From NCBI GenBank assembly GCA_905478365.1, contig CAJQIK010000070.1:1-34470 (forward strand): DNA of 34,470 bases, given 5' to 3'. The notes under the pieces are model-generated. The model did not search any database. It saw only the letters and a list, made by a program, of their open reading frames with translations, and was not told the DNA's origin. Shown here piece after piece: positions 1 to 34,470 of this stretch. How positions within the stretch are numbered: the stretch's first letter is position 1; every line of letters starts with the position of its first letter. Source of the DNA: an uncultured Burkholderiales Genera incertae sedis bacterium (GTDB lineage: Bacteria > Pseudomonadota > Gammaproteobacteria > Burkholderiales > Eutrophovitaceae). A program made the position numbers and the translations under genes.

Positions 1-383
1 GCAATGCCGAGTGAGATCATGGCAAAGGGTGTCCCCGGTCGTCTGGTTGTCACAAACCCCAAAATCAAACTAAAAAATAACCCTGTCATACCACCGACTA
101 GAGGCATAAACGAAATAGGTAATCCAAAAGTTCCAGCTTCAACAAAATTGATGGCATGCGCTGTGACAAATGCACCAAGACCAAAATAAACAGCATGACC
201 GAATGATAAAAGACCCGTTTGACCAAGCAGCATATTGTAGGAGAGCGCGAAAATAATCATGATCCCCATTTGGGAGAGCATCGACAGAGAAAAGCCGCCG
301 GAGAAAATCAAGGGTAAAAATAAAAATAAGAGCGCTACTCCGCCCCATAACAATAATCGACCTGTATTAAACATCTCGCGCAT
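1..383 (-). CDS. livM: Branched-chain amino acid/amide ABC transporter permease LivM (partial, 3' end outside window)
   Basis: This is the N-terminal part (127 codons) of the second inner-membrane permease of a LivFGHMJ/Urt-type importer; the rest lies beyond the left edge. The translation begins MREMFNTGRLLLWGG and contains the family hallmark around residues 45-70, ALSYNMLLGQTGLLSFGHA, where LivM proteins carry NLLxGxxGLLSFGHAxF. Several hydrophobic segments are visible. The ATG at 383 lies one base after the livH stop (387-385), so the two permeases are translationally coupled. The paired ATPases (LivG, LivF) are expected further left. Substrate cannot be told from the permease: this family moves branched-chain amino acids, urea and short amides. 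Confidence 0.9.
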   Translation of the reverse strand, partial: MREMFNTGRLLLWGGVALLFLFLPLIFSGGFSLSMLSQMGIMIIFALSYNMLLGQTGLLSFGHAVYFGLGAFVTAHAINFVEAGTFGLPISFMPLVGGMTGLFFSLILGFVTTRRPGTPFAMISLGI

Positions 384-384
384 T

Positions 385-1332
385 CTAGCTCTCTCTCGTT
401 CCCATAAGACCCCGCGGTCGTACAATGAGCATCAACACCATTAGAAGATATGGCAGTACCGGAGCCATTTGCGAAATAGTGATTGATAAACCACCGTACC
501 AAGTCGAACCAGGATCGATGTTGACACCAAACACCGCCACTAAATCCAGGAACGACAAGTCTAGAGCTACTGAAAAAGTCTGGATGGCTCCAATTAATAA
601 CGAAGCGATGAAGGCACCCACGAGCGAACCCATTCCACCCAGCACAACGACTACAAATACTATCGAGCCTACGGCAAATGCCATACCTGGCTCCGTGATA
701 AAAAGGTTTCCACCCAGAACTCCAGCTAAACCCGCCAGTGCGCAACCGCCCGCAAATACGAGCATAAATACGCGCGGCACGTTGTGTCCCAGCGCCTGAA
801 CCATGTCCGGATGCGTTAAAGACGCCTGGACAATCATCCCAATACGGGTTTTTGTAAGAACTAAAAATAAAGCAGCAAGCATTCCAACAGAAACCAACAT
901 CATGAATGCCCGGTACGCGGGATATTGCGTATTGAATAAGGTAAACAATGTAAAGTTCAACGACTCGGGAATCCTATAATCCACCGGCGCCCTCCCCCAA
1001 ATGAGATGGACTATCTCTTCAATTACATACGCTAATCCAAAGGTGAACAAAAGTTCAGCCACATGTCCGAATTTATGGACTTTCCGCAGTCCATAGCGTT
1101 CGGTGATCGCACCGACAATCCCAACTAAAATCGGCGCGAGAAATAAGGCTGGCCAAAACCCAAACACAAGTCCTGTTTGATAGGCAAAGTAGGCGCCTAG
1201 CATGTAGAAACTAGCGTGCGCAAAATTTAAGACGCCCATCATGCTAAAAATCAGCGTCAGGCCCGAGGACAGCATAAACAGTAGTAATCCGTAAGACAGA
1301 CTATTCAGTAACGTTATGAGAAAAAATTCCAA
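385..1332 (-). CDS. livH: Branched-chain amino acid/amide ABC transporter permease LivH
   Basis: This is the 315-residue inner-membrane permease that pairs with LivM to form the channel of a type I ABC importer. The N-terminus (MEFFLITLLNSLSYGLLLF, then the GLTLIFSMMGVLNFAHASF region near residues 24-42) matches the conserved LivH opening, including the NFAHA element that aligns with SFGHA in LivM. About eight hydrophobic segments span the protein. The start is a TTG: an in-frame TAA sits two codons upstream and no ATG gives the conserved MEFF start. The gene lies 40 bases after the binding-protein gene and 1 base before livM, so a single operon is very likely. Confidence 0.93.
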   Translation of the reverse strand: MEFFLITLLNSLSYGLLLFMLSSGLTLIFSMMGVLNFAHASFYMLGAYFAYQTGLVFGFWPALFLAPILVGIVGAITERYGLRKVHKFGHVAELLFTFGLAYVIEEIVHLIWGRAPVDYRIPESLNFTLFTLFNTQYPAYRAFMMLVSVGMLAALFLVLTKTRIGMIVQASLTHPDMVQALGHNVPRVFMLVFAGGCALAGLAGVLGGNLFITEPGMAFAVGSIVFVVVVLGGMGSLVGAFIASLLIGAIQTFSVALDLSFLDLVAVFGVNIDPGSTWYGGLSITISQMAPVLPYLLMVLMLIVRPRGLMGTRES

Positions 1333-1372
1333 ACCTTAGGCCCTTGATATAGATCGATAAACTAAAACAACT

Positions 1373-2605
1373 TCACTCGAATTGACATGTCGTCGGCATA
1401 CGTGTCTTTTCGGCAGGAATTTCGGCGACAGTTTTAAATCCTAACCCAGAATTTTCAACCCCTATTAAACCGTTCTCCGGAGAAACTCTTACCAACTTCG
1501 ACACAAAGAGAGGCTGAAGCAACTGATGATTATCCCCACGCATCGAAACCAACCCGGTGTCATCCGTCAACGACATATTCCTTAATGCTGAGCCAACCGA
1601 TACAGGATCAGCACCACCTGATTCTATCATTGCCTTCTCTAACATTCTGACGGCGCGACGAACTGAGCCATAATAAGCATCCTCAAAAACGTCGGGATGC
1701 TGGTTTCGATAAAGCGCGGCATTGTTTCTTGTCAGTTCATTGATATTCGCATGCCAATTCGTAATTTGATGTACACGCTCGATACCAGCCTCCCCAATTG
1801 TAGATACGCCACCAGTCATACCCACATTAAATGTGAAAAAATCCACATCGACTCCCATCTGTCTTGCCGATTTAATCAACAGCGTCAAGTCACTTCCCCA
1901 ATTGCCAGTAACTATCGCTTGAGCACCTGAACTTTTTATTTTAGCAATGTATGGCGAAAAATCTTTGACCCTTCCAATTGGGTGTAAATCGTCACCCACA
2001 ATGCTTAGGTCGGGACGTTTTCGTTTTAGCATTGAGCGCGCGGCCCCCGCGACCGCTTGACCATAAGAGTAGTCTTGATTAATCAAGTAAACTGATTCGA
2101 TATCTTCGCGCACCGCGATATATTCAGTCAGCGCAGCCATCTTCATATCAACGTCGGCATCAAATCTAAAATGACTTCTCTTGCAATGTTCATTGGTCAA
2201 CGCCGGATCAAGCGCTGCATAATTTATGAAAAGAACCGGATGACTCGGATTTCGCCGATTATGCTTCGCAATGGCATCTGTTAGAGCAGTTGCAACGCTA
2301 GAACTATTACCTTGAAACACATAGTCAACTCCAACATCTAGCGCCGAGCGGAATGCTAACAAAGCCTCTTGAGGATTTGTCTTATTATCAAACGGCAAGA
2401 CCGTAATACGCATACCATCCGGTAAGCTGCCGCGGCGATTCACTGCTTCAACCTCAAGCTCTAGGTGCCTCAACGCAACTTCACCAATGTTAGCGAAAGG
2501 TCCGCTCAGCCCCTCCACGAAACCGATTTTTATCTCTTTACTCGTTTCGCTGCACGAAACTTGACAACACAAAATCAAACTAAACACCAAATACAAAAAC
2601 CGCAT
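1373..2605 (-). CDS. Periplasmic branched-chain amino acid-type ABC transporter substrate-binding protein
   Basis: This 410-residue exported protein of the Peripla_BP_6 / type I periplasmic-binding fold should capture substrate for the adjacent LivHM permeases. The ATG at 2605 is preferred over one 15 codons upstream because GAGGGGG lies just before it and the shorter protein begins with a clean signal sequence (MRFLYLVFSLILCCQVSCS). A cysteine follows QVS at the likely cleavage site, so a lipoprotein is possible although the lipobox is poor. The mature part opens KIGFVEGLSGPFANIGE, the typical ligand-lobe start. VYLINQDYSYGQAVAGAA marks the second Rossmann-like lobe. The ligand cannot be assigned from sequence alone; amino acids, amides and urea are all options. 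Confidence 0.88.
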   Translation of the reverse strand: MRFLYLVFSLILCCQVSCSETSKEIKIGFVEGLSGPFANIGEVALRHLELEVEAVNRRGSLPDGMRITVLPFDNKTNPQEALLAFRSALDVGVDYVFQGNSSSVATALTDAIAKHNRRNPSHPVLFINYAALDPALTNEHCKRSHFRFDADVDMKMAALTEYIAVREDIESVYLINQDYSYGQAVAGAARSMLKRKRPDLSIVGDDLHPIGRVKDFSPYIAKIKSSGAQAIVTGNWGSDLTLLIKSARQMGVDVDFFTFNVGMTGGVSTIGEAGIERVHQITNWHANINELTRNNAALYRNQHPDVFEDAYYGSVRRAVRMLEKAMIESGGADPVSVGSALRNMSLTDDTGLVSMRGDNHQLLQPLFVSKLVRVSPENGLIGVENSGLGFKTVAEIPAEKTRMPTTCQFE

Positions 2606-2709
2606 CAAATCCCCCTCGGATAAATATCGGGAGTACAAATACTTATCCAACTATTATTTTTTACCTTTAATGTAGCAAGTTACTTCGTTAGCATACTACC
2701 CATTCTGTC

Positions 2710-2748
2710 TTTTTTCGATATGACCCGTTTTCTATTTTTTCGATATGA
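2710..2748 (+). repeat. Tandem 14-bp direct repeat (TTTTTTCGATATGA, period 25 bp)
   Basis: The identical 14-mer occurs at 2710-2723 and 2735-2748. The 25-bp period is close to two and a half helical turns. Both copies lie in the promoter region of the acyl-CoA ligase gene, and the second overlaps its likely -10 element, so they could be regulator half-sites or a chance duplication. Confidence 0.6.
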
Positions 2749-2749
2749 T
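2720..2749 (+). promoter_or_regulatory. Putative sigma-70-type promoter of the acyl-CoA ligase gene
   Basis: A -10-like TATGAT (2744-2749, five of six consensus bases) is preceded by an 18-bp spacer and a weak -35-like ATGACC (2720-2725). Transcription would begin near 2756 and give a short leader before the ATG at 2790. This is read by eye only. Confidence 0.4.
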
Positions 2750-2789
2750 GTCTGAGTTTTGGATCAATTGTTTTGGTAAGGAAATAAAT

Positions 2790-4424
2790 ATGCATGGTCA
2801 AATGATGGATATGCCGCTCCTGATATCGAGCCTTTTGCAACACGCTGATCGCTACAACGGTGAATCGGAAATTGTCAGCAGGTTAGTTGATGGCAAAGTA
2901 CATCGATATACATACCGTGAGGCTCACGCGAGAACTCGGCAATTCGCAAACGCTCTTTTAAATCTCGGGATAATGCCTGGCGATCGACTGGGCACACTGG
3001 CTTGGAACACGCACAGACACTATGAGGCTTATTTCGGCATCGCTGGTATTGGCGCTATTAGCCACACCATTAATCCGCGCTTATTTCCTGAACAAATAAC
3101 GTACATCGTCAACCACGCTGAGGATAAATTATTATTCATAGATGAAACATTTATCCCATTAATCGAGAAACTTTCACCGCAACTTCCAACAGTCGAAAAA
3201 ATCGTTATTCTCACTGACAAAACCGACATTAAGACGTCATTAACCAATTGGATCTCGTATGAAGAGCTCATCTCTGGTCAGTCCGACGAACTCAAATGGC
3301 CGACTTTTGACGAGCAAAGCGCTTCATCCTTATGTTACACCTCGGGTACAACAGGCAACCCGAAAGGCGTACTTTACTCACATCGATCCACAATGATTCA
3401 CACTTATACAGCCGCGATGCCCGACGCATTCAACATCTCAGTGCAAGATGTGGTCATGCCGATTGTTCCTATGTTTCACGTGAATGCATGGGGTCTACCC
3501 TACCTGTGCACAATGACAGGTGCCAAAATAGTATTTCCAGGTCCTGCTATGGATGGAGAAAGCTTGTGCCAACTAATGAAAGCAGAAAACGTGACATTGT
3601 CTGCTGGAGTGCCCACAGTTTGGGCTGGTGTTGAATCCCACCTGAAAGATAAAAAATTAAAACTCCCCAACCTTAAACGTATTGTTATTGGCGGTTCAGC
3701 GTGCCCGGACTCAATGATTCGATCATTCGAAATAGATCATGACGTTGAGGTGGCTCACGCATGGGGGATGACGGAGCTTAGTCCGCTCGGCACTTTCAAC
3801 ACGTTCAAACCGAAACACGTCGCACTTGATCGTGATGCCCAATTAGCGTTTAAAGGAAAACAAGGGAAAGTGCTATTCGGTGTCGAAATGAAAATCGTTG
3901 ACGATGAAGGCAATGAGCTTCCTTGGGATGGAAAAACGTTTGGTGATCTATTAGTCAGGGGCCCGAACGTACTGACCAACTATTTTAAACAAACCGAACC
4001 CCTCTTGATTCCTGATACAGAAAAAAAGGGCTGGTTCGATACTGGCGACGTGGCGACAATCGATCCCGACGGCTACATGCAAATTACCGACCGATCTAAA
4101 GATGTCATCAAATCAGGCGGGGAGTGGATCAGTTCCATTGAAATTGAAAATACCGCGGTATCGCACAAAGACATTGTAGAAGCCGCTGTAATAGCTGTCG
4201 CACATCCCAAATGGGATGAGCGACCGTTATTAATTGTCGTAAAAAAACAAGATGCCATCCTCAGTCGAGAGGATATTTTAGAGTTTTTCGTGGGTAAGGT
4301 TGCTAAATGGTGCATTCCAGACGATGTTGTATTTGTCGATGAAATACCTCACACCGCTACAGGAAAAATCTTAAAAACAAAACTACGAGAAGACTTCGCT
4401 GGCTACAACATTAGCTCTGCTTAA
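2790..4424 (+). CDS. Acyl-CoA synthetase, DmdB-like (methylthiopropionate/medium-chain fatty acid CoA ligase type)
   Basis: This ANL-superfamily adenylating enzyme makes an acyl-CoA from a carboxylic acid, ATP and CoA in the cytoplasm. The AMP-binding P-loop motif is clear (YTSGTTGNPKGVLYSHRS, about residues 185-202), with the GWFDTGDVA motif near 410 and the catalytic lysine in the C-terminal PHTATGKILKTKLRE. The start at ATG 2790 is chosen because TAAGGA lies just upstream and the N-terminus MHGQMMDMPLLISSLLQHA resembles known DmdB proteins of the DMSP demethylation pathway. Length (544 aa) fits. DmdB relatives also activate medium-chain fatty acids, so the substrate stays open. The gene is divergent from the liv operon and convergent with ghrA (13-base gap). 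Confidence 0.88.
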   Translation: MHGQMMDMPLLISSLLQHADRYNGESEIVSRLVDGKVHRYTYREAHARTRQFANALLNLGIMPGDRLGTLAWNTHRHYEAYFGIAGIGAISHTINPRLFPEQITYIVNHAEDKLLFIDETFIPLIEKLSPQLPTVEKIVILTDKTDIKTSLTNWISYEELISGQSDELKWPTFDEQSASSLCYTSGTTGNPKGVLYSHRSTMIHTYTAAMPDAFNISVQDVVMPIVPMFHVNAWGLPYLCTMTGAKIVFPGPAMDGESLCQLMKAENVTLSAGVPTVWAGVESHLKDKKLKLPNLKRIVIGGSACPDSMIRSFEIDHDVEVAHAWGMTELSPLGTFNTFKPKHVALDRDAQLAFKGKQGKVLFGVEMKIVDDEGNELPWDGKTFGDLLVRGPNVLTNYFKQTEPLLIPDTEKKGWFDTGDVATIDPDGYMQITDRSKDVIKSGGEWISSIEIENTAVSHKDIVEAAVIAVAHPKWDERPLLIVVKKQDAILSREDILEFFVGKVAKWCIPDDVVFVDEIPHTATGKILKTKLREDFAGYNISSA

Positions 4425-4437
4425 TTGTTTTTAACAT

Positions 4438-5379
4438 CTAGTAACCTTTCTTTCGGTCTACCAAGGATGGCAAACCACCCGCTTCTATAAGTTGGATATT
4501 ACCGATGATTTGATCGAGCGCACCTTCAGGAGGTGTAATGGCAGCAACATGGGGTGTAACTATTACATTAGGATGATTCCATAATTGGTTTTCTCGCGGC
4601 AAAGGTTCACGCTCGAAGACATCCAACATCGCACCTGCGATCGCTTTTTTCTTCAAGGCCTCCAACAAGTCCTCTTCTTTCAAATGACGGCCACGCCCAA
4701 TGTTGATTAAAAAAGAATCCATGGACATACGACTTAAAAAATCTTTGTCAATTAACTGCTCGGTTGTTTGGGTCAAGGGCAGCAAATTAATTACAACTCT
4801 TGCCTTGGCCAGAAAGCTTTCTAATCCGTCGTCGCCACAAAAAGAAAGGATACCGTCAATTTCTTTTGGTGACGTACTCCAGCCCAAGACAGGAAACCCT
4901 AACCGCGAGACTTGCTCTGCCACTACCGAACCGATAGCACCCAAACCCATTACTCCAACTGAGAACTGCTCTACAGGTTCAATATCGAGTATAGGCTCCC
5001 AATGTTTAGAGGCCTGAAGATTCTCGTAAATTCCAAAACGTCTTTGAAAACGAAGAATCCCGTAAATTACGTAGTGCGCCATTTGTTGTGCCATACCGGC
5101 ATCTTCAAGACGAACAATAGGAACCTCGGGTAAATCAGGATCTCTCAATAAGGCATCAACACCTGCCCCCAACACGAAAATCGCTTTTAAGTTTTCAAAA
5201 GTTTGAAGCAATCCATTAGGCGGGCTCCACACTAACGCGTATTCAACGCGTTCTTTTTTCGTGGCATGTTCAAGCAGCTCGAATTGAAAGCCCGGCAAAT
5301 CTCGCTCAAGACGGGTCTTATATACCGTTTGATCTTCCGAAGGACTATAAAAGCCGATAACTGGAAGCGTGTCTGACAT
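4438..5379 (-). CDS. ghrA: Glyoxylate/hydroxypyruvate reductase A family 2-hydroxyacid dehydrogenase
   Basis: This 313-residue NAD(P)H-dependent D-2-hydroxyacid dehydrogenase has the length of E. coli GhrA. It should reduce glyoxylate or hydroxypyruvate in the cytoplasm, or act on a related 2-keto acid. The nucleotide-binding GxGxxG is in GVMGLGAIGSVVAEQ (about residue 143). The catalytic Arg-Glu-His set is visible as NIGRGRHL, the glutamate in DVFEREPLP, and TPHVAA. GAGVDALL near residue 73 is also typical of the GhrA subgroup. It starts 17 bases after the panC stop and probably ends the panB-panC-ghrA operon. A GAGAGG ribosome-binding site precedes the ATG. Exact substrate is inferred from the subgroup only. 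Confidence 0.85.
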   Translation of the reverse strand: MSDTLPVIGFYSPSEDQTVYKTRLERDLPGFQFELLEHATKKERVEYALVWSPPNGLLQTFENLKAIFVLGAGVDALLRDPDLPEVPIVRLEDAGMAQQMAHYVIYGILRFQRRFGIYENLQASKHWEPILDIEPVEQFSVGVMGLGAIGSVVAEQVSRLGFPVLGWSTSPKEIDGILSFCGDDGLESFLAKARVVINLLPLTQTTEQLIDKDFLSRMSMDSFLINIGRGRHLKEEDLLEALKKKAIAGAMLDVFEREPLPRENQLWNHPNVIVTPHVAAITPPEGALDQIIGNIQLIEAGGLPSLVDRKKGY

Positions 5380-5396
5380 GGCAATATATACCTCTC

Positions 5397-6230
5397 TTAG
5401 TCGACATTAATTTCTAAATTATCAATCAGTCGGGTCGATCCTAAAGTCGCCGCACCAAGAACAACTAATTTTGTTTCATCCTCCGTGGGCCTGCGTAAAC
5501 CCTTTTGAGCACGGATCACTACATAATCCACGTTCCAACCATATCGTGCGAGACGAGCGCCAGCAGCATACTCCATCGCTACGTATTTTCGGTCTCCATC
5601 GAGAATCGCAGATCTAATGCCATTCATGGTGTCCCTCATTCTCGGCGCTTCTTTCCGCTCCTCATCTGATAAAAACCGGTTCCTCGACGATAGAGCTAAC
5701 CCATCCTCAGCTCGAACTGTTTCAGCGGACACAATCTCGATAGGTAAACATAGTTGTTCTGTTAATTCTCGAATAATCGCAAGTTGTTGATAGTCTTTTT
5801 TTCCAAAAACAGCCAATTGTGGTTGAACAGCATTAAACAACTTGGAAACAACAGTGCAGACTCCACGAAAATGTCCAGGCCTAAACCGACCTTCCAAACG
5901 CTTGGCAACTTTCGGGGGATCAATAAAAAAGACTTGTGGTTCAGGGTACATTTCCTCTTCATTTGGACAAAAAACAATATCATTGCCTAATGCTTCCAAC
6001 TTCTCGCAATCATCCTCAAAAGTCCGAGGATATTGCTCAAAATCCTCGCCCTGACCAAACTGTAGACGATTGACAAAAATAGTTGTCACGACCGTCGGCG
6101 CTCGCTCTTTACCGATGCGCACCAAACTTAAATGGCCGTCATGAATATTTCCCATTGTTGGCACACAGCACACTCGCGACTCAGATGACAGTCGGGCCCT
6201 AAGCTCGGAAATCTTTCTAATCACTTGCAT
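5397..6230 (-). CDS. panC: Pantothenate synthetase (pantoate--beta-alanine ligase)
   Basis: PanC condenses pantoate with beta-alanine using ATP, the last step of pantothenate (vitamin B5) synthesis. The 277-residue protein has the HIGH-like element (VPTMGNIHDGHLSLVR, about residues 23-38), FVNRLQFG near 52-59, FGKKDYQQLAIIRE around residues 142-155 and the LSSRN element that replaces KMSKS. The variant FVNRLQF, where enterics have FVNPMQF, is my recollection of betaproteobacterial PanC and supports that affinity. AAGGAG lies about 10 bases before the ATG. The gene follows panB after 49 bases and precedes ghrA after 17, so co-transcription is likely. Confidence 0.97.
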   Translation of the reverse strand: MQVIRKISELRARLSSESRVCCVPTMGNIHDGHLSLVRIGKERAPTVVTTIFVNRLQFGQGEDFEQYPRTFEDDCEKLEALGNDIVFCPNEEEMYPEPQVFFIDPPKVAKRLEGRFRPGHFRGVCTVVSKLFNAVQPQLAVFGKKDYQQLAIIRELTEQLCLPIEIVSAETVRAEDGLALSSRNRFLSDEERKEAPRMRDTMNGIRSAILDGDRKYVAMEYAAGARLARYGWNVDYVVIRAQKGLRRPTEDETKLVVLGAATLGSTRLIDNLEINVD

Positions 6231-6279
6231 TGCTCTAAATCTCCTTGATGCACGATTTTAAAAATCCATGACTCACTAA

Positions 6280-7074
6280 TTAAAAACAGTGCTCAGGCGC
6301 CGGAAATGCCCCTGACTTGACCTCCGAAGCATAGGCCTTGACGGCATCCAATATTGAAGGAGCACCTGTCATGAAATTCTTAACAAATTTAGGTTTACGA
6401 CCTTGATAAATATCTAACATATCGTACAAGTTGAGGATTTGACCAGAGCAAAATGGTCCCGCACCAATACCAATCACAGGAATACTGACAGCCTCCGTTA
6501 CCCTTTTACCTACTTCATTGGGAACTAATTCAAGGACCAATCCAGCGGCACCGGCTGATTCCAGCGCCTTTGCTGCCGCGACTAGTTCGTCGGTAGCTTC
6601 TTCGGTCTTACCTTGAACTTTAAACCCACCCAAAGCATGAACGGATTGAGGTGTTAAACCGATATGACCAAAAACTGGGATCCCACGCTCAACAACAAAA
6701 TTCACGGTATCCGCCATCACCTCACCTCCCTCGAGCTTTACCATATGCGCGCCTGCCGCCATCAGCTCCACCGCATTTTCAAAAGCCTGTTCAGGACTTC
6801 GTTGATAGCTACCAAACGGCAGATCCCCAACGATCAATGCGCGATTTGTCGCTTTGGCTACGCAGCGAGTGTGATACACCATATCGTCCATAGTGACGCC
6901 GAGTGTCGAGCTCTCTCCTTGAACGACCATTCCAAGAGAATCTCCAATCAAGAACATGTCAATTTCGGCTGCATCAAGCATGCCAGCAAAACTAGCATCG
7001 GTGCATGTCAACATCGTAATTGGATCATTTTCAACACGCATTTTTTCAAGCGTCGAGGTTGTTACTTTCGCCAT
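6280..7074 (-). CDS. panB: 3-methyl-2-oxobutanoate hydroxymethyltransferase
   Basis: PanB transfers a hydroxymethyl group from 5,10-methylenetetrahydrofolate to 3-methyl-2-oxobutanoate, making ketopantoate, the committed step to pantothenate and CoA. The 264-residue length equals that of the E. coli enzyme. Typical blocks are LTCTDASFAGMLDAAEIDM, FLIGDSLGMVVQG with a metal-ligand aspartate, the AHMVKLEGG substrate block, and IPVIGIGAGPFCSGQIL. The ATG at 7074 is preferred over a GTG two codons upstream because GAAGGAG is spaced 5 bases from it. It heads the panB-panC-ghrA operon. PanD and PanE are not in the window. Confidence 0.97.
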   Translation of the reverse strand: MAKVTTSTLEKMRVENDPITMLTCTDASFAGMLDAAEIDMFLIGDSLGMVVQGESSTLGVTMDDMVYHTRCVAKATNRALIVGDLPFGSYQRSPEQAFENAVELMAAGAHMVKLEGGEVMADTVNFVVERGIPVFGHIGLTPQSVHALGGFKVQGKTEEATDELVAAAKALESAGAAGLVLELVPNEVGKRVTEAVSIPVIGIGAGPFCSGQILNLYDMLDIYQGRKPKFVKNFMTGAPSILDAVKAYASEVKSGAFPAPEHCF

Positions 7075-7245
7075 TATCACTCCTTCACAGTTTTTGACTG
7101 CGACCAGAGGTACTTAACCGTCTAGTCTGATTCACTATTAAGTTTATTTGTTGCATCTTAAATATCCTACCTATAGGAGTTTACTAGTTACATTCCTTCC
7201 CAGCTTGGAACCAACATAACTTGCAATAAACCGATAGGAGCTCGT

Positions 7246-7290
7246 ATGAATTTTCATCAGAAATTCGCTGAGCATTATATCCTTGAATAG
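7246..7290 (+). CDS. Possible 14-codon small ORF (unsupported as a gene)
   Basis: In the gap between panB and folK a 14-residue ORF (MNFHQKFAEHYILE) has a good ribosome-binding site, TAGGAG, 5 bases before its ATG. It is antisense to the direction of both neighbours. No family is recognised and no convincing promoter precedes it. It is listed because the start context is better than chance, but it may be spurious. I see nothing else in 7075-7336. Confidence 0.15.
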   Translation: MNFHQKFAEHYILE

Positions 7291-7336
7291 AAAATAGTGA
7301 TCAAAGCCAGAGTCACTTGTAATACTTTCACGCTCT

Positions 7337-7831
7337 CTACAACTTAGAAACCATCGAGTCGCCCAAGATTTCTGTCGAAATCATTGAGCTAAAATTCTTA
7401 GAAGCACCTATTTCTGGTGCAATCTCTAAGAGTGGCTTTAAGACAAAAGCCCTAGAAAACATTCGCGGATGAGGAATACAAATATCCGGAGACTCGTATC
7501 TAAGCTCCCCAAATAATAAGACATCTAAGTCAATAATTCGTGGGCCATTACGGATTGTCCTTACCCGTCCAAACTTAGCCTCAATATTAAATAAACAGTG
7601 GAGTAATGAATCGGGCCCCATATCGACTGAAATCTTACAAACTGCATTTATGAATTCTGGTTGCTCAATAATACCGACGGGTGCGGATCGATACAAAGAG
7701 GACGCCGCAATTAACTGAACATGCTCTAACTGACTGATGTCCTTCAATGCCTCATTCACATTGCGTTTTGGATTATTTAGATTTGACCCTAGGCCAATAA
7801 ACGCAACCTCCCTAGATGTGAACGGCTTCAC
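7337..7831 (-). CDS. folK: 2-amino-4-hydroxy-6-hydroxymethyldihydropteridine pyrophosphokinase
   Basis: FolK (HPPK) transfers pyrophosphate from ATP to 6-hydroxymethyl-7,8-dihydropterin in folate synthesis. The 164-residue protein has the full family pattern: AFIGLGSNLNNPKRNV at the N-terminus, SSLYRSAPVG near residues 44-53, QPEFINAVCKI, and the signature RNGPRIIDLDVLLFGE with the two magnesium-binding aspartates, followed by IPHPRMFSRAFVLKPL. Its ATG overlaps the pcnB stop by 4 bases (ATGA), so translation is coupled to pcnB, a common pairing in proteobacteria. Its folate product is needed by PanB and PurN, also encoded nearby. Confidence 0.97.
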   Translation of the reverse strand: MKPFTSREVAFIGLGSNLNNPKRNVNEALKDISQLEHVQLIAASSLYRSAPVGIIEQPEFINAVCKISVDMGPDSLLHCLFNIEAKFGRVRTIRNGPRIIDLDVLLFGELRYESPDICIPHPRMFSRAFVLKPLLEIAPEIGASKNFSSMISTEILGDSMVSKL

Positions 7832-9171
7832 TGGCTCGAAGAAGCCTCAGTAGTATTTCTTTTTTTTCTGGGTCGACGTCGTACACGTTTTTTTGGCTCC
7901 GTCGCCCCCAACTTGTTGTTATGTTCCAACCAAGATTCCCGAGCTTCTGGTTCAATCTCCTGAAATTGTGTCCACCAGTCTACAAGCTCCTGAGGTACCT
8001 CACCTACTATCCCCCTTAACTCCAGAAAATCGTAACCCGCACGAAATTTTCCATGCCGAAGCGCTTGAGCAGGCTTCTTTCCCCTGCGATTCAAAAGGCG
8101 ACCTTGGAGATACCAAATATCGCGAATGTCCGCAATGAGTCTTTTAGGGACGAACGTTTGACTCAAACTGTCACTGGCTTCGTCGATGGCTCGAACAAGT
8201 GCACCCATATACTTCGGATCGCTCTCTACGTAATTCCACTTTCTATCAACCTCAGGCCAAAACACTGCGGCGAACAAAAATGCGGGCGACACTGACTTAC
8301 CACTATTAATTCGATCATCGGTCTTTTCATAAACCAATCGTAAGAAATCCCCCTCTCTCGATTGCTCCTTGATCTTTTCCAACTTTCCAAATAGCGCCGA
8401 TTGAAACCCATAAGTCACGATTTTCTCGACTGCAGAAGCCAATGAGCCGCTTTTTACGACTTTTATAAATTCATCATATAACCGGGCGGTCGGTACCCCC
8501 TCTAATAATCTCGCCTGCTTTTTGAAAGGCGACCTCGTTTTTGGATCAATGGTTAGACCAAGTTTTTCAGATAGTCTAACCGCGCGCAACATCCTTACAG
8601 GGTCTTCGCGATATCTCTGAACCGGCGCCCCAATAATACGCAGTAAATTCTTTTGCGTATCTGCATATCCACCACAAAAGTCTAATACCTCCTCGGAACG
8701 AGGATCATAAAAAAGCGCGTTCACCGTAAAGTCTCTACGGATTGCATCCTCGCTAATTGAACCGAAAGTATTGTCACGCAAAAGACGTCCCTTACGATCT
8801 TTTGAATTAGATACCTCGTGCGGAGCTCGAAACGTCGATACTTCAACCATGTCACGGCCGCAGTAGACATGAACCAAGCGAAAGCGTCGACCTATGATTC
8901 TTGAATTTCGAAAAACCCTCCTGACTTCCTCGGGCGTTGCATCAGTTACAACATCGAAATCTTTCGGGACAAAGCCCAGCAACAAATCACGAACCGCACC
9001 ACCGACGACATAAGCCTCATATCCAGATTGATGCAACGTGGTAATTATGCGGGATGCGCAAGCGCTAATTTGATTAACATCGATACGGTGCTCGTCAAAA
9101 GGAATACGTAGCGGACCAACCGCTTTTTCTGACGGTTGTCCCATCAGTCTGCCAATTAAACGCTTTATCAT
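7828..9171 (-). CDS. pcnB: Poly(A) polymerase I
   Basis: PcnB adds 3' poly(A) tails to RNA and promotes decay. The 447-residue protein belongs to the class II nucleotidyltransferases: AYVVGGAVRDLLLGFVPKDFD (from about residue 54) contains the GG motif and the DxD metal-binding pair, and RRDFTVNALFYDP and the RYREDPVRMLRAVRLSEKLGL block follow. It is distinguished from CCA-adding enzyme by the long central and C-terminal domains and by a very basic tail (KKRVRRRPRKKR near 427-438) of the kind that binds RNA in PcnB. It lies upstream of and overlaps folK. No strong ribosome-binding site is visible at the ATG. Confidence 0.93.
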   Translation of the reverse strand: MIKRLIGRLMGQPSEKAVGPLRIPFDEHRIDVNQISACASRIITTLHQSGYEAYVVGGAVRDLLLGFVPKDFDVVTDATPEEVRRVFRNSRIIGRRFRLVHVYCGRDMVEVSTFRAPHEVSNSKDRKGRLLRDNTFGSISEDAIRRDFTVNALFYDPRSEEVLDFCGGYADTQKNLLRIIGAPVQRYREDPVRMLRAVRLSEKLGLTIDPKTRSPFKKQARLLEGVPTARLYDEFIKVVKSGSLASAVEKIVTYGFQSALFGKLEKIKEQSREGDFLRLVYEKTDDRINSGKSVSPAFLFAAVFWPEVDRKWNYVESDPKYMGALVRAIDEASDSLSQTFVPKRLIADIRDIWYLQGRLLNRRGKKPAQALRHGKFRAGYDFLELRGIVGEVPQELVDWWTQFQEIEPEARESWLEHNNKLGATEPKKRVRRRPRKKRNTTEASSSQ

Positions 9172-9240
9172 TAATTCATTAAACCGTGACTCGACACGTT
9201 ACTCCCAATAGTGCAACGCCAAATTATAGCGCATCCCCTC

Positions 9241-10005
9241 TCAGCGGCTTGGTACAAAAAGTTTAGCCTCACCATGCAGCACCTGATCAAACCGAGTTCC
9301 ATATAACCCGCTTAGATTCTCACTAGTCATTATTTCAGCACAAACTCCGGAGAGGTAAGTACCATCTTTGAATACCATAAGTGTGTGCGTAAAAAAACGA
9401 CTCGCTAAGTTAATGTCATGTATTACCATCATAGATGCTTTGTTATTCGTTCTAACAATTTTAGAAATCCAAGACAAAAATTTCATTTGCCCTGAATAAT
9501 CTAAGTTTTCTAGGGGCTCATCCCAAAGGAATATTTTCGGATCTTGTGCCATCAAACTCGCTAAACGTGCACGTTGTCGCTCCCCCCCAGACAAGCCTCG
9601 ATATTCTCTATGGGATAAATGCTCAATCTCAAAATTTTCTAAGGATTTGCTAGTCATCAATTGATCGCTCTCTGACTGACCCCATAATCCAACAGCGTGG
9701 GCAAAGCGTCCCAAGCCAACGTACTCCCCGACCAAACCCCAATAGTTCTGTTCCTCAAACTGAGGCAGGAGACCAACTTCTTTCGCTAAGGATTTTTTCG
9801 AATAAGCCGACATCGATATCTCGTTAACAAGAATGTCGTTTTGATTTGGTTTGGTTATACCCGATAGAAGTCTGACTAAAGATGTCTTTCCTGTTCCGTT
9901 TGCACCTAGGATTGCCCAGTTCTGGCCTAACTCAACATTAAACGACAGGTCACCCACAAGCACCTTTTGACCAACGATTACGTCAAGATTCTTAACTTGT
10001 AACAT
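9241..10005 (-). CDS. ABC transporter ATP-binding protein, FepC/BtuD-like
   Basis: This is the ATPase of a type II ABC importer for siderophore, heme or cobalamin. All nucleotide-binding motifs are present in about 254 residues: Walker A GANGTGKTSL (about 35-44), Q-loop LPQFEEQ, signature LSGGERQRARLA, Walker B IFLWDEPLENLD and the H-loop VIHD. The start overlaps the permease gene by 14 bases; a GTG one codon upstream is an alternative and neither has a strong ribosome-binding site. No periplasmic binding protein or TonB receptor gene is adjacent, so the substrate is unknown. Confidence 0.88.
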   Translation of the reverse strand: MLQVKNLDVIVGQKVLVGDLSFNVELGQNWAILGANGTGKTSLVRLLSGITKPNQNDILVNEISMSAYSKKSLAKEVGLLPQFEEQNYWGLVGEYVGLGRFAHAVGLWGQSESDQLMTSKSLENFEIEHLSHREYRGLSGGERQRARLASLMAQDPKIFLWDEPLENLDYSGQMKFLSWISKIVRTNNKASMMVIHDINLASRFFTHTLMVFKDGTYLSGVCAEIMTSENLSGLYGTRFDQVLHGEAKLFVPSR

Positions 10006-10972
10006 CACTGCGCTTATTCAGTAAGTAAATCAAAATGGGTACACCAATCAATGCGGTCATTACACCAACGGGTAACTGCAGAGGGGCCCATAACGAACGA
10101 GCCATGGTGTCTGCAACGACTACGAGAGCTCCTCCAGCAAAGGCAGACATCGGGATTAGGTAACGGTGACACCAGACACCAGTCATTCTAATGATATGAG
10201 GCACTACCAGACCAACAAAACCAATAGCTCCGCCCTCAACAACTACAGCAACCGCGGCAAAGGAAGCCAAAAGGTAAACGACATACTCAAGCCGCTTCAC
10301 AGATACCCCCATCGCAAGTGCTCGTTCAGAACCCAGTGACATAGCATCTAGTGCTCGACCAAAAATAACACCAAATAGGATGATCAAAATCATCAATACA
10401 CCCGCCCAAGACCTAGGTTCGGCGTAGGTTAGATCTCCCATCATCCAGAAAATCATACCTTTCATCATATTGGGCGGGGATAAAACAAGGATCAAACTAA
10501 TTAATGCATTTAAACCCGCGGACACCATAACCCCAGTCAAAATCAAGCGATAAGGATTCCAATCGGCACCTCTGTGTGCGATGAAAGCAACCAAAATAAT
10601 TACCAAGCCCGCTCCAACAAACCCAAGCGCTACCGAAAAAACAGGCACCGCGAACACTAATGCACTGAGGACGCCGAGCGACGCTCCGCTGGAAATACCG
10701 AATATATAAGGATCTGCTAAGGGATTACGCAACAGTGTTTGAAGCAAGCAACCAGACATCGCAAGCAAAGCCCCCGACATAAAAGCAACGAGGACTCTGG
10801 GAAATCGTAACTGAGACACAACCGTCCAATGGACCCCTTCAGTTTCACGGATGCTCTTGAACAACATGTCAATGGGAATAGAAACGCTACCAAATCCGAC
10901 GCATGCGAGGGAGATAAGGATACTCATTAAAGCCACGCTAACTAGAGCTGACTGTTGACTCATTCGTATCAT
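9992..10972 (-). CDS. FecCD/BtuC-family ABC transporter permease
   Basis: This 326-residue polytopic membrane protein is the permease partner of the overlapping ATPase gene. FecCD-family features are seen in order: RFPRVLVAFMSGALLAMSG (about 57-75), LQTLLRNPLADPYIFGISSG (about 78-97), and GAIGFVGLVVPHIIRM (about 247-262), with around nine or ten hydrophobic segments. ATG codons at 10972 and 10963 are both possible starts and neither has a good ribosome-binding site. The family imports ferric siderophores, heme or vitamin B12. The gene begins 6 bases after the HAD phosphatase stop, so it is probably in the same transcript. Confidence 0.88.
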   Translation of the reverse strand: MIRMSQQSALVSVALMSILISLACVGFGSVSIPIDMLFKSIRETEGVHWTVVSQLRFPRVLVAFMSGALLAMSGCLLQTLLRNPLADPYIFGISSGASLGVLSALVFAVPVFSVALGFVGAGLVIILVAFIAHRGADWNPYRLILTGVMVSAGLNALISLILVLSPPNMMKGMIFWMMGDLTYAEPRSWAGVLMILIILFGVIFGRALDAMSLGSERALAMGVSVKRLEYVVYLLASFAAVAVVVEGGAIGFVGLVVPHIIRMTGVWCHRYLIPMSAFAGGALVVVADTMARSLWAPLQLPVGVMTALIGVPILIYLLNKRSDVTS

Positions 10973-10978
10973 TTAGAC

Positions 10979-11644
10979 TTAATCGTCAACGTGCAATTGA
11001 AGCACTTCCCAACCCTTCGACTGCGCATGAGCCAATAACTTCGGGTCTGGGTTCACCGCAACGGGTTTATGAACAATTTCGAGTAGCGGCAAATCATTAA
11101 TTGAATCACTGAAGAATAAAATTTCCTCAAAACTATCCATCGAAAAACCAATCGCACTTAACCACGACTTCACTCGCTTCACTTTTCCATCTTTAAAAGA
11201 AGGAAGGCCTGCGGCCCGGCCCGTAAACTCCCCCTCTTCCTCTTCAAGATCAGTAGCGATTAGGTGCTCAATTCCAAACTCATCTGCGATAGGCCTTGTA
11301 ATGAAGGCGTTCGTCGCTGTGACGATTGCGACTAGTTCGCCTCGAAACCGATGCACCAATTCACGCGCAGAACCCTTAATCATGGGATGAATTTTCTCGC
11401 GCATAAAATCTTTATGCCACTGATTTAATTGGTTACGTGGATATTGACTAAGAGGTTGTAATTGAAAATCAAGGAACTCCATGATATCGAGCGTCCCGCT
11501 TTGATAGGCACGATAAAACTCCTCATTGCGGCTCTCATAACTTTCCCGATCAAGAACATTTTTCTCAATCAAAAATTGAGCCCATTCAAAATCACTATCA
11601 CCATCGAGTAATGTATTGTCTAAATCAAATAGTACTAACTTCAT
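10979..11644 (-). CDS. HAD-IB family phosphatase
   Basis: This is a 221-residue haloacid-dehalogenase-type phosphohydrolase of subfamily IB (SerB/CicA-like). Motif I is FDLDNTLLDGDS with nucleophile Asp6 and acid Asp8. Motif II is IVTATN (about 107-112). Motif III is the lysine of FKDGKVKRV, and motif IV is FFSDSINDLPLLE with the metal-binding aspartates. A helical cap lies between motifs I and II. Related genes next to hda or pcnB are often annotated as histidinol-phosphatase-like or phosphoserine-phosphatase-like, but the substrate cannot be read from sequence. AAGG lies about 8 bases before the ATG. Confidence 0.88.
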   Translation of the reverse strand: MKLVLFDLDNTLLDGDSDFEWAQFLIEKNVLDRESYESRNEEFYRAYQSGTLDIMEFLDFQLQPLSQYPRNQLNQWHKDFMREKIHPMIKGSARELVHRFRGELVAIVTATNAFITRPIADEFGIEHLIATDLEEEEGEFTGRAAGLPSFKDGKVKRVKSWLSAIGFSMDSFEEILFFSDSINDLPLLEIVHKPVAVNPDPKLLAHAQSKGWEVLQLHVDD

Positions 11645-11698
11645 ACGATTACCTTGCCGAATTTAAGCTTCCTGATCTCTGTACGAATGATCATTGAG

Positions 11699-12367
11699 CT
11701 AATCTGTTAAGTCAAAGAAAGATTTAACTAAAGGAACTGTGATACCTCTTTTAAGTTCCATTGAGTATCGATCCAGCCCATCCAGTAACGCAACAAGACT
11801 GCGAAGATCCCTTGGATACCTTGAAAGAATGAAGGCAATTACTTCCTTGGACATATCAAACCCACGCAACTTTGCGTACTCTACTAAAGCTTCTTTTTTT
11901 TGAATGTCATCCAGACCGAAAACCTGATACACCAAGCCCCACCCAAGTCGAGTGAGAACATCAGATCGTAGATCCAACGCGGACAAAGGCTGTCTTCCGG
12001 TTATGATCATACGACCACCGCAATTTCTAACCTCGTTATAGGCATTGAAAAAAACGATTTGCTCGTCAGCAGTTAGACGGTCAATATCATCAACGCAAAG
12101 ACAAAGCTCATTATTTAAGATGTGGGCATCGACACAGCGCATGTCGTAACAGACCCTGCGACCTGCCGCCTCCCAGGCAGCGCCAGCAGCGCGCAACAAA
12201 TGCGTCTTACCTACATCCGCTAAACCCCATAAATATATAAACCTGACATCACTGCCGCTTTTTATAAACTGCTCCATTGTCGCTAAAAGCTCACGATTTT
12301 GCCCAACCACGAAGTTATCAATGGACGGCGAGGGAGCCGTTTTAAGTTCAAAAGCTAGTTGATGCAT
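11699..12367 (-). CDS. hda: DnaA regulatory inactivator Hda
   Basis: Hda is a small AAA+ protein, homologous to the DnaA ATPase domain, that works with the DNA-loaded beta clamp to make DnaA hydrolyse ATP after initiation. At 222 residues it has the AAA+ core and lacks the DnaA DNA-binding domain. The N-terminal HQLAFEL is a clamp-binding element of the QL-x-L type. Walker A reads GLADVGKTHLL (about 48-58), with ADV in the central positions, and Walker B is LCVDDIDRL. GRQPLSALDLRSDVLTRLGWG carries the sensor/box VII-like region. It is the first gene of the leftward set, divergent from purM across a 233-base gap. Confidence 0.92.
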   Translation of the reverse strand: MHQLAFELKTAPSPSIDNFVVGQNRELLATMEQFIKSGSDVRFIYLWGLADVGKTHLLRAAGAAWEAAGRRVCYDMRCVDAHILNNELCLCVDDIDRLTADEQIVFFNAYNEVRNCGGRMIITGRQPLSALDLRSDVLTRLGWGLVYQVFGLDDIQKKEALVEYAKLRGFDMSKEVIAFILSRYPRDLRSLVALLDGLDRYSMELKRGITVPLVKSFFDLTD

Positions 12368-12503
12368 AAGTCATTTTGTTCTTTTTGTTGATATAGTGGA
12401 TCGTCCCCTTGACTCACATCAATTCGGTGAGTAGAGCTAAATTAATGAAGAAAACAAGAGTGAGTTTAGGTAGAATCTCATAACAATATTGAGAATTCTA
12501 TCA

Positions 12504-12600
12504 GGGTCTGAGTCTGGGCTTGGATGATTATCATGTTAATCCAATAGAAGACCCGAGTAACGTAATGTTAAAGGGTCATTACTTAAGCGAGTAACCGATC
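12504..12600 (+). promoter_or_regulatory. purM 5' leader with competing inverted repeats (tentative)
   Basis: GGGTCT at 12504-12509 can pair with AGACCC at 12549-12554. That same arm (GACCC, 12550-12554) can instead pair with GGGTC at 12573-12577, with an inner TAAC/GTTA stem. The two pairings exclude each other. A further odd palindrome, ATGATTATCAT, lies at 12524-12534. A weak -35-like TTGACT at 12409-12414 could serve an upstream promoter, but its -10 is poor. Whether any of this folds or regulates purM is unknown. Confidence 0.25.
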
Positions 12601-13641
12601 GTGGCAAACGAAAAACTCTCATATAAAGGGGCTGGAGTCGATATAGATGCTGGCGAAGAGCTAGTCAAAAATATCAAGCCTCTCGCTGCTAAAACCAAAA
12701 GAGATGGTTTAGTCGGCGGAATTGGCGGGTTTGGCGCGTTATTTGAAATTCCGAAGCACTTCAAACAACCCATCTTGGTAACGGGCACTGATGGCGTTGG
12801 TACTAAGTTGAGGCTCGCGCTCGATATCGAACGCCACAATACCATCGGTATCGATCTGGTTGCGATGAGCGTAAATGATATTTTGGTTCAAGGAGCAGAA
12901 CCCTTATTTTTTCTAGATTACTTTTCATGTGGAAAACTCGACGTAGAACGAGCAACTGAGGTCGTTTCAGGAATTGCTAAAGGTTGCGAGCTCTCCGGGT
13001 GCGCATTAATCGGCGGAGAGACTGCTGAGATGCCGGGCATGTATGCGGGCGAAGAATATGATCTCGCTGGGTTTGCCGTCGGCGCAGTGGAAAAAACTAA
13101 AATCATCACTGGTGAACATATTTCAAGAGGTGATGCCCTTCTAGGACTAGGTAGTAGCGGGGCGCACTCAAATGGATATTCTCTGATAAGAAAAATTCTT
13201 ACTAAATCAAACGCTAAACTAGACCAAAAGCTTGCTGATCGGACGCTAGGGGATTTACTGATTGAGCCAACCCGAATTTATGTAGGCTCTATATTAAATG
13301 CGCTCAAAACAGAGCAAATAAAAGGTCTCGCACACATAACAGGCGGGGGTATTATCGAAAACATTCCAAGAATACTCCCCGAACATCTAGCGGCCGAAGT
13401 CGACTTAAAATCTTGGCCCAGAAGCGAACTTTTCCAGTGGCTTCAGGCGAATGGTAATGTCGATGATGAGGAAATGCTTCGAGTTTTTAATTGTGGCATT
13501 GGGATGGTTGTAGTTTGTGCGGCTGAACAAAGCCAGGCGCTCGGTCAGATTCTAGAGTCAACAGGAGAAACTGTGTTTCATATTGGAACCATCGTAAACA
13601 GAAAAGGAACGGAACACCAAACGCGACTCATCAACACATAA
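12601..13641 (+). CDS. purM: Phosphoribosylformylglycinamidine cyclo-ligase (AIR synthetase)
   Basis: PurM closes the imidazole ring of AIR in purine synthesis, using ATP. The 346-residue length matches the family (E. coli 345). Motifs include [17 protein letters not shown] at the N-terminus, [13 protein letters not shown] (about 61-73), the signature [11 protein letters not shown] (about 138-148), [18 protein letters not shown] and [13 protein letters not shown]. The start is GTG: an in-frame TAA three codons upstream rules out a longer protein and no ATG gives the conserved N-terminus. The ribosome-binding site is weak. It leads the purM-purN-DUF3108-rsmB operon. Confidence 0.97.
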
Positions 13642-13666
13642 TTGATAATGTAAATTCAGCCTCCAG

Positions 13667-14293
13667 ATGAAAAAAATAGTTATTTTAATATCCGGACGGG
13701 GCAGCAATATGCAAGCGATCGTTAATGCGAATATGCCGCATAAGATTTGTTGCGTCCTAAGCAATAATCCTGACGCCGAGGGTTTGGACTTCGCGAGAAA
13801 TAAGGGGATTGACACATGCGTTGTCAACCACCGTGATTACCCGGATCGTGATTCGTTTGATCAAGCTTTGGGGGACAGAATGGACAAATATCAACCAGAT
13901 CTCATCGTCCTAGCCGGATTTATGAGGGTTTTAACGTCCAACATTGTGGAGCGTTTTGCTGAGAGAATCATCAACATTCACCCCTCATTACTGCCCGCAT
14001 TTAAAGGACTAAATACCCACGTCAAAGCCATTGAATCTGGCGCCAAACTCCATGGTTGCACCGTTCATTTTGTTACTCCTAACCTAGACGAGGGACCGAT
14101 CATTGCGCAAGCAGCGCTGCGTATAAAACCGGACGACACCACGCAAACTCTCGCCGATCGAATTCTCACTCTAGAACATGAAATCCTTCCTAAATCAATT
14201 GCATGGATTCTAGATGGTCGCTGTACAATATCAAAGAACCAAATCACACTTGATCCAACGATTGTTAAAGACAGCTTTAGCTTCCAAGGGTAA
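13667..14293 (+). CDS. purN: Phosphoribosylglycinamide formyltransferase (GAR transformylase)
   Basis: PurN transfers a formyl group from 10-formyltetrahydrofolate to GAR, the third step of purine synthesis. The 208-residue protein shows SGRGSNMQAI for phosphoribosyl binding near the N-terminus, VLAGFMRVLT, the catalytic NIHPSLLPAFKGLNTH (about 104-119, holding the conserved Asn and His), GCTVHFVTPNLDEGPII with the catalytic Asp, and a C-terminal helix typical of the family. It lies 25 bases downstream of purM, the order found in many proteobacteria. Confidence 0.97.
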   Translation: MKKIVILISGRGSNMQAIVNANMPHKICCVLSNNPDAEGLDFARNKGIDTCVVNHRDYPDRDSFDQALGDRMDKYQPDLIVLAGFMRVLTSNIVERFAERIINIHPSLLPAFKGLNTHVKAIESGAKLHGCTVHFVTPNLDEGPIIAQAALRIKPDDTTQTLADRILTLEHEILPKSIAWILDGRCTISKNQITLDPTIVKDSFSFQG

Positions 14294-14310
14294 TCGACGG
14301 AAATAATAAA

Positions 14311-15018
14311 TTGAGATTGATAACCATTAATAAGTTTTTCCTAATGTTGTTGAGCATCGCTTTTACAGCTCTAACAAATGCGGCTCCACCCGATTCAGTA
14401 AAAATCATGTTTGAAGTAAAAATGGGAGAACTAAAGATCGGTCAAGGTATCGACACACTCCAACACGACTCACAGTCCTACATACTCACAAGTAAGATCA
14501 TCCCAAGAGGGCTCGCATCGCTATTTCTTGATAAGGTGGAACGAGAGAGTAGAGGGTCTATATCTGAGAGCGGACTGATTCCTGAACGTTTTATCGAGAG
14601 CGGGAATAAAAAAAAGGGGACTGGGGAGGCTCTCTTTGACTGGAGTAATAACGTTCTAACGTTGATAACGCGTGACGGGAAACAAGAGGTATCACTTCCA
14701 GCTCATAGCATTGACCAGGCAACACTGCCCTACCTGTTTTCTTTTAAAGACGCCTTACCTGCGGAATCAACCATAGATATTACGGACGGCAGGAGACTAA
14801 AACAGTATGCATACGAGCGAAAAGAGGATCAAACCATCGCGACACCTATTGGAGTCTTGGACACTGTACATTACAGAAAAATAGTGAACGCAGACACCGA
14901 CCGTCAATTTGAATTTTGGTTGTCCTACGATCATCATTTATTGCCTGTGAAAATTCGATTTGTTGATAAAAAAGGAAATGTTATTGAGTCGACCGTTCAA
15001 GCGTTAGCAATAAACTGA
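14311..15018 (+). CDS. DUF3108-family exported protein
   Basis: This 235-residue protein of unknown function is predicted to be exported. A TTG start at 14311 is preferred because it gives a complete signal peptide (positively charged MRLITINK, hydrophobic FFLMLLSIAF, then LTNAAPP as a probable cleavage region); the first ATG, 11 codons later, would drop the basic N-region. The mature part is beta-rich: a lipocalin-like alternation starts at VKIMFEVKMGELKIGQG, and GVLDTVHYRKI and DHHLLPVKIRFVDKKGN are characteristic of DUF3108. It is sandwiched between purN and rsmB and its TGA overlaps the rsmB ATG by one base, so its expression is tied to them. An envelope role is inference. Confidence 0.75.
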   Translation: MRLITINKFFLMLLSIAFTALTNAAPPDSVKIMFEVKMGELKIGQGIDTLQHDSQSYILTSKIIPRGLASLFLDKVERESRGSISESGLIPERFIESGNKKKGTGEALFDWSNNVLTLITRDGKQEVSLPAHSIDQATLPYLFSFKDALPAESTIDITDGRRLKQYAYERKEDQTIATPIGVLDTVHYRKIVNADTDRQFEFWLSYDHHLLPVKIRFVDKKGNVIESTVQALAIN

Positions 15019-16277
15019 TGGAAATATTAAACCCAAAGCTCTTCGACGCCACGGTCGCCGCAACTGCAGAAATACTAAAGCTCTCGTCTCCAGCGGACAT
15101 AATGCTTTCGCGCTACTTTAGAAATAATAGAAGTTTAGGGAGCCATGAACGTCCTTTGATCGCCGATGTGGTGTACAGCGTGATTCGGAATAAAACTTAT
15201 TTGGAGAAAATTTCAGGGTCAACAGATGCTCCGATGATGTGCTTGACTTCTTTAAACAAAATATTTGGGCTGTCACTGACCTCCCTAAAAGCTAACGTCG
15301 CCAAAAAATGGCATGAAAGTATTGAAAATTTAAAAGAGAGGCCCATCCCGGAGCTCAGTCCTGAAGACCGCTATTCGATTCCAGATTGGTTATGGAAAAA
15401 AATGAATACGCAATATGGCCTCGATGGGGCCTCAAACCTCGCTCAAGCTTTACTTGCGAAAGCGCCGTTTGATCTGCGGGTCAATCAAGTTCGCGCGTCC
15501 AGAAAACAAGTTTTAGCTGAGCTTGCATCAGAGGGTATCAAGGGGAAAACCACGCCACTATCCTCCCTTGGTATACGAATTAAAGAAAATTTTGGTTTAC
15601 AAAAACATAGATTATTCCTTGAGGGGCACCTTGAAGTTCAGGACGAAGGCAGCCAAATACTCGCACAACTGGTAGGTGCTAAAAGAGGACAGATGGTGGT
15701 CGATTTTTGCGCCGGAGCTGGTGGTAAAACACTGGCACTTGGTGCAATGATGAGCAATCAAGGGCGTCTATACGCCTTCGATGTTTCTGCCAAGAGATTA
15801 GAACGATTGAAGCCTCGTTTAAAACGATCTGGATTGTCCAACGTCCAGACACAGTTGATTGGCAGTGAAAAAGACCCAAGAATTCAGCGTTTAGCTGGAA
15901 AAATTGATCGGGTCCTAATCGATGCACCCTGTAGCGGATTAGGTACACTGCGCCGCAATCCTGACATGAAGTGGCGGCAATCAGAAAAAGATATTTCCTC
16001 AATGGCCGAAAAACAGCTTCGGATTCTGAGTGCGGCCAGCAAATTAGTGAAAAAAGACGGATTACTGATCTATGGAACCTGCAGCATACTACGTGATGAA
16101 AACGAGTCAGTCATAGAAAATTTTTTGGCCGAGCATCAAGGTAGATTCGAACCCGTCGATGCAGCCCAATCGCTCAGCATAGAGGGTATAGACCCTCAAA
16201 ATACGCCCTATTTAAAACTTCTACCAAATACACACGGGTGCGACGGGTTTTTCGCTGCCATTTTAAGAGCGATTTAA
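15018..16277 (+). CDS. rsmB: 16S rRNA (cytosine-C5)-methyltransferase, RsmB/NOP family
   Basis: RsmB-type enzymes make m5C967 in 16S rRNA using S-adenosylmethionine. The 419-residue protein (E. coli RsmB 429) has an N-terminal NusB-like helical region and a C-terminal Rossmann methyltransferase domain: SAM motif I VVDFCAGAGGKTLALGA (about 228-244), motif IV IDAPCSGLGTLRRNPDMKW with the release cysteine, and motif VI YGTCSILRDENE with the nucleophile cysteine. The C-terminal DGFFAAILR is typical. The start ATG overlaps the previous stop (TGATG). It could be another member of the RsmB/RsmF group, but length and operon fit RsmB. Confidence 0.9.
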   Translation: MEILNPKLFDATVAATAEILKLSSPADIMLSRYFRNNRSLGSHERPLIADVVYSVIRNKTYLEKISGSTDAPMMCLTSLNKIFGLSLTSLKANVAKKWHESIENLKERPIPELSPEDRYSIPDWLWKKMNTQYGLDGASNLAQALLAKAPFDLRVNQVRASRKQVLAELASEGIKGKTTPLSSLGIRIKENFGLQKHRLFLEGHLEVQDEGSQILAQLVGAKRGQMVVDFCAGAGGKTLALGAMMSNQGRLYAFDVSAKRLERLKPRLKRSGLSNVQTQLIGSEKDPRIQRLAGKIDRVLIDAPCSGLGTLRRNPDMKWRQSEKDISSMAEKQLRILSAASKLVKKDGLLIYGTCSILRDENESVIENFLAEHQGRFEPVDAAQSLSIEGIDPQNTPYLKLLPNTHGCDGFFAAILRAI

Positions 16278-16410
16278 TATTAAAACGTAAATATATTGGC
16301 CTCAACAAGAAACAAATTAATCTTTTTTTAGTCTGAGAGTAGGAATTTAGGATTTTTCCTATCTAGGTGGTTTAAAATGATGAATAGAACACAAACAATG
16401 AGGAAATTGA

Positions 16411-17604
16411 ATGGACCCAGTAACGATTGCCCAAGCGTCAATATGGACTAACGGACTCATTGATTTACCCTGGTGGGGTTATGTTCTCACAGCACTAGGC
16501 CTTACTCACATCACCATAGCAGCGGTCACTATCTACCTCCATAGACACTCAGCACACCGAGCTCTTGACCTGCATCCAGTAGTTGCACATTTCTTTCGAT
16601 TTTGGTTATGGCTGACAACAGGGATGATCACGCAGCAATGGACGGCCATTCACAGAAAACACCATGCCAAATGCGAAACAGAGGAAGATCCCCACAGTCC
16701 ACAAGCTATGGGCCTGAAAAAAGTTTTCACTGAAGGCGCTGAGTTATACAAAAACGAGGCGAAGAATCAAGAAACAGTCGATAAATTTGGTCATGGCACG
16801 CCGGACGACTGGATTGAAAGACGCTTGTATGCGAAACACGAGACGATTGGGATTGTGGTCATGCTCTTTATCGATTTAATTTTGTTTGGCCCAATCGGTA
16901 TTACGATATGGGCAGTTCAAATGATTTGGATCCCCCTATTCGCAGCCGGAGTGATAAACGGGGTTGGACACGTCTTTGGGTACAGGAATTTCAACGTCGA
17001 TGATGCGAGCACAAATATTGTTCCCTGGGGCATACTCATAGGTGGCGAAGAGCTACACAACAACCACCATGCATACGCATCATCGGCTAAGCTATCCTCT
17101 CGATGGTATGAATTTGACATAGGTTGGCTATATATCCGCTTAATGGAAAGCGTAGGCCTTGCAAAGGTCAAACGAATGGCTGCGAAGGTTCAGCTATCGA
17201 CGTCTCCCCAGAGCATTGATGATCAAAAACTACAAGCGATCATTACGCATCGCTGGGATGTGCTTGCGCAGTATTCATCATCATTGAAGTCTACCTGCAT
17301 CGCGGAAGTGAAACATATCGCTGAGACTCATCGTTTTAAACGTCCGGATATAGCTAAATGGCTGTCTTTCGATCAAAAATTTGTCAGTCCGGCTGATTTA
17401 GATCGGATTAAGCAATTTGCTGATAAAAGTTCGACATTAAAGACAATAGTTAAAATGCGAGATGAATTATCTGAAGTATGGATTAAATCCACTGCGTCAA
17501 AAGAGCAACTTATCGAACAGCTTGAGGACTGGTGTAAGCGTGCAGAAGCTTCTGGAATTATTGCTTTAAAAGAGTTCTCTCATAGATTACGCCGTTACGC
17601 CTAG
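16411..17604 (+). CDS. Membrane fatty acid (acyl-CoA/acyl-lipid) desaturase with C-terminal extension
   Basis: This 397-residue integral membrane di-iron enzyme introduces a double bond in fatty acyl chains and so tunes membrane fluidity. All three histidine boxes are present: HRHSAH (44-49), HRKHH (81-85) and HNNHH (216-220), with the hydrophobic hairpins between them expected of stearoyl-CoA-desaturase-like proteins. Residues from about 255 to 397 form a soluble, helical, charged extension after the catalytic domain; I recall similar extensions in betaproteobacterial desaturases. GAGGAAA lies about 7 bases before the ATG. The gene stands alone and ends at a strong bidirectional terminator shared with rpmG. 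Confidence 0.92.
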   Translation: MDPVTIAQASIWTNGLIDLPWWGYVLTALGLTHITIAAVTIYLHRHSAHRALDLHPVVAHFFRFWLWLTTGMITQQWTAIHRKHHAKCETEEDPHSPQAMGLKKVFTEGAELYKNEAKNQETVDKFGHGTPDDWIERRLYAKHETIGIVVMLFIDLILFGPIGITIWAVQMIWIPLFAAGVINGVGHVFGYRNFNVDDASTNIVPWGILIGGEELHNNHHAYASSAKLSSRWYEFDIGWLYIRLMESVGLAKVKRMAAKVQLSTSPQSIDDQKLQAIITHRWDVLAQYSSSLKSTCIAEVKHIAETHRFKRPDIAKWLSFDQKFVSPADLDRIKQFADKSSTLKTIVKMRDELSEVWIKSTASKEQLIEQLEDWCKRAEASGIIALKEFSHRLRRYA

Positions 17605-17632
17605 TTTGCTCCTTTATTACCGTTCAATACAA

Positions 17633-17657
17633 AAAAGCCCGCTAAACGCGGGCTTTT
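17633..17657. terminator. Bidirectional rho-independent terminator (desaturase / rpmG)
   Basis: The perfect stem AAAAGCCCGC / GCGGGCTTTT (17633-17642 with 17648-17657) with loop TAAAC carries T-runs in both reading directions. It sits between two convergent genes. Confidence 0.92.
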
Positions 17658-17681
17658 AATTTCAATCTGAATCGAGCCTAA

Positions 17682-17837
17682 TTACTTCAACTTAGTCTCT
17701 TTGTAGATAACATGCTTCCTAACGACAGGATCGAATTTCTTGATCTCCATTTTCTCTGGCATGTTGCGCTTATTCTTAGTCGTTGTATAAAAGTGTCCCG
17801 TACCAGCCGAGGACTCTAATTTAATTTTATCTCTCAT
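17682..17837 (-). CDS. rpmG: 50S ribosomal protein L33
   Basis: This 51-residue ribosomal protein of the large subunit begins [20 protein letters not shown] and contains [17 protein letters not shown], the classical L33 pattern of proteobacteria. It lacks the CxxC pairs of zinc-binding L33 forms, so it is the zinc-independent type. The start lies 9 bases after the rpmB stop, the usual rpmB-rpmG pair. It ends at the bidirectional terminator. Confidence 0.96.
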
Positions 17838-17846
17838 AATTTTTCC

Positions 17847-18080
17847 TTAAATTGCCTTTCGAGCCCGCATATCGGCCAAAACAGCATCAATTCCCTTCTT
17901 ATCAATTAAACGCAATCCCGCCTGGGTAAGCCGGAGCCTGACCCACCGATTCTCACTTGCCACCCAGATCCGTTTTGAATGAAGATTCGGCAAAAATCGG
18001 CGTTTATTCCTATTATTTGCGTGGGAAACGTTGTTACCGGTTACCGGCTTCTTTCCGGTCACTTGACACACTCTAGACAT
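17847..18080 (-). CDS. rpmB: 50S ribosomal protein L28
   Basis: This is a 77-residue large-subunit ribosomal protein. The sequence [21 protein letters not shown] and the block [11 protein letters not shown], then [18 protein letters not shown], are diagnostic of L28. Only one cysteine is present in the N-terminal region, so this is a zinc-free form. It is first of the rpmB-rpmG pair and is read from the promoter about 50-75 bases upstream. Confidence 0.97.
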
Positions 18081-18126
18081 AACTTAAAGGCCTTTGATTC
18101 AGCTGTTACTATTCAGAAAACCAAGC

Positions 18127-18156
18127 TTTATACCATAGTATTGCGTTTTTTGGCAA
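18127..18156 (-). promoter_or_regulatory. Putative rpmBG promoter
   Basis: On the minus strand, TTGCCA (18156-18151) is followed by an 18-bp spacer and TATAAA (18132-18127). The bases before the -10 read TGG, giving an extended -10. The position, about 50 bases before the rpmB ATG, suits a strong ribosomal-protein promoter. Confidence 0.5.
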
Positions 18157-18254
18157 TATATTCTGCTTTAAAGTTAAGATTTTAGTGCCTGATGAATCGC
18201 ACTAATTCGGTGCCTAAGTCTTGTGTCAAATGCTAACCAGGTGTAAATTATAAG

Positions 18255-18387
18255 TGGGAAGAAACATTTCCCATCCTCTACCACAATAAGCATTAATAAT
18301 TAGGTTGAGGATGAAAATCTTGGGGGCACGTGAGCTTTCAAATACTCAGAGTGAGGTAGTACTGCCTCATAGTGGGATTACTGAGTA
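18255..18387 (+). promoter_or_regulatory. Inverted-repeat-rich leader upstream of the MBL-fold gene
   Basis: The 359-base gap 18081-18439 holds the rpmB promoter and, on the plus strand, a series of inverted repeats: TGGGAA/TTCCCA (18255-18260 with 18268-18273), CATCCTCTACC/GGTTGAGGATG (18272-18282 with 18303-18313, one mismatch), and a nested pair of TACTCAG/CTGAGTA (18343-18349 with 18381-18387) enclosing TGAGGTAGTACTGCCTCA (18352-18369). A weak plus-strand promoter (TTGTGT at 18221-18226, 17-bp spacer, TAAATT at 18244-18249) would place all of them in a roughly 185-base 5' untranslated region. None matches a riboswitch I recognise. Confidence 0.45.
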
Positions 18388-18402
18388 ATTAACAGCCTTG
18401 TG

Positions 18403-18420
18403 TTCTTGTTCGAACAAGAA
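18403..18420. repeat. 18-bp perfect palindrome TTCTTGTTCGAACAAGAA
   Basis: This exact palindrome lies 20 bases before the MBL-gene ATG and just before its AGAGGAG ribosome-binding site. It could be a repressor/activator operator or, if transcribed, a hairpin next to the ribosome-binding site. It lacks the CTG-N10-CAG pattern of lux boxes. Confidence 0.8.
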
Positions 18421-18439
18421 GTGAAGAGGAGTACTTAAT

Positions 18440-19300
18440 ATGAAGAAAGTTCTTAGTTTAGTAATGGGCGTTGCGGCTCTAGCAGTTGCTTCAACTGCTT
18501 CTGCAGGAGCAACAAAAGCCTATTGGGCAACCAGTGGAATGTTTGGTCCCTTTGCAATTAATGGCCTCATTCCAACAATACCCGCAGACGAAGTACGGGA
18601 TGTCACTATTCCTGTAAGTATGTGGATTATTGAGCACGATAAAGGTCTAGTTGTTTTTGATACAGGAAATAACATAGAAGTTGTTAACAACTGTAAAAAC
18701 TACTGGGCGCCAGGTCTGTGTGATTTCTTAAAGCCAGATCAGACTGCGGATACGACAATCGACGGATGGCTCAAGAAGTTGGGGTACACAACGGACGATG
18801 TGAAAGTCGTTGTAACTTCCCACGCTCATTTGGACCATGCTGGAAACCTAAAAATGTTTCCAAACGCGATTCACGCATTTCAAAAAGCCGAACTGTATCA
18901 AGGATGGTGGCCAGAGAAGTTCCAAGGACGTGACGGAACTGGTCCATTCGTAAAAGCTGACTTAGAAGGCACTAGAGACTATAACTTCCTAGAGCTTGAT
19001 GGTGATTACGACCTATTCGGCGACGGTAGTATGGTGATTTTAAGCACACCAGGTCACACCATTGGACACCAGTCCATGCAAGTGACTTTGGATTCTGGTA
19101 AGCGAATGCTAATCGCTCAAGATGCAATTTGGATGCAAGAGAATCTTGACGGGCATGCTGCCGGCTTAAACTTCAGCGTGCAGGCATATACCAATTCTGT
19201 GAATCGGTTGAAATTCATGAAAGACCTCCAAAATATTCCATTAATGATGGGCCACGATGAAAATCAGTGGGCTGCAGGTGGAGATCGTTGGTACAAGTAA
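18440..19300 (+). CDS. Exported MBL-fold metallohydrolase, N-acyl homoserine lactonase-like
   Basis: This 286-residue protein has a clear Sec signal peptide (MKKVLSLVMGVAALAVASTASA) and a complete dinuclear-metal metallo-beta-lactamase site: HAHLDH at 128-133, His206 in TPGHTIGH, bridging Asp228 in AQDAIW and His272 in GHDENQW. The spacings His206-Asp228 (22) and Asp228-His272 (44) equal those of Bacillus AiiA (169-191-235), which places it in the AHL-lactonase-like branch. It should act in the periplasm, unlike AiiA. Lactones are the obvious substrates, but such enzymes also hydrolyse other esters. Cys85 and Cys94 could form a disulfide. AGAGGAG gives a strong ribosome-binding site. The gene is monocistronic, ended by a strong terminator. 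Confidence 0.85.
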   Translation: MKKVLSLVMGVAALAVASTASAGATKAYWATSGMFGPFAINGLIPTIPADEVRDVTIPVSMWIIEHDKGLVVFDTGNNIEVVNNCKNYWAPGLCDFLKPDQTADTTIDGWLKKLGYTTDDVKVVVTSHAHLDHAGNLKMFPNAIHAFQKAELYQGWWPEKFQGRDGTGPFVKADLEGTRDYNFLELDGDYDLFGDGSMVILSTPGHTIGHQSMQVTLDSGKRMLIAQDAIWMQENLDGHAAGLNFSVQAYTNSVNRLKFMKDLQNIPLMMGHDENQWAAGGDRWYK

Positions 19301-19327
19301 TACGTTATAGCTAACGTAAAACTACTG

Positions 19328-19354
19328 AAACCCCCCTCACGGGGGGTTTTTTTT
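19328..19354 (+). terminator. Rho-independent terminator of the MBL-fold gene
   Basis: AAACCCCCC (19328-19336), loop TCAC, GGGGGGTTT (19341-19349), then continuing T's to 19354. This is a 9-bp perfect stem with a T-tract, placed 27 bases after the stop codon. Confidence 0.95.
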
Positions 19355-19389
19355 AGCTCCAATTATTAATCGGAAACTTTACAAATACT

Positions 19390-20367
19390 GTGTCAAATCA
19401 ACCTACACTGATATCTGTCGACTCTGTTACCAAGAGGTATGGGAGCAAAGAGATAATTCACAACATTTCCTTTGATGTAAAAAAGGGGGAAATCGTTGGC
19501 TTTCTTGGCCCGAATGGAGCAGGAAAAACTACTACGATGCGTATGATTTCTGGGTTCACCGCGCCCACTTCAGGCAAGGTAGTTGTCGCTGGGCACGATA
19601 TGTCCCACGATAACTATGCAGGAGCAAAGAAAATAGGATACCTTCCCGAACATCCACCTCTCTACGAGGTGTTAAACGTTAGACGGTATCTACAATTTGT
19701 TTCCAAAGTTAAGCGTATTAAGCGATCTCGAGTCGACTCAGAACTCGACCGTGTAATGACAGCGTGTCGACTGGAAGCAGTGAGAGATAAAGAGATTTAT
19801 AAACTATCAAAAGGGTATCGCCAGCGAGTAGGGCTAGCTCAAGCGCTCCTGGGCGATCCAGACGTTCTGTTGCTTGATGAACCAACCGCAGGTTTAGATC
19901 CCGGACAAATCCAAGAAACCCGAGAAGTCATTCGGTCTTTCGGTCAAGATCACGCGGTTCTTCTGAGTACACACATACTGCCAGAGGTAACCCTCATTTG
20001 TCAGCGTATAGCGATCATTAACGATGGTCGCATCCTGGCCGTTGATTCCCCAGAAGCTTTGCAATCCGCTTCAGACAGGACCAACAACGTGTCAATCGAA
20101 GTCAGTGGAGATAGCCACAAACTCGAGCAGGCTATTAGAACCATAAACGGCGTAAAAGACGTTAAATTCTCGCCTAATAAACATAGAGAGATGTATTTTC
20201 AGGTGGATTGCCATGTCGAGTCTCGAGACGGCATCGAGTCCGAGTTAGCAAAGATAGTAACTACCCACGGAGCCTTACATAGCCTGTCAAGACAAAAGCC
20301 AACTCTTGAAAATGTATTTTTAAAATACATTAATGATGGTACGCAACCAAAAGAGACAAAACTATGA
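19390..20367 (+). CDS. ABC transporter ATP-binding protein, GldA-like
   Basis: This 325-residue ATPase belongs to an ABC-2-type exporter. Motifs are Walker A GPNGAGKTTTMRM (about 37-49), Q-loop-region YLPEHPPLYEVLNV, signature LSKGYRQRVGLAQALLGDP, Walker B VLLLDEPTAGLDP and H-loop STHILPE; a C-terminal regulatory domain of about 100 residues follows. The GTG start lies only about 35 bases after the preceding terminator, with no clear ribosome-binding site, so the message may be nearly leaderless or rely on read-through. Its last four bases (ATGA) overlap the permease start. It resembles GldA of the gliding-motility set, but here it belongs to the Gld-like cassette found in non-gliding proteobacteria. 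Confidence 0.88.
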   Translation: MSNQPTLISVDSVTKRYGSKEIIHNISFDVKKGEIVGFLGPNGAGKTTTMRMISGFTAPTSGKVVVAGHDMSHDNYAGAKKIGYLPEHPPLYEVLNVRRYLQFVSKVKRIKRSRVDSELDRVMTACRLEAVRDKEIYKLSKGYRQRVGLAQALLGDPDVLLLDEPTAGLDPGQIQETREVIRSFGQDHAVLLSTHILPEVTLICQRIAIINDGRILAVDSPEALQSASDRTNNVSIEVSGDSHKLEQAIRTINGVKDVKFSPNKHREMYFQVDCHVESRDGIESELAKIVTTHGALHSLSRQKPTLENVFLKYINDGTQPKETKL

Positions 20368-21071
20368 ATGGCGTAACCGCAGTATTGCATAAAGAACTCA
20401 CGAACTATTTTCAATCGCCAATTGCATACTTCATCGTTGCAGTGTTTCTGTTGGGTACGGGATATTTCTTTATTGATCATGTGTTCCTAAGAGGTTCAGC
20501 CTCGATGGACACAACGTTGCAAAGTATGGGTGTCTTACTTATCACCGTTGTGCCTGCGATATCCATGCGCTTATTTTCTGCGGAATACAGCGGCCGGACC
20601 ATAGAGCTTCTGATGACGCTACCACTCAAAAAATGGGAAATCGTTTTAGGTAAGTATCTAGGTGCATTAATTATTTTTTTAATCATGACGCTAACTACCT
20701 GTATCAATCTTATTCCATTAGTAATGTACGGCAACCCCGACATCCTGAACATCATATCGGGCTACGTGGGATTCATTTTGCTGGGAATGGCGTGTATTGC
20801 GATCGGTCAATTATTTTCCTCTTTAACTGAAAATCAAATTATTGCCGCACTCATGACATGGCCCGTACTACTTGGTTTTTGGTTTGTCGGTAAATTCAAA
20901 TCATTCCAACAGACAGCCTGGCTGAGAAGCTTATCCGACTACCTGTCATTTAGTGGGCATTATGGTGACTTTCTTCGAGGACTTATTCGATCAGAGGGCG
21001 TGATTTTTTTCTTAGCGGTGACGACAATCGCCCTGGTACTTAACACAGCGTATATGCGGGGAAGACGATAA
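20364..21071 (+). CDS. ABC-2 type transporter permease, GldF-like
   Basis: This 235-residue integral membrane protein has about six hydrophobic segments. VLHKELTNYFQSPIAYFIVAVFLLG at the N-terminus is characteristic of GldF-type ABC-2 permeases (a K-E-[LF]-x-x-[YF]-F-x-S-P-I-A pattern), and SMRLFSAEYSGRTIELLMTLPLKKWEIVLGK near residues 70-100 is the coupling region. It overlaps the ATPase gene by four bases and is followed by the GldG-like gene after two bases, so all are one translationally coupled unit. What is exported is not known. Confidence 0.88.
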   Translation: MNGVTAVLHKELTNYFQSPIAYFIVAVFLLGTGYFFIDHVFLRGSASMDTTLQSMGVLLITVVPAISMRLFSAEYSGRTIELLMTLPLKKWEIVLGKYLGALIIFLIMTLTTCINLIPLVMYGNPDILNIISGYVGFILLGMACIAIGQLFSSLTENQIIAALMTWPVLLGFWFVGKFKSFQQTAWLRSLSDYLSFSGHYGDFLRGLIRSEGVIFFLAVTTIALVLNTAYMRGRR

Positions 21072-21073
21072 CC

Positions 21074-22711
21074 ATGGATCAGTCATTTCGTAATCTATTG
21101 ATTCTAATACTCGGAATCACCTTCCTAATTTTAAGCGTCGTTATGGATGCGATATTGGTGGACACCTTAGTGATTGCCAATACGCTATTAGTTGCAGGTC
21201 TGCTCGTAACCATCACCGGGATTTACCTACTCCGCGCCGAACTCAATCTGTTTTTTAAAAAACAACGGGGTGAAGCCCTTGCTTGGTCACTAGGCATGGT
21301 GGGCATTGTGGTTGCGGTATGCTACTTGTCGATTAAGTACCCCTTCCGAATAGACATGACTGAAGGCGATTTGTACTCGCTATCTGCAGAAACTATTGAC
21401 ATGTTGGAGAGTATCGAAACACCGGTCCATATCAGTTTTTTTCATGACCCTATGATGCGGGATACTGTCGAGTTCTATCAATTAATTGCCTCAAAGTCTG
21501 ACCAAGTCACAGTTGAATTCCACGATCCAATGCTCAATCCATCTATTGCACGGATGAAAGGCATTGAGTTTGCAGGTACAGCGTTATTGGAGAGTGAAGG
21601 TCGTCAATTACAAGTGAATACTCCTCATGAAAGTGATATCGCGAACGGTATTTTAAAGATTTCCAGAGGAATCCAGCAAACCATTTGCTTCTTAGATGGG
21701 CATGGAGAACCAGATCCGTTCAGTTTAGAGCAGCATGATCACATAGAAGGGGATAGCGGTCACGATCATGGGCTTGGCACGCAATACGTGCTGCACGAGC
21801 GACACGGTATGGCCAAGTTACGTAACAGCCTCGAGTCAATGAACTACGTCGTTAGTAAAGTTACTTTAGCGCAAGGCAGAGGCTTAGAGGAAGATTGCGC
21901 TGTATTTATAGTCGCTGGGCCTCAAACTCCCCTTATGCAATCTGAAGTCCGGTGGATTGACCAGTACATAAGAGATGGAAACAATGCCCTCTTTATGCTT
22001 GACCCGTTCGTAACCACCGGTCTTGAGCCTGTCATTGAGCAATTAGGTGTCATCCTAAATGATAATTTGGTTCTTGATGAAGAGAGTCACTTCTGGGCTG
22101 ATATATCATCACCAGCTGTAACGAAATACAATTTACACTCGATAACAGATAATCTAACGCTCACATTTTTTCCCGGCGCCCGATCACTATCTCCTACTGA
22201 GTTACCGGTAGCTAATACAAGAGTTCGCCCGCTTATCAATACGTCTCGGAAAAGTTATGGCGAAACAGACATTACCGAACCAGGATATGAGGAAGGGGTT
22301 GATCCAAAGGGCCCTCTCACGCTAATGGTCATCGTGAATCGTAATCCTCACTATGGAAAAAATGCAGAAACTGCAATCAAGGAGTTACAAGAGGGGACAA
22401 CAGATAACAGTACCACCGACACCGTAACAGAGGATTCAACGGCCATCAGCTCCAGGATCGCGATCATTGGAGATTCGGATTTTGCGACTAACTCGTTTTT
22501 CCATGTGATGGGCAATGGAAAACTGCTATTAAGCACTATTAACTATCTAGCCGCACAAGAAAATCTAATTGGACTAGAGCCAAAATCGCTCGATATCGCT
22601 AGAGTGAATTTGACCAACACGCAAATGAAGGGAACGTTCGTTTTATCCATTATTCTGATTCCTGCGCTGATGGCCATTATCGGCATCGCCGTCTGGTGGA
22701 GAAGACGGTAA
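21074..22711 (+). CDS. GldG-like ABC transporter auxiliary protein with histidine-rich segment
   Basis: This 545-residue membrane-anchored protein has three N-terminal hydrophobic segments (about 8-27, 30-53 and 70-88), a large extracytoplasmic domain and one C-terminal transmembrane helix (about 522-541) ending in WWRRR. The extracytoplasmic domain fits the ABC_transp_aux/GldG family: FRIDMTEGDLYSLSAETIDML after the third helix, ICFLDGHGEPDP near 204-215 and RIAIIGDSDFATNSFF near 464. Between 220 and 245 it has a histidine-rich stretch (HDH at 221-223, HDH at 230-232, His241 and His244) that may bind metal. The stop and the next gene's start share a base (TAATG). Confidence 0.85.
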   Translation: MDQSFRNLLILILGITFLILSVVMDAILVDTLVIANTLLVAGLLVTITGIYLLRAELNLFFKKQRGEALAWSLGMVGIVVAVCYLSIKYPFRIDMTEGDLYSLSAETIDMLESIETPVHISFFHDPMMRDTVEFYQLIASKSDQVTVEFHDPMLNPSIARMKGIEFAGTALLESEGRQLQVNTPHESDIANGILKISRGIQQTICFLDGHGEPDPFSLEQHDHIEGDSGHDHGLGTQYVLHERHGMAKLRNSLESMNYVVSKVTLAQGRGLEEDCAVFIVAGPQTPLMQSEVRWIDQYIRDGNNALFMLDPFVTTGLEPVIEQLGVILNDNLVLDEESHFWADISSPAVTKYNLHSITDNLTLTFFPGARSLSPTELPVANTRVRPLINTSRKSYGETDITEPGYEEGVDPKGPLTLMVIVNRNPHYGKNAETAIKELQEGTTDNSTTDTVTEDSTAISSRIAIIGDSDFATNSFFHVMGNGKLLLSTINYLAAQENLIGLEPKSLDIARVNLTNTQMKGTFVLSIILIPALMAIIGIAVWWRRR

Positions 22712-23355
22712 TGCGTTCAAATCTGACCCTCAAGGTCGTATGGGTCATCTTATTTTGGCTAATTGCATTCATCGTTTTCATTAACTTAAATCAAAGTGGG
22801 GAGGAAACAAAAGATAACCATGCTGGACACGGTGACCATAAAAATGTATTTGAAAGTGGCGCCCTACTTCCTGTTGGACTATCTGAAATTTTTTCTGTGG
22901 AGCTTGTTTATCAAGGGAATTTGTATCTCTTGGAAAAGGATGAAGCCGGACACTGGTTTTACCATGCTCATGGCGCGACAAACGGAGTATTAGAATCGCA
23001 TGAGCACGTGGCCACGCCTGATGAAAACGAAACCATCTCTGTTTCATTAATGGGTCTCGAAAACGCTAGAGTAGAGAGACGCCTTAAAACTAGAGAGAAA
23101 GACGCATATGGCGTTACAAAACCATCTTTAATCTCGCTTCTCTATGGCTGGGATAAGTCACGACCTATCAGCCAATTTGCGTTTGGTGACTTAGCGACGG
23201 ACCGCCTAAGTCGATATATTCATCTCGTTGGCTCAGATCAAGTAGCCACAATTGCAGACTACCAATATACAAACCTAATTGAATTAGTAGAGAAGATACA
23301 AACAATCAATCAAGAAGCCAGTCGAGAAATATCAAAATCGCGAAAAGACCAATAA
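22711..23355 (+). CDS. DUF4340-like membrane-anchored protein of the ABC export cassette
   Basis: This 214-residue protein has one N-terminal membrane anchor (about 8-26) and a soluble domain outside the cytoplasm. The ATG at 22711 is preferred to a GTG 15 bases upstream: it overlaps the previous stop as TAATG and has GGAG 9 bases before it. DUF4340 proteins usually follow GldFG-like genes, and features such as FSVELVYQGNLYLLEKDEAGHW and AYGVTKPSLISLLYG fit the repeated beta-type DUF4340 unit. Two histidine clusters stand out: His37/40/43 (HAGHGDH) and His81/85/87/97/99. They match the histidine-rich stretch in the partner protein and hint at metal binding. Function is unknown. Confidence 0.72.
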   Translation: MRSNLTLKVVWVILFWLIAFIVFINLNQSGEETKDNHAGHGDHKNVFESGALLPVGLSEIFSVELVYQGNLYLLEKDEAGHWFYHAHGATNGVLESHEHVATPDENETISVSLMGLENARVERRLKTREKDAYGVTKPSLISLLYGWDKSRPISQFAFGDLATDRLSRYIHLVGSDQVATIADYQYTNLIELVEKIQTINQEASREISKSRKDQ

Positions 23356-23368
23356 CGAGAAATAACGA

Positions 23369-23395
23369 TTGGTGTAGACTAATTAGTCTTATAAA
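23369..23395 (+). promoter_or_regulatory. Putative coaBC promoter with 14-bp palindrome in the spacer
   Basis: The perfect palindrome AGACTAATTAGTCT (23376-23389) lies between a weak -35-like TTGGTG (23369-23374) and a -10-like TATAAA (23390-23395). The spacer would be 15 bp, shorter than optimal, so a regulator bound to the palindrome could control the promoter. This is a by-eye reading with no known regulator. Confidence 0.35.
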
Positions 23396-23427
23396 GTTTT
23401 AATTTAGCGATTTACCAAAAAACAGAA

Positions 23428-24618
23428 ATGAACGAGCTAAACGGTAAACGTATTCTCCTCGGTGTCACCGGAGGTATCGCAGCATATAAGGCGGCTGAAC
23501 TCATTCGATTATTGAGCAAAGAAGGAGTAGACGTTCGCGTAGTCATGACGAACTCTGGAGCAGAGTTCATCTCGCCCTTAACCCTACAAGCTTTGAGTGG
23601 GAATCCCGTCCACACGTCGATGTGGGATCAATCTATTCCGAATGGCATGCCCCACATCGAGCTATCTCGAGATTGCGACCTAGTATTAGTCGCGCCGGCA
23701 ACCGCCGACTTTATGGCAAAGTTAGCCACCGGACGTGCAGATGACCTATTGACTACTTTGTGTCTTGCTAGAGATTGTCCGCTTATACTCGCGCCTGCAA
23801 TGAACAAACAAATGTGGGAAAACTCGTCTACACAACGAAACTTAGATACCTTACAGCAAGACGGTGTCCATTTCGTGGGTCCTGACAGCGGCATACAAGC
23901 GTGTGGGGAGCAAGGCGTAGGTCGTATGACCGAGCCTGAGTTAATCACAAATGAGATCATCTCATGGTTCCAGCCAAAACTCCTGCAGAATAAGAATGTA
24001 GTGGTAACCGCAGGGCCTACCTATGAAGCCATCGACGCGGTACGTGGCATAACCAATGCGAGCTCAGGAAAAATGGGGTACGCCGTTGCTCAAGCCGCGC
24101 GTGATGCAGGTGCTAACGTTACACTTATTTCAGGTAAGACGAGCCTTACGCCACCGTCTCAAGCACGCTTCATCTCAATAGTTTCAGCCAAAGACATGCT
24201 CGATGCAGTACTTCAAGAAATCGACCATGCCGATATATTTATTTCCGTGGCTGCCGTTGCAGACTTTAGCGTCAGGAATCCAAGTGAGCATAAAATAAAA
24301 AAATCCCAACAAAAACTTAATATTGAGTTTGAGGAAACACCGGATATTTTAAAGACAGTAGCTAGTCGAAAAAACCGTCCTTTCTGTGTCGGTTTTGCGG
24401 CAGAGAGTCAGGATGTTGAAGAATATGCGAAAAAGAAAAGAATTGAAAAAGATATACCTCTCATTGTGGCTAATCTCGTCACTGAGGCGCTCAACAGTGA
24501 TATCAACTCGCTTATCCTAATCGATAATGATGGATCGAAAAAACTACCGCCAAGCCCTAAACTCGAGCAAGCCCGCCAGCTGATGACACATATCAGCAAT
24601 CTCTTAAAAAAACAGTGA
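23428..24618 (+). CDS. coaBC: Bifunctional phosphopantothenoylcysteine decarboxylase / phosphopantothenate--cysteine ligase
   Basis: CoaBC (Dfp) makes 4'-phosphopantetheine from 4'-phosphopantothenate and cysteine in CoA synthesis. The N-terminal flavin decarboxylase domain has GVTGGIAAYKAAELIRLL, the catalytic histidine in MPHIELS, APAMNKQMWEN and the ACGEQGVGRM active-site cysteine segment. The C-terminal CTP-dependent ligase domain starts near 190 with VVTAGPTYEAIDAVRGITN followed by SSGKMGYAVA, and the HKIKK lysine follows. At 396 residues it is full length. It complements panB and panC, encoded about 16 kb away. The upstream gap of 72 bases holds an operator-like palindrome. dut follows after 19 bases. 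Confidence 0.97.
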   Translation: MNELNGKRILLGVTGGIAAYKAAELIRLLSKEGVDVRVVMTNSGAEFISPLTLQALSGNPVHTSMWDQSIPNGMPHIELSRDCDLVLVAPATADFMAKLATGRADDLLTTLCLARDCPLILAPAMNKQMWENSSTQRNLDTLQQDGVHFVGPDSGIQACGEQGVGRMTEPELITNEIISWFQPKLLQNKNVVVTAGPTYEAIDAVRGITNASSGKMGYAVAQAARDAGANVTLISGKTSLTPPSQARFISIVSAKDMLDAVLQEIDHADIFISVAAVADFSVRNPSEHKIKKSQQKLNIEFEETPDILKTVASRKNRPFCVGFAAESQDVEEYAKKKRIEKDIPLIVANLVTEALNSDINSLILIDNDGSKKLPPSPKLEQARQLMTHISNLLKKQ

Positions 24619-24637
24619 AACCAACCAATAAAGACTA

Positions 24638-25087
24638 ATGAACACATTAGACATCAAAGTTATTGATCCGAGAATTAAAGACCAACTTCCAGAATATTCT
24701 ACTTCGGGTTCCGCCGGATTAGACTTAAGGGCATGTATTGATGCACAGATGAACATCGAGCCGGGTCAAACTGTATTAGTGCCTACGGGCTTTGCCATTA
24801 ATATCGAAGACCCTAAATACGCCGCCGTAATACTGCCTCGCTCAGGACTTGGGCATAAACATGGAATCGTGCTTGGAAACCTGGTCGGTCTTATCGACTC
24901 GGATTACCAGGGTCAGATCATGGTATCCGTTTGGAACAGAGGATCGAAATCTTTTAATATCGAACCGATGGATCGTATCGCGCAATTGGTAGTGATCCCT
25001 GTAGTGCAGGTTCAATTTAATTTAGTAGATGACTTCAATGAGACTATTAGGGGCTCAGGAGGATTTGGTAGCACGGGGCACCAATAA
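24638..25087 (+). CDS. dut: dUTP diphosphatase (dUTPase)
   Basis: Dut hydrolyses dUTP to dUMP, preventing uracil incorporation in DNA and supplying dTMP synthesis. The 149-residue trimeric dUTPase has all five motifs in order: AGLDLRA (1), [11 protein letters not shown] (2), [19 protein letters not shown] (3, with the catalytic Asp), [10 protein letters not shown] (4) and [10 protein letters not shown] (5, the mobile C-terminal P-loop-like arm). The coaBC-dut order is widely conserved in proteobacteria. The stop codon abuts the bidirectional terminator. Confidence 0.98.
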
Positions 25088-25114
25088 AAAAACCGGCTTA
25101 TAGCCGGTTTTTTT
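25086..25114. terminator. Bidirectional rho-independent terminator (dut / xoxG)
   Basis: The stem AAAAAAACCGGC (25086-25097) pairs with GCCGGTTTTTTT (25103-25114) around TTATA. It has A-runs on one side and T-runs on the other, so it serves both convergent genes. The first base pairs overlap the dut stop codon. Confidence 0.92.
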
Positions 25115-25132
25115 ATAACTTCAACTAACCGA

Positions 25133-25681
25133 TTAATCAGGGAAAACCATAGCCTCTTCCTTGATGTACGGATCCTTAATTTCACCAGCTGCAATACGCC
25201 TGGTCTCCTCCGATCTCATATAGGCGACAATTGAGAGAATATCCATCCCAGAAATTGTCGTTCCAAACGCACCCATTGCACCACCAAGGCTCTTGTTTGT
25301 AATACCCACTGAAATCGTAGTCAATATAGCCATATTACTATTCGCAGAATACGCAAATTTGCCACACGTCAAGCAAGGCCCCTTACCACCTTTACCTGCA
25401 CCGCCGTGACAAAAAGAACATCTGCGGTCATACCATTCCCGACCGTTTTGAACCAGGCAGTCTTTTTCGATTTCTAGTGCTAAATCTGCTTCGCTGCTTT
25501 GGTGCATCGTTCCTGAGTATGGCTGCTCAATACACTCTTGTGTGAGTGTTTGATCCGCTAATGTGGATTCCTGAGCGTAGACTTCAGTTACGCTCACGTT
25601 TGCTAAAAACCCAATTCCAACAACAGCAACGGCTAATGCGCTGAAACGCCGAAAGAGTGATATAAATGAAATACTTAACAT
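25133..25681 (-). CDS. xoxG: c-type cytochrome, XoxG-like electron acceptor of the PQQ dehydrogenase
   Basis: This 182-residue exported class I cytochrome c should accept electrons from the PQQ dehydrogenase in the periplasm. A signal peptide (hydrophobic core ALAVAVVGIGFLANVSV, probable cleavage after VYAQ) precedes the heme site CSFCH (Cys88, Cys91, His92); Met136 in LGGAMGAFG is the likely sixth ligand. An additional CLTC pair (Cys103, Cys106) lies just after the heme motif and is unusual for a monoheme cytochrome. The naming rests on its place after xoxJ (42-base gap) and the FJG order, since cytochrome sequences diverge widely. GGGAGG precedes the ATG. Confidence 0.82.
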   Translation of the reverse strand: MLSISFISLFRRFSALAVAVVGIGFLANVSVTEVYAQESTLADQTLTQECIEQPYSGTMHQSSEADLALEIEKDCLVQNGREWYDRRCSFCHGGAGKGGKGPCLTCGKFAYSANSNMAILTTISVGITNKSLGGAMGAFGTTISGMDILSIVAYMRSEETRRIAAGEIKDPYIKEEAMVFPD

Positions 25682-25723
25682 TACTAATTGCCTCCCCGCT
25701 CAAATGATTTACTGCGTATGTCC

Positions 25724-26599
25724 TTAATCTTCCAACGGAGGAAAATATGGAACATCGTACTTCTCTACTATCCTTGCTATTGTACCGTTTTCGGTTAATG
25801 TCTCAATACCCTTGTTAATAAAATCTAGAAGAGTTTTATCCTGCTTTCGGACAACAAATTTAAGATCCCACAGTTGTTGGCCCAAACCATCACCGACGAA
25901 TTCTTCGCCCACTGCGTCATATAATTGAGCAGCACTATAGTTGTTGGACAACTCAAAGTTAGCCTCTGGATGGCGCTGTTTTGCTTGCGACGGTGCATGT
26001 GAGAACACGATGGCCACATTCGTTTCACCCCGAACCATATCTCGCATCACTCGGGCATTATCCGCTTGTAACGCACGCTTAATCCCACGATCATGCAACC
26101 ATGCATCCATTGGCGTAGACATTTGAACCCCGATCGGAATACCTCCATCAATAATTTCCTTAATGGTCATATCTGATGCTTCATTTTGGGTAACCATCAC
26201 GTAGCCTACAGCCATATAAGCCTCAGTGAACTTCAACTGGCCCATTAATACGTCATCTTCGCCATTATCCCCAACCCCAGCAAATAAATGACATCGGCCT
26301 TTTATGATCGAATTACGGAGCGCTCGTGACATACCGCCTCGGGTACCCGTATCGGCCCAGGACATCTCAAGCTCAAAACCACCCAGCTTCCCGAGCTCAC
26401 TCATAATTTCCACATCGAACCCTGGTGGGGTGATATTTTTAACTGAATAAGGGTAAGAGTAAGGGTCTGCGCAAACCGTCATCTTACCTCGCTCTTGAAT
26501 TTTGTCGAAGGTACTTTGCACCTCGTTCGCTGAACCAAGCAGCGGTAGAGTGCCAAACGCGAAACTAATTAAGACTTTTAACCATTTATGATTTAACAA
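25724..26599 (-). CDS. xoxJ: Periplasmic MxaJ/XoxJ-like solute-binding-fold protein
   Basis: This 291-residue exported protein of the family-3 solute-binding fold is the type found beside PQQ methanol dehydrogenases (MxaJ/XoxJ), where it is thought to help activate or mature the enzyme rather than import a solute. It begins with TTG: GGGAG lies 6 bases upstream, and the next methionine falls after the signal peptide (MLNHKWLKVLISFAFGTLPL, then GSANE). The mature start GKMTVCADPYSYPYS and PPGFDVEIMSELGK are typical, while GVQMSTPMDAWL is the second lobe. It lies 229 bases after xoxF and 42 bases before xoxG. Confidence 0.85.
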   Translation of the reverse strand: MLNHKWLKVLISFAFGTLPLLGSANEVQSTFDKIQERGKMTVCADPYSYPYSVKNITPPGFDVEIMSELGKLGGFELEMSWADTGTRGGMSRALRNSIIKGRCHLFAGVGDNGEDDVLMGQLKFTEAYMAVGYVMVTQNEASDMTIKEIIDGGIPIGVQMSTPMDAWLHDRGIKRALQADNARVMRDMVRGETNVAIVFSHAPSQAKQRHPEANFELSNNYSAAQLYDAVGEEFVGDGLGQQLWDLKFVVRKQDKTLLDFINKGIETLTENGTIARIVEKYDVPYFPPLED

Positions 26600-26757
26600 A
26601 GCTATCTCCCGGAAACTGTAATTGACGCTAAGAAAGATCAGTTTACGTCCCCTTAGTTCATACTATTTTAAAAAACCAATGCTGACGGACTCTTATCTCC
26701 GCCTGAAGATCAATACCCTACTGATCATCCATTTGTAAAACTCTTTTCATAAAAATA

Positions 26758-26781
26758 AGGGAGGACTAAAAAGTCCTCCCT
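26758..26781 (-). terminator. Terminator/attenuator between xoxF and xoxJ
   Basis: A 10-bp perfect stem, AGGGAGGACT / AGTCCTCCCT (26758-26767 with 26772-26781) with a four-base loop, lies about 50 bases after the xoxF stop on the minus strand. The minus-strand sequence after it is T-rich (TATTTTTATG). It should end or reduce transcription before xoxJ-xoxG and could stabilise the xoxF message. Confidence 0.85.
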
Positions 26782-26828
26782 CACTTAGCTCTTACAACTA
26801 CTTCTCAGTAGCGTCTAGACAATTAACC

Positions 26829-28571
26829 TTAGTTAACTGTGAAGACCATTAAGCCACCACCTTTGGTGTGTGTCTTAAGGAAGTTTGCGTAGTAGAGAGG
26901 CCAGATACCACCACCACCAGCACCGTATACGATGGCAACATACTGCTTACCTTCCATGGTGTATGTGGTTGGGTTACCGTGGATACCTGTACCAACGTTG
27001 AATGACCATAGGTGTTCACCTGTTTCGTCATTAACAGCGTTGAATCGGCCTTCTGGATCACCATAGAATGCTAACCCACCAGCGGTACTCAAGAGTCCAC
27101 TAGTTGCTGGCCAGCTCTGTGACTTAGTCCAAGCAAGCTTACCGGTAGCTACATCAAACGCCTTGATCAAGCCAGCGCCAGCGTTGAACGTAATAACTTT
27201 AGCACCTAGATACCACTCACCACGCTTCCATTCCATTTTCTTGGCCTGAAGGTCCATAGTGAAGTTGTAGATTGGTACATAAGCCATCTTAGTTCGAAGG
27301 CTAACTGAGAGTGGGTGCCACTCTTTACCGCCGTCAAGTGATGGTGCGATGTTTTGAGTTACACGATCGTAAACAACATCCATTTCTGGGTAGTTGAACA
27401 CTGGTCGGCAATTTCCGTTCTCTGGACTAATTGGCTCTTTGATCCAGTTAACGTCATTCATCACTGTAGCCCAGAGACAAACCATCTCATTACCAGAAGC
27501 AGTCTTCACAGTGTTTCGACGGTCAATACCATAGATATGGCCGTTTCTGTCTCCGTGAACAAATAACTTCTTACCACCGAGGTCGATCTGAACATTCTCG
27601 TTCACGCCATCATAATCGTATGGATCGTTTGGAGTGTACTGGAAGTATCGATCGATTTTTCCAGAGTCAGCATCAACTACAAGTGTAGAGTTTGAGAAGA
27701 GGTTATCTCCTGGTCGAACGTGACGATCAAAGTCAGGACCTGGGTTTCCAACTGGCCAGAAAAGCTGGTTGGTTTCTTTATCATAAGAACCCGTAATCCA
27801 TGTTGATCCACCACCGTACTTCCAAGAATCACCACCCCAAGTATCGTTACCAGGCTCGCCTGGTCCAGGAATAGTGTATGTCTTCCAAGCAGGAGCGCCA
27901 GTATCTGCATCAATTGCAGCTAACCAGCCACGAACACCATATTCAGCACCAGCTGTACCGAAAACGATTTTTCCGTTAACAGCAAGCGGCATAATGGTGA
28001 ATGTTTCAGCGTAGGTGTAATCACCAATTTTCTTATCCCAAACAACATCACCTGTCTGGTTGTCTAGTGCAACAACGTGAGCATCTAGTGTCGCGAGGTA
28101 AACTTTGTTCTTGTATACCGCAACACCACGGTTCACAACGTCACAACACAACTTTGGGAACACATCACCTGGGAGCTCACGCTCGTATTTCCAAATGATA
28201 TCGCCCGTTGCACCATTCACAGCCATTACGCGGTTGAATGAAGTTGTTACGTATAGAGTACCGTTAACAGCAACAGCCTGACTGTCCTGGCCTTCGAGAA
28301 TACCGAATGACAAGTTCCAAGCTGGGGTTAATGATTTCACGTTATCACGATTAATCTGTGACAACTGGCTGTAACGGGTCATTTGATAATCTTTACCGTA
28401 ATGCAACCAGTTTTGTGAATCGACGTCAGCGTTCATCAACATGTCGTCTGTTACATAGTTTGGATAGAGAGTAGACTCTAGTCTATCCACACCAATAGCA
28501 GAAGCCATGCTGGTAGCGCCTAACATAGCTAGTGCGGCTGTTGAAACCGCTACGCGCTTAAAGTTATGCAT
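26829..28571 (-). CDS. xoxF: PQQ-dependent, lanthanide-type alcohol dehydrogenase (XoxF-like)
   Basis: This 580-residue periplasmic eight-bladed quinoprotein oxidises methanol or another primary alcohol. The ATG at 28571 has GGGAGG 8 bases upstream and starts a signal peptide (MHNFKRVAVSTAALAMLG, ending ASA). The adjacent-cysteine disulfide is Cys142-Cys143. Expected metal/PQQ ligands are Glu210 (GAEYGVRG), Asn276 (GNPGPDF), catalytic Asp319 and the extra Asp321 (NDPYDYDG). The Asp321 position marks lanthanide-using enzymes; calcium MxaF has Ala there. The Asn-Asp spacing of 43 equals that of XoxF (256-299). Local sequences at Asn276 and Asp319 look more like quinoprotein ethanol dehydrogenases than classical XoxF, so methanol as the substrate is not certain. 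Confidence 0.88.
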   Translation of the reverse strand: MHNFKRVAVSTAALAMLGATSMASAIGVDRLESTLYPNYVTDDMLMNADVDSQNWLHYGKDYQMTRYSQLSQINRDNVKSLTPAWNLSFGILEGQDSQAVAVNGTLYVTTSFNRVMAVNGATGDIIWKYERELPGDVFPKLCCDVVNRGVAVYKNKVYLATLDAHVVALDNQTGDVVWDKKIGDYTYAETFTIMPLAVNGKIVFGTAGAEYGVRGWLAAIDADTGAPAWKTYTIPGPGEPGNDTWGGDSWKYGGGSTWITGSYDKETNQLFWPVGNPGPDFDRHVRPGDNLFSNSTLVVDADSGKIDRYFQYTPNDPYDYDGVNENVQIDLGGKKLFVHGDRNGHIYGIDRRNTVKTASGNEMVCLWATVMNDVNWIKEPISPENGNCRPVFNYPEMDVVYDRVTQNIAPSLDGGKEWHPLSVSLRTKMAYVPIYNFTMDLQAKKMEWKRGEWYLGAKVITFNAGAGLIKAFDVATGKLAWTKSQSWPATSGLLSTAGGLAFYGDPEGRFNAVNDETGEHLWSFNVGTGIHGNPTTYTMEGKQYVAIVYGAGGGGIWPLYYANFLKTHTKGGGLMVFTVN

Positions 28572-29003
28572 GTAATACACCTCCCATTGAGACAACTCAA
28601 ATAAGACAACAAGTGAGCCGAACTTTACTGCCCCCCCGAAATCATAAATTGAGTCTGATTTAGTTTGTTTAGTTAACTAGTTTTCAAACCACTTACTTAA
28701 AGTCAAATACTGATCCAGCGATAATTTAGAACTAGACTAGAAATTTAAACTTCTCGTAAGATAAACGGTAGTAGAACCCGTTGCTTGTGTCAACTGTAGG
28801 GAAACAATAATTTACATGTCTCTGCTGGTCTAAAAAATCACCTACGAAACAAATTGTGCAATGCAATAAACAGATTATTCATCAAACTTTGTTATATTGT
28901 TGGCTAGTTAAAGTTCATTCCCATATTATGTTTCGAATGGTCATACTGAGTCCTGTTAGAAACATGCATTAAAGTGCATAAAAATGCGATTAAATGGCAC
29001 AAG
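28572..29003. other. Divergent regulatory region between xoxF and the DUF192 gene
   Basis: This 432-base gap should hold promoters for both genes. On the minus strand a perfect -35-like TTGACA (28793-28788) is followed 17 bp later by a poor TACCGT, giving a xoxF leader of about 180 bases. The leader includes the palindrome TAGTTAACTA (28670-28679), a run of seven G's (minus strand, near 28632-28638), and a small stem TTGAG/CTCAA (28587-28591 with 28596-28600) just before the xoxF ribosome-binding site. On the plus strand a -10-like TATATT (28893-28898) lacks a good -35, and an inverted ATGCA/TGCAT pair lies at 28963-28978. No gene is convincing here. Confidence 0.4.
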
Positions 29004-29471
29004 ATGAATAAATTTCTCGGAATAAATTGGATAGCAGGGTTCTTGTGTACGTTGGTTTTTGCTACGCACAATGGAAATTTAATCGCAGACCCCCTGCTCA
29101 CGTACCCAATTATTATTAACGGCTTGAAGCTGAGGGTAGAAGTCGCTAATGAGCCTGAAACTCGAGCTAAGGGTCTCATGAACCGTAGTGTTCTAGCTAA
29201 CGATCGCGGAATGATTTTTGTATTTCCCAGCGAGACACGTTTTTCGATATGGATGAAAAACACCCCAATCGATTTGACGGTTATCTTTGCCAATAAATAT
29301 GGCCGCATCATTAATATCGAACACATGACAAGAAACACTCTAGAGTCACATTCGCCAGCAAGTCCTGCGATGTTCGCTATCGAAGTAAGTCAGGAATCAC
29401 TAATCGCTAAAAATGCGAAGCCTGGTGATCTCATCTGGGGGTTAGAACACGTACCCGCAGCAAGAAACTGA
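29004..29471 (+). CDS. DUF192-family exported protein
   Basis: This protein of about 155 residues has an N-terminal signal sequence (MNKFLGINWIAGFLCTLVFA) and a DUF192 domain. The domain is recognised from the order: EVANEPETRAKGLMNRSVLA, then GMIFVFPSETRFSIWMKNT, PIDLTVIFAN, and the C-terminal AIEVSQ. DUF192 proteins are small beta-rich, usually secreted proteins of unknown function. The ATG at 29004 is chosen for its signal peptide; a GTG ten codons upstream is possible and neither has a good ribosome-binding site. It is divergent from xoxF, so shared regulation is possible but not shown. It converges with the SGNH gene across 32 bases with no obvious terminator. Confidence 0.85.
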   Translation: MNKFLGINWIAGFLCTLVFATHNGNLIADPLLTYPIIINGLKLRVEVANEPETRAKGLMNRSVLANDRGMIFVFPSETRFSIWMKNTPIDLTVIFANKYGRIINIEHMTRNTLESHSPASPAMFAIEVSQESLIAKNAKPGDLIWGLEHVPAARN

Positions 29472-29503
29472 AGATTACCGAACTCCGACCACGCACAGTT
29501 TTT

Positions 29504-30643
29504 TTAGTGATTGGCTCTGGGCTCAATTGATTCGTTAAAAAGTCTTTGAGCGATCAACCAATTTCCGACATGATTTAAATGACAAAAATCGAGAAAAATC
29601 TCGTCATATTCGTGTCGCCGATCCAACGCATCACGAATATCCATGAAAGAAATTCCCTCGATTTGTAGCTCGAGGCTTACCTCAAGAAGCTTCGGGTAAC
29701 CTTTCTCAAACGCAATATCAACTCCCGGCGGCGTTTCCAGATAATGCGTTAGCAAGCCACTTTCGTAAGATGACCTCTGATCGACATCATAAATCGTCGG
29801 CTGCAGATAATGCTCAAATTCAGCCCCCGAAGCGACAACAATTCCTTGAGCCTCCTTGAGGGCCGCTCTAAACCGAGCGGCAGCCACTTCCACTCCTAGA
29901 CCAAGAACATCCTCATCTGAAATGGTGTTGGGGACTGATCGATCAAAAATATCAAGCGCCAGATCTGCTGTATGACTATAGTTTTTTAATCGGGCATGCC
30001 ACTGCTTCATCCACTGCGCCCACGAATTTAGCTCTTGGATAGGCCGAAAGTTGGGCACACCCGGTATCCAACCATCCGAAGCCCCACCAAATACAACGTA
30101 ATAAATATCGTTGACGCCATGATAAAAAATAACGATATCCCCTTCACGTAAAGTAACAGTTTTCAAAATTGAAACTTGCTGAGATGCGTTCATGCCAGGT
30201 AAACCATAATTAGCAACCCTCCATTGAAGTCCCGCGTCATTGACCATGCGCTGTAAGTAGCTCGCTATAGTATGCTCGTCTGGGACTTCTTGACCGAAAA
30301 GCGTAGAGCCACCGAACAATAATATTCTACGTTTTGAATCTGGCGGTCCGTCAGTGGTTACACGAAACCCATCGGTGACATTAAAATACTCTCCTCGATA
30401 ATCATCGAGCTCAACCACATCACGCAGTCGACCGTTCACGAAGGTTTCCGATTCTTTCAGGAATCGTGCACTAAAATAATCTGCATCTTGATAAGGTGGC
30501 GGTTGTGTCGCGCGAAATTCCCATCGTGAAAGCTGATGATCTCTGACCGTTTTCACCCAGATCCATGCCCCGAGCTCCACTAACGCTAACGAAAGTAGCG
30601 TAGCCACAACAATCACTAAACAATTACTGATAACACTCTTCAA
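29504..30643 (-). CDS. Membrane-anchored SGNH/GDSL-type hydrolase
   Basis: This 379-residue protein has one N-terminal membrane anchor or signal (MKSVISNCLVIVVATLLSLA to about residue 30) and an SGNH hydrolase domain facing the periplasm. The catalytic serine is in block I, LLFGGSTLFG (Ser113). Block II glycine and block III asparagine appear as NYGLPGMNASQQ and FYHGVNDIYYV, and block V is DFCHLNHVGN (Asp352, with His355 or His358). This family includes esterases and O-acyl transferases acting on polysaccharides, lipids or peptidoglycan; the substrate is unknown here. It is 49 bases after the DUF2007 gene and probably co-transcribed. Confidence 0.8.
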   Translation of the reverse strand: MKSVISNCLVIVVATLLSLALVELGAWIWVKTVRDHQLSRWEFRATQPPPYQDADYFSARFLKESETFVNGRLRDVVELDDYRGEYFNVTDGFRVTTDGPPDSKRRILLFGGSTLFGQEVPDEHTIASYLQRMVNDAGLQWRVANYGLPGMNASQQVSILKTVTLREGDIVIFYHGVNDIYYVVFGGASDGWIPGVPNFRPIQELNSWAQWMKQWHARLKNYSHTADLALDIFDRSVPNTISDEDVLGLGVEVAAARFRAALKEAQGIVVASGAEFEHYLQPTIYDVDQRSSYESGLLTHYLETPPGVDIAFEKGYPKLLEVSLELQIEGISFMDIRDALDRRHEYDEIFLDFCHLNHVGNWLIAQRLFNESIEPRANH

Positions 30644-30692
30644 AATACGTCACCGTAAAAATATCAAACACAAAGGAATACAAATAGATCCG

Positions 30693-31013
30693 CTAGTCAC
30701 TCAGCTGAAAATCAATACTCGCACTACAAGACCAACACGTTTGAAATGATCCTGGGTTAGTCTCCTGACAATTTGAACACTTCCAGTCTTCCTCTGGGTT
30801 GATCTTAGTAAATCCGCTCAACAACTCCTTCGCAGCATCCCAGTCATTGAGATTTTTTATCCATATTTCAGGCCATATCTCAACGTATGGTAATTCGCCA
30901 ATTCCGCCTTGTAGACTTTCGTTCCGGACTACGGAACTCAATCCATGAGATTTGAGTATTGAGTCCAAAAGACGCGCCTCAATAAGGTCGTTGGCAATGT
31001 AAAGTTTTTTCAT
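30693..31013 (-). CDS. DUF2007-domain protein with C-terminal zinc ribbon
   Basis: This 106-residue cytoplasmic protein has two parts. Residues 1-70 fit DUF2007 (MKKLYIANDLIEARLLDSIL, then a hydrophobic strand and EIWIKNLNDWDAAKELL), a small fold resembling ACT-like or PII-like signal-transducing domains. Residues 76-98 form a RanBP2-like zinc ribbon, WKCSNCQETNPGSFQTCWSC, with two CxxC pairs. DUF2007 proteins with such a ribbon are known but uncharacterised; a role in binding protein or nucleotide is inference. It lies upstream of the SGNH gene. The ATG has GGAGGGGG about 9 bases upstream. Confidence 0.75.
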   Translation of the reverse strand: MKKLYIANDLIEARLLDSILKSHGLSSVVRNESLQGGIGELPYVEIWPEIWIKNLNDWDAAKELLSGFTKINPEEDWKCSNCQETNPGSFQTCWSCSASIDFQLSD

Positions 31014-31221
31014 TCGCTCAGAGCCCCCTCCAGTCGTTAATCAAACCAGGGTCACATTTAGTACAAAATTATTTACTCGTTCCAATGCAACTTCTGTCTT
31101 TGGGGACTTAATGTGCTTATTGGCAGAACCACTCCACCTAAAAAGGATCCGAATATCCATCGAAGCAAGCAGCCCTTTAATGCTCAAATTAGACCCTCAA
31201 TATTCAATCAAAAGACAACAC

Positions 31222-32073
31222 TTATTCAAACATCTGCATCGCAGCACCGAAAAGCTCCGAATTCGGATCTGCAAATGTTTCTAGAATACTAAAGTGATTA
31301 TCCATTGGGCATGGCACATCCAAACCAATACTGGAGGACCAGGACTGTGCAATTAATCGATGTTGATCCTTGAATCCACCAAGCTCTTTACCACCAACCG
31401 CTATGGATAAACGTGCTCCTTGAGGGCTGGACATTAGAGCCGGACTTAACATCGCGGCATCAGTGTCACTCATCCGTAAATCTTTATTTATAGAACTAAT
31501 TTTCGTTAGTATTCTCAAGTCGTACAGCCCACTAATGGAAAAACCAGATTGAAATATCTTTTTCGGTAAGCCTTTAGAAAAATTAGGCCACTCACAACTC
31601 AAAGCCATTGCAGCTAAGTGTCCTCCTGCAGAATGTCCCGCAACAAATAAACGTTTCTTTGGGACCTTGAAATCATTTGCATTTCGATACAGATAAGCCC
31701 CAGCCGACATGACTTGAAGGACTAACTTTTGCATGGAAATCTGAGGGCACAACGAATAGTTGATTACAGCTACCGCGACCCCACGATCTACGAAGGGTCT
31801 GGCTACAAATGCGTGCTGACTTTTATCAAGAGATCTCCAATAACCACCATGAACAAACATAAGCATGGCACTTGGGGGGGCAGATGGTGTATACACATCC
31901 ATTGTCTCGAGCAAATCATCACCATAGGGTAAATCGCGCTCACACTGATCCTTTAGCGATCGACAGATTCCGGATGAATTATCAGTCCAGCGGTCCACAT
32001 AATCTTGAAAATTGGGTATCGCAGCACGATTGTTATAAAGCGATTCGAGATAAGCCGTATCACCAAACATCAT
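31222..32073 (-). CDS. Alpha/beta hydrolase (HGG-type esterase, kynurenine formamidase-like)
   Basis: This 283-residue cytoplasmic alpha/beta hydrolase has the oxyanion-hole motif HGGYWRS (His75-Gly-Gly) and the nucleophile elbow GHSAGGH (Ser148). The C-terminal part has a candidate catalytic His in DNHFSILE. The HGGYW form is found in arylformamidase-like enzymes of tryptophan breakdown and in small esterases. No other kynurenine-pathway gene is nearby, so the substrate is open. Two adjacent ATG codons (32073 and 32070) are equally possible and the ribosome-binding site is weak. The 208 bases that follow (31014-31221) hold no gene I can support. Confidence 0.82.
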   Translation of the reverse strand: MMFGDTAYLESLYNNRAAIPNFQDYVDRWTDNSSGICRSLKDQCERDLPYGDDLLETMDVYTPSAPPSAMLMFVHGGYWRSLDKSQHAFVARPFVDRGVAVAVINYSLCPQISMQKLVLQVMSAGAYLYRNANDFKVPKKRLFVAGHSAGGHLAAMALSCEWPNFSKGLPKKIFQSGFSISGLYDLRILTKISSINKDLRMSDTDAAMLSPALMSSPQGARLSIAVGGKELGGFKDQHRLIAQSWSSSIGLDVPCPMDNHFSILETFADPNSELFGAAMQMFE

Positions 32074-32253
32074 CTAATATCCAGTTCGAGGTTTAAGGTA
32101 GTTGAGGCTAACGTTTCCAAATTACAAAACAAACCTCAGTGTTCTGCGACCATTTTTATGGCCGAGCCAAATAGACTACACTAGGTGTTAACTGTACTCA
32201 ATAATGAGTCCTCAAATTAAAAAATACTGAATAAAAACAGAAGGAAATAAGCA

Positions 32254-33123
32254 ATGACAAGTGAACTTTGGCCGAATACGCTCGTGTCAACCGACTGGCT
32301 TACAGAAAATTTGTCAAACCCAAATGTACGGATCTTAGATGGCTCCACGCATCTCTTGCCAAAGCCTGATTTTTCACTATATGACGTAGTGCCTGCGATC
32401 GAGGAGTACAAGAATGCACATATACCGCACGCTCAATTCCTAGATATTGAACACGAATTATCCACCCCTCATCCCCGACTTCATTTTATGCTTCCGAGCT
32501 CAGATTTATTCGCTAAAACCATGTCTCGTTACGGCGTTAGTGACGACTCGATGGTAGTTACCTACTCCACAACGAATCACTGGTGGGCAACTCGACTCTG
32601 GTGGACCTTGCGGGTATTCGGGCACAAAAATGTTGCGGTATTGGACGGTGGATTCCAAAAGTGGCAAGCAGAAAATCGACCAGTTGAGTCAGGAGAGGCC
32701 AAACCAACTAATGCGGGGTCATACACAGCACGCGACCCGAATGTTTCCTTAGTAGCAGATAAAGATTCGATACTACGACACTTAGAGGGTAATTCGGTTT
32801 GCCTCATAAATGCTCTAAGACGGGAACAACATGAAGGTCAAGGTGGTGTTCATTACGGACGTAGAGGGAGAATCACTAATAGTATCAATCTCCCAGCACT
32901 CGAACATGTTAATGCGGACAACACCTTTAAATCAATTGACGAATTGAAAACAATATTCTCAGATGTGTTGCCACAAAAAGAAATCATTACTTACTGTGGT
33001 GGTGGTATCGCGGCGACCAGCGTGGCCTTAGCACTGGATATGCTAGGCCATAAAAATGTTAAGGTTTATGACGCCTCTCTAACCGAATGGGCAGAGGACG
33101 AAACATTACCAATGGATGTTTAA
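32254..33123 (+). CDS. Two-domain sulfurtransferase (thiosulfate/3-mercaptopyruvate type rhodanese)
   Basis: This 289-residue protein has tandem rhodanese domains. The N-terminal, inactive domain has LDGSTHLLPK, AHIPHAQFLDI and VAVLDGGFQKW. The C-terminal domain has the active-site cysteine Cys248 in ITYCGGGIAAT. The CGGGIAA loop differs from both CRKGV (thiosulfate-specific) and CGSGV (mercaptopyruvate), so donor specificity is unclear. No signal peptide is visible, suggesting a cytoplasmic location. AGAAGGAA precedes the ATG. The epimerase follows after 31 bases and soxZ is just beyond, so a role handling sulfane sulfur from thiosulfate oxidation is plausible but inferred from position only. 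Confidence 0.88.
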   Translation: MTSELWPNTLVSTDWLTENLSNPNVRILDGSTHLLPKPDFSLYDVVPAIEEYKNAHIPHAQFLDIEHELSTPHPRLHFMLPSSDLFAKTMSRYGVSDDSMVVTYSTTNHWWATRLWWTLRVFGHKNVAVLDGGFQKWQAENRPVESGEAKPTNAGSYTARDPNVSLVADKDSILRHLEGNSVCLINALRREQHEGQGGVHYGRRGRITNSINLPALEHVNADNTFKSIDELKTIFSDVLPQKEIITYCGGGIAATSVALALDMLGHKNVKVYDASLTEWAEDETLPMDV

Positions 33124-33154
33124 ATGAGAGGATATCTTAAAAAAGGGGCTCAAT

Positions 33155-34123
33155 ATGATTGATTTATTTCCGGTCGATAAGGCTGACTTTCCTGAACCAG
33201 TAATTGTGACAGGCGCAGGAGGCTGCATTGGAAGTTGGGTCCTACATCTATTGCAGCGAGCAGGTGTTAACGTGATTGCACTTGACTTACACAAAGATAC
33301 TCGAAGACCTAGCTTACTTATGACCGATGAGGAATTATCCTCAGTCGTATGGCTTGATGGGGACATTGCGAATCCCAATACGATAAGGAATGCTGTCAAA
33401 AAACACGAAGCAGGCGCCATCATTCATCTAGCCGCCCTTCAAGTCCCATTTTGTAAAGCTGACCCTATATTAGGCGCACAGGTCAACGTTGTGGGAACAA
33501 CTAATGTTTTAGAGGCTGCTCGAGAACATGGGATTAAACGCCTCGCCTACGCAAGTTCAATTGCTGCGCACGGGGTATTTAATCCCGAAACGGTCTCTAC
33601 GCTGTATGGAGCATATAAATTTTGTAACGAAGAAACAGCTAAAGTGTATATGCAAGATTGGGGGGTTCCCAGTACTTGCCTTAGACCGGGGGTCGTCTAC
33701 GGAATAGGAAGAGATCAAGGTATGACCTCAAAAACAACCGTGGCAATTCTTGCTGCCGCGATGAAGCAGTCATACACAATCCCATTTAACGGACCCGTTT
33801 CTTGGTTGCATGCAGGTGAGGTTGCCAGCGCATTTATTCAATCCGTTTCAACGCCTAGAGATGCTGCTCGCGTTTTCGACATTAATGGAGTGATCGCGAC
33901 CGTAGAAGAGTCAATCAAAAAAATAGAGGCAATAGCGCCAAATTCCAAAATTGATGCGGAGGGATCAGCGCTTCCCTTTCCAACAGATTTATCAGATCAA
34001 CCGCTTCGAGATTACCTTGGCGATTACGGGTCGGTCGACCTAGATCACGGTATTAAACATACGTATGAGAATTTTTGTCGGCTAATCAACCTAGGCAAAT
34101 TAGACAGCCAGTCTATCTCGTAA
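33155..34123 (+). CDS. NAD(P)-dependent epimerase/dehydratase (extended SDR)
   Basis: This 322-residue extended short-chain dehydrogenase has the nucleotide-binding GAGGCIG (20-26), an acidic residue after strand 2 (LDL near 43-45), the NAG-like AALQ region near 93-96, the active-site serine near 134-135 and the YxxxK pair Tyr151-Lys155 (YGAYK). The proline-rich region RPGVVYG is typical of sugar-nucleotide epimerase relatives. The substrate is unknown; many members act on sugars or other hydroxy compounds. AAAGGGG precedes the ATG. It ends one base from the convergent soxZ stop. Confidence 0.85.
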   Translation: MIDLFPVDKADFPEPVIVTGAGGCIGSWVLHLLQRAGVNVIALDLHKDTRRPSLLMTDEELSSVVWLDGDIANPNTIRNAVKKHEAGAIIHLAALQVPFCKADPILGAQVNVVGTTNVLEAAREHGIKRLAYASSIAAHGVFNPETVSTLYGAYKFCNEETAKVYMQDWGVPSTCLRPGVVYGIGRDQGMTSKTTVAILAAAMKQSYTIPFNGPVSWLHAGEVASAFIQSVSTPRDAARVFDINGVIATVEESIKKIEAIAPNSKIDAEGSALPFPTDLSDQPLRDYLGDYGSVDLDHGIKHTYENFCRLINLGKLDSQSIS

Positions 34124-34124
34124 A

Positions 34125-34454
34125 TCAGCCAGATGGCCCACTTGTAATAATGGCCGTTTTTTGATTGGATTCACCGTGATTGTCTACCCAGCTGACCTCA
34201 ACAGAATCGCCCGCAGCACCGCCGCGGAAATAACAAAATAAAGATGGGTTTTTAGAAACACCTCCGCCCCACTCAGCAGATAACACCAGATTTTCCCCAT
34301 GACGTACATCAACATTTGTAATGAAGTGCGCGGGTACTAGTGTGCCGTCTTTCTTTTTTCGAAACCCAGTTTCCATGTCATGACGAATCAGCACTCTGAC
34401 AGTCGTCAGACCACTGTCATCACAAACCGCAAAAATTTTCATGGGACGCGCCAT
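34125..34454 (-). CDS. soxZ: SoxZ, thiosulfate-oxidation carrier subunit
   Basis: SoxZ forms the periplasmic SoxYZ heterodimer, in which SoxY carries the sulfur substrate of the Sox pathway. The 109-residue protein begins MARPMKIFAV and has the family blocks RVLIRHDMETGFRKKKDG, LVPAHFITNVDVRHGENLVL, WGGGVSKNPSLFCYFRGG and VSWVDNHGES. It has no signal peptide, as expected for SoxZ, which is exported with SoxY. AAAGGA precedes the ATG at 34454. SoxY should lie just beyond the right edge. It converges with the epimerase gene, the two stops being separated by a single base. Confidence 0.93.
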   Translation of the reverse strand: MARPMKIFAVCDDSGLTTVRVLIRHDMETGFRKKKDGTLVPAHFITNVDVRHGENLVLSAEWGGGVSKNPSLFCYFRGGAAGDSVEVSWVDNHGESNQKTAIITSGPSG

Positions 34455-34470
34455 ACTTATCCTTTACGAC

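Follow-up and report, generated by a model that had tools for sequence, protein, structure and literature searches.

What does a perfectly symmetrical sequence do when it lies directly beside a ribosome-binding site? In the window, the whole stretch of 34,470 nucleotides that was analysed, the 18 bases TTCTTGTTCGAACAAGAA are fully self-complementary, including the TCGA centre of the dyad; as RNA, they would make a 7-bp stem with the loop UCGA. They lie 5 bases before the Shine-Dalgarno sequence GAGGAG and 19 bases before the ATG of a gene for an MBL-fold protein. The original prediction described this palindrome exactly and took it for the operator of a dimeric repressor. Our analysis leans, if gently, towards a different answer, in which the mRNA of the MBL-fold gene has a structured 5' leader and the palindrome works as its final stem-loop. 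The features on which the argument turns are as follows.

18221–18249, plus strand: promoter-like sequence, TTGTGT and TAAATT with a 17-nt spacer, inferred from conservation
18254–18274, plus strand: H1, a hairpin close to where the mRNA is expected to begin, taken from folds; in an alternative fold its last bases overlap H2
18272–18313, plus strand: H2, a second hairpin with a long A-rich loop, from the predicted fold
18324–18405, plus strand: long imperfect hairpin, from folds and paired changes
18324–18330 with 18399–18405, plus strand: P1, a weaker, G-U-rich helix outside the alignment pair count
18332–18336 with 18394–18398, plus strand: P1b, a helix with paired changes
18343–18347 with 18383–18387, plus strand: P2, a helix with paired changes
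18352–18358 with 18363–18369, plus strand: P3, a helix with paired changes
18353–18368, plus strand: the P3 tip GAGGTAGTACTGCCTC, nearly invariant, found at the locus in 8 of 9 genomes and varying in G005 and G008
18403–18420, plus strand: the perfect palindrome
18426–18431, plus strand: Shine-Dalgarno site GAGGAG, invariant in 9 of 9 genomes
18440–19300, plus strand: gene for the MBL-fold protein, 286 aa, downstream of the leader (Pfam PF00753, 51.7 bits)

No other perfect palindrome of at least 18 bp occurs in the window, where 40 dinucleotide shuffles gave a mean of 0.25 such palindromes per window and at least one in 10 of the 40. Because a palindrome of this kind is not rare in a window of this size, its symmetry by itself proves little and its weight rests on conservation.

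We compared nine genomes of the genus, G000 (the 1.83-Mb source genome) to G008, and a family set of 17 genomes. Five genomes form clade A (G000, G001, G003, G005, and G006) and three form clade B (G002, G007, and G008), with G004 standing apart. The 14-nt core of the palindrome, CTTGTTCGAACAAG, is present in exactly one copy in each of the clade A genomes, always before the MBL gene. An exact copy of the core is absent genome-wide from G002 and G004; among the matches listed, the best in G007 carries one mismatch and there is none in G008. At the MBL locus, the palindrome is absent from G002, G004, G007, and G008, and in clade B the stretch aligned to it is no longer palindromic. Within clade A, 16 of the 18 palindrome columns are invariant, compared with 42 of the gene's 119 fourfold-degenerate sites. 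P3 reaches 13 of 16 and the stretch from the end of the palindrome to the ATG 17 of 25; the remaining parts of the element have 4 of 25, 1 of 11, 3 of 24, and 5 of 15. With the core in five of nine genomes and its columns held this well, the idea of a conserved and probably functional site is borne out.

The palindrome of G006 is identical to that of G000 at 18 of 18 positions, though identity between the two genomes is 0.50 at fourfold sites and 0.57 in the upstream leader. In G001, 150-base windows over most of the MBL gene are 0.95–1.00 identical to G000; the figures are 0.76–0.91 for desA and 0.49 for the upstream leader. The tract common to G000 and G001, at 18440–20000 in the window and in L096, runs over the MBL gene and some way into the ABC gene, with an identity of 0.91 in two windows. 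It is a sign of probable recombination, with an edge near the leader. Since G001 shows this mosaic relation to G000 over the gene, its copy of the palindrome may be non-independent and may have arrived with the gene; judged by sequence identity, G006 is the better witness of palindrome conservation.

The ninth genome, G004, offers a natural absence. At its locus (L103 4030–4200, minus strand), the sequence between the end of H2 and the Shine-Dalgarno region is absent; the promoter-like sequence, H1, H2, the Shine-Dalgarno site, and the MBL gene are retained. At fourfold sites, G004 is 0.67–0.68 identical to clade B versus 0.43–0.52 to clade A, and nucleotide identity agrees; amino-acid identity (0.79–0.82 to clade B, 0.81–0.84 to clade A) shows no leaning to clade B. 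Because G004 is nearer to clade B at fourfold sites, the absence there would be a loss.

The gene behind the leader has a homologue in all nine genus genomes and in 16 of the 17 family genomes, and the N-terminus of its protein looks by eye like a signal peptide. It had been called AHL-lactonase-like: the MBL fold is confirmed by the match to PF00753, while the lactonase label stays unproven, as the NCBIfam AHL lactonase models all fall below their cut-offs (the best, AttM, scores 159.7 bits against 390). A second, distant MBL-fold match with 33% identity lies elsewhere in the same genome (G000:C43:1457–1888), and a second weak match of this kind is found in seven of the nine genus genomes. 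All 15 loci compared, from 15 of the 16 genomes with the gene (G014 being left out), have the same order: desA, L33 and L28 (named by Pfam, on the other strand), MBL gene, and ABC ATPase. Next come an ABC permease gene and a gldG-like gene in 14 of these 15; in G003 the contig ends earlier. In the window, 16411–17604 encodes a DesA-family fatty acid desaturase with an NCBIfam ISL3-like tail domain, and a 219-aa open frame past the gldG-like gene (22696–23355) has no NCBIfam or Pfam match. A strong hairpin resembling an intrinsic terminator lies at 19327–19350, directly 3' of the MBL gene, so that the gene may be transcribed singly.

Is the palindrome part of that transcript? The pattern CTTG...GTGTA[ACG]ATT occurs upstream with constant spacing in eight of nine genus genomes, and G001 has only GTGTAACGTT; the consensus promoter scan of the window does not list this promoter-like sequence at 18221–18249. 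The palindrome begins 154 nt past the end of the -10-like hexamer. As it lies downstream of a conserved promoter-like sequence, the palindrome is probably transcribed, and would thus probably fall within the leader of the MBL gene.

The 5' part of this leader is predicted to start with structure. H1 folds as a hairpin 6–9 nt past the -10-like hexamer in all nine genomes, including G001 despite its unrelated sequence; of 500 shuffles, 4 to 96 do as well as the H1 segment alone or better. H2 has a counterpart in eight of the nine folds, with G005 folding differently. The first 66 nt of the leader fold better than shuffles in seven of nine genomes (at most 20 of 500 shuffles), compared with 108 of 500 in G005 and 86 of 500 in G004. 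The A-rich loop of H2 contains a partly common CACAA.AAG..TTAA-like sequence in several genomes, and partly in G004.

The long hairpin that follows is found in eight of nine genomes, three of which have a decayed palindrome; G004 lacks both. We counted paired changes in a MAFFT alignment of eight sequences, leaving out G004, which has no such element. H1 and H2 are poorly aligned by MAFFT, and the counts cover P1b, P2, P3, and the palindrome stem. Over P1b, P2, and P3, 88.1% of 135 cells are paired and 7 of 17 pairs show two-sided change (10 such cells), a count favoured by the fact that the helices were drawn from folds of the same eight sequences and that P1b was added after inspection. Shuffles, which ignore kinship among these few and related sequences, average 2.6 two-sided pairs, and none of 500 attains the observed paired cells, two-sided pairs, or two-sided cells; slid registers are 33–47% paired with 2–4 such pairs. 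For P2 and P3 alone, two-sided change is seen in 4 of 12 pairs, which 3 of 500 shuffles reach. The clearest single support for covariation comes from columns 31 and 99, where four pair types occur.

Folding energies were computed for the same region. Between 18310 and 18442, the 133 nt have a more stable predicted fold than shuffles do (z −2.27, 3 of 200). Compared with 60 shuffled leaders, the ensemble energy of the whole leader lies 2.4–3.0 sd lower in four of five clade A genomes and about 1 sd lower in G005, but just 0.7–1.4 sd lower in clade B and 0.5 in G004. A fold containing P1, P2, and P3 in full lies 1.0–5.8 kcal/mol above the minimum across the eight sequences; the window has the value of 5.8, and the palindrome hairpin is lost there. 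Forcing P2 and P3 alone costs 0–5.1 kcal/mol in the eight sequences, and in G000, G003, and G006 the palindrome hairpin is present in such forced folds, 0–2.4 kcal/mol above the minimum. The P3 tip has no second copy in G000 at zero or one mismatch except its own reverse strand. Helices supported by paired changes are the mark of a structured leader RNA, and P1b, P2, and P3 are such helices. The leader of the MBL gene is very probably a structured RNA.

The palindrome's own stem shows no clear or convincing covariation. In the eight sequences, 78.6% of its cells are paired and one of seven pairs shows two-sided change, as in shuffles (430 of 500). The stem is above shuffles in paired cells (2 of 500) and in covariation score (11 of 500), both of which rest on the split between the two clades. 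Predicted pair probabilities are 0.76–0.95 in G000, 0.77–0.90 in G003, and 0.35–0.92 in G006, and at most 0.13 in G001 and G005, where the outer pairs of the stem are broken. For the 81 nt around the palindrome, the predicted fold is no more stable than in shuffles (z −0.11, 90 of 200).

The bases of the palindrome have other potential partners. Its first 3 nt overlap the 3' strand of P1, its 5' arm can also pair with the 5' strand of P1, and full P1 and the palindrome hairpin are mutually exclusive in the window. The UUCUU of the 5' arm can pair with the Shine-Dalgarno site, which is the pairing chosen by RNAalifold; the columns of this pairing show no two-sided change. The predicted accessibility of the Shine-Dalgarno site is below the shuffled mean in eight of nine leaders, with no clear difference from 60 shuffled leaders: the ranks run from 6 to 36 (6, 11, 22, 9, and 36 in clade A; 28, 19, and 17 in clade B; 12 in G004). 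Sequestration of the Shine-Dalgarno site as a proven switch is not supported by this comparison. Because accessibility is not clearly different from shuffles, we claim a structure for the leader and put the switch forward as a proposal.

A DNA operator is the rival that survives best, and we regard it as possible but rather doubtful. A dimeric regulator would bind the 14–18-bp dyad and form a transcription roadblock downstream of the promoter. Operators have a dyad symmetry of about 14–20 bp, as does this site; indeed, the dyad is perfect through its centre, and an operator needs a self-complementary TCGA where the loop of a functional RNA hairpin need not have one. What is conserved is sequence rather than pairing: CTTGTTCGAACAAG is invariant in five of five clade A genomes, with variable flanks. 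Operators are also expected to recur at the regulator's own gene or at other targets, and here no recurrence was found, although the site of a single-target regulator would escape such a search. In the genome-wide search that had been proposed, the 18-mer is unique in G000 at up to two mismatches (two further listed sites carry three); the core is kept in relatives.

A regulon of the palindrome was considered and rejected, with no second site and 17 of 18 near-matches in G000 lying inside open frames of 147–567 aa. These 18, counted in G000 alone, are the 13 other 14-mer sites and 5 more places that differ from the 12-mer by one base; the exceptional one, in L143, falls within no open frame of at least 60 aa. 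Over the nine genomes, the 14-mer at up to two mismatches is commoner than its reversed control (95 versus 64 places). Since this excess also appears in three of the four genomes without the palindrome (G004 is below its control), and since the near-matches fall in open frames, we read it as composition or codon use.

That no regulator gene lies nearby was already noted, and our scan agrees: none of the 30 window proteins scanned with Pfam and NCBIfam (28 of 45 listed ORFs and two small ones) matches a transcription-regulator family. A lux box would call for a LuxR-type regulator in the genome, and the autoinducer-binding domain PF03472 was found in none of the nine genus genomes (control positive in 1 of 14, E. 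coli); the LuxI-type synthase PF00765 was likewise found in none of the nine, but its control was positive in 0 of 14. The advice to look near TetR, LuxR, or MarR genes, followed genome-wide for the first two types, led to two TetR-type matches in the genome, with no resembling site at up to 2 mismatches of 12 in the DNA examined, and no LuxR domain to look beside. Finally, operators overlap or adjoin a promoter; this site lies inside a structured stretch about 155 nt downstream of the putative promoter, and it is absent or degenerate in four of nine genomes that retain the gene. With no second site, a position far past the promoter-like sequence, and a fold supported by paired changes, the reading as a dimeric-repressor operator is not upheld.

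A riboswitch is unlikely. The P1–P3 hairpin would bind a ligand as the aptamer, with the palindrome arm and the Shine-Dalgarno site serving as its expression platform. Consistent with this, the P3 tip is nearly invariant inside covarying helices, and the 3' strand of P1, the palindrome hairpin, and the Shine-Dalgarno pairing compete for the same bases; in clade B, the 5' strand of P2, AAUACUCC (AAUAUUCC in G007), can form 8 bp with GGAGUAUU at the Shine-Dalgarno site. However, the accessibility of that site is not clearly unlike that in shuffled leaders, and the fold is a simple rod with a short tip in which no junction is seen. The element is also confined to one gene in one genus and is missing from G004, which retains the gene.

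It is quite improbable that the palindrome arose by chance and was kept, functionless, through shared ancestry. The expectation of 0.25 per window, its absence or decay in four of nine genomes, and the possibility that G001 holds a recombinant copy all fit such a history, but G006 keeps all 18 letters, although identity to G000 is no more than 50% at its fourfold sites and 0.57 in its upstream leader. A translated upstream open frame through P3 (..EVVLP..), with the palindrome as part of an attenuator, is very unlikely and was judged weak: the frame at 18311–18388 reads EVVLP in seven of eight sequences and EALLP in G005, and six of the eight offer a potential start codon for it, but G001 and G006 have no in-frame ATG, GTG, TTG, or CTG start, the stop varies from −31 to −64, and it is the flanking helices that covary.

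How might the palindrome work as the last stem-loop of a structured leader? Transcription would start near 18254; with this inferred start, H1 would form the 5' end of the mRNA, much as in stabilisers of the 5'-terminal stem-loop type. Together, the palindrome hairpin and the long hairpin would pack the leader into helices beside a short strand that bears the Shine-Dalgarno site, and this packing would set mRNA stability and translation. In such a model, the palindrome stem-loop would most likely tune ribosome access or mRNA stability. More speculatively, the 5' arm is common to three pairings (with its own 3' arm, the 5' strand of P1, and the Shine-Dalgarno site), so the hairpin may be a switch element. 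It is a long shot that P1–P3 and the palindrome hairpin form a small, undescribed regulatory RNA class sensing a small molecule, perhaps one that the exported lactonase-like enzyme consumes or produces, in which the 5' arm would switch among the three partners and so open or close the ribosome-binding site.

We searched for relatives of the element with an RNA model, R1, built from the eight genus sequences. In the 17 family genomes, its strong matches are in its eight source genomes, once each, at the MBL gene; two poor ones lie in G004 (E 0.076) and, as an additional match there, in G006 (E 0.9). Under stricter filters, six of 399 genomes of the order match, all from this genus, with G003 and G006 not among the matches listed. 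On eleven loci, R1 gave four poor matches, the best with E 0.051. The P3 16-mer has three exact matches in viral contigs, of which R1 scored one, across the 16-nt tip alone; the palindrome with the Shine-Dalgarno site was found in no viral contig. Within the window, every Rfam family stays under its gathering score, and the 13 weak matches in 17500–19400 are all below theirs. In the literature, TTGTTCGAACAA occurs in papers on other subjects, judged by title, and a search for homoserine lactonase with riboswitch found neither term in any title or abstract. As far as Rfam and the literature were searched, the leader is ordinary in kind and new as a particular leader.

An isolated palindrome thereby becomes part of a compact covarying leader, seen in one genus so far and with no Rfam match at threshold, that precedes a conserved MBL-fold gene, its product probably exported, in little-studied betaproteobacteria. 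If the leader regulates, it would help tell when the cells make the MBL enzyme, and the natural absence in G004 and the decay of the palindrome in clade B are ready-made comparisons.

How does the locus compare with known systems? Dimeric regulators of the TetR, MarR, and LuxR types bind palindromic operators. The perfect dyad of typical length resembles these; it differs in being a single site, with no linked regulator found, about 155 nt past the promoter-like sequence. Like the translational riboswitches and cis-regulatory leaders of Rfam, the element has covarying helices directly 5' of the Shine-Dalgarno site and alternative pairings; unlike them, it scores below every gathering score and occurs at one gene only. 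The leader of E. coli ompA starts with a stem-loop and, past further hairpins, has a short strand bearing the Shine-Dalgarno site. In work by Chen in 1991, Emory in 1992, and Arnold in 1998, this 5' untranslated region is reportedly an mRNA stabiliser of the 5'-terminal stem-loop type. Parts of PMC7509114 and PMC3997798 treat stabilisers of the ompA type. The leader described here differs from ompA in its nearly invariant P3 tip and its palindrome, its start site is a predicted one, and we claim no sequence relation. The likeness is one of layout: here too, a probably exported protein has a leader that seems to open with a stem-loop and to place the Shine-Dalgarno strand after further hairpins.
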